Source: an uncultured Vicinamibacterales bacterium (GTDB taxonomy: Bacteria > Acidobacteriota > Vicinamibacteria > Vicinamibacterales > UBA8438). Taken from it: a stretch of 64,000 nucleotides of DNA. The stretch's first letter is position 1. Each line of letters opens with the position of its first letter. The position numbers were made by a program, and so were the translations under genes. The stretch lies in NCBI GenBank assembly GCA_958295905.1, contig OY282382.1, forward strand, positions 5,018,910 to 5,082,909. Direction: 5' to 3'. This document shows positions 1-64,000 of this stretch, piece by piece. Under the pieces are notes generated by a model. It searched no databases, was not told the origin of the DNA, and saw only the letters and a program-made list of their open reading frames with translations.

Positions 1-1651
1 GCGAACATCCGCGGCCTGTACCAGCAGGCGCTGTCCGAGCTAGCGGCGGCGGCCCGGTTGCGGGTGACGGCGCTGGACTTCTCGCGCCGAACCACTGACG
101 CTCCGACCGCACTGGCAGAGCTGGAGGCGGCGGTGGCTGCGCCGGCGGCCGCCGCGCCGCCGATCTCCGCATCGGACGGCCTGGACACGCTGGAACAGCG
201 GCGCGCCGAAGTCGAACGCCAGCTCGAGGAGGCGGCGGCGCGCCTGACGGAAGCGGACTCGGAGCCTCTCAGGCGCACGTCGCGCCGGGGCGAGATACGC
301 GAGACCCTGGCGGAGCTTGCCGAGGAAGCCGCCGGGATCGAGGCGGACCTGGACACTCCCGCGACCGCGGGCGCGAGCCCGATGGAGGCCGAGGCACGCC
401 GGTCGCTGCTCGCGGCCCGCCGACTGCACGTCACGAACCGCGCGACCTCGCTCGACCGGGAGCTGATCGCCTACGATGCGGAGCGGCCGCTCCTGCCCCA
501 CCGGCGAGAGCTGGCCGCGCGCGACGTCGCGCGCCTGCAGGAACAGGCTGAACCAGCTCGACGCCGCGGCCGCCGCCCTGCGCCGCCTCGATGCGTCCCA
601 GCAGGCGAACGAGGCCCGCGCCCAGGCAACCCAGCTCAGCCTGGCCGCCAGCGGCGAGATCGACACGGACACGCGCCGCCTCATCCGGACCCTCACCACG
701 GCCGCGGCGCTCACCGGAGCATGGCTGGTGTGGTCGGACATGGTGCCGGCGCTGAGCGTCCTCGATGGGGTGACTCTGTGGCCTCTCGGGGCCGAGCCGG
801 GCACGGGAGGCGTGGTCACGCTCGAGCACCTGGGCCTCCTCGTCATCGTGACGGTGCTGACGGCGGCCCTGGCCCGCAACGTGCCGGCCCTGCTCGAGAT
901 GCTGCTGCTCCAGCTCCCCATTCAGCCGGGCGCCCGGTACGCGCTGACGACCATGAGCCGATATGCGCTCGTCTTCAGCGGCGGGCTCGCCGTCTTCGGG
1001 GTGCTGGGGGTCAGCTGGTCCAGCGTGCAGTGGCTCGTCGCCGCCTTCGGCGTCGGCCTGGGCTTCGGCCTGCAGGAGATCTTCGCGAACTTCGTGTCGG
1101 GGTTGCTGCTGCTCGTGGAGCGGCCGGTACGGGTCGGCGACACCATCACGGTCGGGGGCGTGACGGGAATCGTGACGCGGATCCGGATTCGCGCGACGAC
1201 CATCCAGGACTGGGACCTGAAGGAGCTCGTGGTCCCGAACAAGGACCTGGTCACCGGCCAGCTCCTCAACTGGACGCTGTCGGACGCGGCGAACCGGGTG
1301 ACGGTCTTCGTCGGGGTCGCCTACGAGTCCGACGTGGATCAGGTAACGCGCGTGCTTGGGGAGATCGTGAGCGGCAGCCCGCTGGTGCTGGAGACGCCCG
1401 AGCCGACGGTCACGTTCGAGGAGTTCGGCGACAGCGCCCTGAAGTTCTCCATCCGCGCCTACGTGCGGGACGTCGAGGAACGGCTTCCCGCCATTCATGC
1501 GCTCCATACCGCCATCGCGCACCGGTTCCGCCAGGAGGGCATCGAGATCGCCTTTCCGCGGATGGACATCCACGTCCGCCCGGGCGCCCCCGAGCAGCGT
1601 CGCGACGACTCGGCGCCGCCATTGCGTTTCCCGGGCGCCTCCGGCATGTGA
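1..1651 (+). CDS. MscS/MscK-type mechanosensitive channel, 5'-truncated and frameshifted
   Basis: The gene enters from the left edge, open in frame 1 from base 1. The first ~180 residues are charged, helical and coiled-coil-like, as in the periplasmic arm of MscK-type channels. Near bases 535-548 the coding sense moves from frame 1 to frame 2 ('RDVARLQ' then 'NRLNQLDAAAAAL'), which implies one extra base. Frame 2 then runs to TGA at 1649 with several hydrophobic segments and the MscS core: the glycine-rich pore helix 'FGVGLGFGLQEIFANFVSG', the beta domain 'RVGDTITVGGVTGIV' and 'VVPNKDLVTG'. The family releases osmolytes through the inner membrane on hypo-osmotic shock. The shift may be a true mutation or an assembly error. 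Identification is firm; integrity is not. Confidence 0.8.
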
Positions 1652-1886
1652 ACGGCGCACCGAGACCGGAAAACCCGCATCAGCCGATCGCGCCCCGGCT
1701 GCGTCCACCTCTGCGGCTCCTTCGCTCGACCCGTGGCAGCTCACAGGGGCGATGGCCGCGTTCGGCGACAACCCGCGATCCAGGGCGGCCGTGGCCGCCT
1801 TGTCGCCTGCTCGCGCAACGACGACGGTACGATGGCGAAGTCAGCCATCTATTCTGGGCGGTTACGTTAAAAAATGCCCCTGATTC

Positions 1887-1914
1887 TTGACAAGAGATGT
1901 TGCAAATAGATACC
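1887..1914 (+). promoter_or_regulatory. putative sigma-70 promoter of the AAA/DUF4143 gene
   Basis: TTGACA (1887-1892), a 16-nt spacer and GATACC (1909-1914). The expected start site falls on or next to the ATG at 1922. No Shine-Dalgarno sequence precedes that ATG, so the transcript is probably leaderless. The surrounding bases are AT-rich compared with the rest of the window. Confidence 0.45.
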
Positions 1915-1921
1915 ATCTTGC

Positions 1922-3280
1922 ATGATCGCGAGGCGGGCAGTCGATGCCTTGCGAGCCTGGCGACGACGGGCCGACCGCAAGCCGCTGGTGCTCCGAGGTG
2001 CCCGGCAGGTGGGCAAGACGACGTCCGTCGACCTGTTCGGCGCGGAGTTCCGCCAGTACGTCGCCCTGAATCTCGATCATCCCGGCGACCGGGAGATCTT
2101 CGACCAGGGCCTGCCCCTCGGACGAACGCTCGAGGCGATCTTCTTCCTGAAGAACGCCGACCCGGCCGAGGCGTCGACCCTCCTGTTTCTGGACGAGATC
2201 CAGAGCTCGCCGCACGCGGTGCAGCTGCTGCGCTACTTTGCGGAGGAACGCGCAGACCTGGCGGTGGTCGCGGCCGGGTCGCTGCTCGAGGTGGCCCTCG
2301 ACCGGTACCGGGCCAGCTTCCCGGTGGGCCGGGTCGAGTTCCTCTACCACTATCCGTTGACGTTCGCCGAGTACGCCGCCGCCGTGCCCGGCGGCTGGCG
2401 GGACGCGATGGCCGCGGTCCCCTGCGCGGACTACGCCGTCGCACCCCTGCGGCGTCTGTTTCGCGACTACGTCATGATCGGCGGCATGCCCGAGATCGCG
2501 GCGTCGTATCTCGAGCATCGGGACCTCGGCCGCCTGACGCGACTGTACGAGGGGCTGCTGGTCTCGTACGCGGACGACGCCGCGAAGTACGCCCGCGGCC
2601 CTGCGCAGCTCGGTCATCTCCGGCACGTCATCGAGACGGCTCCATTGCAGGCCGGTGAGCGGATCTCGTTCCAGGGGTTCGGCGGCTCCAACTTCCGTTC
2701 CCGGGAGATGGCCGACGCGCTCAGGACCCTGGAGCAGGCCATGCTCCTGTTCCTGCTCTACCCCACCACGGCCATCGAGCCGCCCGCGCCGCCCGACCGG
2801 CGCAAGTCGCCGCGCCTGTTGTATCTCGACACCGGCCTCGTGAACTACCGCGCCGGGCTGCAGACCGGATTCCTGTCGCCGGGCGGGCTCGGCGCGTCGT
2901 ATCGCGGCCGTCTGGCGGAGCACGTCGTCGGCCAGGAGCTCGTCGCCGCCGACCTTCGGACCAACGACAAGCCGCGCTACTGGGTGCGGCAGAAGGCCGG
3001 CGCCACCGCCGAGGTGGACTACCTGCACCGGTACCGCGACCGTCTGGTGCCGGTGGAGGTGAAGTCCGGCAGGAGCGGTACGCTCCGGTCGCTTCACCAG
3101 TTCATGCAGCGCGCGGATCACGACCTGGCCGTCCGGCTCTGGGACGGGGACATCGACCTCCACGTGGCGAAGACGCCCACGGGGCACCGCTTCCGGCTGC
3201 TCAATCTGCCCTACTTCCTGGTGCACCGGTTGGACGCCTATCTCGATTGGGCCGAGCAGGAAAGCGCCGGGGGCGGTTGA
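1922..3280 (+). CDS. AAA-family ATPase with DUF4143 domain
   Basis: A 452-residue protein of the AAA_14-DUF4143 architecture. The Walker A motif is 'GARQVGKTT' near residue 24, and the Walker B motif is 'LLFLDEIQ' near residue 90. The C-terminal half holds 'AEVDYL' followed by 'PVEVKSG', the spacing expected of a PD-(D/E)XK nuclease-like core. The length is typical and the gene looks intact. Such ATPases are scattered, often transferred genes of unsettled function, frequently grouped with toxin-like genes. It stands alone here between a channel gene and an ArsC-type gene. The start follows from the promoter-like sequence directly upstream; the alternative is a downstream in-frame start, which would clip the Walker region. 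Confidence 0.9.
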   Translation: MIARRAVDALRAWRRRADRKPLVLRGARQVGKTTSVDLFGAEFRQYVALNLDHPGDREIFDQGLPLGRTLEAIFFLKNADPAEASTLLFLDEIQSSPHAVQLLRYFAEERADLAVVAAGSLLEVALDRYRASFPVGRVEFLYHYPLTFAEYAAAVPGGWRDAMAAVPCADYAVAPLRRLFRDYVMIGGMPEIAASYLEHRDLGRLTRLYEGLLVSYADDAAKYARGPAQLGHLRHVIETAPLQAGERISFQGFGGSNFRSREMADALRTLEQAMLLFLLYPTTAIEPPAPPDRRKSPRLLYLDTGLVNYRAGLQTGFLSPGGLGASYRGRLAEHVVGQELVAADLRTNDKPRYWVRQKAGATAEVDYLHRYRDRLVPVEVKSGRSGTLRSLHQFMQRADHDLAVRLWDGDIDLHVAKTPTGHRFRLLNLPYFLVHRLDAYLDWAEQESAGGG

Positions 3281-3626
3281 CGCGGCAGCGAGGGCGCCTC
3301 GAGCGGCGAGATGCTCGTGGCGGTCAGGCCGGAGCCGTCTCCCGCGGTCCATGTTGCAGTCGTACCCGTGGTCCCGACAGGCATGCTCGTGGCGGTCAGG
3401 CCGGAGCCGTCTTCCGCGAGCGGCGACCGTGTCCCTCCGGGGTATGATGGGTCGGATCGCGCGGCACTCGAGCCCGGGCAGGCGGCCGCGCCGACGATGT
3501 ACGCGGTGACGTCCGCGGCGTCGCCCATCCGTGGTCGGGACCCGCGGCAGCGCCAGACCGCGGCCACGGCGAGTCGCTCCTCGTGAACGACTTGCAGGCA
3601 CCGATGCAGCCGTGCCGGCCGGACGA
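3281..3626. repeat. intergenic region with a 30-bp direct repeat
   Basis: No credible gene. A 30-bp direct repeat starting ATGCTCGTGGCGGTCAGG lies at 3311-3340 and 3383-3412 (period 72 bp). Only two copies are present, so this is a local tandem duplication and not an array. Confidence 0.75.
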
Positions 3627-4070
3627 ATGACGAGTCTGCTGTTCCTCTGCGTCGCCAACGCCGCCCGCAGCCAGATGGCGGAGGGGCTCACCCGGGCGCG
3701 GTTCGGAGACCGCGCACGGGTGGCGAGCGCCGGCTCGTCGCCGACCGCGGTCAGTCCCCTGGCCGTCGCGGCCCTCGACGAGATCGGGATCGACATTCGC
3801 GGACAGCGGTCGACGAGCGTGGACGACGTCGACCCGGCCTCGGTCGACGTCGTGGTGACGCTGTGCGCCGAGGAGGTCTGCCCGGTGTTTCCCGGGCGGG
3901 TGCGCCGGCTGCACTGGCCGATGCCCGATCCCGCCGGCGCCGCGGGGTCGGACGCGGAGCGGCTGGAGCGGTTCCGGTCGGTCCGCGACGAGATCGGCCG
4001 GCGGCTGGGAGATCTGGACGCGGAGGTTGCGGGGCCGCGCGATCTGGAGTCGCCTGCGGCGCTGCGCTGA
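3627..4070 (+). CDS. arsenate reductase / low-molecular-weight tyrosine phosphatase family (ArsC-type)
   Basis: A 147-residue cytoplasmic protein. Its N-terminus '[16 protein letters not shown]' holds the CX5R P-loop (C8, R14) followed by Ser, the signature of LMW-PTPase and thioredoxin-coupled ArsC. 'LCAEEVC' gives a Cys pair (C-x4-C) where ArsC has its resolving cysteines, and 'PMPDPAG' supplies the general-acid Asp. The family reduces arsenate to arsenite or dephosphorylates tyrosine. The redox Cys pair favours arsenate reductase, but its spacing differs from the pI258 type. No ars regulator or efflux gene is adjacent. The ATG at 3627 is chosen because the P-loop must lie close to the N-terminus. 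Confidence 0.8.
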
Positions 4071-4209
4071 CACGGGACTCGCGCGCCGCGAGCCCCGGAG
4101 AGCACCGGCGCGCGAGAGAGGGCCGAGCGGATTCGGGGCCCCGGCTTGGCCCCTGCGCCGCGAGCCCCCGGAGGGAACCGGCGGACCCTCGATATAAGCC
4201 GGCTGACCC

Positions 4210-5406
4210 ATGTTCCTTCCCCTCGGCGACGAGCCGAACCCCCGCGGGACGCCGGTCGTCACCTGGACCCTCATCGGGGTCAACGCGGCCGTCTTCCTGC
4301 TCTTGACGCTGCCCCTGAGCGGCGTGCGGCCGGCCCTCGACGACCCCGCGCTGGGCGAGTACATCCGCGCGCTCTACCCCCGGCTCTCGAGCAGCATGGC
4401 CCTCGAGGCGCTGCTGCAGCAGGTGTCGGCCTACGACCTCGTCGTCTTCGCGCACGGCTTCCGCCCCGCCGACCCGAGCGTGTCGGCGCTCGTCACGTCG
4501 ATGTTCCTCCACGGCGGATTCATGCATCTCGCCGGCAACATGCTGTTCCTCTGGATCTACGGCGACAACGTCGAGCACCGCCTCGGACCGTGGCGCTATC
4601 TCGCCGCCTACCTCGGCACCGGGGTCCTCGCGACCCTCTCCCACGCGGCCCTGGATCTCGATTCGGCGTTGCCGATGGTGGGAGCCTCGGGCGCCGTTTC
4701 CGGGGTGCTCGGCTTCTACTTCATCTGGTTCCCGCGGAACCGCGTCCGGCTGTGGATCATGCTGTTTCCGTTCTTCATGAACGTGGTCTACGCCCCGGCG
4801 CGGCTCGTGCTCGGCGTGTATCTCGTCGTCGACAACCTGCTGCCGCTCCTCGCGTCCCGCGCCGGCGGGGGCGGCGGGGTGGCCTACGGCGCGCATATCG
4901 GCGGCTTCGCGGGCGGACTCGCCTATGCCTGGTGGAGCGCCCGGCGCGGGGTCCATGCGCGGCCGGCGGAGTACGAACCGGACGCGGCGGTCGTCGACGC
5001 CGATCCGGTGGCGGCGGTCGTCGACGCCGATCCGTCGTCGACCCGCGGCATCCGCCTGTTGATCGCGGCCGGCGAGCACGAGGCGGCGGCCGCCGCCTAC
5101 TTCCGGCTCAGCCCGGCCCGGACGGTGCGGCTGCTGATGCCGCGCGATTCCCTCGAGTTCGGCCGGTGGCTGGCCAACCACGACCATGCCGACGCCGCGC
5201 TCGTGGTCTATCAGCGGCATCTGCGCGACTATCCGCTGGGTCCGTATCTGGCCGAGGCCCACCTCGGCGCAGGGCTGGTGCAGCTCCATGCGCGCAACCA
5301 GCCGACGGCCGCCTTTCAGCACCTGATGGCGGTGCTCGACACCGACCCGCATCCCGAGACGGAGGCCTACGCCCGGCGCGCCCTGGCGGATATCGCCAAG
5401 CGGTGA
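4210..5406 (+). CDS. rhomboid-family intramembrane serine protease with C-terminal helical domain
   Basis: A 398-residue inner-membrane protein. The first ~240 residues form the rhomboid core: 'HLAGNMLFLWIYGDNVEHRLG', the catalytic serine in 'GASGAVSG' (about S160) and the catalytic histidine in 'GAHIGGFAGG' (about H229). An acidic stretch carrying a short duplicated VVDADPVAA unit follows. Residues 270-398 are soluble, helical and TPR-like, and may present substrates. The family cleaves membrane-embedded substrates, but the target here is unknown. The ATG at 4210 directly precedes the first hydrophobic segment. Confidence 0.9.
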   Translation: MFLPLGDEPNPRGTPVVTWTLIGVNAAVFLLLTLPLSGVRPALDDPALGEYIRALYPRLSSSMALEALLQQVSAYDLVVFAHGFRPADPSVSALVTSMFLHGGFMHLAGNMLFLWIYGDNVEHRLGPWRYLAAYLGTGVLATLSHAALDLDSALPMVGASGAVSGVLGFYFIWFPRNRVRLWIMLFPFFMNVVYAPARLVLGVYLVVDNLLPLLASRAGGGGGVAYGAHIGGFAGGLAYAWWSARRGVHARPAEYEPDAAVVDADPVAAVVDADPSSTRGIRLLIAAGEHEAAAAAYFRLSPARTVRLLMPRDSLEFGRWLANHDHADAALVVYQRHLRDYPLGPYLAEAHLGAGLVQLHARNQPTAAFQHLMAVLDTDPHPETEAYARRALADIAKR

Positions 5407-6137
<731 letters not shown>

Positions 6138-6246
6138 AGTCCGCGCCCCGGCCAAGTTGGTCGCGCGGGAAGCGGGCCGCAAGGCGGCGGCTTCCGGGCG
6201 GACCTCGACGGTTGCGCAGACTGCGGAGAACAAGAAGGACACACCA

Positions 6247-7563
6247 ATGACGAATACGTTGTCGCGGCGGGTCGGTCGCTACGCGCTGTTGCTCCTGGGC
6301 CTCGTACTGCTGCCGAGCGCGGCGTTCGCGCAGGAGGTCTCGCAGGAGATGTTCACCGTGAACAACACCTGGATGCTGGTCGCCACCTTCCTGGTGTTCA
6401 TCATGCACCTCGGCTTCGCGGCGCTCGAGAGCGGCCTGACGAGAGCCAAGAACACCGTCAACATCCTGTTCAAGAACACCGCGATCATCGCCATCGGGCT
6501 GCTGACCTACGCCATCGTGGGGTTCAACCTCATGTATCCCGGGGACTTCAGCCTCGGCGAGTTCTTCGGGTTCGCGGGGTTCGGGCTCGACCCCGGCGCG
6601 GAGGGCAACACCTCCGCCTACAACCCGGGCTATACTTATTACACGGACTTCATCTTCCAGGGCATGTTCGCGGCGACCGCGGCGACGATCGTGTCGGGCG
6701 CGGTCGCCGAACGGATCAAGCTGGGTTCGTTCCTCGTCTTCACCACCCTCTACGTCGCGGTCATCTATCCCATCGCCGGGTCGTGGAAATGGGGCGCGGG
6801 CTGGCTCGACCAGATGGGCTTCTACGACTTCGCGGGATCGACCCTCGTGCACTCGGTCGGCGGCTGGGCCGCGCTGGCCGGCGTCATCGTGCTCGGACCG
6901 CGGCTGGGCAAGTACGTCGACGGCAAGGTCCGGCCGGTGGCCGGGCACAGCATGCCGCTCGCGACGATCGGCGTGTTCCTGCTGTGGCTCGGCTGGTACG
7001 GGTTCAACGGCGGCTCGGTGCTGAGCGCCGACCCCGCGTTGGTGTCCCTCGTGTTCGTCACGACGTCGCTCGCCGCGGCGGCCGGCGTCATCGGCGCGAT
7101 GGCCGCGTCGTGGGGGCTGCAGCACAAGCCGGACCTCAGCATGGTGCTGAACGGATCGCTCGCCGGCCTCGTGGGCATCACCGCCGGCGCGGACACCGTA
7201 GGAGTCGCCTCGGCCGTCGTCATCGGGCTCGTCGCTGGCGTCATCGTCGTGGGATCGGTGCTCCTGCTCGACCGGGCCAAGCTCGACGATCCGGTGGGCG
7301 CCATCTCCGTCCACCTCGTCTGCGGCATGTGGGGCACCCTCGCGGTGGGGATCTTCAGCACGAACCCCGAGCACGCCTTCCTGACGCAGCTCATCGGCGT
7401 CCTCGCCTACGGCGTCTTCTGCTTCATCGCGGCGTTCGTCATCTTCTTCGCGCTCAAGGCCAGCCTCGGGCTGCGGGTGGATGCGGAGGAGGAACGCCTG
7501 GGCCTCGACGTGGGCGAGCACGGCATGGAGGCCTACGGCGGCTTCCAGATCACCCAGGCCTGA
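6247..7563 (+). CDS. amt: ammonium transporter (Amt/MEP/Rh family)
   Basis: 438 residues with a cleavable signal peptide ('LLLLGLVLLPSAAFA') and eleven predicted membrane segments. Family signatures include 'FVIMHLGFAALESG'-like 'FIMHLGFAALESG', 'HSVGGWAALAGVIVLGPR' and 'LGWYGFNGGS'. 'DDPVGAISVHLVCGMWG' carries the second pore histidine. The protein conducts ammonium across the inner membrane and is gated by GlnK, encoded 109 bp upstream. AAGGA precedes the ATG at 6247. It probably shares the sigma-54 transcript with glnK. Confidence 0.95.
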   Translation: MTNTLSRRVGRYALLLLGLVLLPSAAFAQEVSQEMFTVNNTWMLVATFLVFIMHLGFAALESGLTRAKNTVNILFKNTAIIAIGLLTYAIVGFNLMYPGDFSLGEFFGFAGFGLDPGAEGNTSAYNPGYTYYTDFIFQGMFAATAATIVSGAVAERIKLGSFLVFTTLYVAVIYPIAGSWKWGAGWLDQMGFYDFAGSTLVHSVGGWAALAGVIVLGPRLGKYVDGKVRPVAGHSMPLATIGVFLLWLGWYGFNGGSVLSADPALVSLVFVTTSLAAAAGVIGAMAASWGLQHKPDLSMVLNGSLAGLVGITAGADTVGVASAVVIGLVAGVIVVGSVLLLDRAKLDDPVGAISVHLVCGMWGTLAVGIFSTNPEHAFLTQLIGVLAYGVFCFIAAFVIFFALKASLGLRVDAEEERLGLDVGEHGMEAYGGFQITQA

Positions 7564-7637
7564 GGGCCTGAACGGCGACGGAAGGGTGCGCCCGCGGACG
7601 CGTCGCGGCCGGGGCGCCCCCTTCGAAACGACGCGCA

Positions 7638-7665
7638 GGGGCGGCCGGCGAGCCCGGGCCGCCCC
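7638..7665. other. strong hairpin after amt
   Basis: GGGGCGGCC (7638-7646) pairs perfectly with GGCCGCCCC (7657-7665) around a 10-nt loop. There is no U-tract, so this may be a processing or stability element or a weak terminator between amt and the porin gene. Confidence 0.5.
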
Positions 7666-7806
7666 GGACCGCCGGCGGGGCGCCGCCAGCCATCGCCCCG
7701 CAGCGCAGCGACAGGAAGAAACGATGCAGGCGGGATGGCGTCTGCCGACGCACGATGCGCCCGTCACAGGCATGACAACCGGTTTCACAGGAGAGGAATC
7801 ACGGCA

Positions 7807-8643
7807 ATGACTTCGACACGCACAGCCACCCCCGCGAACCGCCTGACCCGCGGCATTCTGGCCGCGGCGGCGGCGACGTTCCTGCTCGCCGGCCCCGCCG
7901 CCGCGCAGAACGACGGCAACATCTCGATGAGCGCCGGGGCGGACATCGTCAACCAGTACTACTTCCGCGGCATCGTGCAGGAGACCGGCGGCTTCATCAT
8001 GCAGCCGTTCCTCGACGCCAGCATCAGCTTCGGCAACGCGTCGCTGACCGCCGGCACCTGGAGCAGCCTGCACTCGGCCGGCGGCACCGGCTTCGCCGGC
8101 GCGCCGGAGAGCTTCTACGAGACCGACTTCTACGCCGGCATCGGCGGCTCGGCCGGAGCGGTCGGCGTCGACGTTACCTACACCGCGTACATGAGCCCGC
8201 GCGGCAGCTGGGGCACGACCAAGGAGATCGCGCTCGGCCTGAGCCACGACGACGTCGTCGCCCCCTACGCCACGTTCGCGTTCGAGCTCTCCGGCGGGGC
8301 CGAGGGCGGTCCGAACAAGGGCACCTACCTGGAGCTGGGCATCGAGCCGTCGGCGCCGATCGACGCGCCCGTCGGCCTGTCGTTCCCGGTGGCGATCGGC
8401 CTGAGCGCGGGCAACTACTTCGAGTACATGGACGCCGGCGGATCGTGGACCGACGGCAGGTTCGGGTTCTTCAGCGTCGGCGCGTCGGTCGGCATCCCGA
8501 TCAGCACGCCCGAGGAGTTCGGCTCGTGGGAGTTCGCCCTCGGCCTCAATGCCCTCATGTTCGGCGAGGCGCTCAAGGCGATCAACGGCGAGGACTCCGG
8601 CTTCAAACCGATTGCGACCTTCGGTCTGAGCGTCGGCTACTAG
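7807..8643 (+). CDS. TorF-family putative porin (outer-membrane beta-barrel)
   Basis: 278 residues with a clear signal peptide ending near 'AGPAAAQ'. Alternating beta strands follow, starting 'MSAGADIVNQYYFRGI', which resembles the TorF/gcw_chp family opening with its conserved 'YxFRG'. The sequence ends on an aromatic residue ('GLSVGY'), as outer-membrane barrels often do. Members of this family are often encoded beside glnK/amt, as here. The specificity is unknown; uptake of a nitrogenous solute is an inference from context. CAGGAGAGG precedes the ATG at 7807. Confidence 0.75.
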   Translation: MTSTRTATPANRLTRGILAAAAATFLLAGPAAAQNDGNISMSAGADIVNQYYFRGIVQETGGFIMQPFLDASISFGNASLTAGTWSSLHSAGGTGFAGAPESFYETDFYAGIGGSAGAVGVDVTYTAYMSPRGSWGTTKEIALGLSHDDVVAPYATFAFELSGGAEGGPNKGTYLELGIEPSAPIDAPVGLSFPVAIGLSAGNYFEYMDAGGSWTDGRFGFFSVGASVGIPISTPEEFGSWEFALGLNALMFGEALKAINGEDSGFKPIATFGLSVGY

Positions 8644-8651
8644 GATCCGCG

Positions 8652-8693
8652 CGGCCGTGTCCGGCGCCGGGAGCCCGGCGTCGGATACGGCCG
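8652..8693. terminator. long imperfect hairpin after the porin gene
   Basis: CGGCCGT, TCCG and CGCCGGG pair in order with CCCGGCG, CGGA and ACGGCCG. This gives an 18-bp stem with two mismatches and a 2-nt turn. It lies 9 bp after the stop codon and has no U-tract; it is a likely 3' boundary of the glnK-amt-porin unit. Confidence 0.5.
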
Positions 8694-8938
8694 TCCCGCA
8701 CGAAACGGCGCCGCTCCTCTGATAAGATGTGTGGTTTGCGGATCGCCGCCAAGTTGGCCCGTGGCGGGTCCGGCTCGGATCGGCCCCGCCCGTGATCGAC
8801 ACCCGGGGGCGCTGAACGCGCCCGCGCAAAGACCGCACGCTCTCGCACCGGTTTCTGGCGCCGCCGGGGCGTGCTGCTTCCCACGTGAACCGCCGGAACA
8901 GGGGCCGGCGCCCCGAGCGCCGGCGCGGTCCCGAATCG

Positions 8939-11533
8939 ATGACCAGCACTCCGCCCGCTACCGCTCCCGCAGAAGGACCGTTGCCGGCCGAGGCCCTCCA
9001 CGCGGCGCGCGGCCGCTACGAGGCGGACATCCGACAGGCGCGCGGCGGCCGGCTCGCCGCGCGCGAGTACTCCGCCGCGGTGGACCGCATGCTGGCCGGC
9101 ATGCTCGACGCCGCCCGCGCCCGGCCCGGCGCCTCGACCGCCCCCGTGGCGCTGGTGGCGATCGGCGGGTACGGCCGGCGCCAACTCTGTCTCCACTCCG
9201 ACATCGACCTCCTCATCCTGTTCGACGGCCGGATCACGGCGGCCGAGGAACGGCTGGCCAAGGCCCTGCTCCACCCGTTGTGGGATCTCGGCCTCGACGT
9301 CGGTCACCAGGTGCGGCAGGTCGGCGAGCTCGAGAACGTGGAGACCGACAACCCGGAGTTCCTGGTCTCGGTCTCCGAGGCGCGGTTCCTCGCCGGCGGG
9401 ACGGCGGTCTTCGACCGGCTCACCGCGTGCGTCCGGGACAGCGGCTCACCGTGGCCCCGGGCGACCGTCGACGCGCTGCGCGAGTTGGTCGCGGAACGCC
9501 ACCGGCACTACAGCCACACCATCTATCACCTCGAACCGGACGTCAAGGAAGCCCCCGGCGCCCTGCGCGACGTGTCCGCGATCCGCACCCTGAACGCGCT
9601 GACCCACGCGGAGACCGACGGCGTCGCGCCCCTCATCGCGGGCCGCCGCGACGAGGCGCTCGACGAGGCCGAGGAGTTCCTGCTGCGCATCCGGTCGATG
9701 GTGCACCTCGACAACAAGCGCGACCAGAACGTCCTGAGTCACGAGCACCAGGAAGCGGTGGCCGAACGCTTCGGCGCGCCGGGCTCCCGGGCGCGGACGG
9801 TCGAGGCGCTGATGAGCGTCTACTTCCACCACGCGCGCATCGTGGCGCGCGTACTGTCGCACGTCCTCGAAGGCACGAACCCGGCCCCGGTCCGGATCCC
9901 CGCCGGCGTGGTCGGCGACAACATCGAGCGCCGACACAACGGGGTCGGCTTCATCGACACGGTGCGCGCATCGCTGCAGCCGCGCACCTGGCTCTGCGTG
10001 TTCCAAGCCGCCGTCGACGAAGGCTGCGCGGTGGCTCCCGACACCCTCACGTTCATCGAGCGGCACGGCGACCGCTACACGTCGGAACAGTTCTTCCCGG
10101 GACCGGCCGAATGCGAGGCGTTCCTGCATTTCCTGAAACCCGGAGCCGGTCTCTACCACCGGCTGTCGGAGATGCACGAGAACGGGCTGCTCGGACGCAT
10201 GTTCCCCGAATTCCGCAAGATCTACTGCCGGGTCATCCGCGACTTCTACCACAAGTACACGGTCGACGAGCATACGCTCGTGACCATCCGCAACCTGTCG
10301 GACCTGACCGACCTCGACGCGTGCACGCCGTCGCGCCGGCGGTTCTCGGGGGCGCTGGCCGAACTGGACCAACCCGAACTGATCGTCCTCGCGCTGTTGT
10401 TTCACGACGTCGGCAAGTGGACGAACAAGAACCACGCGGAGGAGAGCGTGCGCATGGTCGCGGGGCCGTTGCGCCGGCTCCGCGTCCCCCCGCCCGCGGC
10501 CCGCACCGTGGAGTTCCTGATCCGCCACCATCTCGTCATGTCGCAGACGGCGTTCCAGCGGGACACGCAGGATCCGGAGGTGCCCCGGCAGCTCGCGCGG
10601 CTGGTCGGCACCGAGGAGCGGCTCAGAATGCTGTGCCTGCTGACCCTGGTGGATATTCAGGGCACGACCCCGGAGACCCTCACGCCCTGGAAGGAGGAGC
10701 TCCTGTGGCGCCTCTACGTCGACACCTACAACCACATGACGCTGGGCTACGGTGACGAGGTGATTGCGACCGGCGAACAGATCGTGGCCGAGCTGCAGGC
10801 CGGGCGGCCGCCGGAGATCACCGAGGAGCAGGTGACGCGGTTCCTCGACGGTCTGCCCCGGCGCTACCTGCGGCTCGTCGACCCCCGCCGGGTGTACGAG
10901 CACATCGCGCTGTCCCGCGATCTCGAGTCGGACGGCGTGCGGGTCAACCTGGAACGCCGGGACGAGGTGTGGGAGATCAGCGTCGTCACCCGGGACCGCC
11001 CGCGCATCTTCTCGAAGATCTGCGGCGTGCTGTCCTACTTCGGCATGGACATTGTTCGGGGCCAGGCCATGAGCAACCGCGAGCGGGTGGTGCTCGACCT
11101 GTTCCGCTTCGTCGACGCCGATCGGTTCCTGGCTCTCAACGAGTCGGGCTCGTCCGATCTCACGCACCTGCTGCAGGAGGTCCTGGCGGGGACCGCCGAT
11201 CTGGAATCGATCCTGAAGGGACGGGAAGCCGCGGCGCGGGCGCGGCGCCGCCGGATCCGCGTGCCGAGCGTGGTGCACTTCGACCACTACTACTCGGACC
11301 GGTACACCGTCCTGGAGGTCGGCGGCGCCAACCAATGGGGACTGCTGCACCGCATCAGCCGGGTCATTTCCGAACATGGATACGACATCGACCTGGTCCT
11401 GATATCCACCGAGGGCGATCGCGCGACCGACGTGTTCCACCTGACCCGCGACGGCAGGAAGCTGTCGAACGACATGGAGCACGAACTCCGTACCGATCTC
11501 GAAGCCGCGTTGGGTACGGGGGAAGCGGCGTAG
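8939..11533 (+). CDS. glnD: [protein-PII] uridylyltransferase / uridylyl-removing enzyme
   Basis: An 864-residue bifunctional sensor that uridylylates P-II when glutamine is low and deuridylylates it when glutamine is high. Domains in order: nucleotidyltransferase with '[20 protein letters not shown]' near residue 75; GlnD linker region; HD hydrolase domain with 'LLFHDVGKW' near residue 485; two C-terminal ACT domains ('[21 protein letters not shown]' and '[16 protein letters not shown]'). The length is normal. The substrate Tyr51 is present in the adjacent GlnK. The ATG at 8939 is chosen because sequence upstream of it is arginine-rich and unlike the family. A TAAGAT -10-like sequence lies near 8723. 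Confidence 0.95.
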
Positions 11534-11580
11534 GAGTCTGCGGCGTGGAACGGCCGCGGACCGCCGCCGCGGACTACTGG
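11532..11580 (+). repeat. GGAGTCTGCG-type hairpin between glnD and glnA
   Basis: TAGGAGTCTGCGGCG followed by GTGGAACGG and a complementary arm (CGCCGCGGACT). Similar hairpins opening GGAGTCTGCG and carrying GTAGAACGG occur at 15259 and 34016. It starts on the glnD stop codon. Confidence 0.5.
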
Positions 11581-11609
11581 AACGAACGGTGACACAGGAG
11601 GAAACACGG

Positions 11610-13043
<1,434 letters not shown>

Positions 13044-13092
13044 CCGCCGCGCCACCCGGCGCCTCCGGCATCCGGAGGATCGGGCATCGGGA

Positions 13093-13128
13093 GGGGCCGC
13101 CGGCCCGCGTCGGCGGCCCCGTTTCGTT
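13093..13128 (+). terminator. intrinsic terminator of glnA
   Basis: GGGGCCGCC (13093-13101) pairs with GGCGGCCCC (13112-13120), followed by GTTTCGTT. It lies 50 bp past the glnA stop. Confidence 0.7.
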
Positions 13129-13177
13129 GCCGATCGTGCCGGCCGGCCCATCCCCCCTTCTGATACGCTTCAAGAGA

Positions 13178-13513
13178 ATGCCCGGGGTTCCCGCCACCAC
13201 CGCCGGAAAGGACCGAATGCCCTGGTCGCAGGAGACCCGGGCCATCGCAGGGGTGGGAGTCGCGGTGGTCGGGGTGGGCGCCGCGGTGATCGGCGTGTTC
13301 CTCACCGTTTCTCTCAGTCTCAACAACCGGATCACGGCCGAGCGCAACGCGCTCGGAGCCGAGATGCTGACCGAACACGCCGAAATCAGGGCTGAGATGA
13401 GAGACGAGCACGCTCAAATCATCCAGGCGATCCAGATCGAGGCTCAGAAGACACAGGAGATCCTGCAGGCGATCCTCCGGGAGATCCTCCGCCAGCGCAC
13501 GAACCGGCCCTGA
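13178..13513 (+). CDS. small membrane-anchored coiled-coil protein, unknown
   Basis: 111 residues from ATG 13178, or 98 from ATG 13217 ('MPWSQETRAIAG'). One membrane segment ('IAGVGVAVVGVGAAVIGVFLTVSL') is followed by a charged helix with heptad-like spacing, rich in E, Q and I, to the C-terminus. No family is recognised. The architecture resembles small phage- or defence-associated membrane proteins, but no domain proves this. It lies between glnA and a dehydrogenase gene and has no evident partner. Codon use fits the genome, so it is probably a real gene. Confidence 0.6.
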   Translation: MPGVPATTAGKDRMPWSQETRAIAGVGVAVVGVGAAVIGVFLTVSLSLNNRITAERNALGAEMLTEHAEIRAEMRDEHAQIIQAIQIEAQKTQEILQAILREILRQRTNRP

Positions 13514-13631
13514 CGCCCGCGGTCGTCCGTTCACCAACGCCCGCCCCCGCATGACCACGCGCTGGCGGACGCCGCGGGGCGTTTCCGGCGGTTTCCGGCC
13601 CCCTGCGCTTCTGTTACACTTCAGCCTGCGC

Positions 13632-15140
<1,509 letters not shown>

Positions 15141-15258
15141 GCGCCGGCCCCGCGGGACCGGGCGGACGCCGGCAGGAGGCGCGGGCTGCGGCGGCGCAAC
15201 GCGGCGCCGGGTCCGCGGGGGCGGCGATTTCCACGCGGGGACGCGATCGGCGACTCGA

Positions 15259-15384
15259 CCTCGGGAGTCTGCGCGGTAGAACGGCGCGGAATCCCGGCGG
15301 GTTGGTTGGACGGCAAGCGGAGCCCGGAAGTTTCGCGTTCAGCGAACTTCCAACGCGGCGGCAAGGTCGCGCGGCGGCGATTTC
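15259..15384 (+). repeat. composite dispersed repeat upstream of the OFA transporter
   Basis: 15259-15323 is homologous to 34016-34080: it opens GGGAGTCTGCG and shares GTAGAACGGCGCGG and GGGTTGGTTGG. 15322-15384 is homologous to 45104-45168: a GGAAGTTTCGC / GCGAACTTCC hairpin, then AAGGTCGCGC. The two modules sit side by side here but apart elsewhere, so this intergenic region is a mosaic. Confidence 0.65.
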
Positions 15385-15399
15385 CGGCGAGGAGACCCG

Positions 15400-16623
15400 A
15401 TGGCTGAATCACAGGCCGGCAACCGATGGCTTCCGTTGATCGGCGGCACGATGCTGAACGTCGTGCTCGGCTCGTTCTACGCTTGGAGCGTCTTCGTGCT
15501 GCCGCTCGAGGAGGAGTTCGGCTGGGCCCGCGAGCAGACGTCGACCACCTTCAGCATCGGCATCTTCACGATGGCGGTGACGTTCGTCCTCGCCGGGCGC
15601 CTGCACGCCGCCGTCGGGTTCCGCACCCTGGCCGCCGTCGGCGGGGTCCTGTTCAGCGCCGGGTTCTTCCTGGCCAGTTTCACGACGTCGCTGACGGTCC
15701 TGTACGTCACCTACGGCCTCATCGCCGGCGCCGGGAACGGCATCGGCTACTCGATCGCGATTCCCGTCGTCTCGAAGTGGTTCCCGGACCGGCGCGGGCT
15801 CGCCATCGGCATCGCGGTCGGCGGCTACGGCGCCGGATCGGGCGTCTTCGGACCCATCGCCGACGAGTTGCTGATCCCGAACGCGGGATGGCAGGCGACC
15901 TTCCAGATCTACGGCATCGTCTTCCTTCTGATCTCCATCGTCGGAGCGTGGCTGCTCAAACCGGCCCCGGACGGGTACGCGCCCGCGGGCTGGGACCCGA
16001 GCCAGCTCAAGGCCGCGGTCACCCGGGCGACGCGCGACATCACGCCGTCGGAGATGCTGCGGGGCGGCTCGTTCTACTTCCTGTTCCTGGCCTACTTCTT
16101 CGGCGCGATCGCCGGGCTGGGGTTGATCAGCCAGCTCGTCCCGTTCGGCACGGAAGCGGGCATCACCAGCGTGGCGTTGATCGGGCTCATCGTCGGGGCG
16201 GTCGGCAACACCGCGGGGCGGGTGCTCTCCGGCGCGATGTCCGACAACCTCGGCCGGCTGAACGTGCTGCGGCTGATGGTGGTGGTGTCGGCGGTGGCGA
16301 TGCCCCTGCTCTATCTGCTGGGCTCGACCGTGGCGTTCTTCGTGCTCGGCGTCTTCGCGGTCTATTTCTGCTACGGGGCGCTGCTCGCGGTGTTCGCGGC
16401 GACCTCCGCCGACTTCTACGGCACGAAGCATCTGGGCGTGAACTACGGCCTGCTGTTCCTGGCGTGGGGGTTGGCGGCGGTCGTCGGCGCCCGGCTCGCC
16501 GGCCTCGTGTTCGACACCTTCGGCAACTACCAGTGGGCGTTCTTCGGGGCCGCGGTGCTGTCGATCGCCTCGCTGCTCTGCCTGTACGCGGCGAAACCTC
16601 CGACCGCGGACGAGGCGGCCTGA
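15400..16623 (+). CDS. MFS transporter, OFA (oxalate/formate antiporter) family
   Basis: 407 residues, twelve membrane segments. The N-terminus 'LPLIGGTMLNVVLGSFYAWSVFVLPLEEEFGW' is characteristic of the OFA family. 'GAGNGIGYSIAIPVVSKWFPDRRGLAIGIAVGGYGAGSG' spans the MFS inter-helix motif region, with the 'KWFPDRRGLA' signature. The protein probably exchanges small mono- or dicarboxylates across the inner membrane; the exact substrate cannot be read from sequence. GGCGAGGAGA precedes the ATG. Neighbouring mmsA, atoE-like and lctP genes fit a carboxylate-use cluster. Confidence 0.88.
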   Translation: MAESQAGNRWLPLIGGTMLNVVLGSFYAWSVFVLPLEEEFGWAREQTSTTFSIGIFTMAVTFVLAGRLHAAVGFRTLAAVGGVLFSAGFFLASFTTSLTVLYVTYGLIAGAGNGIGYSIAIPVVSKWFPDRRGLAIGIAVGGYGAGSGVFGPIADELLIPNAGWQATFQIYGIVFLLISIVGAWLLKPAPDGYAPAGWDPSQLKAAVTRATRDITPSEMLRGGSFYFLFLAYFFGAIAGLGLISQLVPFGTEAGITSVALIGLIVGAVGNTAGRVLSGAMSDNLGRLNVLRLMVVVSAVAMPLLYLLGSTVAFFVLGVFAVYFCYGALLAVFAATSADFYGTKHLGVNYGLLFLAWGLAAVVGARLAGLVFDTFGNYQWAFFGAAVLSIASLLCLYAAKPPTADEAA

Positions 16624-16964
16624 GCCCGGCGGCGCGGGTGAAGGTCGCCGCCGCCTTCGACGGGCGACGCATCCCGCCTGACCGCGTTGTCCCGCGGAGC
16701 GGCGTTCCGCTCCGCCGTCACCCGGTGCCCGATATGCTCCCCCGTCGCGCTTGGTCCGGCACGGGCGTTCTTCAGCCCGCCGCCGCCTTCGCCGGTCTCG
16801 GCGCAACGCGGGGTTTCACCACGGGCGGCTAAGGAGTCGGTGCCGTGGAACGATTTTGGGCACGATTGGACCCTGTGCACAGTAGTCGTAGACCTTCAGC
16901 CCCACTATATGCGGTGGGGGCTGATTTTTCCTGCGGCGCAGACTCCTAGACGGCATCCATCTCC
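16624..16964. other. intergenic region before the AtoE gene
   Basis: 341 bp without a gene. 16784-16835 is a dispersed repeat homologous to 34144-34195 (shared ACGCGGGGTTTC). GGAGTC (16832) and CGCAGACTCCTA (16937-16948) form a loose inverted pair. The intrinsic terminator annotated at 16897-16930 lies inside. Confidence 0.55.
16897..16930 (+). terminator. intrinsic terminator or attenuator before the AtoE gene
   Basis: CAGCCCCAC pairs with GTGGGGGCTG (one bulged G) around an 8-nt loop, followed by ATTTTTC. It is 270 bp past the upstream stop and 35 bp before the AtoE start, so it could attenuate AtoE or end a short RNA. Confidence 0.65.
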
Positions 16965-18353
16965 ATGTCTGCGATCATCCAGATCATCGGCAACCTCGGC
17001 GAGAGCCTGTCCCGCTTCACCCAGCGCTGGATCCCCGACTCGTGGGTGGTGTGCATGTCGCTGACGGTGCTGGCGATGCTGCTCGCCATGTTCGGGGCCG
17101 GGGCCGGCCTCCACGAGACGGCGCTGGCGTGGGGCGGCGGCATGTGGGCGCTGCTCGAGCTGGCGATGCAGTTCGCCATCGCCCTCATCGCGGCCCATGC
17201 CTGCGTGTCGTCGCGGCCCGCGTTCCGGTTCCTCGACTGGCTCGCGAGCCGCCCCGACGTCGACCGGCCGGTGCAGGCGGTGGTGCTGCTGGGGCTGTTC
17301 TCGATCGTCGTCGCCTACTTCAACTGGGCCGCGAGCGTGGTCGCCTCGGCCCTCTTCCTCCCGTTCGTGGCGCGGCGGAACCCGCGCGCGGACATCCGCA
17401 TCCTGATCGCGGCCGGCTATCTCGGCCTCGGCACCGTGTGGCACGGCGGGCTCTCCGGGTCCGCCCCGCTCATCATGGCGACGGCCGGCAACCCCATCAC
17501 CACGCCGCCGCCGGGGGCCGAGCCCCTCGTCGACCGGCTGCTGCCGGTGACCGAGACCCTCTTCAACTCGTTCAACCTCGTCTACCTCGCCGTCGTCTCG
17601 GCCGTCGCCCTCGGCATGGTCGCCATCCTGCACCCGCGCCGCAACGCACGGACGCTGACCGAGGACGAGCTGGCCGCGATCATGCCGGCGATGCCCGAGG
17701 AGGCGGAGCCGACGACCCCGGCGGCGGGCATCGAGGCGTTCCCGGGTTGGATCTTCCTCGCCGTGATCCTGATCGGCTATCCCCTCGGCCACTCCATCGT
17801 GACCCAAGGGTTCGGGGCGAGCTGGACCATCAACGCCTACAACGCGGTGTTCCTGATGGGGGCGATGCTGCTGCAGAGGCGGCCCGCGAACCTAGTGAGG
17901 GCGTTCGGCAACGGCGCGCGGACGGCGTCGGGCGTCATCCTGCAGTTCCCGTTCTACGCCGGCATCTTCGGGGTCATCAACGGCACCGGCCTCGGCGACT
18001 GGCTCGGCGCCCTGTTCGTGCAGGTGGCGACCACCGAGACCTATCCGCTGATCGTCTACATCTACTCGGGGATCGTGAACGTGTTCGTCCCCTCCGGCGG
18101 CTCGAAGTGGCTGATCGAGGCCCCCTACCTGCTGCCGGCGGCCCGCGACCTCGGGGTGTCGCCGACGACGACCCTGCTCGCCTACTGCTACGGCGACTCG
18201 ACGAGCAACCTCATCCAGCCGTTCTGGGCGATCCCCATCCTGACCGTGACCCGGATGAAGTTCGGGGACGTGCTCGGCTACAGCGGCCTCGTCGCGGTGG
18301 TCCTGTTCCTCGTCACCGCCGTCGCGATGCTGCTCGTGCCGTCGATGCTGTGA
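16965..18353 (+). CDS. atoE: short-chain fatty acid transporter, AtoE/TIGR00366 family
   Basis: 462 residues, highly hydrophobic, with more than ten membrane segments. Features shared with AtoE proteins: the opening 'RFTQRWIPDSWVVCMSLTVLAMLLAM', 'FNWAASVVASALFLPFVARRNP', 'GYLGLGTVWHGGLSGSAPLIMATAGN' and 'FVPSGGSKWLIEAPYLLPAARDLGV'. The family imports short-chain fatty acids such as acetoacetate or butyrate; the substrate here is inferred. No CoA-transferase or thiolase gene lies nearby. It is convergent with the lactate permease gene. Confidence 0.88.
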   Translation: MSAIIQIIGNLGESLSRFTQRWIPDSWVVCMSLTVLAMLLAMFGAGAGLHETALAWGGGMWALLELAMQFAIALIAAHACVSSRPAFRFLDWLASRPDVDRPVQAVVLLGLFSIVVAYFNWAASVVASALFLPFVARRNPRADIRILIAAGYLGLGTVWHGGLSGSAPLIMATAGNPITTPPPGAEPLVDRLLPVTETLFNSFNLVYLAVVSAVALGMVAILHPRRNARTLTEDELAAIMPAMPEEAEPTTPAAGIEAFPGWIFLAVILIGYPLGHSIVTQGFGASWTINAYNAVFLMGAMLLQRRPANLVRAFGNGARTASGVILQFPFYAGIFGVINGTGLGDWLGALFVQVATTETYPLIVYIYSGIVNVFVPSGGSKWLIEAPYLLPAARDLGVSPTTTLLAYCYGDSTSNLIQPFWAIPILTVTRMKFGDVLGYSGLVAVVLFLVTAVAMLLVPSML

Positions 18354-18797
18354 GCCCCGGGGCGGAACCACGGCATGCCTCGGCAACGCCGAGCTGGAGA
18401 ACGGCTGGTCAAGCGGATCGTGCTCACCGCCGCCGCCCGCCAGACCGCAATCCCGGCCGCTACGCTGCGGCGGCCGGGCTGAAGCGGGACGACGCCGGGT
18501 GGCGGGAACACGACCGGTTCGCGTACCTTCCGGACGGGCTCTTGTCGGACGATGCCCAACCCGACCCCTGCATCTCGTGGTCGATGACCCGCCGTCCATC
18601 CGTCACGCCGAAGCGACCGTTGACCGCATACGCGCCGACCGGCCGGACCGCACGACCGGCCGGAGTTCAACGAGACGGTGCTGTCGCGGGGCGCCGACCC
18701 GTGAAGCGCCCGCGCAAGCCAAGTCCGCTGCGGTTACTCGTGATTCCCGCCGTCCGGGCCGGACCGGACGGCGGACGTGCTGCGCCGGCATGACCCA
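18354..18797. other. convergent intergenic region with two perfect hairpins
   Basis: No supported gene in 444 bp. Hairpins: CCCGGCCGC/GCGGCCGGG (18452-18478) and CCGCCGTCCGG/CCGGACGGCGG (18747-18774, 6-nt loop). The latter lies close to the 3' end of lctP and may act as a bidirectional 3' boundary, though neither side has a U-tract. Confidence 0.55.
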
Positions 18798-20441
18798 TCA
18801 CGCCGGCGGCGGCACGAACTGCGGGAGGACGTAGGCGAAGATCATCGTCACCACGGCCATGGTCAGGGCCAGGATGATGCTGTGCTTCAGCGTGATGCGG
18901 AAGAGGCGCCCCTCCTGGGACGACGCCATGCCGGTGGCGGCCACCGCGACGGCGATGCTCTGCAGCGAGATCATCTTGCCCATGACCCCGGTGGCCGCGT
19001 TCGTCGACGCGGTGAGGATGGGGTTCAGCCCCAGGGCGTTGGCGGTGACCACCTGCAGGGTGCCGAACAGCGCGTTCGACGACGTGTCGCTGCCGGTCAG
19101 GAAGACGCCGGTCCAGCCGAGCATGGCGCTGAAGAACGGGAAGAGGGCCCCGGTGGCCGCGAACGCCAGCCCCAGGGTCGAGGTCATGCCCGCGTAGTTC
19201 ATCAGGAACGCGAGGGCCAGCACCGACGCGATGGTCAGCAGCGGCTTCTGCAACTGCTTGAGCACCGCCCCCACGATGCCGAAGAACTTCCCGGCAGGCA
19301 GGCCGATGACCAGGGACGCCGCGAACGCGGCGAGGAAGCACGACGTGCCGGCCGCGGACAGCCAGTTGAAGTTGTACACCGCGGCGTACGGCGACGGCTC
19401 GGGGATCAGCGGCGGCACGCGGGTGACGACGTCGTGCAGCAGCGGCACCGGGATCGTCGTGCCGAGGCTGTTCAGCAGACCCTGGATGGGCGGGTAGCGC
19501 CACGCGAGCACGAACCCCACGAGCAGCATGTAGGGGGTCCACGCGGACACCAGCTCGCCGGTCGTGTGGGTGCGCGACTGTGTCGTCGCCGCGACGTCGC
19601 CCTCGAGACGGAACGGCTCTTCCGGGTGCCAGATCTTCATGGCCGTGACCATCGCGATCATCGCGGCGATCGACGCGAGGATGACCGCGAGGGCCGGACC
19701 CATGGTGTTGGTGACCGCGAACAGCACCACCGCGAAGGTCACCGCGCACGCCAGCACCTGCGGCAACACCTCGAGGGCCCGGCGGAACCCGGACATGACG
19801 ACCACCATGTAGGCGGGGATGAGGATGCCGATGAGCGCGCACAGCCGCCCCGTCATCGCGCTCAGGCCCATCTCGGGCAGCCCCGTGACCTGGGCGAGGG
19901 TCACGACGGGGATGCCCAGCGAGCCGAACGCGACGGGCGCGGTGTTGGCGATGAGGCAGATGAACGCGGCGTAGAAGGGGGAGAAACCCAGGCCGGTGAG
20001 CATCGCCGCCGCGATGGCCACCGGCGTCCCGAAGCCCGCCGCCCCCTCGATGAACCCGCCGAACGCGAAGCCGATAAGCACCGCCTGCAGGCGGCGGTCG
20101 TCGCTGAGCGAGCCGATCGAGTCCTTGATGATCTCGAACCGGCCCGAGTCGAGGGTGACCCGGTAGAGAATCAGCGAGGCGATGACGATCCAGCCGATGG
20201 GGAACAGGCCGAACGCGGCCCCGTAGACCATCGCCGCCCCCGCCGGCACGACGGGCATGCCGTACACCCCGACGGCCAGCACCACCGCCGCCCCGAGGGC
20301 GGTGAGACCGGCGATCCATCCGGGCTTGCGCCGGACCCCCAGCATGTAGAACAGGATGACGAGAGGGATGGCCGCGGCGATCGTCGAATAGCCGAGACTG
20401 TCCGCGATGGGCGTATAGTCCTGCTGCCAACTGCTCAACAT
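18798..20441 (-). CDS. lctP: L-lactate permease (LctP/LldP family)
   Basis: 547 residues, about fourteen membrane segments. Family signatures: 'FGGFIEGAAGFGTPVAIAAAMLTGLGF', 'NTAPVAFGSLGIPVVTLAQVTGL' and, toward the C-terminus, 'GWTGVFLTGSDTSSNALFGTLQ' with 'NAATGVMGKMISLQSIAVA'. It imports lactate (and often glycolate) with protons at the inner membrane. No lactate dehydrogenase gene adjoins it. It faces the AtoE gene convergently. Upstream on the minus strand a TAAAGT -10-like hexamer lies about 50 bp before the ATG. Confidence 0.93.
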   Translation of the reverse strand: MLSSWQQDYTPIADSLGYSTIAAAIPLVILFYMLGVRRKPGWIAGLTALGAAVVLAVGVYGMPVVPAGAAMVYGAAFGLFPIGWIVIASLILYRVTLDSGRFEIIKDSIGSLSDDRRLQAVLIGFAFGGFIEGAAGFGTPVAIAAAMLTGLGFSPFYAAFICLIANTAPVAFGSLGIPVVTLAQVTGLPEMGLSAMTGRLCALIGILIPAYMVVVMSGFRRALEVLPQVLACAVTFAVVLFAVTNTMGPALAVILASIAAMIAMVTAMKIWHPEEPFRLEGDVAATTQSRTHTTGELVSAWTPYMLLVGFVLAWRYPPIQGLLNSLGTTIPVPLLHDVVTRVPPLIPEPSPYAAVYNFNWLSAAGTSCFLAAFAASLVIGLPAGKFFGIVGAVLKQLQKPLLTIASVLALAFLMNYAGMTSTLGLAFAATGALFPFFSAMLGWTGVFLTGSDTSSNALFGTLQVVTANALGLNPILTASTNAATGVMGKMISLQSIAVAVAATGMASSQEGRLFRITLKHSIILALTMAVVTMIFAYVLPQFVPPPA

Positions 20442-20820
20442 GGTCGGTATCCGTCGTCAGAGGTGTACGGCGCCGGGTGAACGCGCCACTTTAGCACGGC
20501 GGGACGACGGGTTGCACAGCCGACGGCCGGCGGCGGACGGGGTGCGGACCGGCTCGTGGCAATACCGATCCGTCCTCCGGCGGCGGCCCGTCCACCCGCG
20601 GTCGCAACGGGTCCTCGGAATCCCCGCCGATAATGGTGAACCTCGAACGGTCGGGTCCTGGGACTCCGGACGTGCGGAATCGCGGCTCCCACGCGGCGCC
20701 CGGCCGGTCGGCAAGACAGTGGCGACCCGTCGAATCGGGGACGGGCCGTCCCGCGCAGTCGGCGTGGGATGCTCCTGCCGGGAGCGGCCAGAGTCGTTGA
20801 CGCTGAACATGCGAGCCGCC
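20442..20820. other. intergenic region with a decayed MITE-A copy
   Basis: 379 bp between two minus-strand genes. The right half is occupied by the degenerate element at 20651-20777. No gene is visible in the left half. Confidence 0.6.
20651..20777 (+). mobile_element. MITE-A copy 1 (left end lost)
   Basis: Aligns with the intact copies from GGGTCCTGG through the right terminal repeat GGCGTGGGATGCTCCTG. The left terminal repeat is not recognisable. It is the most diverged copy, and no target duplication can be assigned. Confidence 0.7.
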
Positions 20821-21675
20821 TCAGCGGCGGTCGAGGGGTTGCAGGAGACCGGCGAATCCCGCGATCAGGTTGCGCCGGCCCTCGCGTTCGATCGGACGCT
20901 CGCCCAGGTAGATGTCGAAGAGGGCGCGGCAGAGGGACGGCGACTCGATGGGCACCCGCTCGGCGCCGTCCACCGTCATGGCGAGGCGGCCGGCGGGACC
21001 GCACGAGAAGACGATCTCGACGCCGCGCCGCACCTCGTCCACGTCGAGGTAGCCGCGCAGCGTCGCCAGGGCCGCCGCGGCGTCGCCGTCGGCGCCGCGC
21101 CCGGTCCGCGGCATGCGCGGCCGCAGCGCGTCGTCGAACGCGCCGGCCACGTCGCCGCCGCTGACGGTTCGCGTCATGACGAGCCGGAGGGCCATCCCGA
21201 AGTCGAGATCCAGCAGGCGCCGGGTGAAGCGCTCGTCCCGTCCGAGCGCCTCGGCCGCAGCGCCGGCGAAATCCGCGAGCGCGGCCCGCGCGCCGTCCGC
21301 ATCGACGTAGAGGCCGAAGGCGTAGACGTTCACTCGGAAGATGGTGCGCTGCCGGATGCCGGTCCCTATCAGCCGGTGAGGTGTCGTGCCGCCCGGCGGG
21401 GTGAGGGCGACGGGGAAGAGGGTTCCGCTCTCGGGCTCGCGGACCGTGTCGGGCGCGGCCGGCTGGCCCGCGGCTCCTGCGCCCGCCGCCCGCTCGGCTG
21501 CCCCCGCCACTGCACGCACCGCCTCCGGCGCCGCCGGTTGGCCCACGGCTCCCGCGCCCGCCGCCCGCTCCGCCGGCCCTGCGCTTGTCGGCGCCGCTGA
21601 CTGACCCGCGGCGGGCGGCGACGCGGCGATCAGCCCGAGCGCCAGCAGACGGCCGACGAGTCGCCGCGCGGTCAT
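20821..21675 (-). CDS. chalcone isomerase-like domain protein, secreted
   Basis: 284 residues. A signal peptide ('LLALGLIAASPPAAGQ') is followed by an Ala/Pro/Gly linker with two near-identical units around 'AERAAGAGAxGQPAAP' (about residues 35-75). The CHI-like domain then opens 'GTGIRQRTIFRVNVYAFGLYVD', which matches bacterial chalcone_isomerase-like proteins. Bacterial members are secreted, and their function is mostly unknown; no flavonoid chemistry should be assumed. The ATG at 21675 lies in the last copy of a tandem repeat shared with the end of lgt. It is the third gene of a pepF-lgt-CHI minus-strand operon. Confidence 0.8.
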   Translation of the reverse strand: MTARRLVGRLLALGLIAASPPAAGQSAAPTSAGPAERAAGAGAVGQPAAPEAVRAVAGAAERAAGAGAAGQPAAPDTVREPESGTLFPVALTPPGGTTPHRLIGTGIRQRTIFRVNVYAFGLYVDADGARAALADFAGAAAEALGRDERFTRRLLDLDFGMALRLVMTRTVSGGDVAGAFDDALRPRMPRTGRGADGDAAAALATLRGYLDVDEVRRGVEIVFSCGPAGRLAMTVDGAERVPIESPSLCRALFDIYLGERPIEREGRRNLIAGFAGLLQPLDRR

Positions 21676-21922
21676 CTCCCCCGTCCCCGCTCAGCGGCGG
21701 GTCCGTCCCGCCAACGGCCCCCGGCACGGCCGACGAGTCGCCGCGCGGTCATCTCCCCCGTCCCCGCTCAGCGGCGGCGTGTCCGTCCCGCCAACGGCCC
21801 CCGGCACGGGCGGCGGCGCGGCCGACAGTCGCGCGGTCATCTCCTCCGTCCCCCGTCCCCGCTCGGCGGCGGCGTGTCCGTCCCGCCAACGGCCCCCGGC
21901 ACGGGCGGCGGCGCGGTGTCGA
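21673..21922 (-). repeat. three tandem 77-88 bp units spanning the lgt stop and CHI start
   Basis: Three units each contain GTCATCTC, CCCGTCCCCGCTC, GTCCGTCCCGCCAACGGCC and CCCCGGCACGG. Each unit carries an ATGACCGCGCG start-like sequence in minus sense (ATGs at 21840, 21752 and 21675). The first overlaps the lgt stop as ATGA, which suggests the ancestral overlap was pushed apart by duplication. Confidence 0.8.
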
Positions 21923-22892
21923 TCTCCGGGTACAGCCAGGAATGCTCCAGGCCCGGATGCCGCGCGCCGTAACGGGCCGGGACGTCCTGCGTCCAGTTGC
22001 TCGGAATCGTCAGGCAGAACGCCAGCAGGCCCGCGAAGGCGAGGCGCTGCGAGACCCGGGGCGGCGCATTCTCCCGCCGGCCCGCGGCGGGCGCGGCGCC
22101 GAGCCCCCACCCGGCACTGCCCTTCAGCCGGCCCAGCCGGCGCAGGCGCGAACGGTAGAGGGCCGCGGCCCCGACCACCGCCATGACGATGTTCAGGGTC
22201 TGGCCGGTGCCGAGGGCGAGCCGGTGGGTGGGGTACTCGCGGAAGAGATCGATGAAGAAGCGCGGGAACGCGTACCAGAACACGAAGCGGGCGGCGACCG
22301 CGCCCGGTGTCGGGTTCACCCGCCGCACGTGCAGCAGCCAAGCCATCAGCAGCAGATTCTTCGCCCCGTCGTAGAGCACCACGGGATGGCGGAAGCCCTC
22401 CGCGTCAGGGAACTCGACCGCCCACGGGACGTCGGTCACCGCGCCCACGATCTGGCCGTCGATGAAGTTGCCGATCCGCCCCATCCCCATCAGGAACGCG
22501 GCGGGAATCACCAGCGCGTCCGCCACGAGCAGGAACGGCTTGCCGTACCGGCGGGCGAACAGCGCCGCGCCCAGCACCCCGCCCAGCAGCAGCCCGTGCG
22601 TGGCCATGCCCCCGAGCCACCACGCCGGCAGCAGGTGCAGATGCCCGCGGTAGAAGGGCCATTCGTCGAACGCGATCTCCAGGGCGCGTCCGCCCACCAG
22701 CACCCCGATCGTGATGCTCAGGCTCAGGCTCCACACCTCGCGGGGCGAAAGCGCGAGCCGCCCGCCGCCGCGCCTGAGGAACAGATGCAGCTCGAGGAAC
22801 CCCAGGGCGAAGCCGAGGCCGTACCACCAGAGGTGGACGCCGCCGACGTCGAGCAGGATCGGATCGATGCGGTGGGTGTACGGACCGAGCAT
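21837..22892 (-). CDS. lgt: prolipoprotein diacylglyceryl transferase
   Basis: 351 residues, about seven membrane segments. It transfers diacylglycerol from phosphatidylglycerol to the lipobox cysteine. Signatures: 'LWWYGLGFALGF', 'ATHGLLLGGVLGA' (catalytic His region), 'MGRIGNFIDGQIVGAVTDVPWAVEFP', and 'RHPVVLYDG'. The last ~30 residues ('PPPVPGAVGGTDTPPPSGDGG') are Pro/Gly-rich low complexity encoded inside the tandem repeat and probably lie outside the functional core. It sits between pepF and the CHI gene on the same strand. Confidence 0.95.
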   Translation of the reverse strand: MLGPYTHRIDPILLDVGGVHLWWYGLGFALGFLELHLFLRRGGGRLALSPREVWSLSLSITIGVLVGGRALEIAFDEWPFYRGHLHLLPAWWLGGMATHGLLLGGVLGAALFARRYGKPFLLVADALVIPAAFLMGMGRIGNFIDGQIVGAVTDVPWAVEFPDAEGFRHPVVLYDGAKNLLLMAWLLHVRRVNPTPGAVAARFVFWYAFPRFFIDLFREYPTHRLALGTGQTLNIVMAVVGAAALYRSRLRRLGRLKGSAGWGLGAAPAAGRRENAPPRVSQRLAFAGLLAFCLTIPSNWTQDVPARYGARHPGLEHSWLYPEIDTAPPPVPGAVGGTDTPPPSGDGGRRR

Positions 22893-22896
22893 GGCC

Positions 22897-23010
22897 GTCT
22901 CTCAACGTACCACGCGCGGCGGCGGGCACGGCCGCGCTTCGTTAACAACGCCCTGCCGGCCAACGTTGCAGTGCAGGGTCTCTCAACGTACCACGCGCGG
23001 CGGCGGCACG
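22897..23010 (-). repeat. 81-bp tandem duplication at the pepF/lgt junction
   Basis: GTCTCTCAACGTACCACGCG plus GCGGCGG(G)CACGGC occurs at 22897-22930 and 22978-23010. The unit includes the pepF stop codon and leads directly into the lgt leader, so the ancestral gap between the two genes was probably about 10 bp. Confidence 0.8.
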
Positions 23011-24986
23011 GCTCCGCCCCACATCCCGCACGGTCGACAACCTGACGAGAACTGCCGGACGGTTGCGCGGCCGCGTGAATTCGGTGCGGGAGACGGGACA
23101 ACGCGATGGGACATGGCCCCGAGCCACGCCTCCGATCGCGCCGGCGGTCCGGGCGGCGCCACGTCGGCGATGGATGCGCCGCCGCGGGTAATCCGAACCG
23201 TCTGGCCGGTGGCGCGCAGGCGCTGCAAGGGCGCATGCGCCGCCAAGTCGATGCCGTACTCGCCGAGCAGTTCGCAGGCGTAGCGCGAGCCGCCCGCGGA
23301 CAGCACCGCGAGATAGTCGTCGCGGACCCGCGCGTCGCCGGCGAGGAACCGCTCGGCGAACAGGGCGGCGGCGGCGATGGACGTCGCGTACTGGAAGACG
23401 TAGAAGTTGCCGTAGAAGTGGGGGATGAACGCCCACTCGACGGCATAGGCGGGGTCGATGGCCATCACCCCGTCGTCGGCGCCGTGGTAGCGCCGCAGCA
23501 GCGCCCCGTAGAGGCCGGTCATCTTCTCGCCGGACAGGGCCTCGCCCGCCTCGACCCGCTCGTGGATCGCGAGCTCGAACTCGGCGAACATCACCTGCCG
23601 GAAGAACGTGCCCCGGATGCCCTCGAGCGCCGCCCCCAGATAGAACAGGCGCTCGCCGTCCCCGATGTCCCCGCCCAGCAGGTGCTCCTGCAGCAACAGC
23701 TCGTTGGTGATCGACGCGATCTCGGCGATGAACGTCGGATAGCCGCACGTCTCGTAGGGCTGCCGCTCGTTGGCGAGCCGCGTGTGGATGGCGTGCCCCC
23801 ACTCGTGGGTGAAGGTGGAGAGATCGGTGAACCGGCCGTTGTGGTTCAGCAGCAGGTACGGATGCACGTCGTACACGTCACCGAACATGTACGCGCCCGG
23901 CGCCTTCCCGGTCTGCGGATACACGTGCATCCAGCGGCCCTCGAGCCCTTCGCGCAGCAGGTCCTGGTAGTGGGGGCCGAGGGGCGCGGTCGAGGCCAGG
24001 GTGAGGGCCGCCGACTCGTCGATGCCGAACACCCGGTCCGACGCGGCCAGCGGCGGGTAGATGTCGTAATAGTGCAGGTCTTCGAGGCCCAGCATCCGCT
24101 GCCGGAGCCGGAAGTAGCGGTGCAGCGACGGCAGGTGGCGGCCGGCCGCGGCGAGCAGGGTGCGGTAGACCGCGGCGGGGATGTTCGGGCCGGCCAGGGC
24201 CGCGTCGAGGGCGCTGCCGTAGCGGCGCGCCCGGGCCTGGAAGACGTGGGCCTTGACCTGCGTGTCGAGCACCTGCCCGAGGGTCGCCTCGCAGGTCTTC
24301 CAGGCGGCCCAGAACTGGTCGAACACGAGCTTGCGGTCGCCGCGGCGCCGCGACGCCCGGTGCAGGGTGTAGGCGGCCTGGTCGAGGGTCACGGTCTCGC
24401 CGGTGGACAGGGTCACGGTGGGGAACGCCATGTCCGAGCTGGTCAGCATGGCGTAGATCCGCTCGGGGCCCTGCACCACGGGACCGGTCGCGGCGATGAC
24501 CTGCTCGGACTCGTCCGACAGCGTGTGGGGCGCGCGCCGCAGGGTGTCGCGCAGGTTGAACGCGTGCCGCGCCAGACCCGGCTCTTCGGCGATGAACCGC
24601 TCGATCGTCTCCGCGCCGACCCGCAGCAGCTCGGGTGAGAGGAACGCGACGGTCTCGCCGAACCGGGACCGGAGGGCGGCGGCGAGTCCGCGGCGCTCCT
24701 GGGCGGCCGCGGCCCGGCGGTCCTCGTCGGCCTTCAGGAACGCGAACACGAACAGCCGGGAGAGCGCCTTCTCGGTGGCCGAGACGGCGTCGAGGGCGTC
24801 GCGCAGCGTCGCCGCGCTCTCGCCGAGACGGCCCTGGTAGCCGGCGAGCGCCGCGACCTGTTCATCAAGGTGGGTCCGGGCCGCGTTCCAGGCATCGACG
24901 CTCGGGTAGATCTCGCCGAGGTCCCACTCGATCTGCTGCGGCGGAGGAGTCGGCTCGACGGTCGGGGCGGTGGCGGTGGTCGTCAT
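22983..24986 (-). CDS. pepF: oligoendopeptidase F (M3 family)
   Basis: 667 residues, cytoplasmic zinc metallopeptidase cleaving short peptides. The zinc site 'HEWGHAIH' lies near residue 392, with the third ligand in 'EIASITNE' downstream. 'LSRLFVFAFLKADEDRR' and the long helical N-terminal half match M3B oligoendopeptidases. After 'CELLGEYGIDL' the protein normally ends soon; here about 70 extra residues run on into a Pro/Arg-rich tail ending inside the junction repeat. It starts the pepF-lgt-CHI operon. Confidence 0.93.
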   Translation of the reverse strand: MTTTATAPTVEPTPPPQQIEWDLGEIYPSVDAWNAARTHLDEQVAALAGYQGRLGESAATLRDALDAVSATEKALSRLFVFAFLKADEDRRAAAAQERRGLAAALRSRFGETVAFLSPELLRVGAETIERFIAEEPGLARHAFNLRDTLRRAPHTLSDESEQVIAATGPVVQGPERIYAMLTSSDMAFPTVTLSTGETVTLDQAAYTLHRASRRRGDRKLVFDQFWAAWKTCEATLGQVLDTQVKAHVFQARARRYGSALDAALAGPNIPAAVYRTLLAAAGRHLPSLHRYFRLRQRMLGLEDLHYYDIYPPLAASDRVFGIDESAALTLASTAPLGPHYQDLLREGLEGRWMHVYPQTGKAPGAYMFGDVYDVHPYLLLNHNGRFTDLSTFTHEWGHAIHTRLANERQPYETCGYPTFIAEIASITNELLLQEHLLGGDIGDGERLFYLGAALEGIRGTFFRQVMFAEFELAIHERVEAGEALSGEKMTGLYGALLRRYHGADDGVMAIDPAYAVEWAFIPHFYGNFYVFQYATSIAAAALFAERFLAGDARVRDDYLAVLSAGGSRYACELLGEYGIDLAAHAPLQRLRATGQTVRITRGGASIADVAPPGPPARSEAWLGAMSHRVVPSPAPNSRGRATVRQFSSGCRPCGMWGGAVPPPRVVR

Positions 24987-25023
24987 CGTTCGAGGTTCAT
25001 GCGGTTCACGGTCGGATCGGGGC

Positions 25024-25114
25024 GGGCACGGCCCGTGCGCCCGCGGGCATGCCCGAAGCCGATCGACGTCGAGGTCGGCGCGACGGGCACGGCCCGTGCG
25101 CCCGCGGGCATGCC
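25024..25114. repeat. 30-bp direct repeat with hairpin upstream of pepF
   Basis: A unit starting GGGCACGGCCCGTGCGCCCG occurs at 25024-25053 and 25085-25114 (period 61 bp). Each contains a GCACG/CGTGC stem and is in the 5' region of pepF. Confidence 0.7.
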
Positions 25115-25214
25115 TTCCGAAGTCGACGCCCGCCGGCGGGCTGTGCGCCGGCGGGCTCGGACTCCGGTCGCCGGGGCCGCGGGGGGGCCGTTCGGCAAAC
25201 CGCCCCGAGGGCGG

Positions 25215-25529
25215 TCACGGGTCTGCCGTTGCGGCTCGCAGGAGTATCCAGACCACGGCGAAGGTGATCAGCGCCAAGAACGACAAGAGCAGCACACCGT
25301 CGAAGAAAAAGGCGAAGAGAGCGGTGCGGTCGGTAATGGGCAGCCGGTCCGGCTTGAGGACGTAGCCCACGAACAACCTTGCAGCCGCCGCGACGAAAAC
25401 GCCGCCAGAGAACCAGCTCAGGGCCACCGGCGGGGCTTGTTGCTGGGTATTGGCGCGGAGTTGCCAAGACAACAGTGAGAACACCAGGAATGAGAGGGTC
25501 GCAAGCGAATACGGCCCGCCTTCAGGCAA
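25215..25529 (-). CDS. small three-helix membrane protein, unknown
   Basis: 104 residues with about three hydrophobic segments ('LATLSFLVFSLLSWQL', 'WFSGGVFVAAAARLFVGYVL', 'LFAFFFDGVLLLSFLALITFAVVWILL'). The TTG start at 25529 is chosen because GGAGG lies 6 nt before it. The start overlaps the end of the upstream PLD-like gene by 8 bp, so the two are translationally coupled. No family is recognised. It is the only evident partner of the PLD-like protein. Confidence 0.65.
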   Translation of the reverse strand: MPEGGPYSLATLSFLVFSLLSWQLRANTQQQAPPVALSWFSGGVFVAAAARLFVGYVLKPDRLPITDRTALFAFFFDGVLLLSFLALITFAVVWILLRAATADP

Positions 25530-26076
25530 CCGCGGCCTCCATGTCGGTAAATCGGGCCTTCATCGCGCGGACGTGGTGTCCCAGGGCGGCATCGCGAATG
25601 GCCGCCGGGACCCGCGAGCAGTCGTAGAGTCGATACCGCCTCTCGGCGGCCCCGATCGGGTGCGACGACACATAGCCCTTCCGGCCGTCGTCGATGATCT
25701 TGAAGTGGATATCACGCCGGGGCTGCACCCCTCTCTTCAGGACAACTTGGGGGTGGCCATCCAGCCTGCGGGTGAAAACCGTGTCGTCGTTCGAGAAAAA
25801 CAGGCACGCTATTCGCAGGCGGGGATTGGCCTTCAGGCAATCGAGGGCCTGAGTGGCGACATCCTCCCGGTCGTAGATCGAATCGGTCATGCTGTTCCCG
25901 TCGTCGCAGATCAACATCGTTCGCTCCGCATCCTTCAGGAGCTCGACGAAAGTCTCAGCCGCGAAGCGGCTGTCGTTCATGCCGGCCTGCAGACCGAGCC
26001 TAAGGAGTCCGGCTGTTCTGTAGACGTAATACAGAAGCGGAATGACGGTTGCGGTGATCGCGAGCCAAACGGCCAT
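25522..26076 (-). CDS. membrane-anchored phospholipase D-like (HKD-type) protein, unknown role
   Basis: 184 residues. An N-terminal anchor ('MAVWLAITATVIPLLYYVYRTAGLL') is followed by a single PLD-like half-domain: 'AERTMLICDDGNSM', 'RLRIACLFFSNDD', then 'IHFKIIDDGRKGYVSSHPIG'. This resembles HxKx4D-G-x-GS, but the Asp sits at +5/+6 from the His where +7 is canonical, so activity is uncertain. One HKD half would need a dimer, as in Nuc-type nucleases. The ATG at 26076 has GGGAGG at good spacing; an ATG at 26082 is too close to it. Operonic with the membrane protein at 25215-25529. Confidence 0.65.
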   Translation of the reverse strand: MAVWLAITATVIPLLYYVYRTAGLLRLGLQAGMNDSRFAAETFVELLKDAERTMLICDDGNSMTDSIYDREDVATQALDCLKANPRLRIACLFFSNDDTVFTRRLDGHPQVVLKRGVQPRRDIHFKIIDDGRKGYVSSHPIGAAERRYRLYDCSRVPAAIRDAALGHHVRAMKARFTDMEAAVA

Positions 26077-26361
26077 GGTCATCCTCCCAGGTACGCCCGG
26101 ACACACAGAGCGGTGCGTCAGCCATGCGACCGCCCTCAGTGCCTCGTCTCGGGGTGGAGCTCAACCGCGCAAGGGGGACTGGGAGACACCCCCCCTTGAT
26201 CGTAGGTGGGAACGATGGACCACACAAGCCCCAGGGATTGACGCCAGCCGCCCTTCGCCGGACTTGCGGGCGGCGCAGGACCGCGTCAGACGAGGTGCGA
26301 ATCGTCGGTCAGGTTGGTTGAAACCGAGACACAACCCGCGCGGACCAGTACCGGCGATTGG

Positions 26362-29034
<2,673 letters not shown>

Positions 29035-29259
29035 GAGCTTCTTCTTCGGGATGGTCCAGTGGGTCTTCAGAAACGTTCAGCGGGGCGTCGAGACCATCGA
29101 CGCACGCCGAGCAACCTTCCTATTTTCGTCCACGGTCTCGATGCCGCGCAACCCGGCCGGCGGGCCGGTAGTGTGCTACAGGTTGACTCCTGCCGAAATC
29201 AGAATCGGGGCCGCCGTGGGGTATAGTCGGTTTCAGGCCATCCCGGCCCCTTGGGGGAC

Positions 29260-29946
29260 ATGCCGTCGGTGATCTACTGCGTGATCGGAGACAGGCTGGG
29301 ACCACTCGTCGAGAAGACGTTCTCGGAGGACAACCGGATCGCCGTCGGCGAGGGTGAGTGGCTGGTGAGCGCGGACTCACCGACCAGCAGGCGCGTCTGG
29401 GAGCGCCTCCTCAGCCACCACAGCGGCGCAGAGGGCACACCCCCGCCGCGCGGCATCGTGCTCTCCGTCTACGGCTACTATGGCGCCCACCAGACGACGA
29501 TCTGGGAGTGGCTCGCGGCGAAGCGCGGGATGATGACTTCCTCTTCTGAACCGCGCACGCACGGGACTCCGGTCGACGGCGCACCGAACACGGACGTGAC
29601 ACCGCCGCCCGGCCTGCAGGCGGGCCAGCATAGCTGGGTGCTGCAGACCGTCACGGATCTGCAGAAGACGGTGGGGAAGCTGACAGGAACCGTCGAGGGC
29701 CTGACTGGCACCGTCGCGGAACAGTCACGGAGAATCGACGCGCTGGGCGGGAAGATCGACGGCTGCCGCAACGACCTGACCAGGGTCCTCGCCAGCGTTC
29801 GGACGGCGTACCGCATTCTCGCCGTAGTCATCAGCGTCTTCGGCGCACTGATCGCGTTCGCGCTATACAGATTGCCGGCGATCGTCGAGGGGCTGCCGGC
29901 GATCATCGAGGCCCTCCGCGCCGGAGGACCGGGAGGCGGCTCATGA
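29260..29946 (+). CDS. unknown protein: small alpha/beta domain, coiled coil, C-terminal membrane helix
   Basis: 228 residues, no family recognised. Residues 1-85 look like a compact alpha/beta domain ('VIYCVIGDRLGPLVEKTFS', 'GEWLVSADSPTSRRVWERL', 'GIVLSVYGYYGAHQTTIWEWLAAKRG') whose strand order loosely recalls SinR/Cas2-like ferredoxin folds. This is a weak resemblance only. A Pro/Thr linker, a coiled coil with repeated 'LTGTV' units, and one membrane segment ('ILAVVISVFGALIAFALY') follow. A TATAGT hexamer at 29222-29227 gives a plausible promoter. The stop codon overlaps the end of a minus-strand ORF within TCATGA. Confidence 0.65.
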   Translation: MPSVIYCVIGDRLGPLVEKTFSEDNRIAVGEGEWLVSADSPTSRRVWERLLSHHSGAEGTPPPRGIVLSVYGYYGAHQTTIWEWLAAKRGMMTSSSEPRTHGTPVDGAPNTDVTPPPGLQAGQHSWVLQTVTDLQKTVGKLTGTVEGLTGTVAEQSRRIDALGGKIDGCRNDLTRVLASVRTAYRILAVVISVFGALIAFALYRLPAIVEGLPAIIEALRAGGPGGGS

Positions 29947-30189
29947 AGTAGACCCGGCGTCGTACCGCAGAAGCGGCCGGGGCCCGACTGGTTGATGAAC
30001 GGGCACCGGCCCAGGCAACACCATCGAGACCTCCGAAATAGCGCCGCCAAGAGACCGCGCCTCCCATGTGGCGTTCCGCCTCGAAGTAGATGGGGCGGCG
30101 GGGTGGACGGCGACCTCGTCGGGGCGTGGCTCGGCGGTGGCGGTCGGGGCGCAGCCGGCGGCGAGCAGCAGCACGAAGGCTCTCTTCAT
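29941..30189 (-). CDS. possible small lipoprotein-like ORF
   Basis: 82 residues starting 'MKRAFVLLLAAGCAPT', a short secretion signal with an approximate lipobox. GGGGTGG lies upstream. The remainder has no recognisable domain and is arginine- and proline-rich, so the ORF may be spurious. It lies downstream of amrA on the same strand and ends convergently with the 29260 gene. Confidence 0.3.
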   Translation of the reverse strand: MKRAFVLLLAAGCAPTATAEPRPDEVAVHPAAPSTSRRNATWEARSLGGAISEVSMVLPGPVPVHQPVGPRPLLRYDAGSTS

Positions 30190-30277
30190 GATGATCCATC
30201 CACCCCGTAAATGCGCGATGGGTGTGAGGAGGGACCGGATCACGCTCGGTCGTCCCACTCAGGCGTGGCGACCGGCT

Positions 30278-30844
30278 TCAGCCCGCTGAAGTCGCCCCCT
30301 CGAACGACGGCGCCTCCCCGAACACCTGCGCCTCGAACGTGTGGACGGCGGCGCCGGTCTGCCAAGCGTCGGCCGGCAGCCCGGCCTTGATGCAGGTCTG
30401 CGAGAGAAAGGTGTCGCGGTCCCAGCCCCACTCCTCCGCGACCTGCGGCAGCAGGAGCGCGCAGTGCGACCCCTGCTCGACCATCACCCCGTGCCGCCCC
30501 ACCACCGTCTCGGCCGGATCGGCCATCCGCCGGAACGGCGTGAGCACGGAGATCTCGATGCGAACCGCCGGCAGCTCGGAGGGCGGCAGCGGCGGAAACC
30601 GTGGATCGCGGGTCGCGGCGTCGCCCGCGCAATGCGCCACCACTTCGTGGAGAGGCTCGCCGCCCTCGACCGAGCCGATGCACCCCCGCAAGCGGTCGCC
30701 GAGCCGGAGGGTGACGAACGCGGCGGCCGGCTCGCCGAGGGCGCCGGGGGACGTCGGCGGCTCGATCCGGCGGTCGTCGAGCCGGGCCGCGATGGCGCGA
30801 CGCGCGTGGCGCAGCAACCGCTGCTGGTCGTTCGGCGTGAGCAT
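30278..30844 (-). CDS. amrA: AmmeMemoRadiSam system protein A (AMMECR1 domain)
   Basis: 188 residues of the AMMECR1 fold, with the hallmark 'LRGCIGS' followed by 'DPRFPPL' and 'IEISVLTP'. 'GHGVMVEQG'-like 'GRHGVMVEQGSHCALLLPQVAEEWGWD' is also typical. Function is unsettled; AMMECR1 and MEMO proteins are encoded together with a radical SAM protein in many prokaryotes. Its ATG shares one base with the amrB stop (TGATG), so translation is coupled. The radical SAM member is not in this window. Confidence 0.9.
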   Translation of the reverse strand: MLTPNDQQRLLRHARRAIAARLDDRRIEPPTSPGALGEPAAAFVTLRLGDRLRGCIGSVEGGEPLHEVVAHCAGDAATRDPRFPPLPPSELPAVRIEISVLTPFRRMADPAETVVGRHGVMVEQGSHCALLLPQVAEEWGWDRDTFLSQTCIKAGLPADAWQTGAAVHTFEAQVFGEAPSFEGATSAG

Positions 30845-31740
30845 CAGCTACTGCCGGGCGGTCCGCCCGGGGAGGGCGCGCCGCCGTCGCCGCCCCGCTC
30901 GAACGCCGCCGCCAAGTAGCCGACCACGGCGGACTTGTCTCCCGACACGTCGCCCGAGTCGGCGCGGCGCAGCACCCGGGCCCGGTCGGCCCCGAGCCGG
31001 GCCGCGGCCAGCATGACGGCGATGGCCGCGCCCCCCCCGCAGGCCACGTACCGGCCACGGTGGTTGAGCGGATAGCGTTCGTACTCGGCCAGCAGCCCGC
31101 CGGCGTCGAAACGGTCGACGTGGTCGACGACCACTTGGTCGAGAGCGGCGGCGCGGTCGGCGGGGAAGTAGTGCGAGAGGTCGGTGCTGGCCACCAGCAG
31201 CGGGGTTCGCCCCGCGCACGCCTCGACGAGGGCGCCGGCCAGGGCTTCGATGGCCGGGCGTTCCTGATAACCGAGGAGCAGCGGCACGATCGGCACGCCG
31301 GGCAGCACCGCCTGCAGGAACGGAAGCTGCATTTCGAGCGCGTGCTCGCGGTCGTGGGCGGCGGGGTGGGTGCCGACAACCGGCGAGGCGAGCAACCGGT
31401 CGGCCACGGCGGCGTCGACCGCCACCCGCCCCAGCGGTGTCTCGAACGCCCCGGCCGGCCACACCGCCACCCCCTCGAAGCCGTGGTAGTGGGACGGCCC
31501 GACCAGCAGGGCGACGTCGTAGGGACGGCCCGCGACGACGCCGTAGGCGTACGCGGCGACCGGCCCCGAGTACACCAGTCCGGCGTGCGGCGCGATGAGG
31601 GCGACGACGTCGCCGGCCGGGGGGGCCCCGGCACCGGCGAGGTGGGCGTCCACCTCGGCGCGCAGCGGCGCGGCGGCGCCCGGATACCAAGTTCCCGCCA
31701 CCGCGGCCGGCCGGATCGGATCGGACGACTGGGAACGCAT
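30844..31740 (-). CDS. amrB: AmmeMemoRadiSam system protein B (MEMO family)
   Basis: 298 residues of the MEMO fold, related to class III extradiol dioxygenases. Signatures in order: 'RPAAVAGTWYPG', 'LIAPHAGLVYSGPVAAYAYG', 'LLVGPSHYHGFEGVAVWPAG', 'REHALEMQLPFLQ', 'ASTDLSHYFP', and 'CGGGAAIAVML'. The conserved histidines that bind metal in MEMO relatives are present. The ATG at 31740 directly precedes the invariant opening; longer in-frame upstream sequence lacks homology. Second gene of a three-gene minus-strand operon. Confidence 0.92.
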   Translation of the reverse strand: MRSQSSDPIRPAAVAGTWYPGAAAPLRAEVDAHLAGAGAPPAGDVVALIAPHAGLVYSGPVAAYAYGVVAGRPYDVALLVGPSHYHGFEGVAVWPAGAFETPLGRVAVDAAVADRLLASPVVGTHPAAHDREHALEMQLPFLQAVLPGVPIVPLLLGYQERPAIEALAGALVEACAGRTPLLVASTDLSHYFPADRAAALDQVVVDHVDRFDAGGLLAEYERYPLNHRGRYVACGGGAAIAVMLAAARLGADRARVLRRADSGDVSGDKSAVVGYLAAAFERGGDGGAPSPGGPPGSS

Positions 31741-31766
31741 CGAAACAGTGGCGACCTGCGCTGCGG

Positions 31767-32039
31767 TCACGGTACGGGAACGTCGGGCGGCGGCACTCCC
31801 CCGTCCGGTTCGTGAAGCTGGCGGCTCGCGTCGGCGGAATCCCGCGGCGGGACCCCGAAACCGAGCGACAAAGCGATACGCACCCCCATGTAGACGAACA
31901 GGGTGAGGATGGCGGGGGCCCCCATGACGAGCCAGAACGGGTCGAGGGTGAGCCCCACGAAGAGCGACATCGCGCCGAGAATCAGCATGATGCCCACCAT
32001 CCACGGCGGGTGCTTGAACAGCGGTCGCTCGTCGCTCAT
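31767..32039 (-). CDS. small two-helix membrane protein upstream of amrB-amrA
   Basis: 90 residues: 'MSDERPLFKHPPWMVGIMLILGAMSLFVGLTL', then 'FWLVMGAPAILTLFVYMGVRIALSLGFG', then a Pro-rich hydrophilic tail. No family recognised. It ends 26 bp before the amrB start, so it is probably the first gene of the amr operon. The ATG at 32039 places the first membrane segment close to the N-terminus. Confidence 0.6.
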   Translation of the reverse strand: MSDERPLFKHPPWMVGIMLILGAMSLFVGLTLDPFWLVMGAPAILTLFVYMGVRIALSLGFGVPPRDSADASRQLHEPDGGVPPPDVPVP

Positions 32040-32040
32040 C

Positions 32041-32352
32041 GCGCCGTCCGATTGTCGCACACCCTGACGGCCCGCGGGCGCCCCCGCCTGTGCAGCCACA
32101 CGAGCGCCGGCCGCTCGGCCAGTACTCGTGCTGTTCTCGGATCCGGCGGGGGTTCCGTGTCTGGTGGCTCAGCCGGTTCTCGGCGTCGCTTGGCCGTCCC
32201 ATCCACGGCACGTCGACGGCCAAGGGCGCAAGCTCCCCCGCGACGCTCGGCGTGGCGAGCACCTGCCGGCCCGGCAGCTCCTGCCAAGCGGCGTGGAGCT
32301 TGCGTTGCGTCGGCCGCATCAGCTCGAGCTCGCTCGTGTCGACCAGGATCAT
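32041..32352 (-). pseudogene. PIN-domain toxin remnant
   Basis: The frame starts 'MILVDTSELELMRP', the opening of a PIN ribonuclease domain with its first acidic residue, and continues to 'IREQHEYW'. It then breaks: the plausible continuation ('RPALVWLHRRGRPRAVRVCDNRTAR') is in another frame, and the C-terminal acidic motifs are missing. The start overlaps the upstream antitoxin-like stop by ATGA, the usual toxin-antitoxin arrangement. Probably inactive. Confidence 0.6.
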
Positions 32353-32582
32353 CTTCTGCCGGCTCGTTCCAGCGCGTCTCGCGTCGCTTGGCGCATGCGC
32401 TCTTCGTGGCGCCGTTCCATGGGCGTCCGCTTCCCGGCGTCCTTGTGCCGCGGCCCGTAGTACAGGCGCTCGGCCAGCCCTTCGATCGCGTCGTCGGTCG
32501 CGCCCGCTCCGAGTTGGCGCGCAGCACCCCGCCGAAGTCTCGCACGCAGGCTGCGCTCGGCTCTTATCGTTGCCCCCTGCAT
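32349..32582 (-). CDS. antitoxin-like protein paired with the PIN remnant
   Basis: 77 residues, basic and helical ('TIRAERSLRARLRRGAARQLGAGATDDAIEGL', then 'MERRHEERMRQATRDALERAGRR'). It has no confident family match. The assignment rests on its size, charge and 4-bp overlap with a PIN-domain start. AGGGA precedes the ATG. Its promoter region abuts a decayed MITE-A element. Confidence 0.5.
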   Translation of the reverse strand: MQGATIRAERSLRARLRRGAARQLGAGATDDAIEGLAERLYYGPRHKDAGKRTPMERRHEERMRQATRDALERAGRR

Positions 32583-32639
32583 TTCCCTGCCCCCCCTGGA
32601 CCGGTCCTGTGCCCACGCCCATTCTGTGCGCTTGCATCT

Positions 32640-32788
32640 GTCGTCGCAGGCAAAATAATGGCGGGTCCTGGGGCGCCGGACGTGCGGAATCGTGGGTCTC
32701 ACGCGGCGCCGGCCCATCGGCAAGACGGTGGCGACCCCTCGAAATCGGGGGCGAAGCCGTCACGCGCAGCCAGCGTGGGATGCCCCTG
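32640..32788 (+). mobile_element. MITE-A copy 2 (left end decayed)
   Basis: Matches the intact copies from GGCGGGTCCTGGGG to the right terminal repeat AGCGTGGGATGCCCCTG. The left end has diverged; CCCACGCC near 32613 may be its relic. It lies directly upstream of the antitoxin-like gene. Confidence 0.75.
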
Positions 32789-32917
32789 GGCCGCCCGGCC
32801 GCGGGCGCTCACGTCGATGAACGAGGGGTGCTACACTTGCTGTTCGTCCCCGGCCCGGGAGGGACGAGCCTTGGAGTGCCGATCTTGCTTGCCCGCGGAC
32901 CGGCAAGGCCGGATGCA

Positions 32918-32961
32918 ACGCCGCGCGGCCTGACGCCGCGCGGCCTGACGCCGCGCGGCAG
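32918..32961 (+). repeat. three tandem 15-bp units before DUF1684
   Basis: ACGCCGCGCGGCCTG is repeated at 32918 and 32933, with a third partial unit at 32948-32961. It ends 22 bp before the DUF1684 start codon, in its leader. Confidence 0.85.
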
Positions 32962-32983
32962 ATCGCGGATCGGGAGAGATGCC

Positions 32984-33880
32984 ATGAGAGCGCGCACGGG
33001 GTGGTTGGTGACGATGGCGGCGGTGACGGCCCTCGGCATCGGCGCCGCCGGCGCCGGGGCGAACGACTACGCCGAGGAGATCGAGGCTTGGCGGGCCGAC
33101 CGCGAGGCGCGGCTGAAGGCCGACGACGGCTGGCTCACCGTGTCGGCCCTGTTCTTCCTGCCCGAGGGCGGGAGCCGCTTCGGCTCGAGCCCGCGCAACG
33201 ACCTCGTCCTCCCCGACCCGTTTCCGGCCGAGGCCGGGGTGATCGAGCGCCGCGGACGCACGGTGTCGGTGCGGGCGGCGGACGGGCGGCGGCTGACCGT
33301 CGACGGTGAGCCGGTCGCCGCCGCGCAGCTCTATCCGGCCGAGGGCCGGGTGACGCTGCGGGAAGGCCCGGTGTCGCTGTGGGTGCACGAGAGCGGCGAG
33401 CGGCTCGCGATTCGCGTCCGGGACACCGACGCCGCCATCCGCCGCAACTTCACCCACCTCGAGTGGTATCCGGTCGACGAGGGCTACCGGGTGCGCGGGA
33501 AGTTCACGCCGCACGCCGAGCCGCTGACCGTGAAGACCATGAACATCCTCGGCGACGTCGAGACCTACCAGAGCACCGGCTACGTCACGCTGACGGTGGC
33601 CGGCCGCGAGGCGCGGATGCTGCCGGTGAACTCGGGCGGCCGGCTCTGGTTCATCATGCGCGACGCGACGAGCGGCGGGGAGACGTACCCGGCGGCGCGG
33701 TTCCTCTACGCCGACGCCCCCGACGCCGACGGGTGGACCACCGTCGACTTCAACAAGGCCTACAACCCGCCGTGCGCGTTCAACCCGCACACCACGTGCC
33801 CCCTGCCCCCGCCCGACAACCGGCTCGAGGTCCGGGTCGAAGCGGGAGAGAAGGCCTATCTCGGCCCGGGCGCGCACTAG
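32984..33880 (+). CDS. DUF1684 domain-containing secreted protein
   Basis: 298 residues with an N-terminal signal peptide ('LVTMAAVTALGIGAAGAGA'). The DUF1684 core follows: 'YAEEIEAWRADREARLKADDGWLTVSALFFLPEG', 'FTPHAEPLTVKTMNILG', 'GREARMLPVNSGGRLWFIMRDATSGGETYPAARFLY', and the C-terminal 'DFNKAYNPPCAFNPHTTCPLPPPDNRL'. The family is common in Acidobacteriota and Bacteroidetes; its biochemical role is unknown. GGGAGAG precedes the ATG at 32984. An upstream in-frame extension is excluded because it would cover the repeat and lacks homology. Confidence 0.85.
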   Translation: MRARTGWLVTMAAVTALGIGAAGAGANDYAEEIEAWRADREARLKADDGWLTVSALFFLPEGGSRFGSSPRNDLVLPDPFPAEAGVIERRGRTVSVRAADGRRLTVDGEPVAAAQLYPAEGRVTLREGPVSLWVHESGERLAIRVRDTDAAIRRNFTHLEWYPVDEGYRVRGKFTPHAEPLTVKTMNILGDVETYQSTGYVTLTVAGREARMLPVNSGGRLWFIMRDATSGGETYPAARFLYADAPDADGWTTVDFNKAYNPPCAFNPHTTCPLPPPDNRLEVRVEAGEKAYLGPGAH

Positions 33881-33895
33881 TGCGTCGCCGCGACT

Positions 33896-33929
33896 AAAAA
33901 ATAGGGTCGCCGGGGCACTCACCCCGACC
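33896..33929 (-). terminator. possible minus-strand intrinsic terminator
   Basis: Read on the minus strand, GGTC and GGGG pair with CCCC and GACC (3-nt bulge) and are followed by CTATTTTTTAG. No minus-strand gene is visible upstream, so it may end a short RNA or act as a 3' boundary for DUF1684 readthrough. Confidence 0.4.
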
Positions 33930-34015
33930 GCAAGAGTCCCAGGCAGAAAATACGTCGTTCGACTCAAGTCCGTCTGCCTGAAGATTATGACGTGACGAAC
34001 CACTAGGGACGAACC

Positions 34016-34195
34016 ACTAGGAGTTCTGCGTCGTAGAATGGCGCGGACTCCTGGAGGGTTGGTTGGGCGGAGAGCGGAGCCGCAGGCGACGCTCTCCGGG
34101 CTGGCCGGGAGTCCGGGACGGAGAGCGGCGCCGCGTCTGGCGGGCGGCTCGCCGCTCTCGGTGCGACGCGGGGTTTCGCCCCGGGCCGTTGAGAT
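34016..34195 (+). repeat. composite dispersed repeat upstream of the PQQ dehydrogenase
   Basis: 34016-34080 matches 15259-15323, with an AGGAGT/ACTCCT hairpin around GTAGAATGGCGCGG. 34144-34195 matches 16784-16835 (ACGCGGGGTTTCGCC). GGAGAGCG/CGCTCTCC lies between them. This is the longest form in the window. Confidence 0.65.
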
Positions 34196-34351
34196 CCGGC
34201 CGCTGCCTTATCCTGTAGAACGAGCATCCACTCGGCATCGGCGCCGAGCGATCCGCGCCGTTCGGCGCGTCGTGAATCGCCGGTGGCGGCAGTGGGTCCT
34301 GATGCCGGAACCGCCGATGGTATCCTTCCACCGGTTGGAGGCCGTCCGCAA

Positions 34352-36475
34352 ATGTCTCGAAACATCGCATTACGTCGTTCCACGGGCCGCGCCCCCGGAA
34401 GACTCGCGCTGATCGGATGGCTGACGGCGCTGCTCGGCGCCGGCGGCGCCGGCGCGCAGACCGTGCCGTCGAACGGCCCGTGGCAGGACTACGGGACCGC
34501 GAACGGCGAATGGCGGAGCTATGCGGGCGACATCGCCGGCACGAAGTACTCGCCGCTGGACCAGATCGACGCCGGCAACTTCGACCGGCTCGAGGTCGCG
34601 TGGGAGTGGACCTCGGCCGACGCCGTGCTCAGCCGGTCGACCCCGGGCGGCGGCGAATGGCGGGCGCCGCTCGGCGCCATCGTCGAGTCGCTCGTGGCGG
34701 ACACCCCGAACCTGTATCGGGACGGCCAGTCGCCGAACCCGTCGCGCATGCAGGCGACGCCCCTGATGGTGGGCGGCGTCCTCTACTTCAACACGCCCCT
34801 CTCGCAGGGGGTCGCGGTCGACGCGGCGACCGGCGAGACCCTCTGGGTCTTCAACCCGAAGAGCTACGAAGAGGGCACGCCCTCGATGAGCGGCCCGTGG
34901 ACGCAGCGCGGCGTCGCCTACTGGACCGACGGCGGGGGCGACGAGCGCATCTTCTGGGGCACCGGCAACGGCCGGCTGGTCTGCGTGCGGGCGGGCACCG
35001 GGCGGCCCTGTCCCGACTTCGGACCGGACGGCAGCGGCATGGTGGATGCGACGGTCGGCATCCCGCGGGCCGCCCGCGGCGCGCGCGACTATCTCAACGC
35101 CATGCTCTACTCGATCAACTCGCCGCCGATCGTGGTGCGCGACCGGGTGATCCACGGCTCCCAGATCGCCGACGTGCGGATCACGAAGGAGGCCCCGCCG
35201 GGCTGGGTGCGGGCCTGGAACGTACGGACGGGCGCGCACGAGTGGGACTTCCACACGGTTCCGAACAGCCCCGACGAGTTCGGCGCCGACACCTGGCTGA
35301 ACGAGTCGTGGCGCTACTCGGGCAACGCCAACGTCTGGTCGATGCTGGCCGGCGACAACGAGCTGGGCTACGTGTATCTGCCGACCGGCACCGTGACCAA
35401 CGACTACTACGGCGCCGACCGGCCCGGCGACAACCTGTTCTCGGAATCGGTCATCGCGGTCGACGTCGAGACCGGGCAGCGGGTCTGGCACTTCCAGGCA
35501 GTCCACCACGGGCTGTGGGACTACGACTTCCCGACCCACCCCAACCTGCTCGACGTCACCGTCGACGGCCGCGGCATCAAGGCGCTGGCGCAGGTGAGCA
35601 AGCAGGGGTTCGTCTACGCCTTCGACCGCGTGACGGGCGAGCCGATCTGGCCCATCGAGGAACAGCCGGTCCCGCAGCACACGAACCTGCCGGACGAGGC
35701 GCCGGCGCCGACCCAGCCGTTTCCCACGAAACCGCCGCCGTTCGAGTATCAGGGGGTCGCGATTGACGACCTCGTCGACTTCACGCCGGAGATCCGGGCG
35801 ATGGCGGTGGAGGCGGTGCGGGACTTCCAGCTCGGTCCGCTGTTCACGCCGCCGTTGCGCAGCGTCGACGGCGGCGTCCAGGGCGCCATTCAGCGTCCGG
35901 CCATCGACGGGGGCGCCAACTGGGGCGGGGCCGGCGTCGACCCCGAGACGGGGCTGCTCTACGTGCCGTCGCAGAACCGGTTCTCGGTGCTGCACTTCTA
36001 CACGCCGGACCCGGCCGCCGGCGGCACCATGCGGTACACCCAGGGCCCGTTCGGCGGCGGCCGGCAGCCGCGGATGCCCCAGGGGCTGCCGCTTTTCAAG
36101 CCGCCCTACTCGCGTATGACGGCGGTCGACCTGAACGTCGGGGACACCGCCTGGATGCAGCCCAACGGCGACGGCGACCGCTTCCGCAACCACCCCCTGT
36201 TGCGCGACCTCGACTTGCCGCCGCTCGGCGGCGACGGGCGCGGCGGACCGCTGGTCACGAAGACGCTGCTCGTCAGCGCCCTCACCGCGGGCGGCAGCGG
36301 GGGCGGGCCGCGGCTCGTCGCGCGCGACAAGGCGACCGGCCGCATCGTCGGCTCGGTCGACCTGCCGAGCGGGGCCGTCGGCACCCCGATGACCTACCGG
36401 GTCGACGACCGGCAGCACATCGCCCTGACCATCGGCGGCGGACCGCGGCTCGTCGCGCTGGCGCTGCCCGAATAG
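34352..36475 (+). CDS. PQQ-dependent dehydrogenase (quinoprotein, beta-propeller)
   Basis: 707 residues with a signal peptide ending near 'GAGGAGAQ', so it is exported. The eight-bladed quinoprotein propeller is recognisable from 'WRSYAGDIAGTKYSPLDQID', 'ATPLMVGGVLYFNTP', 'VAVDAATGETLWVFNP', 'WHFQAVHHGLWDYDFPTHPNLLDV' and 'QGFVYAFDRVTGEPIWPIEE'. It is closest in pattern to the membrane-bound glucose/polyol dehydrogenase branch, but lacks that branch's N-terminal membrane domain. Substrate unknown (sugar or alcohol). No cytochrome c domain is present. The ATG at 34352 is chosen for its signal peptide. Confidence 0.88.
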   Translation: MSRNIALRRSTGRAPGRLALIGWLTALLGAGGAGAQTVPSNGPWQDYGTANGEWRSYAGDIAGTKYSPLDQIDAGNFDRLEVAWEWTSADAVLSRSTPGGGEWRAPLGAIVESLVADTPNLYRDGQSPNPSRMQATPLMVGGVLYFNTPLSQGVAVDAATGETLWVFNPKSYEEGTPSMSGPWTQRGVAYWTDGGGDERIFWGTGNGRLVCVRAGTGRPCPDFGPDGSGMVDATVGIPRAARGARDYLNAMLYSINSPPIVVRDRVIHGSQIADVRITKEAPPGWVRAWNVRTGAHEWDFHTVPNSPDEFGADTWLNESWRYSGNANVWSMLAGDNELGYVYLPTGTVTNDYYGADRPGDNLFSESVIAVDVETGQRVWHFQAVHHGLWDYDFPTHPNLLDVTVDGRGIKALAQVSKQGFVYAFDRVTGEPIWPIEEQPVPQHTNLPDEAPAPTQPFPTKPPPFEYQGVAIDDLVDFTPEIRAMAVEAVRDFQLGPLFTPPLRSVDGGVQGAIQRPAIDGGANWGGAGVDPETGLLYVPSQNRFSVLHFYTPDPAAGGTMRYTQGPFGGGRQPRMPQGLPLFKPPYSRMTAVDLNVGDTAWMQPNGDGDRFRNHPLLRDLDLPPLGGDGRGGPLVTKTLLVSALTAGGSGGGPRLVARDKATGRIVGSVDLPSGAVGTPMTYRVDDRQHIALTIGGGPRLVALALPE

Positions 36476-36524
36476 GAACGAGGCGCTCCCGCAGCCCCGC
36501 GCCCGCCGCGCCGCCGTGTCCATG

Positions 36525-36707
36525 GGGGTGCACGTCAGATTTGTGAAATGACTGCCCCGGCACGGTCAGGTTGGCGATTTTCGTGCCGTTCTCGGCTTCG
36601 AGGCCCTCCCGAACGGGTCCTTTGGGGCTTTGGCGCCATGGGATGCCTCGGGGCCGGCCACGCCGGATACTCCAGCGGCGGCGCCTCACTTTCTTGACGT
36701 GCACCCC
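36525..36707 (+). mobile_element. MITE-B copy 1, intact with target duplication
   Basis: Perfect 13-bp terminal inverted repeats, GGGGTGCACGTCA (36525-36537) and TGACGTGCACCCC (36695-36707). They are bounded directly by a 7-bp duplication, GTCCATG (36518-36524 and 36708-36714). The element is 183 bp and has no coding capacity. A diverged inverted copy lies at 59313-59485. Confidence 0.9.
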
Positions 36708-36787
36708 GTCCATGGATGGCGCTTGACGCCGGCGGTCCCTCGATCCGACAGCCGGCGGCCCGTCTCTTGCATGGAATACGATAGACG

Positions 36788-36916
36788 ATGCAGGGCCTCG
36801 CACTCGTCGACTACGACAACCTCTGCCCCCGCAACCGCTCCGAGCTGGAGGCCGAGATCCGCACGTCGGCGCTCCTCGATTCGCTCGCGCGCGCGTCGCA
36901 GGCTGCGTTTCCGGGC
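36788..36916 (+). pseudogene. possible NYN-domain gene fragment
   Basis: An ATG at 36788 opens 'MQGLALVDYDNLCP', the first strand and acidic motif of a NYN/PIN-like RNase domain. A helix follows ('LEAEIRTSALLDSLARASQAAFPGL'), then homology stops and the frame runs into gatC. Probably a truncated remnant; weak evidence. Confidence 0.35.
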
Positions 36917-36957
36917 CTTCGCCATCGGGCCGCCGGGCCGGTTGGACGAACGTCTGC

Positions 36958-36963
36958 TACGAT
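36958..36963 (+). promoter_or_regulatory. -10-like hexamer next to the gatC start
   Basis: TACGAT ends 8 nt before the GTG at 36971, which lacks a Shine-Dalgarno sequence. This suggests a leaderless gatC transcript. No good -35 element is seen. Confidence 0.35.
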
Positions 36964-36970
36964 CTGGCGC

Positions 36971-37267
36971 GTGTCCGACACCCTGACGCGAGCCGACGTC
37001 GATCGCATCGCCCGGCTCGCCCACCTCGAGCTGACCGAGGCGGAAGCCGAGCAGTTCACGCGCCAGCTCGGCGACATCCTCGCATACTTCGATCGCCTGA
37101 ACCGCATCGACACCACCGGAGTCGCGGCCACCACCCATCCCGTCACGTCGGCCCCGGTCATGCGCGACGACGAGCCCCGGCCCTCGATGCGGCCGGACGA
37201 CACGTTCGCCAACGCGCCGGACCGCGGGGCGGAACGGTTGTTCAGAGTGCCGAAGGTCATCGGCTGA
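36971..37267 (+). CDS. gatC: Asp/Glu-tRNA amidotransferase subunit C
   Basis: 98 residues from the GTG at 36971, the usual GatC length: 'LTRADVDRIARLAHLELTEAEAEQFTRQLGDILAYFDRLNRIDTTGV' and the C-terminal 'MRDDEPRPSM' with 'RVPKVIG'. GatC wraps GatA and GatB in the amidotransferase that converts Glu-tRNA(Gln) (or Asp-tRNA(Asn)) to the amidated form. Its stop overlaps the gatA start (TGATG). Longer in-frame sequence upstream belongs to an unrelated fragment. Confidence 0.93.
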   Translation: MSDTLTRADVDRIARLAHLELTEAEAEQFTRQLGDILAYFDRLNRIDTTGVAATTHPVTSAPVMRDDEPRPSMRPDDTFANAPDRGAERLFRVPKVIG

Positions 37268-38754
37268 TGGAGCTGTCGTCGCTCGGGACCATCGCGGACG
37301 TCCGCGCCGCGCTGCGGAACGGCGCGGGCGCGGTCGACGTCTGCGCCGAGTTCCTCGACCGCATCGCGGCCCGCGACGGGGCCATCCGGGCCTTCACCCA
37401 CCTCGCCGCCGACCGCGCCCTCGAACGGGCGGCGGCGCTCGACGGGCGGGGACCCGATGCCCCGGCCCTGCCCCTGCTCGGGGTCCCCGTCGCGATCAAG
37501 GACAACATCTGCACCCGCGGGCTCCCGACCACCGCCTCGTCGCGCATCCTCGCCGGCTACGTACCTCCCTACGACGCGACGGTCATTGAGCGGCTCACCG
37601 CGGCCGGGGCCGTCGTCATCGGCAAGACGAACTGCGACGAATTCGCCATGGGGTCGACCACCGAGCACTCGGTGCGGGGGCCGAGCCGCAACCCCTGGAA
37701 CCCGGCGTGCGTCCCGGGGGGATCGAGCGGGGGCTCGGCGGCGGCGGTGGCGGCGCGGCTCGCCCCGGCGGCGCTGGGGTCGGACACCGGCGGCTCGATC
37801 CGCCAGCCGGCCGCGTTCTGCGGCATCGTGGGGATGAAGCCGACCTACGGGCGGGTCTCCCGCTACGGGCTGCTGGCGTTCGCCTCGTCGCTCGACCAGA
37901 TCGGACCGTTCGGGCTGACGGTGGCCGACGCCGCCGCCCTGCTCCAGGCCATTGCGGGCCCCGACCCCCGCGACGCCACGTCGGCCGGCGCGGCGGTCCC
38001 CGCCTTCGAGGAGGCCGCCGCCGAACCGGCGCGCAACCCGACGATCGGCGTGCCCTGGTCGATCCTGGAGAACGGCGTCGACGCGGGCGTCGGCGCCGTG
38101 TTCACCGCCGCCGTCGAGACCCTGCGCGGCCTGGGCGCGACCATCGTCGACGTCCCCCTTCCCCATGCCGAGTACGCGGTGCCGACCTACTACATCGTCG
38201 CGCCGGCCGAGGCCAGCTCGAACCTCGCGCGCTACGACGGGGTGCGCTACGCCTACCGCGCGCCGCTCGACGAGAGGGACGCGACGCTCGATCGGATGTA
38301 CGACCGGACCCGCCGCCACGGGTTCGGGGACGAGGTCAAGCGCCGCATCATGCTCGGGACCTATGCGCTCAGCGCCGGCTACTACGACGCGTACTATCTC
38401 AAGGCGCAGCAGGTCAGGACCCTCATCCGCGACGACTACGACGCCGCCTTCCGGCGGGTCGACGCCGTCGCCATGCCCACCACGCCGACCACCGCGTTCC
38501 GGATCGGCGAGCGCTCGGACGACCCGCTGCAGCTCTACATGGGCGACGTCTTCACGGCCGGCGCCAACCTCACCGGGCTGCCCGCCATCAGCCTTCCGTG
38601 CGGGCGGGACGGCGCAGGGCTCCCGGTCGGCTTGCAGCTCATCGGACCCGCTTTCGGCGAAGAGACGCTGATCAGGGTCGGCGCCGCCTATGAGGAACAG
38701 GCGCCGTGGTGGCGGGAGGCGCCGCCGGCCGCGGGCGCCCGCGGACCGGAATGA
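37267..38754 (+). CDS. gatA: Asp/Glu-tRNA amidotransferase subunit A
   Basis: 495 residues of the amidase-signature family. It releases ammonia from glutamine for tRNA-dependent amidation. The catalytic Lys is in 'VPVAIKDNICTRG'; the cis-Ser and nucleophile Ser are in 'GGSSGGSAAAVAARLAPAALGSDTGGSIRQPAAFCG'. 'GMKPTYGRVSRYGLLAFASSLDQIGPF' is also diagnostic. Translationally coupled to gatC. gatB is not adjacent. Because AsnRS is encoded at 53877, the complex here probably serves Gln-tRNA formation, an inference. Confidence 0.96.
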   Translation: MELSSLGTIADVRAALRNGAGAVDVCAEFLDRIAARDGAIRAFTHLAADRALERAAALDGRGPDAPALPLLGVPVAIKDNICTRGLPTTASSRILAGYVPPYDATVIERLTAAGAVVIGKTNCDEFAMGSTTEHSVRGPSRNPWNPACVPGGSSGGSAAAVAARLAPAALGSDTGGSIRQPAAFCGIVGMKPTYGRVSRYGLLAFASSLDQIGPFGLTVADAAALLQAIAGPDPRDATSAGAAVPAFEEAAAEPARNPTIGVPWSILENGVDAGVGAVFTAAVETLRGLGATIVDVPLPHAEYAVPTYYIVAPAEASSNLARYDGVRYAYRAPLDERDATLDRMYDRTRRHGFGDEVKRRIMLGTYALSAGYYDAYYLKAQQVRTLIRDDYDAAFRRVDAVAMPTTPTTAFRIGERSDDPLQLYMGDVFTAGANLTGLPAISLPCGRDGAGLPVGLQLIGPAFGEETLIRVGAAYEEQAPWWREAPPAAGARGPE

Positions 38755-38910
38755 CGGGGAGTCCGCGGGGAACCGTGCGCTGACGCCGGGACGGAAGCGC
38801 CACCCGGCGGGAGGGTTCCCGTCGATGCCCGGGCGCGGGCGCGGCCGGCCAAGGAACCGGGTTCACCACGCCGGACTATGCGGCGGTGTTGATCGGCTCC
38901 ACCGGCCCGA

Positions 38911-38950
38911 ACAAGAAAACGGCCGCGGCCGACGGATGCCGGCCGCGGCC
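38911..38950 (-). terminator. strong intrinsic terminator, minus strand
   Basis: Two GGCCGCGGCC arms (38921-38930, 38941-38950) flank a 10-nt loop and are followed on the minus strand by GTTTTCTTGTT. It ends the rpoZ transcription unit and/or a structured RNA just upstream. Confidence 0.75.
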
Positions 38951-39044
38951 TGTGTCCCGCCTCTGGCGCCCCAAATTCCAGATACCCGCTTGTTCGGTCC
39001 AGGTCCGAAGTCAGCTATGTTTTCCTGGAGTCGAACGGGACAGG
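38949..39044 (-). ncRNA. candidate structured RNA / 3'UTR, family unknown
   Basis: On the minus strand CCTGTCCCG pairs with CGGGACACAGG (2-nt bulge). Inside, TCCAG pairs with CTGGA, and TTCGG with CCGAA at the apex, giving nested stems with internal loops. It is followed directly by a strong terminator. No Rfam family is recognised; it could be the rpoZ-operon 3'UTR. Confidence 0.35.
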
Positions 39045-39192
39045 CTCCAGCGTAGCAGGTTGGCCCAAACGCCCGGACATCACCTACCGCGCCTCTTGCG
39101 GCGGCGCAGACCGGCAAGGCGCCAGCCGGGGTGCCGCGGGCGGAATGAAGGCGATTCCGCGCGGCGTGTCCCGGGCCCGCCGCAGGCGGAAA

Positions 39193-39456
39193 TCAGTCAG
39201 GGCGGCCGGATTGCTCCAGCAGCTCGGGGGTCTTGAGCTGGTCGGCGGGACCGCGCGGCACGCTCGGGGAGAGATAGCGCCCTCCGGAACCGAGACGATC
39301 GTCGAGGTTGCGGACGACCCGGCTGCGTTTGTCGATGGTCCGAAGCTTGGTGAAACCGACGAGGACGCAGAAGCCGATGAAGACTGCGAGGAGAAAGACG
39401 GTGGACAGACCGAGGCCCTGCAGCAGCCCCACCACGACCGACTGAATGTCATTCAC
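39193..39456 (-). CDS. small membrane protein coupled to rpoZ
   Basis: 87 residues from the GTG at 39456, which overlaps the rpoZ stop as GTGA. One N-terminal membrane segment ('VVVGLLQGLGLSTVFLLAVFIGFCVLVGF') is followed by a short basic tail. No family recognised. The overlap with rpoZ and its hydrophobic pattern argue for a real gene. Confidence 0.55.
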   Translation of the reverse strand: MNDIQSVVVGLLQGLGLSTVFLLAVFIGFCVLVGFTKLRTIDKRSRVVRNLDDRLGSGGRYLSPSVPRGPADQLKTPELLEQSGRPD

Positions 39457-39767
39457 GAGTTCGCCTCCGGCAGCTCGTAGACCACGAGCCCCTGCTCGAC
39501 TTCCTCCATGGCGACTCGTTCGAGGCGGATCGACACCTCCGGCCGTTCGCCGGTCTCCGGGTCGGGCCGCAACGGCTCCAGCCGCGGCAACGCGCCGCGC
39601 CGCAACTGCTTCGCGCGCTGCGCGGCCACGTCCACGAACAGGAACCGGTTCTCGACCGGCGGCATCGGCTCGTCGGGAATCCGCGGCATCGGGATCGGCC
39701 GGGAGTCCGCGGCGAACTCCGCCCGATCATCCGATGCGGCGTCGAAATCGTCGTCCATGACCTGCAT
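39453..39767 (-). CDS. rpoZ: DNA-directed RNA polymerase omega subunit
   Basis: 104 residues. An acidic N-terminal extension ('MQVMDDDFDAASDDRAEF') is followed by the omega core 'NRFLFVDVAAQRAKQLRRGALPRLEP' and 'ERPEVSIRLERVAMEEVEQGLVVYELPE', which follow the family's 'RAxQLxxGAxP' and 'AxEEIxxG' patterns. Omega helps assemble RNA polymerase around beta-prime. The start could also be the ATG at 39758. It is divergent from ymdB; the usual gmk and coaBC neighbours are absent. Confidence 0.82.
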   Translation of the reverse strand: MQVMDDDFDAASDDRAEFAADSRPIPMPRIPDEPMPPVENRFLFVDVAAQRAKQLRRGALPRLEPLRPDPETGERPEVSIRLERVAMEEVEQGLVVYELPEANS

Positions 39768-39960
39768 CGTACCCCAAGAGGCGCCGCCGAGTCGACCGGG
39801 AAGACGCCCGGCGCCGCGGTCGCGCGGCGGGACACGAACGGCGGCTTGCCATCCTGTGCGATCATGGGCGGATGCGCGGTCGGACCGCGCGCGCCGCCGG
39901 CCGGCGCTCCGGGGTTCGCCCGCGCGCCGCCGCGGCGGGGTCCACGAGCCGTACCGATCC

Positions 39961-40776
39961 ATGAAAATCCTGTTCATAGGCGACATCGTCGGAAAGGCCG
40001 GCCGGGCGCTCACGCGACTGGGGGTGTCGGCGCTCGTCGACCGGCACGACCTCGACCTCGTCATCGCCAACGTCGAGAACGCGGCCGGCGGCAACGGCGT
40101 CACCCGCGATATCGGCGAGAGCCTGCGCGACCACGGCATCCAGGTGATGACGTCCGGAAACCACATCTGGGACAAGAAGGAAGCCCTCGACTACATCAAG
40201 CTGGAGCCGCGTCTGATCAGACCCGCCAACTACCCCGCCGGGGTTCCCGGCGCCGGCCACGTGGTGGTCACCGCGCGGTCCGGCGAGGAGGTCGGGGTGA
40301 TCAACGTGATGGGCCGGGTGTTCATGGCCCCCCTCGACAACCCGTTCACGGTGGTGCGGCGGGAGATCGCCGCGGTGCGGGAGACCGCCCGCGTCATCCT
40401 GGTCGACTTCCACGCCGAAGCGACCTCCGAGAAGATCGCCATGGGTTGGCATCTGGACGGCGCGGTGACGGCGGTGGTCGGAACCCACACCCACGTGCAG
40501 TCGGCCGATGACCGGCTGCTGCCCCAGGGCACCGCGTACATCACCGACGTCGGGATGACCGGTCCACACGACTCGGTGCTCGGGGTCGAGAAGGCGGTGG
40601 TGCTGCGCCGGTTCCTGACGGCGCTGCCGGGACGGTTCGACACCGCCCGCGGCGACCCCCGCCTGCACGGCGTCATCGTGACCGCCGACGCCGCCACCGG
40701 GCGCGCGACGGCCATCGAGCGGCTGAGCCTGACCCCGGCCGACCTGGAGGCGGCGCCCGCGCCGAGCGCCTCGTGA
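39961..40776 (+). CDS. ymdB: YmdB-family metallophosphoesterase (TIGR00282)
   Basis: 271 residues. Metal ligands are spread over 'MKILFIGDIVGKAGR', 'IANVENAAGGNG', 'TSGNHIWDKKE', 'VDFHAEATSEKIAMGWHLDG' and 'VVGTHTHVQSADDRLLPQGTAYITDVGMTG'. The family hydrolyses 2',3'- and 3',5'-cyclic nucleotides and affects RNA turnover and development in Bacillus. It overlaps the xseA start by GTGA and is the first gene of a six-gene operon running to nadK. Confidence 0.92.
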   Translation: MKILFIGDIVGKAGRALTRLGVSALVDRHDLDLVIANVENAAGGNGVTRDIGESLRDHGIQVMTSGNHIWDKKEALDYIKLEPRLIRPANYPAGVPGAGHVVVTARSGEEVGVINVMGRVFMAPLDNPFTVVRREIAAVRETARVILVDFHAEATSEKIAMGWHLDGAVTAVVGTHTHVQSADDRLLPQGTAYITDVGMTGPHDSVLGVEKAVVLRRFLTALPGRFDTARGDPRLHGVIVTADAATGRATAIERLSLTPADLEAAPAPSAS

Positions 40777-42161
40777 CCAGCCTGCCGTTCGACGCGCCGC
40801 CGCCGCCCGGCCGCCGGCCCGCCCGGCGGATCGTCACCGTCACCGAGCTGACCAACCGCATCCGGGTGCTGCTCGAATCGACGCATGGACAGGTGTGGGT
40901 GGAAGGCGAGATCGCCAACTGCCGGTTGTGGAAGACCGGCCACCTGTATTTCACCCTGCGGGACGAGAACGCCCAGCTCAGGGCGGTGATGTTCCGGTCG
41001 GCGGCCCGCTATCTGCGCTTCGCGCCGGAGGACGGACTGCGCGTCGTCGCCCGCGGCCGGGTCACCGTCTACGAGCCGAAGGGCGAGTATCAGATCGTCT
41101 GCGAGCATCTGCAGCCGCAGGGTCGGGGCGCGCTGCAGTTGGCGTTCGACCAGTTGAAGCGCAGGCTCGACACCGAGGGACTCTTCGCCCCGGACCGGAA
41201 GCGCCCGCTGCCGGTGCTGCCGCGGCAGATCGGCATCGTGACCTCTTCGGACGGCGCCGCGGTGCGGGACATCCTCCAGGTGCTGGGGCGGCGCCACCGC
41301 ACCGCGCACGTCGTGCTGTGTCCGGTCCGGGTGCAGGGCGAGGGCGCCGCCGATGAGATCGCGCGCGGCGTTCGGCGGCTCGCGCGGCAGGACGGCGTCG
41401 ACGTGATCATCGTGGGTCGGGGCGGCGGCTCGCTCGAGGACCTCTGGGCGTTCAACGAAGAACCGGTGGCCCGGGCGATCGCGGCGGCCCCGGTGCCGGT
41501 CATCTCGGCCGTCGGTCACGAAATCGACGTCACCATCAGCGACATGGTGGCCGACGTCCGCGCCGCGACCCCTTCCGCCGCGGCCGAAATCGTGGTGGCG
41601 GGCCGCGGCGAACTCATCGCCCGGATCGACCGGCTCGCGGCAAGGCTCCGGACCGCTCTCCAAGACGCGGCGGGACGACGGCGCGCCCGCCTGCTCGACC
41701 TCGTCCGGCGCCCGGGTCTGACCGGCTGGCCGGCCCGGCTGGCGATGCGCGGCCGGCACGTGGCCGGGTTGACCCACGCCATCGCCCGGCTCGCCCGGGC
41801 CGGCCTCGGGACCCGGGAGCGGCGCCTTCGCGGCGCGCAGCTCCGCCTCGAAGCCTGCGAGCCCGGGCGGCGGCTCGAAGCGGCGCGGACCCGGCTCGTG
41901 GCCGCCGGGGGGCGCCTGGACACCGCCCTCGTCCGGCGGCGCGAACGGGCGCAGGGCCGGCTCACCGAGCTGTCGGGGCGGCTCGACGCGTTGAGTCCGC
42001 TCGGGGTCCTCGGACGCGGCTACGCGATCTGCTGGCAGGGCGATCGCCGGGCGATCGTCCGGGATGCGGCAACCGTCTCGGTGGGAGACGACCTCGTCAT
42101 CGGACTCGACCGCGGGCGGCTCGGCTGCATCGTCACGGGCAAGGATGAGCCGCATGAATGA
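40773..42161 (+). CDS. xseA: exodeoxyribonuclease VII large subunit
   Basis: 462 residues. The N-terminal OB-fold ('GQVWVEGEIANCRLWKTGHLYFTLRDENAQLRAVMF') is followed by the nuclease domain ('GIVTSSDGAAVRDILQVLGRR', 'VDVIIVGRGGGSLEDLWAFNEEPVARAI', 'PVISAVGHEIDVTISDMVADVRAATPSAAAE') and a long coiled coil that binds XseB. Degrades single-stranded DNA in either direction. GTG start at 40773 overlapping ymdB; its stop overlaps xseB. Confidence 0.96.
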   Translation: MTSLPFDAPPPPGRRPARRIVTVTELTNRIRVLLESTHGQVWVEGEIANCRLWKTGHLYFTLRDENAQLRAVMFRSAARYLRFAPEDGLRVVARGRVTVYEPKGEYQIVCEHLQPQGRGALQLAFDQLKRRLDTEGLFAPDRKRPLPVLPRQIGIVTSSDGAAVRDILQVLGRRHRTAHVVLCPVRVQGEGAADEIARGVRRLARQDGVDVIIVGRGGGSLEDLWAFNEEPVARAIAAAPVPVISAVGHEIDVTISDMVADVRAATPSAAAEIVVAGRGELIARIDRLAARLRTALQDAAGRRRARLLDLVRRPGLTGWPARLAMRGRHVAGLTHAIARLARAGLGTRERRLRGAQLRLEACEPGRRLEAARTRLVAAGGRLDTALVRRRERAQGRLTELSGRLDALSPLGVLGRGYAICWQGDRRAIVRDAATVSVGDDLVIGLDRGRLGCIVTGKDEPHE

Positions 42162-42399
42162 CAACATCAAGGACTTCGAATCGGCGATCAAGGAGCTGGA
42201 GTCGATTGTCGACACGCTCGAGCGGGGCGACATGCCGCTCGAGCAGTCGCTGCAGTTGTTCGAGCGCGGCGTGCGGTTGTCCCGGTTCTGCCACACCCGC
42301 CTCGAAGACGCGGAGCGCCGGATCGAGATCCTGACGGAACGGGGTGAGCGCCAGGCTGCGCCCGACGCCCTCACCACGGCACCGAAGGACGGCACGTGA
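42154..42399 (+). CDS. xseB: exodeoxyribonuclease VII small subunit
   Basis: 81 residues: 'FESAIKELESIVDTLERGDMPLEQSLQLFERGVRLSRFCHTRLEDAERRIEIL' is the standard helical hairpin. The ATG at 42154 has AAGGA 8 nt upstream; an ATG at 42145 would add three residues. Overlaps the xseA stop at the left and the ispA GTG at the right, so all three are coupled. Confidence 0.94.
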   Translation: MNDNIKDFESAIKELESIVDTLERGDMPLEQSLQLFERGVRLSRFCHTRLEDAERRIEILTERGERQAAPDALTTAPKDGT

Positions 42400-43358
42400 G
42401 CGAAGGCACGGCGTTCGACCGCTATCTGGACGCCCGCCGCCGGGAGATCGACGCGGCCCTGGACGAGGCCCTCCCGGCGCCGCCGGCGTGCCCGCCGCCG
42501 ATCGCGGAGGCCATGCGGTACAGCGTCTTCGCCGGCGGCAAGCGTTTCCGGCCGATTCTCACCTTGGCCGCCGCCGAGGCGGCGATCCCGTGCGGACCAG
42601 ACGCCGCCCCCCCGGAGGACACCGGGCGGATGCCCGCCCTGGCCGGCGCCTGCGCGATAGAGCTGATCCACACCTACTCCCTCGTGCACGACGATCTCCC
42701 GGCGATGGACGACGACACGCTACGGCGGGGCCGCCCCACCTCCCACGTGGTGTTCGGCGAAGGCGTCGCCATCCTCGCGGGAGACGCCCTCCTAACTCAG
42801 GCTTTCACCCTGCTGGCGGGTTCCCCGTCCCACGCTCCGCCGGGGTTCGAGGTCCGCAGGCTTCGCGCCATTGCGCGAATCGCCGAGGCGGCCGGGGCGG
42901 CGGGCATGGTGGGCGGCCAGACCCTGGACCTGACCGCGGGAGCCGGAGCGGATCGCGGGCCGGTACGCGCGGCCGACGACCCGGAAGCGGCGCTCCGGGA
43001 GGTGCACGAGCGCAAGACCGGCGCCTTGATCCGTGCCGCCGCGGCCATCGGCGCCATACTGGCCGGCGGCGGCGAGACGGCGGTGCGCGGGGTCGACGCC
43101 TACGCCGCCCACGTGGGACTGGCGTTCCAGATCGTCGACGACATCCTCGACGTCGAGGGCAGCACCGCCGAGCTCGGCAAGACGGCGGGAAAGGACGCGG
43201 TCGCGCGCAAGCCCACCTACCCGTCGATGCACGGGCTCGACCGGTCGCGGGCGCTGGCCGCCGACGCGGTCGCCGCCGCCCGCGATGCGCTCGCGTCGGC
43301 CGGGTTGGGGGGACGGCTCGGAGACATCGCCGAATGGGTGTTGTCCCGAACCTCGTGA
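42396..43358 (+). CDS. ispA: (2E,6E)-farnesyl diphosphate synthase / polyprenyl synthetase
   Basis: 320 residues. The first Asp-rich motif is 'VHDDLPAMDDDTLRRGRPTSH' and the second 'QIVDDILDVEGS'; both are complete. 'YSVFAGGKRFRPILTLAAAEA' binds substrate. Makes C15 (perhaps longer) prenyl diphosphate for quinones and cell-wall carriers. GTG start at 42396. dxs, often between ispA and tlyA in such operons, is missing here. Confidence 0.93.
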   Translation: MSEGTAFDRYLDARRREIDAALDEALPAPPACPPPIAEAMRYSVFAGGKRFRPILTLAAAEAAIPCGPDAAPPEDTGRMPALAGACAIELIHTYSLVHDDLPAMDDDTLRRGRPTSHVVFGEGVAILAGDALLTQAFTLLAGSPSHAPPGFEVRRLRAIARIAEAAGAAGMVGGQTLDLTAGAGADRGPVRAADDPEAALREVHERKTGALIRAAAAIGAILAGGGETAVRGVDAYAAHVGLAFQIVDDILDVEGSTAELGKTAGKDAVARKPTYPSMHGLDRSRALAADAVAAARDALASAGLGGRLGDIAEWVLSRTS

Positions 43359-43389
43359 TCGACGGAGACCGGAACGGAGCCCGGTTCTG

Positions 43390-44145
43390 ATGCCGTCGCG
43401 CATCCGGCTCGATACGCTGCTGCATGAACGAGGCCTCGTCAGCTCCCGGACGCGGGGACGAACGTCGGTGCTCGCGGGACTGGTCCGGGTCGACGGCCGC
43501 CCCGCCACCAAGGCCGGCGCCCTCGTGCCGACCGACGCCGAGGTGACCCTCGACGCCCCCGATCACCCCTATGTCGGACGCGGCGGGGTGAAGCTGGCCC
43601 ACGCCCTGGAGGTCTTCGGGGTCGACCCCGGCGGCGCGGCCGCCCTCGACGTCGGGGCCTCCACCGGCGGCTTCACGGACGTCCTGCTGAGACGCGGCGC
43701 CCGCACCGTGGTGGCCCTCGACGTCGGCCGGGGCCAGCTCGACTGGCGGCTGCGGAGAGACCCGCGCATTCGGGTTCTGGAACGCGTCCACATCGGCGCC
43801 GTGACCCCGGAGGGCCTGCCGGCCGGCCTGCGCCGGTTCGACGTCATCACCGTCGACGTCTCGTTCATCTCGATAGGCCGGTTCATCGATCGGCTCCCGG
43901 CCCTCCTCGCCCCCGGGGGGGATCTGCTGACGCTCGTGAAGCCGCAGTTCGAAGCCGGCCGCGCGGAGGTCCGGCGCGGCGGGCTGATCACGGATCCGGA
44001 GGTGCACGAACGCGTGGTGGAGAGCGTCGCCGCCGCCGCGGCTGCGGTAGGATTGAGACGCGTGGCGATGACCCCTTCACCGATCACGGGAACCAAGGGC
44101 AACCAGGAATTCTTCCTGCACCTGCAGGCCGCGGCCGAACCGTGA
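43390..44145 (+). CDS. tlyA: TlyA-family rRNA methyltransferase
   Basis: 251 residues. The N-terminal S4 RNA-binding domain ('RIRLDTLLHERGLVSSRTRGR') is followed by an FtsJ-like SAM domain ('ALDVGASTGGFTDVLLRRGARTVVALDVGRGQL', 'VDVSFISIGRFIDRLPALLAPGGDLLTLVKPQFEAGR', 'TGTKGNQEFFLHL'). Relatives 2'-O-methylate rRNA cytidines and affect capreomycin sensitivity. The older 'hemolysin' label is not supported here. Lies 31 bp after ispA and overlaps nadK. Confidence 0.92.
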   Translation: MPSRIRLDTLLHERGLVSSRTRGRTSVLAGLVRVDGRPATKAGALVPTDAEVTLDAPDHPYVGRGGVKLAHALEVFGVDPGGAAALDVGASTGGFTDVLLRRGARTVVALDVGRGQLDWRLRRDPRIRVLERVHIGAVTPEGLPAGLRRFDVITVDVSFISIGRFIDRLPALLAPGGDLLTLVKPQFEAGRAEVRRGGLITDPEVHERVVESVAAAAAAVGLRRVAMTPSPITGTKGNQEFFLHLQAAAEP

Positions 44146-45056
44146 TGGGCGTCGACACCCCCCCTCCCGGCGCCCCCGCCGCCGTCACGCGGGTCGGCAT
44201 CGTCGCGAAGAAGCGTCTGGCCGCGGCGGCGCCGGTGGTGCGGGACGTCGTCGCATGGCTGGAGCGCCGCGGGCTGCAACCGGTGGTGGAATCCCGAACG
44301 GCGGCGCTCGCCGAGCTGACCGCGGTCACCGCCGCCGACGTGTCGGCCCTCCCGGACGCCTCCGACCTGATTCTCGTGCTCGGCGGCGACGGCACGCTCC
44401 TCGGCATGGCCCGCCGGATCGCGGTGGCGGCGGCCGATCCCCCCGTTCTCGCCGTCAATTTCGGGGGGCTCGGCTTCCTGACCGAGATTACCCTCCCGGA
44501 GCTGTTCACGGCGCTGGCCTCGGTGGTGGAGGGCGCCGCCCGGATCGACGAGCGCCGCATGCTGCAGTCGCGCACCCTGCGTGGCGGCGCGACGACGGGG
44601 GAAGGCGTCGCGCTGAACGACGTGGTGATCACGAAGAGCGCCCTGTCCGGCATGATCGACCTGTCGGTGTCGGTGGGCGACCAGTTCGTGGCGCAGCTCC
44701 GGGCCGATGGACTGATCATCTCCAGCCCGACCGGCTCAACCGCCTACAACCTGTCGACGGGCGGCCCGATCGTGCATCCCCTCGTCAACGCCGTGGTCCT
44801 GACCCCCATCGCTCCGCACATGCTCGCCAACCGCCCTCTCGTGCTGCCGGAGAGCGCCGCGATTCGCGTCCAGCCCGATCTCGCCGACCGGCGGGTGCAG
44901 GCGTTCGCCAGCTTCGACGGACAGACCGGCTTCGAGCTCGAACCGGGCGACGCGGTGCTCGTGGAGACCGCCCCCCGCCCGCTGCGCATGATTCGCGCCG
45001 CGGCGCGCCCCTACTACGCCGTCCTGCGGGAGAAGCTGGGATGGGCGGCGCGGTGA
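44142..45056 (+). CDS. nadK: NAD kinase
   Basis: 304 residues; phosphorylates NAD to NADP. 'LVLGGDGTLLGMAR' is the GGDGT catalytic motif, 'VNFGGLGFLTEI' the NxGxxGFL motif, and 'DGLIISSPTGSTAYNLSTGGPIVHP' the substrate site. The start is the GTG at 44142 or the ATG at 44145, both overlapping the tlyA stop. Last gene of the ymdB operon; a tandem hairpin repeat follows. Confidence 0.95.
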   Translation: MMGVDTPPPGAPAAVTRVGIVAKKRLAAAAPVVRDVVAWLERRGLQPVVESRTAALAELTAVTAADVSALPDASDLILVLGGDGTLLGMARRIAVAAADPPVLAVNFGGLGFLTEITLPELFTALASVVEGAARIDERRMLQSRTLRGGATTGEGVALNDVVITKSALSGMIDLSVSVGDQFVAQLRADGLIISSPTGSTAYNLSTGGPIVHPLVNAVVLTPIAPHMLANRPLVLPESAAIRVQPDLADRRVQAFASFDGQTGFELEPGDAVLVETAPRPLRMIRAAARPYYAVLREKLGWAAR

Positions 45057-45063
45057 GGCCCGC

Positions 45064-45168
45064 GCCGCAGAAGTCTCGCGCCGGCGAACTCCAACGCGAC
45101 GTTGAGCCGCAGAAGTTTCGCGCCGGCGAGACTTCCAATGCGACCGTCAGGTCGCGCCGCCGCTGATG
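45064..45168 (+). repeat. tandem hairpin repeat between nadK and the VOC gene
   Basis: GCCGCAGAAGTYTCGCGCCGG plus a GA(G)ACTYCAAYGCGAC tail occurs at 45064 and again at 45106 (period 42 bp). The second copy continues as CAGGTCGCGCCGCCGC and aligns with 15322-15384. Its right end enters the 3' end of the VOC gene. Confidence 0.7.
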
Positions 45169-45548
45169 GGCGGATGGTGGATGATCTGGATGGTGTTGCC
45201 GTCGGGGTCCTGAAGGTACAGGGACCGGGCGCCGTCCCGGTGGGTCCGGGGCCGGGCCTGGAGCGGCACGCCGTGCTCCTCGAGATACGCGGCCCAGCGG
45301 TCGACGTCGTCCGCGTGCCGCACCAGCAACCCGAGGTGGTCGAGCCGGCCGGATTCCGCGGCATCGCCGGGACCGGCGCGATGGAGGGCGAGATTGTCCG
45401 CCCCCGAGGTCAGATAGACGTTGTCGTCGTCCGGCGCCCACTCGACCGCGAAGCCCAGCCGTTCGACGTAGAACCGCCGCATGTCGTCGAACGCCTTCGC
45501 GAACAGCGCGAGGTGTCGGATCCCGAGATGTCCCGGCCGGCCGGTCAT
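45147..45548 (-). CDS. VOC-family (glyoxalase/dioxygenase-like) protein
   Basis: 133 residues: 'IRHLALFAKAFDDMRRFYVERLGFAVEW' and 'RLDHLGLLVRHADDVDRWAAYLEEHGVPL' are the paired VOC modules, with 'SLYLQDPDGNTIQIIHHP' at the C-terminus carrying the last metal ligand region. Substrate unknown; the family includes glyoxalases, FosA-type resistance enzymes and dioxygenases. ATG at 45548. Single gene, convergent with nadK. Confidence 0.85.
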   Translation of the reverse strand: MTGRPGHLGIRHLALFAKAFDDMRRFYVERLGFAVEWAPDDDNVYLTSGADNLALHRAGPGDAAESGRLDHLGLLVRHADDVDRWAAYLEEHGVPLQARPRTHRDGARSLYLQDPDGNTIQIIHHPPISGGAT

Positions 45549-45677
45549 GGCAACTACCCTGAAATCGCCGCCCCGCGACGCCCCTTCCCGTCCAACCGGC
45601 CCTCCAGGACTCCCGCCCTCACCGGTGCGGATTTCCAGTCTATCACCGGGGGCCGGTCCGACGGCCCCCCGCGCCCC

Positions 45678-45850
45678 CAGGGACATCCCACGCTCCGTCA
45701 CCGCCGTGCGCAGGCAGCATCGTTGCGGGTCCCGGGGCTCCGGACGGGCGGAATCGTGGGTCTCACGCGGCGCCGGCCGGTCGGCAAGACGGTGGCGCCC
45801 CCTCGAATCGGGGGCGGGCCGTCACGCGCCGTCAGCGTGGGACGCGCCTG
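45678..45850 (+). mobile_element. MITE-A copy 3, intact with 9-bp target duplication
   Basis: 173 bp. The left terminal repeat CAGGGACATCCCACGCT is opposed by AGCGTGGGACGCGCCTG at the right. It is directly flanked by CCGCGCCCC at 45669-45677 and 45851-45859. Internal hairpins include CCGG-GGCT-CCGG and CGTG-GGTCT-CACG. No coding capacity. Confidence 0.88.
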
Positions 45851-45891
45851 CCGCGCCCCCCGCGCCGGTGGAAACCGGCGCGGGGGGCTGC

Positions 45892-45897
45892 TAGAAT
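45892..45897 (+). promoter_or_regulatory. -10 element adjacent to the 45904 start
   Basis: TAGAAT ends 7 nt before the ATG at 45904, and no Shine-Dalgarno sequence is present. The predicted transcription start coincides with the start codon. Confidence 0.45.
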
Positions 45898-45903
45898 TCC
45901 GGT

Positions 45904-46362
45904 ATGGCTCCCCGTTCGGCGGCACAGGTGCGTTGCGCTCTCTGCGGAGCGAAGGAGGTGTCCGAACCCCGCGGCGATGCGAAGTACTGCCGCGACTGCT
46001 GGGACAAGAAGGTCGCCGTCGAGGACGTCGTCGCCCGCGAGTTCGCCGTCAAGCGGTACATCCGGGCGCACAGCGCCGAGAAGTACCTCGTCTACCACTC
46101 GACGTTGAAGCGCCCGTGCGGCCAGTTGATCGTGGTGGACGACGGCTATGATCTGTTCCTGACGCTGGTGCTTTATCCGACGTTCGGTTGGGACGAACCG
46201 GCGTATCATCTCGAAGGCGATCCCGACGGCCGGGCATTTGCGGAGATCCTGGTCGACGTGGTCGCCGCGGAAGTCATCGAACCCTGGGGCGGCGGCAAGT
46301 GGCACCTGGAGATCTTCCGGACCAGTCACGCGGATCCGGAGGACTGGAACGGGGAGATGTGA
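45904..46362 (+). CDS. unknown protein with N-terminal zinc ribbon
   Basis: 152 residues. Two CxxC pairs ('CALCG' and 'CRDCW', residues ~11-32) form a probable zinc ribbon. An alpha/beta region follows ('YIRAHSAEKYLVYHSTLKRPCGQLIVVDDGYDLFLTLVLYP'), with an acidic C-terminus. Cytoplasmic. No family is recognised. It appears to be transcribed from a leaderless promoter and is followed by a separate promoter for the next gene. Confidence 0.7.
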   Translation: MAPRSAAQVRCALCGAKEVSEPRGDAKYCRDCWDKKVAVEDVVAREFAVKRYIRAHSAEKYLVYHSTLKRPCGQLIVVDDGYDLFLTLVLYPTFGWDEPAYHLEGDPDGRAFAEILVDVVAAEVIEPWGGGKWHLEIFRTSHADPEDWNGEM

Positions 46363-46370
46363 AACTCCAG

Positions 46371-46399
46371 TTGAGGTTTGCGGCAACCCGCCCTATAAT
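46371..46399 (+). promoter_or_regulatory. sigma-70 promoter of the 46446 gene
   Basis: TTGAGG (46371-46376), 17-nt spacer, TATAAT (46394-46399). It is the best housekeeping promoter in the window and predicts a ~40-nt leader. Confidence 0.7.
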
Positions 46400-46445
46400 C
46401 CATCCATCGGTCCCTGATTCGGGTGATGCATTCGGAGGTCAGTTC

Positions 46446-46973
46446 ATGAGAGGCCTGAAGCTCGCGGCGTTGTTCGGTTGTTTCGTGGCGATCGGGATGT
46501 CGTTCGGTTGCGGTGGCGAAGCCGTCGCCGAAGCCGAGGAAAGGCCGCTGGCCGTACCGATCAACCTCCGGGAGCTGCTCGATAACAAGGGCGAGTCGGA
46601 TCTGGTCGCGACCATCCGCGGACCCGGGCAGGTCGGCTATCTCCAGCCCAGATCGCGGCGCCAGCGGAACGAGATGGTCACCACTTTCCGCGTTCAGAAC
46701 AACTCGACCGGCGCGCTGGCCGCGTTCAAGGTGGACGAGTTCTGGTACGACCGCGCCGGCGAAACCGTGAGCGGCGGTTCGTTCCGGATGCAGAAGCCGT
46801 TTCTGCCGGGCGAGATCGTCGCGGTCGAGATACGTATTCCGCGCAACCGGCGGATGGCCCGCAACAACTACGAGTTCAGCCACAAGAACGGCGTCATCGA
46901 GACCACCCTCTTCGAGGAAATGGACGAGCCGACACCCATCGAAGAGGAAGAAGACGCCGAAGAGGCTCCCTGA
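46446..46973 (+). CDS. secreted or lipoprotein-like protein, unknown
   Basis: 175 residues. A hydrophobic N-terminus ('LKLAALFGCFVAIGMSFGCGG') ends at a Cys, but the lipobox is not canonical, so lipidation is uncertain. The middle part looks like an immunoglobulin-like beta domain ('MVTTFRVQNNSTGALAAFKVDEFWYDRAGETVSGG'). The C-terminus is strongly acidic ('PIEEEEDAEEAP'). No family recognised. Followed by a perfect intrinsic terminator. Confidence 0.7.
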   Translation: MRGLKLAALFGCFVAIGMSFGCGGEAVAEAEERPLAVPINLRELLDNKGESDLVATIRGPGQVGYLQPRSRRQRNEMVTTFRVQNNSTGALAAFKVDEFWYDRAGETVSGGSFRMQKPFLPGEIVAVEIRIPRNRRMARNNYEFSHKNGVIETTLFEEMDEPTPIEEEEDAEEAP

Positions 46974-47053
46974 TCGCGCATGACCCGCGCGACCTGCCGG
47001 GTCGGGCGGGACGTGGAGCCAACGCCGGGCGATTTGTGGGCCGGTTTACCGAA

Positions 47054-47090
47054 GGCGCCAGACGGATTCGAGATCCGTCTGGCGCCTTTC
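47054..47090 (+). terminator. perfect intrinsic terminator
   Basis: GGCGCCAGACGGAT (47054-47067) pairs perfectly with ATCCGTCTGGCGCC (47073-47086) around TCGAG, followed by TTTCGCATTT. Ends the transcript from 46394. Confidence 0.8.
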
Positions 47091-47194
47091 GCATTTGCGC
47101 CGCCGTTCCGTGACCTCGGCCGACCATCCCGGCCATTGCGGCGTCCAAGACAATGGATGACGTGGACGTTCGCCTGCCGTGATCCGGCCGCTGC

Positions 47195-47200
47195 TATACT
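47195..47200 (+). promoter_or_regulatory. -10 element adjacent to the M24 peptidase start
   Basis: TATACT ends 8 nt before the ATG at 47208; no Shine-Dalgarno sequence. Predicts a leaderless mRNA. Confidence 0.45.
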
Positions 47201-47207
47201 GCACGCC

Positions 47208-48389
47208 ATGAGCCTGGATGTCGACGCCGTCCAGCGCGCCCTGCGAGACGACGGGCTCGACGGGTGGCTGTTGTACGACTTTCACGGGTCGAACCCCATC
47301 GCCCGGCGGGTGGCGGGGTTCGCCGCCGGGGCCAAGATCACGACGCGGCGGTGGTACTACCTGATTCCCGCCGACGGTCCGCCGCGCGGACTGGTCCACG
47401 CCATCGAGGCGGACCGTCTCGACCACCTTCCCGGCAGCAAGACCCGCTACGCAGCCCACGACACCCTCGACGCCGGCCTGCGCGAGCTGCTGGCGAACTG
47501 CGCGACGGTGGCGATGGAGTACTCGCCGCGGTGCGCCATTCCCTACGTGTCACGCGTCGATGCCGGCACCATCGACGCGGTCCGAACCCTCGGGGTCGAC
47601 GTCCGCTCGTCCGGGGATCTGATTCAGCGGTTCGAGGCGGTCTGGGACGCGGACGCCCTCGCCTCGCACCACGCTGCGGCCGCCTCGCTCCACGCGATCA
47701 AGGACCGGGCGTTCGACTTCGTGTCCCGCCATCGCCGCGACGACCGTCCGCTCACCGAGCTCGACGTGCAGGAGGCGATGGCGGGGTGGTTCGACGAAGA
47801 GGGGCTGGTGAGCGACTCGCGGCCGGTCGTGGCCGCGCAGGAGAACGCCGGAGATCCGCACTATCTCCCGACGCCGGCGCGGCACCGCCGCATCGGCGCC
47901 GGGGAAGTGCTCCTGCTCGACCTGTGGGGAAAGAAGGCCACGCCGGGCGCGGTCTACGCGGACATCACCTGGATGGGATACACCGGCGCCGCCGTTCCCA
48001 CCCGCTACGCCGACGCCTTCCGGGTGATCCGCGACGGCCGGGACGCCGCCGTCGACCTCGTCCGGCGGGCGGTCGAGGACGGACGCGAGCTGCGCGGGTG
48101 GGAGGTGGACCGGACGGTCCGCGACCGGGTCGACGCAGCCGGGCTCGGTCACCGGTTCGTCCACCGGACCGGTCACAATCTGGGCCGGGAGGTCCATGGC
48201 AACGGCGCGCATCTCGACGACTTCGAGACCCACGACGAACGGCGGCTGCTGCCGGGCACCGGGGTGACCATCGAGCCCGGCGTGTACTTCGAGGATTTCG
48301 GACTTCGAACCGAGATCAACCTCTATATCGGATCGGAAACGGCTACGGTGACCGGTCCGCGGCAGGAAGAGATCCGGTCCCTGGGGTGA
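47208..48389 (+). CDS. M24-family aminopeptidase (Xaa-Pro peptidase-like)
   Basis: 393 residues. The N-terminal creatinase-like domain ('LRDDGLDGWLLYDFHGSNPIARR') is followed by the pita-bread metallopeptidase domain, with metal ligands in 'LLLDLWGKKATPGAVYADITWMGY', 'FVHRTGHNLGREVHGNG' and 'LLPGTGVTIEPGVY', and a final Glu in 'RTEINLYI'. Probably cleaves Xaa-Pro dipeptides in the cytoplasm. In-frame sequence upstream of ATG 47208 covers the previous terminator and is not coding. Confidence 0.88.
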   Translation: MSLDVDAVQRALRDDGLDGWLLYDFHGSNPIARRVAGFAAGAKITTRRWYYLIPADGPPRGLVHAIEADRLDHLPGSKTRYAAHDTLDAGLRELLANCATVAMEYSPRCAIPYVSRVDAGTIDAVRTLGVDVRSSGDLIQRFEAVWDADALASHHAAAASLHAIKDRAFDFVSRHRRDDRPLTELDVQEAMAGWFDEEGLVSDSRPVVAAQENAGDPHYLPTPARHRRIGAGEVLLLDLWGKKATPGAVYADITWMGYTGAAVPTRYADAFRVIRDGRDAAVDLVRRAVEDGRELRGWEVDRTVRDRVDAAGLGHRFVHRTGHNLGREVHGNGAHLDDFETHDERRLLPGTGVTIEPGVYFEDFGLRTEINLYIGSETATVTGPRQEEIRSLG

Positions 48390-48409
48390 CCACACCGGGT
48401 TTGCTGTGA

Positions 48410-48469
48410 AACATGTCCCGACGTTTCGCGGCGTTGAGGTGATCGGCATCCCCGATCATGACGGCTTGG
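48410..48469 (+). promoter_or_regulatory. shared leader element, degP copy
   Basis: About 60 bp nearly identical to 58038-58094 (shared CGACGTTTCG and GATCATGACGG). It contains a 7-bp stem TGATCGG/CCGATCA around a 5-nt loop (48440-48458). It ends 9 bp before the degP start. Confidence 0.6.
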
Positions 48470-48477
48470 AGGGCAGG

Positions 48478-49986
48478 ATGGCTACACGCAGGAACACGTT
48501 CTTTTCGGGAATGCTGATCGCGGTCACCTCGGTCGCAATCGGCCTCGTGCTGGCGGCTCGTCTCGATCTCGTATCGGACTCGGCGGCGCAGACCTTCAAC
48601 ACCCCGCCCGAGCTGGCCCTGCCCGAGACGAACAGCGCGCCGATCACCAGGCAGCTCGGGGCCAACACGTTCCGCGACATCGCCGAAGCCCAGAGCCCGA
48701 TGGTCGTCAACATCAGCACCGAATCCCGAAGACCCACCGGCGATCTGAACCGGTTGTTCGGCGACGACCAGTTGCGGCGCTTCTTCGAAGATCTGCCGGA
48801 GTCCGACCGCCAACGGCGGACGCAGTCGGCCGGCACCGGCTTCGTCATCGACGGGAACGGGTACATCCTGACCAACAACCACGTGGTGGCCGACGCCACC
48901 AAGATCGAGGTCTCGTTCTTCGGCGACGAGGCGGATGCCTACGAGGCCCGGGTCGTCGGCCGGGACCGTCTGACCGACAGCGCCCTGCTCGAGCTGATCG
49001 AGCGGCCCGACTACCCGCTGCCGGCGGCGACGTTCGGCGACTCGGACCAGATGCGGGCCGGCGACTGGGTGATGGCCATCGGCAACCCGTTCAACCTCGG
49101 GCACACGGTGACCGTCGGCGTGGTCAGCGCGGTGGGCCGGCCGTTCGAGCAGGTCCGCGGCAGGGCCCAGAACGTCATCCAGACCGATGCCGCCATCAAC
49201 CCCGGCAACTCGGGGGGACCGCTGCTCAACCTGCGGGGCGAGGTCATCGGCATCAACACCGCGATCGTCAGCGACCGTCCGAGCAACCTCGGCATCGGAT
49301 TCGCGGTCCCCATCAACACCGTACGGGACCTGCTGCCCCAACTTCGCACCGGCCGGGTGACCCGCGGCGTCATCGGAGTCTCGATCCTCCCGGTCACCGA
49401 CGAGGACTACGAGTACCACGGCCTGAGCGAGCCCATGGGCGCGATCGTGTCGAGCATCGTGCGGGGAGGGCCGGCCGACGAATCGGACCTCGAACTGGCC
49501 GACGTCATCGTCAGCTTCGACGGAGAACAAGTGGAGGACGTCGCGGACCTCCAACGCAAGGTGTTCGACACGGCGCCGGGCACGGAGATCGCGCTGGGGA
49601 TCTATCGGGCCGGCGAACCGACGACGGTGCCGATCACGATCGGCGAGCTGGATTTGGAGAACCAGGGCCGGGCGGCCCCCGTCCCGGTGGAAGACCTCAG
49701 CACCAGCTTCGGCATGAATCTCCAGGACCTGACGGCGGAGTCGGCCCACGAGCTCGACGTCCCGCGGGGCATCCAGGGCGCGGTGGTCACCGGCGTGGAA
49801 CCGGGAGGACCGGCCCAGACCGGCGGCGTGCGTCCCGGCGACGTGATCCGGAGCGTCAACCGCGTGCCGGTGGAGACGGCCGCCGACGCCATCCGGGAGT
49901 TGAACCGCGTCGGGGACGGCGGCACGGTGTTCTTGCTGGTCAGCCGGGGAGATGCCCAGAGCGTGCTGCGGCTCAGCCGGGACTGA
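48478..49986 (+). CDS. degP: Do-family periplasmic serine protease/chaperone
   Basis: 502 residues. An N-terminal signal/anchor ('MLIAVTSVAIGLVLAARL') is followed by the trypsin-like domain with H135 ('NNHVVADA'), D167 ('DRLTDSALL') and S245 ('GNSGGPLLN'), then two PDZ domains (about 290-370 and 400-495). It degrades or refolds damaged envelope proteins as oligomers. ATG 48478 has GGGCAGG upstream; an in-frame GTG at 48406 would translate the leader element and is rejected. Confidence 0.95.
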   Translation: MATRRNTFFSGMLIAVTSVAIGLVLAARLDLVSDSAAQTFNTPPELALPETNSAPITRQLGANTFRDIAEAQSPMVVNISTESRRPTGDLNRLFGDDQLRRFFEDLPESDRQRRTQSAGTGFVIDGNGYILTNNHVVADATKIEVSFFGDEADAYEARVVGRDRLTDSALLELIERPDYPLPAATFGDSDQMRAGDWVMAIGNPFNLGHTVTVGVVSAVGRPFEQVRGRAQNVIQTDAAINPGNSGGPLLNLRGEVIGINTAIVSDRPSNLGIGFAVPINTVRDLLPQLRTGRVTRGVIGVSILPVTDEDYEYHGLSEPMGAIVSSIVRGGPADESDLELADVIVSFDGEQVEDVADLQRKVFDTAPGTEIALGIYRAGEPTTVPITIGELDLENQGRAAPVPVEDLSTSFGMNLQDLTAESAHELDVPRGIQGAVVTGVEPGGPAQTGGVRPGDVIRSVNRVPVETAADAIRELNRVGDGGTVFLLVSRGDAQSVLRLSRD

Positions 49987-50006
49987 TCGGCCCGGAACCT
50001 GCTCCG

Positions 50007-51170
50007 ATGAGCGCCGCGCTCCGGACCCTCATCGTCCGGCGCATCCGTGACCGCGGACCGTTGACGGTGGCGGCGTTCATGCAGATGGCGCTGTACCACC
50101 CGGAATTGGGCTACTACACCCGCGCGCCCCGGCGGACGGGGCGCGCGGGCGACTTCTACACCAGCGTGGACGTCGGCCCGCAGTTCGGCGCGCTGCTGGC
50201 CGCCCAGATCGACGAGATGCGCCAGGTGCACGCCGCGGCGGGGGCGCGGGAGTTCGACCTCGTCGAAGTCGGCGCCGGGAACGGCCAGCTCGCGCGCGAC
50301 GTGCTCGACGCAGCCGAATCGGCGTATCCCGCGCTGCCGGCGGCCACGCGGCTGACCCTGGTGGAGACGAGCCCCGCCGCGCGGGCGAACCAGCCGCAGA
50401 CCCTGGACCGGCATCGGGACCGCCTGCACGCCCGAACCGCCACCCTGCCGGACCAGGTGTCCGGGGTGATTCTGGCCAACGAACTGCTCGACGCCCTGCC
50501 CACCCACGTCGCCACCATGACCGCCGACGGGCTGCGGGAAGTGTTCATCGACTTGGCCGGCGACCGCCTCGTCGAACGGATCGGACCGCCGTCGAGCCCG
50601 GCCATCGGCCGGCATCTCGAACGGGTCGGCGTGACGCCGGAGCCGGGGTGGCGGGGCGAGATCAATCTGGCCGCGATCGACTGGGTGCGAACCGCCGCCG
50701 GGCGTCTGACGCGCGGCTTCCTCATCCTGATCGACTACGGCCACGCGGCGCGGGAGCTGTACGCGGGCGGCCACGCCAGCGGAACGCTGACCACGTTCCA
50801 CCGCCATCGGGTGGACGCGGCCGGCGCCGATCCGGAGCAACCGGCCGGACCCGCCTGGCTCGCCGATCCCGGCGAACGGGACATCACGTCGCACGTGGAC
50901 TTCACGTCCGTCCAGCGAACCGCCCGGGAGGCGGGAATGGAGGTCCTGGGCTTCGTCGACCAGACGCGCTTCCTGCTCGGTCTCGGGGCCCTCGACACCG
51001 CGCCCGCGGCGCAGGACGGGATCGGCGCGCTCCGGCACCGGCTCGCCCTGAAGACGCTGCTCGCCCCCGGCGGGCTGGGCAGCACCCATCAGGTGCTGAT
51101 CCTCGGCAAGGAGGTCGGTCGACCGGCGTTGAAGGGCTGCTCTTTCGCGCCGCGGGAGACCGCGTCATGA
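50007..51170 (+). CDS. MidA/NDUFAF7-like SAM-dependent methyltransferase
   Basis: 387 residues of the COG1565 family. 'LYHPELGYYT' and 'RAGDFYTSVDVGPQFGALLAAQI' are family hallmarks, 'LVEVGAGNGQLARDVL' binds SAM, and 'GVILANELLDALPTH' follows. The mitochondrial relative methylates an arginine of complex I subunit NDUFS2; the bacterial target is not established. It overlaps the next gene by ATGA and begins a coupled run through 52701. Confidence 0.9.
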   Translation: MSAALRTLIVRRIRDRGPLTVAAFMQMALYHPELGYYTRAPRRTGRAGDFYTSVDVGPQFGALLAAQIDEMRQVHAAAGAREFDLVEVGAGNGQLARDVLDAAESAYPALPAATRLTLVETSPAARANQPQTLDRHRDRLHARTATLPDQVSGVILANELLDALPTHVATMTADGLREVFIDLAGDRLVERIGPPSSPAIGRHLERVGVTPEPGWRGEINLAAIDWVRTAAGRLTRGFLILIDYGHAARELYAGGHASGTLTTFHRHRVDAAGADPEQPAGPAWLADPGERDITSHVDFTSVQRTAREAGMEVLGFVDQTRFLLGLGALDTAPAAQDGIGALRHRLALKTLLAPGGLGSTHQVLILGKEVGRPALKGCSFAPRETAS

Positions 51171-51724
51171 CGGTTCCGATCGAACGCGAGATCAAGCTTC
51201 GGTACGACACGCCGGCCGCCGCCCGCCGGGCGGTGGTCGACGCCGGCGCGCGGCCCCTGCGGGCCCGGCGTCTCCAGAGCGATTGCCTGCTGGACCGCGA
51301 ACGGGAGCCGCTGGCCGACCGGAGCTGCACCCTGCGGGTCCGCATCGACGGCGACGCGGCGCGGGTGACCTTCAAGGGCGCCCCCACGCTGGGGACGACC
51401 AAGGTCCGGGAAGAGCTGGAGACGCCGGTGGGCGACGGCGGGCGGCTGCTGCAGGTGCTCGAACGGCTCGGCTTCCACGTCTGGTTCCGCTATCAGAAGT
51501 ACCGCGAGGAATTCCGCCGCGGCGATCTCGTGATCGCGATCGACGAGGCGCCCATCGGGACGTTCGTCGAGCTCGAAGGCAGCGAACCCGACATCCTGGC
51601 CACGGCCGCCGCCCTCGGCCGGCAGCCGGCCGACTTCATCCTCGACTCGTATCTGGCGCTGTTCCGCAAGCACTGCGCCGCGACGGGCGCATCTGCCACC
51701 CACATGGTGTTCGACGCCTCGTGA
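51167..51724 (+). CDS. CYTH-domain protein (class IV adenylate cyclase/triphosphatase-like)
   Basis: 185 residues. The opening 'IEREIKLRY' is the ExExK motif that defines CYTH tunnels. 'LRVRIDGDAARVTFKG' and 'FVELEGSE' supply further basic and acidic tunnel residues. Members hydrolyse inorganic or thiamine triphosphate or make cAMP; the class IV cyclase label is by similarity only. Overlaps the genes on both sides (ATGA, GTGA). Confidence 0.88.
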   Translation: MTVPIEREIKLRYDTPAAARRAVVDAGARPLRARRLQSDCLLDREREPLADRSCTLRVRIDGDAARVTFKGAPTLGTTKVREELETPVGDGGRLLQVLERLGFHVWFRYQKYREEFRRGDLVIAIDEAPIGTFVELEGSEPDILATAAALGRQPADFILDSYLALFRKHCAATGASATHMVFDAS

Positions 51725-52701
51725 CCCCCCCCCTGCCTCCGGCCCTCGTGCTCGCCGCCGGGCTCGGCACCCGCCTGCGCCCGCTGACGTTCTGCCGGGC
51801 CAAGGCGGCGGTGCCGGTCGCCGGCACCCCGCTGATCTGCCGGCAACTGCGGGCGCTGGCCCGGGCCGGCATCCGCGACGTCGTGGTGAATCTGCACCAT
51901 CGGCCGGAGACCGTCGCGGGCGTCGTCGGCGACGGCGCCGCGCTGGACTGCCGCGTGCGCTACTCGTGGGAACGGACGGTGCTGGGCTCGGCCGGCGGGC
52001 CGCGCCACGCGCTGTCCCTCCTCGACGACACGTTCTTCATCGTCAACGCCGACACCCTGTGCACCGTGGACTTCGGCGCCCTGCTCGACCGGCACCGCGC
52101 CGCCGGGGCGCTGGCGACCCTCGCGGTGACGGTCCATCCGGCCCCCCACCGCTACGGCGGGGTCGTGGCCGATCCCGACGGCCGGATCGCACGATTCGCC
52201 CCGGCCGGCTCCGCCACCGGTTCCGATGTCCCCTGGCACTTCGCCGGCGTGCAGATCGTCGAGGCCTCCCTCTTCCGGACCCTGCCCGACGGGGTGCCCG
52301 CGGCGTCGATCGGCGGACTCTACGACACGCTGATCGCGGGCGGAGGCCCAATGGCGGTGCACGTGGTCCCGGGCCCGTTCCAGGACATCGGGACGCCGGC
52401 CGACTACGCCGCGACCGTGCGGGCGATCGCGGCGGCCGAAGGGCGCTCCCCGGTCCCGCCCGGGGCCCGCTCGGTCGTTCATCCCTCCGCCCGGGTCGAG
52501 CGGTCCATCCTGTGGGACGATGTGGTGATCGGGGCCGACTGCGTGGTGACCGACTGCATCCTCACGGACGGGGTCCGGCTGCCCGCGGGCACGGTTCTCG
52601 ACAGACGGGCGGTCGTGCCGGCGGGGGCGGCCGACGCCGGCGAATCGGCGCCCCCCGCGCACGAGCCGCATCTCGGCCACCTGCGGGTGGCGCCCCTGTG
52701 A
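51721..52701 (+). CDS. murU: sugar-1-phosphate nucleotidylyltransferase (MurU-like)
   Basis: 326 residues. 'ALVLAAGLGTRLRPLTFCRAKAAVPVAGTPLICRQL' is the nucleotide-binding signature, 'FIVNADTLCTVDF' the metal/sugar site, and 'GPFQDIGTPADY' the acceptor loop. A short left-handed beta-helix tail ('VVHPSARVERSILWDDVVIGADCVVTDCIL') makes it longer than Pseudomonas MurU. Pairing with the downstream AmgK-like kinase suggests the MurNAc salvage route to UDP-MurNAc; a mannose- or glucose-1-P enzyme is the alternative. GTG start coupled to the CYTH gene. Confidence 0.7.
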   Translation: MTPPLPPALVLAAGLGTRLRPLTFCRAKAAVPVAGTPLICRQLRALARAGIRDVVVNLHHRPETVAGVVGDGAALDCRVRYSWERTVLGSAGGPRHALSLLDDTFFIVNADTLCTVDFGALLDRHRAAGALATLAVTVHPAPHRYGGVVADPDGRIARFAPAGSATGSDVPWHFAGVQIVEASLFRTLPDGVPAASIGGLYDTLIAGGGPMAVHVVPGPFQDIGTPADYAATVRAIAAAEGRSPVPPGARSVVHPSARVERSILWDDVVIGADCVVTDCILTDGVRLPAGTVLDRRAVVPAGAADAGESAPPAHEPHLGHLRVAPL

Positions 52702-52795
52702 GCCGGCTGCGGCGCCCCGGCCGCAACGCGCCGCCTCGGGCGGGAACGGCGATCGGGGCGCGCCGGGCCGCGCCCGCGGACGACCTCCCACCGCC

Positions 52796-53830
52796 ATGAC
52801 CGATTCACCGACGACGTCCGGGGACGCCGCGGCCGGCCCCCTCGACGAACGGGTGGCCGAGTATCTGCGTCGGGCGGACCTCGCCTCGACGGCGACGCGC
52901 GTCGAACCCCTGCACGGCGACGCCTCCAGCCGCGCCTACGTGCGGGTCACCCCCCCGGAGGGGCCGCCGGTCGTCCTCGCCGTCCATCCGGAGCCGTTCG
53001 CCCCCGATTCGCTGCCGCAGACGGTGGTCGGAACGCTCTTCCGCCGCCTGGGGATTCCCATCCCCGCGGTGCTCGACGAGGCCGCGGATCTGGGCATCCT
53101 CGCGGTCGAGGATCTCGGTGACGACACGCTGCAGAGCTGGATGGAGGGCGGCGCCGGCCGCGACCCGGCGCCCCTGTACCGCCAGGCGATCGGATACATC
53201 GCGACCCTGCAGACCCGCGGGGCATCCTTCCGGACCGAGGGCGCCCCGCCCTTCCGCTTGGCGTTCGACGCCGCCAAGCTCACCTGGGAGCTCGACTTCT
53301 TCCGGTCGGAGTTCCTGGAGGCGCACCGTCACGTCCGGTTGACGCCGGCCGAGGCCGGGGCGCTCGGCGCCGAACTCGCGGCCGTCGCCGCCGAGCTGGC
53401 GGCCGAGCCGCGGGTGCTGTGTCATCGGGACTATCACTGCCGGAACCTCATGGTGCGGGACGACCGGCTGGTCGTGATCGATTTTCAAGACGCCCGCCTG
53501 GGTCCCGGCACCTACGATCTGGTCTCCCTGCTCAGGGACTGCTACGTCGAACTGCCGGACGACCTGACGGCTTCGCTGACGCGGCAGTTCCTCGACGCGG
53601 TGCCCGCGCAGAGGACCGCCGACTTCCAGGCCCGGTTCGACCTGATGTCGGTGCAGCGGCACCTGAAGGCCCTGGGCACGTTCGGTCACCAGATCGCCCG
53701 GTTGGGGCGCGGTCACTTCGCCGAGCCGGTGCCCCGCACGCTCGCCTATCTGCGCCGGACCCTGCGGGGCCGCCCGCGCTTCGATCGACTCCGCGAGGTC
53801 CTGATCCCGCACGTGCCCGAGCTCGGCTGA
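52796..53830 (+). CDS. amgK: phosphotransferase, AmgK-like sugar kinase (APH fold)
   Basis: 344 residues with an aminoglycoside-phosphotransferase fold. 'LHGDASSRAYVRV' is the N-lobe loop, 'LAVEDLGDDTLQSWM' the hinge, 'LCHRDYHCRNLMV' the catalytic loop (Brenner motif HxDxxxxN, near residue 210), and 'VIDFQDARLGPGTYDLVSLLRDCYVEL' the metal-binding DFG-like motif. It is similar in length and motif order to AmgK, the anomeric MurNAc/GlcNAc kinase, and its MurU-like neighbour supports this. No antibiotic substrate is implied. Confidence 0.72.
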   Translation: MTDSPTTSGDAAAGPLDERVAEYLRRADLASTATRVEPLHGDASSRAYVRVTPPEGPPVVLAVHPEPFAPDSLPQTVVGTLFRRLGIPIPAVLDEAADLGILAVEDLGDDTLQSWMEGGAGRDPAPLYRQAIGYIATLQTRGASFRTEGAPPFRLAFDAAKLTWELDFFRSEFLEAHRHVRLTPAEAGALGAELAAVAAELAAEPRVLCHRDYHCRNLMVRDDRLVVIDFQDARLGPGTYDLVSLLRDCYVELPDDLTASLTRQFLDAVPAQRTADFQARFDLMSVQRHLKALGTFGHQIARLGRGHFAEPVPRTLAYLRRTLRGRPRFDRLREVLIPHVPELG

Positions 53831-53876
53831 CGGCCCCGCCGACTTCGAAGACAATAGAGACGCTGGGTATCGTCCG

Positions 53877-55226
<1,350 letters not shown>

Positions 55227-55366
55227 AAGTCCGCCCCGACGCGCCGGCGGGGCCGGGGCCGCGAAGCTGCCCGCCGCTGGCGGGCCGGGCGCGCTCACCC
55301 GGGCATGAATGCCTTGCGAAGCCGTCGAGAACATGAACGTCCGCTCATGGAAGGGAGCTGAACCGC

Positions 55367-56323
55367 ATGACCAGGTACCGCCGTCTCATCGCCGCCGCGC
55401 TTGCGTCGGCCTGCATCGCCGTCGCGGTCGCGGCCGGACAACAGAACCCGGGGGGCCGGTTCGCGGGGGTCGAGCTGACGATCGTGCCCGCGGCCGGCAA
55501 CGTCCACATGTTGCAGCGTCCGGGTGGAGGCGGCAACGTCGGGGTCTTCACGGGGCCGGACGGGGTGCTGCTCGTCGATTCGCTGTTCGCGCCGCTGGCC
55601 GAGCGGTTGATCGCGGCGGTGCGGACGATATCGACCGGAGAGATCCGCTTCCTCGTCAACACCCACGTGCACCCGGACCACATCGGCGGCAACGAGCCGC
55701 TCGCCGGCAGCGACGTCCTGATCTTCGCCCACGACAACGTCCGCGTCCGCATGCTCGACCGGCTGCGCTTCCCGCGCCGGGGCGGCAGCTTCGCGCCGCA
55801 GCCCGCAGCCGGGGCGCGGCCCGTCGTCACCTACAACGACAGCGTGAGCTTCCACTTCAACGGCGAGGAGGTGCGCGCGTTCCTCGCCCCCCCCGCCCAC
55901 ACCGACGGCGACACCTTCGTCCACTTCCCGGAGGCGGACGTGCTGCATCTCGGGGACGTCTTCCGGACCACGAGCTACCCGATCATCGACGTCTACAACG
56001 GCGGCACGGTGGCGGGCACCATCGAGGCCCTCGAGACGGCGCTCCGCCTCGCGGGACCGGACACCCGGATCATCCCCGGCCACGGCCTCCAGGTCGTGGG
56101 CCGTGACACTCTCGTCGACTTCCTGGACATGATCGTCGACGTCCGCGGCCGCGTTCACGACCTGATCTCCGAGGGCTTCACCCTGGAAGAGGTGATGGCG
56201 GCGGCGCCGACCGCCGCCTACGACGCCCAGTGGGGACAGGAGGCGACGTGGACCGCCAACGACTTCGTCCCCATCGTGTTCCACGAGCTCGGCGGCGGCT
56301 CGCTGTACCGGGGCAACGAGTAG
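55367..56323 (+). CDS. secreted MBL-fold metallo-hydrolase
   Basis: 318 residues with a signal peptide ('LIAAALASACIAVAVAAGQQ'). 'NTHVHPDHIGGNE' is the zinc-binding HxHxDH motif; 'HTDGDTFVHFPEADVLHLGDVF' and 'IIPGHG' complete the site. This is the broad MBL hydrolase group; a beta-lactamase function should not be assumed. The 3' end is copied in the tandem duplication that precedes fic. Confidence 0.88.
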   Translation: MTRYRRLIAAALASACIAVAVAAGQQNPGGRFAGVELTIVPAAGNVHMLQRPGGGGNVGVFTGPDGVLLVDSLFAPLAERLIAAVRTISTGEIRFLVNTHVHPDHIGGNEPLAGSDVLIFAHDNVRVRMLDRLRFPRRGGSFAPQPAAGARPVVTYNDSVSFHFNGEEVRAFLAPPAHTDGDTFVHFPEADVLHLGDVFRTTSYPIIDVYNGGTVAGTIEALETALRLAGPDTRIIPGHGLQVVGRDTLVDFLDMIVDVRGRVHDLISEGFTLEEVMAAAPTAAYDAQWGQEATWTANDFVPIVFHELGGGSLYRGNE

Positions 56324-56609
56324 GCCCGAGGAGCCCGGGGCCATGGCGTCCAGCTCGCCGGTTGCCCGGAAAACCGGCGCTGGTTAAAGTTTAGGAGGAA
56401 AATTTTAGCAAGATCACGCCCTGTTAAAGTCCCTTGAACTTGCGCGGAGGCGGAATGCAGCCCCATCGTGTTCCACAAGCTCGGCGGCGGCTCGCGGTGC
56501 CGGGGCTGGTTGTCCGGAAAACCGGCGCTGGTTAAAGTTTAGGAGGAAAATTTTAGCAAGATCACACCCTGTTAAAGTCCCTTGAACTTGCGCGGAGTCG
56601 GAATGCAGC
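56269..56609 (+). repeat. tandem duplication spanning the MBL 3' end and fic leader
   Basis: A 96-bp core (56366-56461 and 56514-56609) runs from CCGGAAAACCGGCGCTGG to GGAATGCAGC, the fic start region; it is nearly identical in both copies. The preceding ~46 bp, from the MBL 3' end, are also duplicated (56269-56314 and 56461-56506). About 45 bp are missing from the second copy. The core contains an AT-rich TTTAGGAGGAAAATTTTAGC. Confidence 0.85.
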
Positions 56610-57769
56610 GTCGAGAAACCGGCAGATACGAAAGCGCGAGCACGGGCGGCGAGCCGGTTCGCGCCTTCATACCCCTGCCGCTGCCACCGAAGCCGGGGAT
56701 CGCGCTCGACGGCTCGGCGCAGCAGGAACTGGAAGCGGCAACGCTTGCCCTCGGGCGGCTGGATGCGGTCTCGACGCTCCTGCCGGACGAGACGCTCTTT
56801 CTCTACGCCTACGTGCGCAAAGAGGCCGTACTCTCCTCGCAGATAGAAGGGACGCAGTCGTCCCTGTCGGATCTCCTGCTGTTCGAACAGGAGGAAGCAC
56901 CCGGCGTGCCGCTCGACGACGTGGTCGAGGTCTCGAACTACGTCGCCGCCCTCGAGCACGGCCTGAACCGCCTTCGAGGGGGATTCCCGCTGTCGAATCG
57001 GCTGCTCCGGGAAATCCACCGCGTCCTGTTGCGGCACGGACGCGGCAGCAGCAAGGCTCCCGGCGAATTCCGGCGGTCGCAGAACTGGATTGGCGGCTCC
57101 CGCCCCGGCAACGCCACCTTCGTCCCACCGCCGCCCACCGTCGTGCCCGACTGCATGGCGGCGCTCGAACGCTTCCTCCACGCCACGGACGACGGGCTGC
57201 CGGCCCTGGTCCGGGCGGGACTGGCCCACGTGCAATTCGAGACCGTCCATCCCTTCCTGGACGGCAACGGGCGCCTGGGGCGGCTGCTCATCACGCTGCT
57301 CCTGTACCACGCCGGCATTCTGCGCGAGCCGCTCCTGTACCTGAGCCTCTTCTTCAAGCAGCACCGGACCACCTACTACGACTTGCTGGATGCCGTGCGC
57401 CGCACCGGCGACTGGGAATCGTGGCTCGCCTTCTTCATTGAGGGCGTGCGGATCACGGCCGAAGGCGCGGTCTCCACGTCCCGCCGCCTGACGAACGTGT
57501 TCGCGTCCGACCGCACCGCCCTGCAACACCGCGCGGGACGGCGCGCCGGGTCGGCCCTGCGGGTCCACGACGCGCTCAAGGCCAAGCCGATCCTGTCCCT
57601 GTCCGCGGTCCGCGCCCTCACCGCACTGTCCTTTCCGACCGCGTCCTCCTCGATGCAATTGCTTGTCGAACAAGGGATTGCGCGCGAGTTGACGGGGAAA
57701 CCCCGCAACCGGCTGTTCGTCTACGATCGTTACTTGGCCATCCTCAACGAAGGCGCCGAGGCGCCGTGA
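56603..57769 (+). CDS. fic: Fic-family AMP-transferase-like protein, self-inhibited class II
   Basis: 388 residues. The catalytic motif 'HPFLDGNGRLGR' (H216) is complete. 'SSQIEG' (S78-G83) is the (S/T)xxxE(G/N) inhibitory helix N-terminal to it, so this is class II and auto-inhibited. The C-terminus resembles a winged helix-turn-helix ('AVRALTALSFPTASSSMQLLVEQGIARELTGKPRNRLFVYDRYLAIL'). Fic enzymes AMPylate hydroxyl side chains with ATP; the target is unknown. ATG 56603 lies at the end of the second copy of the duplicated leader. Confidence 0.92.
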   Translation: MQRRETGRYESASTGGEPVRAFIPLPLPPKPGIALDGSAQQELEAATLALGRLDAVSTLLPDETLFLYAYVRKEAVLSSQIEGTQSSLSDLLLFEQEEAPGVPLDDVVEVSNYVAALEHGLNRLRGGFPLSNRLLREIHRVLLRHGRGSSKAPGEFRRSQNWIGGSRPGNATFVPPPPTVVPDCMAALERFLHATDDGLPALVRAGLAHVQFETVHPFLDGNGRLGRLLITLLLYHAGILREPLLYLSLFFKQHRTTYYDLLDAVRRTGDWESWLAFFIEGVRITAEGAVSTSRRLTNVFASDRTALQHRAGRRAGSALRVHDALKAKPILSLSAVRALTALSFPTASSSMQLLVEQGIARELTGKPRNRLFVYDRYLAILNEGAEAP

Positions 57770-57810
57770 CGGCGCCCGCACCATCGCGCATCTGTCGAAA
57801 TGTGATGCGG

Positions 57811-57983
57811 CAGGACCATCCCACGCTCCGCCCCAGCCGTGCGCAGACAGAAATCGTGGCGGGTCCTGGGGCTCCAGACGTGCGGAATCGTGGGTCTCAC
57901 GCCGCGCGGCCGGTCGGCAAGACGGTGGCGACCCCTCGAATCGGGGGCGGGCCGTCACGCGCAGTCAGCGTGGGATGCCCCTG
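57811..57983 (+). mobile_element. MITE-A copy 4, intact with 11-bp target duplication
   Basis: 173 bp from CAGGACCATCCCACGCT to AGCGTGGGATGCCCCTG. Flanked by ATGTGATGCGG at 57800-57810 and 57984-57994. The perfect long duplication indicates a recent insertion downstream of fic. Confidence 0.9.
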
Positions 57984-58037
57984 ATGTGATGCGGGCCGCC
58001 CCTTGCCTTGTCCGGCCCAGGGGTTTATCTTCCTGCA

Positions 58038-58094
58038 GAACAGGTCTCGACGTTTCGTGGCGTCGGGGTGATCGGCGTCCCGATCATGACGGTT
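58038..58094 (+). promoter_or_regulatory. shared leader element, second copy
   Basis: Homologue of 48410-48469. The stem TGATCGG/CCGATCA (58069-58086) is kept while the loop differs in sequence and length (4 nt against 5). It ends 63 bp before the start of a secreted-protein gene. Confidence 0.6.
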
Positions 58095-58157
58095 GGGCGG
58101 ATTGGCGGGCGGGAAGACGCGACGATTCCGGGATTCATTTCGGAAGGAGAGGCGGAG

Positions 58158-59204
58158 ATGCGCAGGCAATCCCTCGTAGCGGCGGCGGCGGCGGCGGCGG
58201 TCATGGCGACGGCGTCCGCGGCCGCAGCGGGACAGGCCCCCGACGGCTGGACGGCGCCGCGGACGGCGGACGGTCGACCCGATCTGAGCGGTGTCTGGGC
58301 AAGCGACTCGGCGACGCCGCTCGAACGGCCGGAATCGCTGGGCGGCCGGGCGTTCCTCACCGACGAGGAAGTGGCGGCGCTGGCCGCGCACGCGAACGAG
58401 TACTCCGCCGTCGGGGGTGATGCGGTGTTCGGCGAGACGCCGTTCCGGCGCGCCCTCGCCGCCCTGGCGGAGCCCGCCGAGGACGGACAGGCCGCCCGGC
58501 CGGCCCGGCGCCGGTCGACGGGAAGCTACAACCAGTTCTGGATGAGCGGCCGCTGGTTCGAGAACCGCACGTCGCTGATCGTCGATCCGCCCAACGGGCG
58601 GCGGCCGGCCCGGACCCCCGAGGCGGAGGAGCGCGACAGGCGGCGGCGGGCGGCCCGCAACGCGCCGGCGCCGGACCGACGGCCGACCCTCGCGGAAGAG
58701 GTCGCCCGCATCGATCCCGCCATTCGCTGCCGCGGCGGCGGGGCGCTGTTGAGCGGGCGGGGCTACAACAGCACCTACCAAGTCTTCCAGAGCACCGACT
58801 ACGTCGGCATTCAGATCGAGATGCACCACGACACGCGACTCATCCCCATCGGCGATGCGGCGCCGGATCTGGTCGGCCCGCCGACGGCCATGGGCAGTTC
58901 GCGCGGCCGCTGGGAGGGAGACACGCTGGTGGTCGAGACCACCAACCTGTCGCGGGGCGTCGGAGGCTCGACGTCCGACGTGCGGATCACCGAGCGGTTC
59001 ACCCGGGTCGGCCCCGAGCGGCTGCAATACGAGTACACCCTGGACGATCCGTCCACCTGGACGCGGCCGTGGACCGCCCGCGTTTTCATGCGCCCGAGCC
59101 CCGGCACCGGCATCCTCTACGAGTTCGCCTGCCACGAAGGGAACTATGCGATCGAGCACGCGCTGCGCAACGAGCGGTATCTCGAGGCGCAGGCGAGCCA
59201 GTAG
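58158..59204 (+). CDS. secreted protein of an acidobacterial 'DGRPDLSGVW' family, unknown
   Basis: 348 residues. A signal peptide ('LVAAAAAAAVMATASAAAAG') is followed by 'WTAPRTADGRPDLSGVWASDSATPLERP', an opening seen in many secreted Acidobacteriota proteins. Later segments include 'VFQSTDYVGIQIEMHHDTRLIPI', 'SRGRWEGDTLVVETTNLSRG' and 'TERFTRVGPERLQYEYTLDDPSTWTRPW'. The fold and function are not known. ATG 58158 has GGAGAGGCGGAG upstream. Confidence 0.82.
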   Translation: MRRQSLVAAAAAAAVMATASAAAAGQAPDGWTAPRTADGRPDLSGVWASDSATPLERPESLGGRAFLTDEEVAALAAHANEYSAVGGDAVFGETPFRRALAALAEPAEDGQAARPARRRSTGSYNQFWMSGRWFENRTSLIVDPPNGRRPARTPEAEERDRRRRAARNAPAPDRRPTLAEEVARIDPAIRCRGGGALLSGRGYNSTYQVFQSTDYVGIQIEMHHDTRLIPIGDAAPDLVGPPTAMGSSRGRWEGDTLVVETTNLSRGVGGSTSDVRITERFTRVGPERLQYEYTLDDPSTWTRPWTARVFMRPSPGTGILYEFACHEGNYAIEHALRNERYLEAQASQ

Positions 59205-59241
59205 GGACGGCCCCGGCGGCGCCGCTTGCCGCCCGGCCGAC

Positions 59242-59286
59242 CCGCCGGGAGTCTGCGCCGTCGCTGCGGCCGCAGACTCCCGGCGG
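59242..59286. terminator. 16-bp perfect hairpin after the secreted-protein gene
   Basis: CCGCCGGGAGTCTGCG (59242-59257) pairs with CGCAGACTCCCGGCGG (59271-59286) around 13 nt. No U-tract. It contains the GGAGTCTGCG motif seen in other intergenic hairpins. Confidence 0.6.
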
Positions 59287-59312
59287 CCGCGTTCGCCGAC
59301 CCGATACGGGTT

Positions 59313-59485
59313 GGGTGCGCATCAAGACAGCGAACGCCGCCGTTGGAGGTATCCGGCGCGGCCGGCCGAGGCGCCCATCGCGCCGAAGCCCGAAGGCCGG
59401 TTCGGAGGGTTCGAGGCCGAGAACGGATCGAAATCGCCAATCCGGCAGCGACAGGGCGGTCGTCTCGAAATCTGACGCGCACCCC
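59313..59485 (-). mobile_element. MITE-B copy 2 (inverted, diverged)
   Basis: The reverse complement aligns over its whole length with 36525-36707, including the ends GGGTGCGCATCA and TGACGCGCACCCC. The terminal repeats are now imperfect and no target duplication remains. A MITE-A element is inserted at its right end. Confidence 0.8.
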
Positions 59486-59490
59486 GGCGG

Positions 59491-59664
59491 CAGGACCATC
59501 CCACACTCCGCCACCGCCGTGCGCAGGCGGAATCGTGGCGGGTCCTGAGGCTCTGGACGTGCGGAATCGTGGGTCTCACGCGGCGCCGGCCCGCCGGCAA
59601 GACGGTGGCGACCCCTCGAATCGGGGGGCGAGCCGTCACGTGCAGTCAGCGTGGGACGCCCCCG
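59491..59664 (+). mobile_element. MITE-A copy 5, intact with 9-bp target duplication
   Basis: 174 bp from CAGGACCATCCCACACT to AGCGTGGGACGCCCCCG. Flanked by CCCCGGCGG at 59482-59490 and 59665-59673. The left duplication includes the last four bases of MITE-B copy 2, so the insertion is nested. Confidence 0.88.
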
Positions 59665-59715
59665 CCCCGGCGGCCCCGGCGGTTCCGGTCGTTTCCCCTG
59701 ACCGATTCTCCGTGC

Positions 59716-59783
59716 TATAGTTGACCGGTTACGTTCGCGGTAGTGACTCCGAGTGGGCGTTGGCGGCCCACTTTTTGTTTTTC
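59716..59783 (+). promoter_or_regulatory. promoter and intrinsic attenuator of rimP-nusA-infB
   Basis: A -10-like TATAGT (59716-59721) is followed by AGTGGGC (59752-59758), which pairs with GCCCACT (59766-59772), then TTTTTGTTTTT. A full terminator 14 bp before the rimP start fits NusA-dependent autoregulation by attenuation, known for this operon in enterobacteria. Confidence 0.7.
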
Positions 59784-59796
59784 CGGACGGATCATC

Positions 59797-60300
59797 GTGG
59801 GACCTTCCAGGTCGGCGGCTGACCGGATCGGCCAGATCCGTTCGGTCGCGGAGCGGGTCGCGCACAGCCACGGGCTCGTTCTGTTCGACCTGCAGTTTCG
59901 CCGCGAATCGATCGGCTGGGTTTTGCGCATCGTCATCGACCGCCTCCCGTCGCCGCAGGCCCGCGCAGAGCACGGCGACAGCGTGACCGTGAGCGACTGC
60001 GAGGCGGTGAGTGTTGACGTCAGCGCGATTCTCGATGTCGAGGCGACCTTCGACCACGCGTACACGCTCGAGGTGTCGTCGCCCGGACTCGACCGGCCCT
60101 TGCGGCATCTCGACGATTTCGCGCGGTTCGTCGGCCGGCGGGCCAGGATCGTGACGTCCGAACCGGTCGACGGACAGCGCTTCGTCGCGGGACGGATCGC
60201 AGCGGTCCGCGGCCGGACGATCGTGATCGAGGCCGGCGGGACGACGCGTCTGGTTCCCGAGGCTGCTGTCGCGCGGGCCCGCCTCGAAGTCGAGTTGTAG
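59797..60300 (+). CDS. rimP: ribosome maturation factor RimP
   Basis: 167 residues from the GTG at 59797. 'VAERVAHSHGLVLFDLQFRRESIGWVLRIVIDR' and 'VSVDVSAILDVEATFDHAYTLEVSSPGLDRPL' are the RimP alpha/beta core ('EVSSPGxDRPL' is diagnostic), followed by the C-terminal SH3-like domain. Assists 30S subunit assembly. First gene of the conserved rimP-nusA-infB operon, behind an attenuator. Confidence 0.93.
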   Translation: MGPSRSAADRIGQIRSVAERVAHSHGLVLFDLQFRRESIGWVLRIVIDRLPSPQARAEHGDSVTVSDCEAVSVDVSAILDVEATFDHAYTLEVSSPGLDRPLRHLDDFARFVGRRARIVTSEPVDGQRFVAGRIAAVRGRTIVIEAGGTTRLVPEAAVARARLEVEL

Positions 60301-60460
60301 CCCGTCGCGCGACCGGGGGCGGTTGCTTGCGGCGGAGCTTTCGCGCCACGGGCCCGGTCACGCTGACCGGCGTCGCCGCGGCCGGCGTTTCGGGGCCGCG
60401 GCCGCATGACTGTCGCCCGATTGACGTCGCGACCCGCCGGGGCCGTCGCAGGGAAATGCC

Positions 60461-61882
<1,422 letters not shown>

Positions 61883-62068
61883 CCCGGGAGCGCCCGTGGC
61901 GCCCCGGGCCGCACGGAGACCGGCCGGGGCGGCGTTCCACGCGGGATGCGGCGCCGAACGCGGCGGGAGGCACGGGCGGCGACAGGAATGGCCCCAACCG
62001 CCCGCACCCATCCCGGATGGGGGGGCGGTGAACGGGAACGCGCGGACACCGAAGACAGAGGATAGACG

Positions 62069-64000
62069 TTGGCCACGATCCGGATTTACAAGGTCGCCGA
62101 AGTGCTCGGGATTCCGAGCCAGGAAGTGATCGACCTCCTTGCGCGAGCGCATGGCATCGAAGTCAAGAGTGCGTCGAGCACCATCGAAGAGATCGTCGCC
62201 CGGGAGTTCGCCAAGCGTATCGCCCGTGAGCGCAATCTGAACCTGCCGGGGGGGCGCCTGTTCTCTTCGTCGTCGGCCTCACCGAGCCGCAAGGGAGCCA
62301 AGGCGCCGGAACCGGCCCTGCGGCCGAGGCTGGGTCCACCGCGGCTGGTGAAGCGCGTCACCCCGCCGCCGGCGGCCGCCGACTCGGGGGAGAGCCCGCC
62401 GCCGCCCCCCGCGGCGCGGCTGCAGCCCGGCGTTTCCGACACGGCCGGGACCCGGCCGGCGGCGGCATCGTCGGCAACCTTCGCACCGGCAGCCGCGGCC
62501 CCGGGCCGGCCGGCCGAGACCGTCGCGCCCGCGCCAACCCCGACCCCGGTCGTCGTCGCGCCCGCGGCGCCCGAGACGTCAACGGTGCCGGTCGCGGCGA
62601 CGGTGACGGCCGATGCGACGGTGACGGCCCAAGCAACGGCGCCGGCCCAAGCGACGACAGCGGCCCAAGCGACGACGGCCGATGCGGCGACGGCTGAAAC
62701 GACGGCGACGGCCGGTGCGGCCGACGCGCCGACGGGTCCGGCCGCGACTGCGCCCCGGATGAAGCCGGCCGCCTCGACCGCAGCAACGGCGGCGCCAGCC
62801 GCAACGGCCGCGAAGGCCGCACCGTCGGCACCAGCCGCAACGGCCGCAAAGACCGCAACGGCGACTCCAACCGCAGCGGCGGCTCAAGCCGCAGCGGCCG
62901 CGCCAAGCGCACCGGCGGCGGCGACGGCGGCTACCCGGCCGGCGCCGCCGCCCGCCAAGGCGCCGGAAACGCCGGTCCCGCGAGCCGCGGTCGCGAAATC
63001 GCCGCCGGCGCCGCCGCCGCCGACCTCGGTCAGCCCGGTGAAGCCGACCGGCCGGCTGGTGCCCTCGACGATGAGGCTCCGCGTCGAGGAGCAGGCCCCG
63101 CCCCTGGTGCCGAAGACCATTTCACCGCCGCCGGCGCCGAAGGCCCCGCCGGGTCCGACCCGACGACCGTCCCCGCCGGGGGCGGCCCGCCCGACGGCTC
63201 CGCCCCGTCCGCGCCCCGGATCGCGGCCGATAGCGCCGGCTCCGCCGCGGCCGACCGCGCCGCTGGGTGGACCGCGGCCGTTGCCGACGCAACCGGTTCG
63301 CGCGCCGGGAGCCAGACCCGCCGCGCCCGCCGTCGGCTATCGACCCGCGTATCGTCCGCCGCCGCGACCGCCCGGTGGGCGAAAACGGCGGCCGCCGCGT
63401 CCGTCGGCGCCGTTCACCCCCGCGCCGCCGCCGCCGGTCACGCGCACGATCTCGTTGGCCGAAGGCATGACGGTCAAGGATCTTGCGGAAAAACTGGACC
63501 TGCGCGCCAAGGACGTCCTCAAGAAGCTGATCGAGCGGCGGTTGATGATGACCATCAACACGACGCTGGACACCGAGACCGCGACCATGGTGGCGCGGGA
63601 GTTCGGCGCCGACGTCGAAATGCGCTCCTTCGAAGAGGAGATGCTGGAGGTCGAATCGACCGCCGCCCTGGAAGGGGATCTTTCCCCGCGGGCGCCGGTC
63701 ATCACCGTGATGGGCCACGTCGACCACGGCAAGACGACCCTGCTGGACGCGATTCGCGACTCGCGGGTCGCCGAGCGGGAAGCCGGCGGCATCACCCAGC
63801 ACATCGGCGCCTATTCGGTGGAGATCAACAAGCGGAAGATCGTCTTCCTCGACACGCCCGGACACGAAGCGTTCACCCTGATGCGGGCGCGCGGCGCGCG
63901 GGTCACCGACATCGTCGTCCTCGTCGTGGCCGCCGACGACGGCGTCATGCCCCAGACGCGGGAGGCGATCGACCACGCCAAGGCCGCCGACGTCCCCCTC
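62069..64000 (+). CDS. infB: translation initiation factor IF-2, 3'-truncated by the window
   Basis: 644 codons visible. The start is TTG 62069 ('[24 protein letters not shown]'), with AGAGGA 6 nt upstream; no ATG/GTG would include the conserved N-terminal domain. Residues ~75-450 are a low-complexity Ala/Pro/Thr linker with imperfect '[16 protein letters not shown]' units. Then come the IF2N domain ('[28 protein letters not shown]') and the G domain: G1 'GHVDHGKTT' (~549), '[10 protein letters not shown]', and G3 'DTPGHEAF'. It delivers fMet-tRNA to the 30S subunit. The C-terminal domains lie outside the window. Confidence 0.95.

Follow-up and report, generated by a model that had tools for sequence, protein, structure and literature searches.

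The window analysed here is a 64,000-nucleotide stretch of the 6.3 Mb genome of an uncultured acidobacterium, assembled in three contigs. On its minus strand, two short genes lie between two housekeeping genes, in the order acn (aconitase), gene 1, gene 2, pepF. Gene 1 (26076-25522) runs from an ATG start to a TGA stop and encodes 184 amino acids, with a hydrophobic anchor at residues 1-19 followed by a predicted alpha/beta domain. Gene 2 (25529-25215) runs from a TTG start to a TGA stop and encodes 104 amino acids. The two genes overlap by 8 bp (25522-25529), and each is preceded by a GGAGG ribosome-binding site 6 nt 5' of its start codon, at 26087-26083 for gene 1 and at 25540-25536, within gene 1, for gene 2 (both minus strand). 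Hydropathy analysis finds a single hydrophobic segment in gene 1 and two clear ones in gene 2; a marginal third segment at the N terminus of gene 2 was seen by eye and lies below the threshold used. The initial annotation had described an overlapping unit with a TTG start behind GGAGG, a tethered first protein and a small membrane partner, and the coordinates, the overlap, the 6-nt spacing and the membrane segments all bear this description out.

The sole orthologous locus is in G497, a genome of the same genus (contig JAJEEA010000148.1). In the alignment of the two inserts, conservation extends from a promoter-like block, TTGTGT-17 nt-TACGAT (26199-26227, minus strand), to the stop of gene 2, with hardly any outside this span; thus, the conserved unit consists of one promoter-like block and two genes. 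The block was read by eye from the alignment of the upstream regions, where its G497 counterpart is TTGTTC-17-TACGAT, and a consensus scan with stricter limits found no promoter. The predicted RNA structure of the leader is unremarkable (z -0.19), the only occurrence of the leader motif in six genomes is G497's own copy, and Rfam and tRNA scans of the 64-kb window gave no matches.

The pair is an insertion between acn and pepF, since the same site is empty in relatives. pepF was sought in 28 genomes of the family and found in 23, and acn adjoins it in all 23 loci. The pair is present in two of these: the window genome (G000), where the spacer from the acn stop to the pepF start is 1375 bp (24987-26361), and G497, where it is 1283 bp. 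The spacer is 10-177 bp in 17 loci, including that of G496, which belongs to the same genus as the window genome and has 10 bp. Two loci (G206 and G495) were left unplaced by the script, their aligned acn and pepF parts being about 70 and 125 bp apart, and two from another genus (G510 and G512) have spacers of 927-930 bp that hold a different islet. The best explanation for this distribution is that the pair was recently gained by an ancestor of the two species, or was lost from G496. The composition of the pair (GC 0.62, GC3 0.77-0.79) also differs from that of its neighbours (GC 0.72-0.73, with GC3 of 0.93-0.98 in pepF and acn).

Two further features of the region were observed. Between gene 2 and pepF are two GC-rich direct repeats of 36 nt (25018-25053 and 25079-25114), which are 94% identical and 61 bp apart, and whose core is unique to that spot within the window. 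Upstream of acn is a lineage-specific ORF of 231 amino acids (29251-29946, plus strand) with, by eye, a stretch resembling a coiled coil and a C-terminal region that is hydrophobic. It has no family match above cut-off, and its relatives occur in six of 162 genomes of the order, counting its own and one marginal case, several of them partial or in two pieces.

The islet at the acn-pepF site in G510 (L030, 573-1500) and G512 (L031, 1936-2865) is also an overlapping gene pair, with a first gene of 183-189 amino acids, a second of 95-97 amino acids and a GC content of 0.62-0.63 against 0.69 in pepF. The first gene resembles Phd/YefM in the G512 copy only (E 0.0032, below cut-off), and the second resembles RelE/StbE in the G510 copy only (E 0.029, below cut-off). 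In their congeners G509 and G511 the spacers are 18 and 22 bp and the islet is absent. The presence of a different islet at the same site suggests that small two-gene modules repeatedly land in the acn-pepF spacer. This shared site is the best contextual clue to the nature of the pair, and only a hint. The other neighbours are uninformative, as the initial annotation had remarked: besides PepF and aconitase they are a lactate permease, a chalcone-isomerase-like protein, Lgt, AMMECR1 and Memo. It had proposed a search for such pairs near defence genes in particular; at this locus PADLOC recognises none of the nine flanking proteins of the window that were scanned and has no match for the pair itself.

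Because the window is 71% GC and contains many spurious ORFs, the coding status of the pair needed proof. Comparison with G497 provides it: both genes are real, coding and under purifying selection. The two copies of gene 1 are 85% identical, and the nucleotide differences at codon positions 1, 2 and 3 number 18, 12 and 42 (of 184 each) in gene 1 and 9, 4 and 32 (of 101-102 each) in gene 2. The dN/dS ratio is about 0.18 (0.073/0.406) for gene 1 and about 0.10 (0.057/0.544) for gene 2, the latter computed with a shifted base in G497 omitted. Among the other five frames of gene 1, dN exceeds dS in four; the only one with dS above dN is an antisense frame whose third position lies opposite the sense third position, and this frame is interrupted by stops, leaving 176 usable codons. 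The overlap and both ribosome-binding sites are conserved as well. G497 is the only other genome with the pair and carries both genes, so the two are conserved together, as the proposal of a two-component module had supposed. Its gene 2 has a one-base frameshift about halfway along, and because the downstream half still matches codon by codon, the frameshift reflects an assembly error or else a recent break.

In the collections searched, the pair is known from these two genomes only. Among 162 genomes of the order, gene 1 has three matches (its own, G497 and a chance match in G500), and among 396 genomes of the phylum it has two, its own and a chance match with an internal stop in G372. A two-row profile of gene 1 gave 13 matches in the 396 phylum genomes at E 0.05, which according to the table are its own and 12 short, weak ones, and a profile of the soluble domain matched two of 193 genomes of the class, with no relative beyond G497. 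Gene 2 has six matches in the 193 class genomes: its own, G497 and four weak ones, three of which lie within what we take to be cytochrome c oxidase subunit III-like genes, the fourth being in G088. A collection of 85,000 species was scanned with two short peptide patterns only, and the G497 contig alone matched; this is a weak negative, and distant relatives there are possible. Viral contigs yielded no relative, nor did plasmids or phages at E 0.01; for phages this also held at E 10. The plasmid search at E 10 returned 36 records. The best two matches fall on an IS6-type element, either on its opposite strand or in its reading, and were rejected as chance; the third of the three inspected has no annotation. 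On Rhizobium plasmids (L055 and L056), a long match to gene 1, with gaps and 28-29% identity, lies on the strand opposite an IS6-type transposase and is taken as chance.

Family libraries were equally silent. Pfam, PHROGs, PADLOC and NCBIfam contain no family for gene 1, one irrelevant sub-cutoff NCBIfam row aside, and no toxin, antitoxin or holin family that matches either protein. For gene 2, Pfam gives a single sub-cutoff match (DUF4059, E 0.0028, 18.5 of 25 bits), which is not relied upon. Searching the PDB by sequence gave three chance rows for gene 1 and none for its profile. No description of such a gene pair was found in a search of the non-subscription literature, and the main text of PMC7159879 contains no PLD or HKD terms. 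Thus no known family claims the pair, since phospholipase D (PLD) proteins fail to match it in two tested features and toxin-antitoxin systems resemble it in layout only: adjacent short genes, an 8-bp overlap and presence at two of 23 family loci.

The initial annotation had drawn attention to a single HKD-like site with a shifted Asp in the first protein. The site is there: residues 124-140 of gene 1 read HFKIIDDGRKGYVSSHP, and its core, H124-F-K126-I-I-D129-D130-G, has an HxK with Asp at +5 and +6 after the His rather than at +7. The PLD superfamily signature, as given in PMC5714352, is HxK(x)4D(x)6GSxN. In gene 1 the Asp is misplaced and S-S-H-P stands where GSxN is expected. If the hairpin of gene 1 were one residue shorter, Asp130 would be the canonical Asp, but this residue is Gly in G497, where Asp129 is kept. 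A loose HxKx2-4D pattern arises in 810 of 20,000 shuffles of gene 1 (about 4%); a stricter pattern, devised after the sequence had been seen, arises in none of 20,000. The assignment to a PLD-like class also fails by every other sequence measure applied. Gene 1 has no PLD family match in the four libraries. Against a profile built from 22 PLDc_2 halves of the same taxonomic order it scores -0.1 bits, a score reached by 261 of 2,000 shuffles (1,552 of which were scored) and by 67 of 1,052 background frames, and hhalign against PLDc_2 gives a probability of 0.4%, with several of 40 shuffles doing better. A PLD-like enzyme is not shown; from sequence, the idea goes back to a faint, non-standard motif only.

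Structure prediction for gene 1 gives models of low confidence. The AlphaFold models were made from two sequences, and their mean pLDDT is 48.6 for the whole of gene 1 and 49.1 for residues 29-184, with the motif stretch below 50. The predicted elements, of low confidence, run helix-strand-helix-strand-helix-strand-strand(HFKI)-strand(YVSS)-strand-helix, which is the element order of a PLD half; at such pLDDT values and with no significant match to a PLD structure, a PLD half fold is a possibility. The spacings are close to those of the family. A50, the Ala of the first strand, and H124 are 74 residues apart, compared with 67-76 in 19 of 22 PLDc_2 halves, where the script gave no sensible first spacing for the other three and its pattern found no GSxN in nine of the 22. 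H124 and S137 are 13 residues apart, against a canonical 14, and the tail is longer, at 52 residues against about 46 in PLDc_2 halves. Foldseek with the model of the soluble part (residues 29-184) places PLD1 at ranks 1-3 (E 0.022-0.042, TM 0.23-0.24), and PLDs make up 13 of the best 50 matches listed, none at E 0.001 or below. With the full-length model there is no PLD among the best 50 matches listed, and neither model gave any Foldseek match at E 0.001 or better. The best VIA rows are other folds (Z 4.9 and 5.8); NucT (Z 4.1) comes in at rank 18 and Zucchini (Z 3.8) at rank 47, both among ties, where the best row has Z 4.9. A library of viral structures gave no match at E 0.001, with poxvirus envelope lipases at ranks 2 and 23 amid noise. 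On this evidence, we give about an even chance that gene 1 is a true PLD-type half, and a chance well short of even that it is catalytic.

The reading we prefer, tentatively and at somewhat below even chance, is that the pair is an accessory two-gene islet in which a membrane-tethered PLD-type half and its membrane partner form a sensor/effector complex. The N-terminal helix would anchor the gene 1 protein in the inner membrane. The positively charged side of a membrane segment faces the cytosol (the positive-inside rule), and the arginines of gene 1 follow the hydrophobic segment, with none before it, so that the domain is predicted to be cytosolic. This domain would be a single, divergent half of the PLD type, pairing with a second copy of itself, and a phosphodiester ligand would be bound through H124 and K126. 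Because the signature is degraded, binding without cutting appears at least as likely as cutting. Translation coupled by an overlap usually indicates a fixed partner, and gene 2, on the same message, would be such a partner, through which, we infer, the complex affects the membrane. The whole would then act as a sensor with a membrane effector, in the manner of small two-gene cargo for stress, toxin-antitoxin or defence functions. In more cautious terms, the two proteins may form an accessory membrane module in which the tethered domain, probably on the cytosolic side, is a variant or pseudo-PLD half. The most specific version is improbable as a whole, namely an unrecognised kind of mobile module in which this tethered domain, as a variant or pseudo-PLD half, detects a phosphodiester ligand and acts through its dedicated small membrane protein, the module being cargo at a chromosomal site shared with toxin-antitoxin-like pairs.

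Among the alternatives, it is a realistic if doubtful possibility that gene 1 has another alpha/beta fold in which HFK occurs by chance, and that the two genes encode an uncharacterised membrane protein pair. The uniformly negative PLD sequence tests and the frequency of the loose motif in shuffles are what such a fold would give, and Rossmann-like and thioredoxin-like folds are found among the top structural rows, equally weak. However, few stretches of gene 1 are as well conserved between the two orthologues as the block around HFKIID.GRKGYVSSHPIGAAERRYRLYDCSRVPA, PLDs recur in the Foldseek rows of the soluble model, and the element order fits a PLD half. It is unlikely that the pair is a toxin-antitoxin-like selfish module in which the gene 2 product damages the membrane as a toxin and gene 1 encodes its tethered neutraliser or trigger. 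Such a module would be consistent with the overlapping short genes, their patchy presence, their low GC and the site they have in common with a toxin-antitoxin-like pair of similar sizes, and the state of G497, where gene 1 is intact and gene 2 frameshifted, fits it without being proof, but neither protein matches a toxin-antitoxin, holin or toxin family in the libraries, which argues against it. More improbable still is that gene 1 is an ordinary membrane nuclease like Nuc, NucT and Zucchini, active and with a single, slightly degenerate HKD motif, and that gene 2 is a localisation partner. The architecture is alike (an N-terminal membrane segment, one motif, fewer than 200 amino acids), NucT and Zucchini appear among the VIA rows, and NucT is described in PMC5714352 as membrane-associated with its catalytic His likewise at residue 124; against this, gene 1 departs from the HxK(x)4D(x)6GSxN signature, the orthologue has Gly in place of Asp130, and there is no profile similarity to PLDs. 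Finally, a reading of gene 1 as a spurious ORF antisense to a decayed IS6 transposase, which tblastn matches (E 0.02-0.1) to the strand opposite such a transposase on Rhizobium plasmids might suggest, is refuted by the third-position substitutions in the gene 1 frame, and the alignments are gapped, the longest having stop codons in the matched strand.

The locus offers a clean case of a tiny islet under selection that has no recognisable family and lies between housekeeping genes, at a site which is empty in a sister species. A PLD variant in gene 1 would add a tethered form that depends on a partner and has an altered motif; otherwise, the two genes encode a new pair of small membrane proteins. 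As an apparent recurrent landing site, the acn-pepF spacer also provides a route to further such modules.

Several known systems resemble the pair in part. The type II toxin-antitoxin islets of G510 and G512 share with it the two short overlapping genes, the similar sizes, the same GC and the same acn-pepF site, but no homology to the window pair was seen, and the family matches of the islets are themselves below cut-off. Zucchini/MitoPLD and Nuc have a canonical motif, unlike gene 1, and we know of no dedicated small membrane partner in an operon with them. As described in PMC10783504, Zucchini/MitoPLD (PLD6) and Nuc are PLDs with a single motif per chain, two chains together forming one site, and PLD6/Zucchini has a transmembrane segment, as gene 1 does. 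NucT of Helicobacter pylori is, according to PMC5714352, a membrane-associated, single-half protein with one HxK motif near residue 124, which is the likeness to gene 1; it is periplasmic and has the full HxK(x)4D(x)6GSxN, whereas gene 1 is predicted to be cytosolic and lacks the Asp position and the GSxN. Gene 1 also differs from NucT in having an overlapping partner gene, and the two have no sequence match. The FAM83/DUF1669 pseudo-PLDs, likened here by description, are vertebrate proteins, unlike gene 1, and according to PMC6008594 they provide a precedent for a PLD-like domain without PLD activity.

Follow-up and report, generated by a model that had tools for sequence, protein, structure and literature searches.

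MITE-B elements in fixed register with promoters and an ISKra4-family insertion sequence bound a six-copy citrate synthase-larB unit in an acidobacterial genome

The p-MULT 4 transposases, comprising the ISAzba1, ISMich2 and ISKra4 groups, constitute the ISKra4 family of insertion sequences (PMC3942029). Elements of the superfamily carry inverted repeats, 18-39 bp long and closing with a C, and generate target duplications of 8 or 9 bp, and circular intermediates with spacers of 6-10 bp are described in related families (PMC3942029). The ISMich2 group has two frames with a -1 shift, and TnGBS, ISLre2 and several ISKra4 elements insert so that a promoter lies 13-17 bp away from the junction (PMC3942029). 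Two described systems provide the closest comparisons for miniature elements. MITEAba12 and its co-resident ISAba12 have only terminal repeats and 9-bp duplications in common, while the composite Tn6645 from the same study is bounded by ISAba3 and not by MITEAba12 (PMC6382973). TIME-COMP elements, which are Tn3-derived MITE composites that pick up neighbouring genes, are bounded on each side by a MITE and lack transposition genes (PMC4133298). No published ISKra4 MITE was found in the literature searched, a weak negative as most subscription journals and ISfinder lay outside the search.

Here we describe a MITE family, MITE-B, starting from a 64,000-nucleotide window (C1:5018910-5082909) of a 6.3-Mb acidobacterial genome in three contigs. 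The explanation that we favour as a whole, with a probability of about 90%, is that MITE-B is non-autonomous and is moved in trans by a co-resident insertion sequence (IS) of the ISKra4 family. The features of the window that bear on this reading are as follows.

36517 to 36525, no strand: left copy of the target duplication, 9 bp, TGTCCATGG
36526 to 36706, plus strand: MITE-B element, 181 bp, with perfect 12-bp terminal inverted repeats GGGTGCACGTCA...TGACGTGCACCC
36707 to 36715, no strand: right copy of the target duplication, 9 bp, CGTCCATGG, matching the left copy at 8/9 positions with one substitution
36723 to 36728, plus strand: TTGACG, a -35-like hexamer 16 bp past the MITE-B end, in the register typical of targets across the family; the -10 is weak here
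59313 to 59484, minus strand: second MITE-B copy, degenerate, 78% identity

The boundaries of the element were fixed by comparing left with right flanks of 45 distinct full-length MITE-B copies in registers of 4 to 14 bp. In the 9-bp register the flanks are 64% identical, compared with 32% for shuffled pairs (sd 2.4%; approximately 13 sd), and no other duplication length from 4 to 14 bp comes near this signal. All nine positions agree in 12 of the 45 copies when a shift of up to 2 bases is allowed, where 0.4 would be expected. Because the flanks agree in the 9-bp register alone, we place the element at 36526-36706. The original prediction had described perfect 13-bp inverted ends delimiting 183 bp, and such ends are indeed present (GGGGTGCACGTCA at 36525-36537 and TGACGTGCACCCC at 36695-36707), but the register scan corrects the exact edges to 12-bp ends and 181 bp. 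It likewise replaces the proposed 7-bp duplication GTCCATG, which arose because an ambiguous flanking G/C was assigned to the element, with the 9-bp pair TGTCCATGG/CGTCCATGG; target duplications of 7 or 8 bp are ruled out by the same scan. The inverted, diverged copy expected at 59313-59485 is found as a model match at 59313-59484, and its flanks (3/9 positions in the same register comparison) show no recognizable target duplication.

MITE-B is short, lacks a transposase gene, has terminal inverted repeats and occurs in many dispersed copies, and its target duplications are of one fixed length, 9 bp only. A BLAST search of the element against the genome returned 47 matches. A sequence-only model trained on 43 copies returned 147. 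Some of these are pieces of a single copy or low-scoring, doubtful hits, and the number of separate copies is therefore put at roughly 100 or more. Allowing one mismatch at most and counting both strands, the 13-bp end motif is present 249 times in the genome, compared with 27 times for a reversed control. Alignment of these many copies, as the original prediction had proposed, fixes the ends, and their number, shared termini and 9-bp duplications bear out its view of MITE-B as a transposon-like miniature element. Many copies have diverged by 10-25%, which indicates that most insertions are old. Both congeners contain variants of approximately 151 bp that share these ends and have 9-bp duplications, including one insertion site that is apparently common to the two, and the family therefore predates the species. 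The IS copies and compound units of the present genome, by comparison, are recent.

Some MITE-B copies form tandem pairs separated by exactly 9 bp, at L034:2001-2331 (spacer CCAACAGTC) and L050:5929-6330 (GGCGGCCGG/GGCGGCCGT). The units are diverged, and these few pairs suggest repeated insertion beside existing ends. Another abundant repeat (AGGACCATCCCACGCTCCGCC...) has units of approximately 180 bp that are often in tandem and is present in dozens of genomic copies, including sites inside the compound unit described below, where it separates the citrate synthase gene from larB (L050:2361-2706), and at 59490-59600 of the window, adjoining the second MITE-B copy. It may be the element that the original prediction named MITE-A.

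An autonomous element with the same ends, for which the original prediction had suggested a search, does exist and encodes an ISKra4-family transposase. The lead came from the motif list, where paired MITE-B ends approximately 3.3 kb apart pointed to a repeated unit. The IS is 1,876 bp long, forms the right part of the compound unit and also stands alone. It ends in perfect 19-bp terminal repeats, with GGGTGCACGTCAGATTTGT on both sides, and stand-alone copies are flanked by perfect 9-bp duplications (GGAACGCCC and GGTCCGGGC) or, in a third case, by a duplication matching at 8/9 positions. There are ten full-length near-identical copies (approximately 99-100% identity to each other), six of them inside compound units, together with further copies that are slightly diverged or shortened; other genomic matches to the transposase are all short fragments. 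The downstream frame matches the NCBIfam model NF033572 for ISKra4-family transposases (299.6 bits, cutoff 205), and the upstream frame is a DUF6788 protein. A -1 shift at A_AAA_AAG relates the two frames and would yield a 578-aa fusion, which scores 301.3 bits against NF033572; frameshifting at this site is putative.

In its transposase, its 19-bp ends with a terminal C and its 9-bp duplications, the IS conforms to the ISKra4 family as defined in PMC3942029, and its two-frame transposase with a putative -1 frameshift is like that of the ISMich2 group. Compared with the published groups by description, the system differs in combining this two-frame layout, a trait of the ISMich2 group, with the promoter targeting of the ISKra4 group. 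The host belongs to the Acidobacteriota, a phylum absent from the list in PMC3942029; a further difference is that the IS shares its genome with a MITE family whose copies number roughly 100 or more.

MITE-B and this co-resident autonomous IS have the same ends and the same duplication length. The left end of MITE-B is identical to the right end of the IS over 21 bp, while the right end of MITE-B matches the IS over 12 bp only and thereafter differs from both IS ends; the interiors are unrelated. Only the ends being alike, a simple deletion of this IS is not supported as the source of MITE-B. A derivative of that type does occur in the congener G009 (L210:1501-1701), where a 201-bp element consists of the left 22 bp and the right 162 bp of the IS. 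This derivative is flanked by a perfect 9-bp duplication, CCGGTCCCC, and represents a second, deletion-type miniature element. As with MITEAba12, where the common features of MITE and IS are also limited to terminal repeats and 9-bp duplications, the origin of MITE-B cannot be deduced from its interior (PMC6382973). MITEAba12 and ISAba12 differ from the present pair in the kind of IS and in their AT-rich target preference, as opposed to the fixed promoter register of MITE-B.

The parent of MITE-B may be an extinct relative of the IS. Because the IS copies are near-identical while MITE-B copies differ by 10-25%, it is also possible that the present IS came in only lately and was not the original mover. 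A variant of our explanation, with the same mechanism and another founder, accordingly holds that MITE-B was spread mainly by an earlier, since lost ISKra4 relative, and that the present IS came later and recognizes the old ends. The contrast in divergence, the departure of the MITE-B right end from both IS ends after 12 bp and the IS-end fragments in congeners are all consistent with this history. The 21-bp identity between MITE-B left end and IS right end, the equal duplication length and the current use of a MITE end as a compound end argue against it, and we regard it as a real possibility that falls somewhat short of probable.

Insertions of MITE-B show a preference for sites immediately upstream of promoters. 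We examined 185 junctions, a set enlarged with further copies after TTGAC was noted in the flanks of the first 25 sites. In 16 of the 185 junctions exact TTGAC lies at offset 16, counted from the end of the element, as against approximately 0.2 at other offsets; the set retains those 25 sites, which prompted the idea and so are not independent of it. The -10 core TANNNT is found at offsets 39-40 in 30 of the 185 (approximately 0.5 per offset elsewhere), a peak 17-18 bp past the -35 hexamer, which is the spacing of a sigma-70 promoter. When both boxes are scored, 18 of the 60 elements with both junctions present have a promoter in register, compared with 0.93 in other registers. These promoters point away from the element and lie past either MITE-B end equally often and in either orientation (14 left, 14 right). 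The one beside the window copy is weak, at 7/12 positions. Among the few independent IS junctions, TTGAC is in register at one stand-alone IS and one compound copy. Statistically, then, MITE-B insertions keep a constant spacing of 16 bp to the -35 box of a sigma-70-like promoter, and this resembles the specificity of TnGBS, ISLre2 and several ISKra4 elements in inserting upstream of sigma-70-type promoters (PMC3942029).

Proximity to promoters, together with the conservation of interior positions in many copies, could also be expected if MITE-B were a structured RNA or regulatory repeat with a host function, kept beside promoters by selection and not placed there by target choice. The clean 9-bp duplications speak against such a repeat, as do the promoter register at both ends regardless of orientation and its occurrence at an IS insertion. 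An Rfam search of the window gave no match, and the covariation term is negligible (-0.65 of -16.58 kcal/mol), so that the RNA reading was set aside; a host-function repeat of either type is very unlikely.

A MITE-B copy forms one end of a compound unit that has six copies in the assembly, 99-100% identical, five of them approximately 5,150 bp long (~5.15 kb) and the sixth, at C1:5244608-5249576, without one internal repeat. Each consists, in order, of a MITE-B copy, a type II citrate synthase gene (TIGR01800, 457 bits, cutoff 421), a divergent larB (NF033503, 285 bits, cutoff 175) and the IS. All six copies end exactly in GGGTGCACGTCA and TGACGTGCACCC, and they are flanked by six different perfect 9-bp duplications, one per copy: CCCACGCTG, GCGCCGGCG, CCAGCTTTG, ATCGACGGG, GGCGGCCGG and GTCGGGCAC. 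Because each copy has its own duplication, the comparison demonstrates, at the level of sequence, that the citrate synthase-larB unit transposed as a whole, a MITE serving as one end and an IS as the other. A segmental duplication by homologous recombination between repeats would be conceivable in a genome this rich in repeats, where three of the six compound copies lie in or beside other repeats, but the exact common ends and the different perfect 9-bp duplication at each copy leave it with hardly any likelihood.

As in a composite transposon, the cargo lies between two related transposable elements with duplications at the outer edges. A classical composite has two complete ISs as boundaries; here one boundary is a 181-bp MITE, and we therefore call the unit a MITE/IS compound. 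It shares with TIME-COMP a MITE that serves as the end of a composite acquiring neighbouring genes, and differs in pairing that MITE with a full IS and its transposase and in carrying a native chromosomal core gene pair in six copies (PMC4133298).

Synteny with relatives identifies the copy at C1:1270101-1275250 as native. On one side are lepA and the signal peptidase gene lepB, the MITE lying in the interval that separates lepA from the citrate synthase gene. On the other side, beyond larB, come the IS, the genes found after larB in relatives and, further on, ftsZ and ftsA. The order lepB-lepA-gltA-larB-...-ftsZ-ftsA is conserved in the relatives compared, and gltA and larB are present, mostly close together, in nearly all relatives of the same family. 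In the readable congener contigs, neither a MITE nor an IS was found in the gltA-lepA interval or downstream of larB. The compound-type citrate synthase is found nowhere else in the genome, the sole other citrate synthase being a 36% relative. The best named matches of the compound-type enzyme, with 80% identity to an Acidobacteria genome, are the ground for placing the genome in the Acidobacteriota. At the native locus (L055; C1:1268207-1275250) GTCGGGCAC occurs three times: it flanks the MITE on either side and recurs past the IS. After this third occurrence comes another IS copy, which has a duplication of its own, TGCCACGGT. We conjecture that the third GTCGGGCAC arose when a circular intermediate with a 9-bp spacer recombined back and one unit was then lost.

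In the mechanism that we propose for trans-mobilization, the ISKra4-family IS would supply a 578-aa transposase through the putative -1 frameshift, and this transposase would bind MITE ends and IS ends alike. That the IS transposase mobilizes MITE-B is supported indirectly, because a MITE end serves as an end of the compound. The transposase would be guided to promoter regions, and transposition would probably involve short-spacer circular intermediates like those published for related members of the superfamily. By sequence, the ~5.15-kb compound transposon has one MITE copy and one IS copy as its ends.

MITE-B alone would be one more member of a kind already known; the promoter register in a large MITE family and a MITE/IS compound that multiplied a native core gene pair go beyond this. 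Insertion just upstream of promoters, previously reported for TnGBS, ISLre2 and some ISKra4 elements, is thereby seen in a large MITE family from the Acidobacteriota as well. This placement also suggests how the host could tolerate a hundred or more copies, because insertions upstream of promoters miss both genes and promoters. With its native locus, both ends and daughter copies, this single genome provides a natural example of a MITE and an IS making core genes part of a multicopy transposon, and thus of a way for gene dosage to change in settings other than antibiotic resistance. More tentatively, and as a possibility that we consider rather unlikely as stated, a promoter-seeking ISKra4-type transposase and its MITEs may form a working gene-amplification system in this acidobacterial lineage. 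MITEs would pile up all along the chromosome at promoter-upstream sites with little harm, leaving many genes close to an end that can be used, and one IS insertion would be enough to turn the interval into a transposon; the six near-identical units would then reflect an amplification, recent and perhaps favoured by selection, of a gene of central metabolism.

What the first reader, a model, noticed from the sequence alone, without database searches (positions are those of the whole stretch)
57800..57994. Recent insertion of a 173-bp MITE-like element (MITE-A) with an 11-bp target duplication
The element 57811-57983 has opposed ends CAGGACCATCCCACGCT and AGCGTGGGATGCCCCTG. It is bordered on both sides by ATGTGATGCGG. 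Inverted ends, a flanking duplication, small size and no coding capacity meet the definition of a non-autonomous transposon. Copies 3 and 5 show 9-bp duplications. The family could not be assigned to a known IS.
Basis: seen in the sequence. Interest (0 to 1): 0.8.

Follow-up and report, generated by a model that had tools for sequence, protein, structure and literature searches.

The report
Mobile mini-element and stray CRISPR spacers
The 173-base repeat is a real, very abundant non-autonomous transposon of an uncultured acidobacterium; following it up also showed that the same genome carries dozens of short insertions shaped exactly like CRISPR spacers that were written into the wrong place.

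Summary
Observation confirmed: 57811-57983 is a 173-bp element with opposed 17-bp ends and an exact 11-bp flanking duplication. It belongs to a family of about 260 near-full copies (about 370 with fragments) in a 6.3-Mb acidobacterial genome. 78 of 105 near-full copies have an 8-12 bp target duplication, mostly 9-10 bp, against 7 of 2100 random sites. It is a MITE. Its ends (CA at 1-2, T at 9) and duplication length fit the IS4Sa subgroup of the IS4 family. No autonomous element with the same ends was found, so the parent is inferred. 'Recent' is not supported: the copy is 96% identical to consensus, the family average.

Unexpected: some copies contain ~36 bp of unique DNA flanked by an exact ~36-37 bp duplication. 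The same structure recurs genome-wide (about 13 per Mb; 0 in 0.9 Mb of other genomes). Duplication lengths peak at 36 and 37, with a few at 28: the repeat lengths of the genome's three CRISPR arrays (36, 37, 28). Filler lengths equal the arrays' spacer lengths. Sister species have single-copy, filler-free sites. Best reading: CRISPR spacer integration at non-CRISPR sites, mainly by two type I-G systems, with MITEs about ninefold over-represented as sites.

The parts
57811..57983 (+). MITE-A copy 4, full length, 173 bp
   Evidence: blastn and end match; 96.0% to family consensus
57800..57810 (.). target-site duplication, left, ATGTGATGCGG
   Evidence: sequence
57984..57994 (.). target-site duplication, right, ATGTGATGCGG
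   Evidence: sequence
57811..57827 (+). left terminal inverted repeat CAGGACCATCCCACGCT
   Evidence: 384 exact occurrences of the end motif in the genome, 0 in control
57967..57983 (-). right terminal inverted repeat (AGCGTGGGATGCCCCTG on + strand)
45678..45850 (+). MITE-A copy 3, full length, 9-bp duplication CCGCGCCCC
59491..59664 (+). MITE-A copy 5, full length, 9-bp duplication CCCCGGCGG
32645..32788 (+). MITE-A copy 2, left end missing
20652..20777 (+). MITE-A copy 1, left end missing
3311..3346 (.). first copy of the 36-bp duplication (X) of a misplaced-spacer-type insertion
   Evidence: genome scan; single copy without filler in sister species G001
3347..3382 (.). 36-bp unique filler between the two copies of X
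3383..3418 (.). second copy of X (one mismatch)

Best explanation
The element is one copy of MITE-A, a non-coding 173-bp DDE-type transposon that is moved in trans. Shown: conserved 17-bp inverted ends, 9-10 bp target duplications at most copies, about 260 near-full copies on both strands, no coding capacity, no clear match in sister species. Inferred: a transposase of the IS4Sa subgroup (IS4 family) binds the CA......T-type ends, excises or copies the element and joins it to staggered target cuts 9-10 bp apart, which host repair fills into the duplication. The parent IS has probably been lost; the resident 1290-bp IS4 element has related but different ends (CACTnnTGTCCCACA) and the same duplication length, and is only a possible helper. 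After insertion, MITE copies act as harmless landing sites: some received other insertions, including ~36-bp unique segments flanked by a 36-37 bp duplication, best explained as spacer integration outside the CRISPR array by the genome's type I-G Cas4/Cas1-Cas2 machinery.
For: Ends, duplication and copy number. Duplication at 78/105 copies vs 7/2100 controls. IS4Sa signature in the literature is ends CA------T with 8-10 bp direct repeats (PMC2266710), which MITE-A meets. Resident IS4 element: 1290 bp, 12 copies, NF033592 at 288 bits, TIR sharing CA and TCCCAC at the same positions, 9-bp duplications. ISAs1 transposase absent from the genome. Misplaced spacers: sharp peak of X(36-37)-filler(34-41)-X, arrays with 36-, 37- and 28-bp repeats and spacers of the same lengths, Cas typing, empty sites in sister species, no hits in 0.9 Mb of other genomes.
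Against: No full-length IS with the MITE-A ends was found; about a third of the genome was read base by base, and the context-filtered end search of the whole genome gave only point variants of MITE ends. MITE-A interior has no similarity to the resident IS. No exact pre-insertion allele for 57811-57983, because the left neighbour gene is absent in the sisters. The IS4Sa end signature is short (three bases), so the family assignment rests on little sequence.
Confidence: 0.8

Rival explanations
1. MITE-A derives from another cut-and-paste family with 8-10 bp duplications and C-starting ends, such as ISAs1, rather than IS4.
For: ISAs1 also has C-starting ends and 8-10 bp duplications (own knowledge). 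ISAs1-type transposases occur in 4 of 162 genomes of the order.
Against: No ISAs1 transposase in this genome. The ISAs1 loci of relatives show no MITE-A-like end near the gene. The IS4Sa signature is met.
Confidence: 0.2
2. The repeat is a REP/BIME-type or structured RNA repeat spread by another route, and the flanking 11-mer is coincidence.
For: It is high-copy and folds with its ends paired.
Against: Duplications flank 74% of near-full copies against 0.3% of random sites. Folding is only modestly better than shuffles (z -1.9 and -2.6). No Rfam match.
Confidence: 0.03
3. The X-filler-X structures come from replication slippage or template switching, not from Cas1-Cas2.
For: The genome is rich in tandem duplications, and sister G002 shows a filler-free 72-bp tandem duplication at the window:3311 site. 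In two cases the filler is a copy of DNA from elsewhere in the genome, which template switching could also give.
Against: Slippage has no reason to fix the duplication at 36-37 bp and the filler at 32-42 bp: 42 cases in that filler range against 29 for all other sizes up to 260. The lengths equal the genome's CRISPR repeat and spacer lengths, including a minor 28-bp class. Genomes without type I-G Cas4/1 have none.
Confidence: 0.12

Closest known systems
IS4 family, IS4Sa subgroup (De Palmenaer et al. 2008, PMC2266710)
   Same: Ends CA------T and about one-helix-turn target duplications (8-10 bp); a resident IS4 element of the genome has ends sharing CA and TCCCAC at the same positions.
   Different: No transposase gene; 173 bp instead of 1150-1750 bp; no parent with the same 17-bp ends found.
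Bacterial MITEs such as Chunjie, QMITE, ERIC (review PMC10969869)
   Same: Small, non-coding, inverted ends, direct repeats, high copy number (ERIC up to 711 copies per genome).
   Different: Different sequence and host; about 260 near-full copies in one acidobacterial genome; some copies carry insertions of CRISPR-spacer geometry.
Spacer integration at non-CRISPR sites by Cas1-Cas2 (Nivala et al. 2018, cited in PMC11788318 and PMC9456107; in vitro in PMC6895254)
   Same: A spacer-sized segment between two copies of a repeat-length target sequence, outside the array.
   Different: The reports read here concern Cas1-Cas2 overexpression or in vitro assays; here there are about 13 per Mb fixed in a wild genome, mostly with type I-G repeat lengths, and enriched in MITEs. 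The Nivala paper itself was not held and could not be read.

Membership tests
MITE (miniature inverted-repeat transposable element) | terminal inverted repeats | tested here: met
   17-bp ends, 384 exact genome occurrences of the motif, 0 in control
MITE (miniature inverted-repeat transposable element) | target-site duplication | tested here: met
   78/105 copies vs 7/2100 random sites; modes 9 and 10 bp
MITE (miniature inverted-repeat transposable element) | small, no transposase | tested here: met
   173 bp; longer copies are explained by nested insertions or internal duplications
MITE (miniature inverted-repeat transposable element) | related autonomous element with the same ends | tested here: inconclusive
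   not found in about 33% of the genome read directly nor by whole-genome end search with non-MITE context
MITE (miniature inverted-repeat transposable element) | element-free allele in relatives | tested here: inconclusive
   only two short weak partial matches in 60 related genomes, none in the same genus; at this locus the sisters lack it but their left flank differs
IS4 family, IS4Sa subgroup | ends CA------T | tested here: met
   CAGGACCAT / CAGGGGCAT against table 1 of PMC2266710
IS4 family, IS4Sa subgroup | 8-10 bp direct repeats | tested here: met
IS4 family, IS4Sa subgroup | DDE/YREK transposase | not testable with these tools
   element has no gene and no parent was found
ISAs1 family | ISAs1 transposase in the genome | tested here: not met
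   0 matches to NF033564; controls ring
Non-CRISPR spacer integration by Cas1-Cas2 | duplicated target has CRISPR-repeat length | tested here: met
   peaks at 36 and 37 bp, minor 28-bp class; arrays have 36-, 37- and 28-bp repeats
Non-CRISPR spacer integration by Cas1-Cas2 | insert has spacer length | tested here: met
   fillers 34-41 bp; array spacers 34-43, 34-41, 35-42 bp
Non-CRISPR spacer integration by Cas1-Cas2 | filler-free, single-X allele | tested here: met
   window:3311 in G001; L215:18048 in G001 and G002
Non-CRISPR spacer integration by Cas1-Cas2 | captured-DNA origin of the filler | tested here: inconclusive
   one 36/36 and one 35/39 (97%) match elsewhere in the genome, one weaker; most have no source in the third of the genome searched; two tested against viral contigs gave none
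Non-CRISPR spacer integration by Cas1-Cas2 | dependence on Cas1 | not testable with these tools
   needs an experiment; correlation only: 0 in genomes without type I-G Cas4/1

The most novel reading that the evidence does not exclude
The chromosome of this acidobacterium has accumulated on the order of 80-150 CRISPR spacers integrated outside CRISPR arrays by its own two type I-G (and one further type I) adaptation systems. The insertions survive mainly in neutral DNA such as MITE-A copies, where the same sites are hit repeatedly. The genome would then be a natural long-term record of CRISPR integrase infidelity and a possible source of new mini-arrays.
Probability: 0.75. Interest if true: 0.75.

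Novelty: new member of a known kind. Interest (0 to 1): 0.58.

Why it matters
The MITE itself is a new high-copy family and ordinary in kind. The insertions found in it matter more: integration outside the array is known mainly from overexpression and in vitro work, so its rate, site preference and fate in nature are open. A genome with dozens of such events makes these questions countable: how strict the second cut's ruler is, which sites are hit, what fraction of captured DNA is self, and whether new arrays can start this way.

Tried and rejected
ISAs1 as the source family: no transposase in the genome, and relatives' ISAs1 loci lack the ends. Nested IS as the autonomous parent: the 1753-bp and 458-bp 'long copies' (L049) are MITE-A interrupted by a different IS and by another element. 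The 1898-bp span in L088 is two separate MITE copies. Structured RNA: no Rfam match, folding near shuffles. MITE-A in other species: no exact-pattern match in viral or species genomes, no plasmid or phage match, only two short weak partial matches (42.8 and 40.1 bits) in 60 relatives. Hairpin preference at the misplaced-spacer targets: not found (X no more stable than neighbours, P 0.36). Filler origin in viral contigs: two tested, none found. Similarity of fillers to the genome's own spacers: no convincing match.

Full report
Observation. The element at 57811-57983 is as described: 173 bp, ends CAGGACCATCCCACGCT / AGCGTGGGATGCCCCTG, bordered on both sides by ATGTGATGCGG. The window is G000:C1:5018910-5082909 of a 6.3-Mb, 3-contig genome. 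The nearest NusA proteins belong to uncultured Acidobacteria MAGs, among them a Vicinamibacterales bacterium.

Family. The end motif occurs 384 times in the genome and its reversed control 0 times. In 1.2 Mb of contiguous stretches that were not chosen for MITEs there are 50 near-full copies and 71 matches in all, which scales to about 260 and 370 per genome; 20 of the 50 lie on the + strand. Near-full copies are 83-99% identical to consensus, median 95.4%; this copy is 96.0%. Of 105 near-full copies, 78 carry a recognisable duplication: 10 bp (41), 9 bp (33), 8 bp (2), 11 and 12 bp (1 each). Only 7 of 2100 random positions give any. This is a transposon family. 'Recent' for this copy is not supported.

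Mobilising family. The literature gives for subgroup IS4Sa ends CA------T and 8-10 bp duplications (PMC2266710). MITE-A has CA at 1-2, T at 9, and 9-10 bp duplications. The genome has an active-looking IS4 element of 1290 bp with a 397-aa frame (12 copies found by PF01609, NF033592 at 288 bits). Its ends, CACTTCTGTCCCACA and CACTAGTGTCCCACA, share CA and TCCCAC at the same positions (10 of 17 bases) and make 9-bp duplications. Its interior is unrelated to the MITE. ISAs1 transposases are absent. No full-length element with the MITE ends was seen in about a third of the genome, and a genome-wide search for the ends in non-MITE context returned only point variants. So the IS4Sa-type transposase is an inference, and the parent is probably lost or in unread sequence.

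Empty site. Only two short weak partial matches (42.8 and 40.1 bits) occur in 60 related genomes; there is no match in the species-genome, viral, plasmid or phage collections.

Tandem copies. Eleven pairs lie head to tail, separated by one duplication-length gap (8-10 bp), always in the same orientation (two of the pairs, L066 and L097, look like copies of one duplicated region). Uniform orientation points to duplication between the flanking short repeats rather than re-insertion.

Insertions in MITE copies. Several longer copies (231-278 bp, and copies with a partial second end) contain ~35 bp of unique DNA and a second copy of ~36-38 bp of adjoining sequence. An unbiased scan of 1.66 Mb and then of 2.06 Mb with the CRISPR arrays masked for direct repeats showed that this is genome-wide. 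There is one sharp peak at 70-76 bp spacing. For duplications of 33-40 bp there are 42 cases with filler 32-42 bp against 29 for all other filler sizes up to 260 bp. With filler 33-42 bp the duplication length peaks at 36 (11) and 37 (13), and there is a small class at 28 (3). The rate is 16 in 1.2 Mb of contiguous stretches, 0 in 0.40 Mb of two genomes of the order that lack type I-G Cas4/1, and 0 in 0.50 Mb of 80 loci of other species.

CRISPR systems. The genome has three cas1 genes and three large arrays. A: 88 repeats of 36 bp, spacers 34-43. B: 199 repeats of 37 bp, spacers 34-41 with one of 30. C: 105 repeats of 28 bp, spacers 35-42 with one of 48. A has a Cas4g/Cas1g fusion (815 bits), Cas2, Cas3g, Csb1, Csb2. 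B has Cas4, Cas1, a Cas2-like ORF and Cas3g. Both are type I-G. C has a Cas1b-like Cas1 and a Cas3'-like helicase. The duplication lengths of the scattered insertions match the three repeat lengths, and filler lengths match spacer lengths.

Direct evidence of insertion. At window 3311-3418 the sister G001 has a single X and no filler; at L215:18048, beside an lpd-like gene, G001 and G002 have a single X. One filler is a 36/36 copy of DNA elsewhere in the chromosome (L113:19341 from L210:7723-7758), a second matches 35 of 39 at 97%. Ends of X are G or C in 55 of 60 cases (P about 1e-4 against 70% background), in line with the guanine preference reported for Cas1 integration sites in PMC6895254. 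Six of 53 events lie in MITE-A, which covers 1.2% of the sample (0.66 expected, P 5e-5). Three copies were hit at the same place, positions about 136-173 (L073, L221, L091). Hairpin propensity does not explain target choice. Whether MITEs are preferred targets or only safe places where insertions survive is not resolved.

Standing. MITE-A: certain as a MITE, probable (about 0.6) as IS4Sa-derived. Non-CRISPR spacer integration: strong inference from geometry, three matching repeat lengths, sister alleles and controls; Cas1 dependence is untested. Integration outside arrays is known from laboratory work (Nivala et al. 2018, cited in PMC11788318 and PMC9456107, original not held; in vitro in PMC6895254). 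I found no report of it at this density in a natural genome, but the library is partial.

Noticed in passing
window 3311-3418: 36-bp duplication around a 36-bp unique filler; sister species G001 has one copy and no filler. CRISPR-spacer geometry outside any array.
   Followed up: yes
G000:C1 (L203 7900-14600; L205 2378-17008; L207 15135-20000 with L208 1-2150): Three large CRISPR arrays (88, 199 and 105 repeats; 36, 37 and 28 bp), two of them beside type I-G cas genes.
   Followed up: partly
window 36526-36707 and 59313-59484: Second small inverted-repeat family (ends GGGTGCACGTCA...TGACGTGCACCC), 36526 copy with an apparent 8-bp duplication GTCCATGG; the second copy ends 6 bp before MITE-A copy 5.
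   Followed up: no
L140 4623-4900 and L049 491-2243: MITE-A copies interrupted by an IS (461-aa transposase in intact copies) or by a short derivative with ends GGAGTCTGCGCCGCAG; this end motif occurs about 100 times in 2.06 Mb.
   Followed up: partly
L066, L097, L101, L111, L132, L133, L139, L212, L218, L219, L220: Head-to-tail MITE-A pairs sharing one 8-10 bp duplication between them, always in the same orientation.
   Followed up: partly
L139 12397-12540, L206 8303-8472, L218 6355-6586, L069 5251-5426: Two X-filler-X events next to each other, looking like incipient mini-arrays; in L139 and L206 the two duplications have different lengths (28-29 and 36-37 bp).
   Followed up: no
window 56269-56609: 151-bp tandem duplication at the end of a metallo-beta-lactamase-like gene; one unit carries an extra 42 bp. 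Sister G002 has a single unit.
   Followed up: no
window 21440-21916: Degenerate tandem repeats of 75-95 bp in a GC-rich stretch.
   Followed up: no
G002:C407:1600-2500 (L275): At the site orthologous to window 3311 the sister G002 has an independent 72-bp tandem duplication without unique filler.
   Followed up: partly
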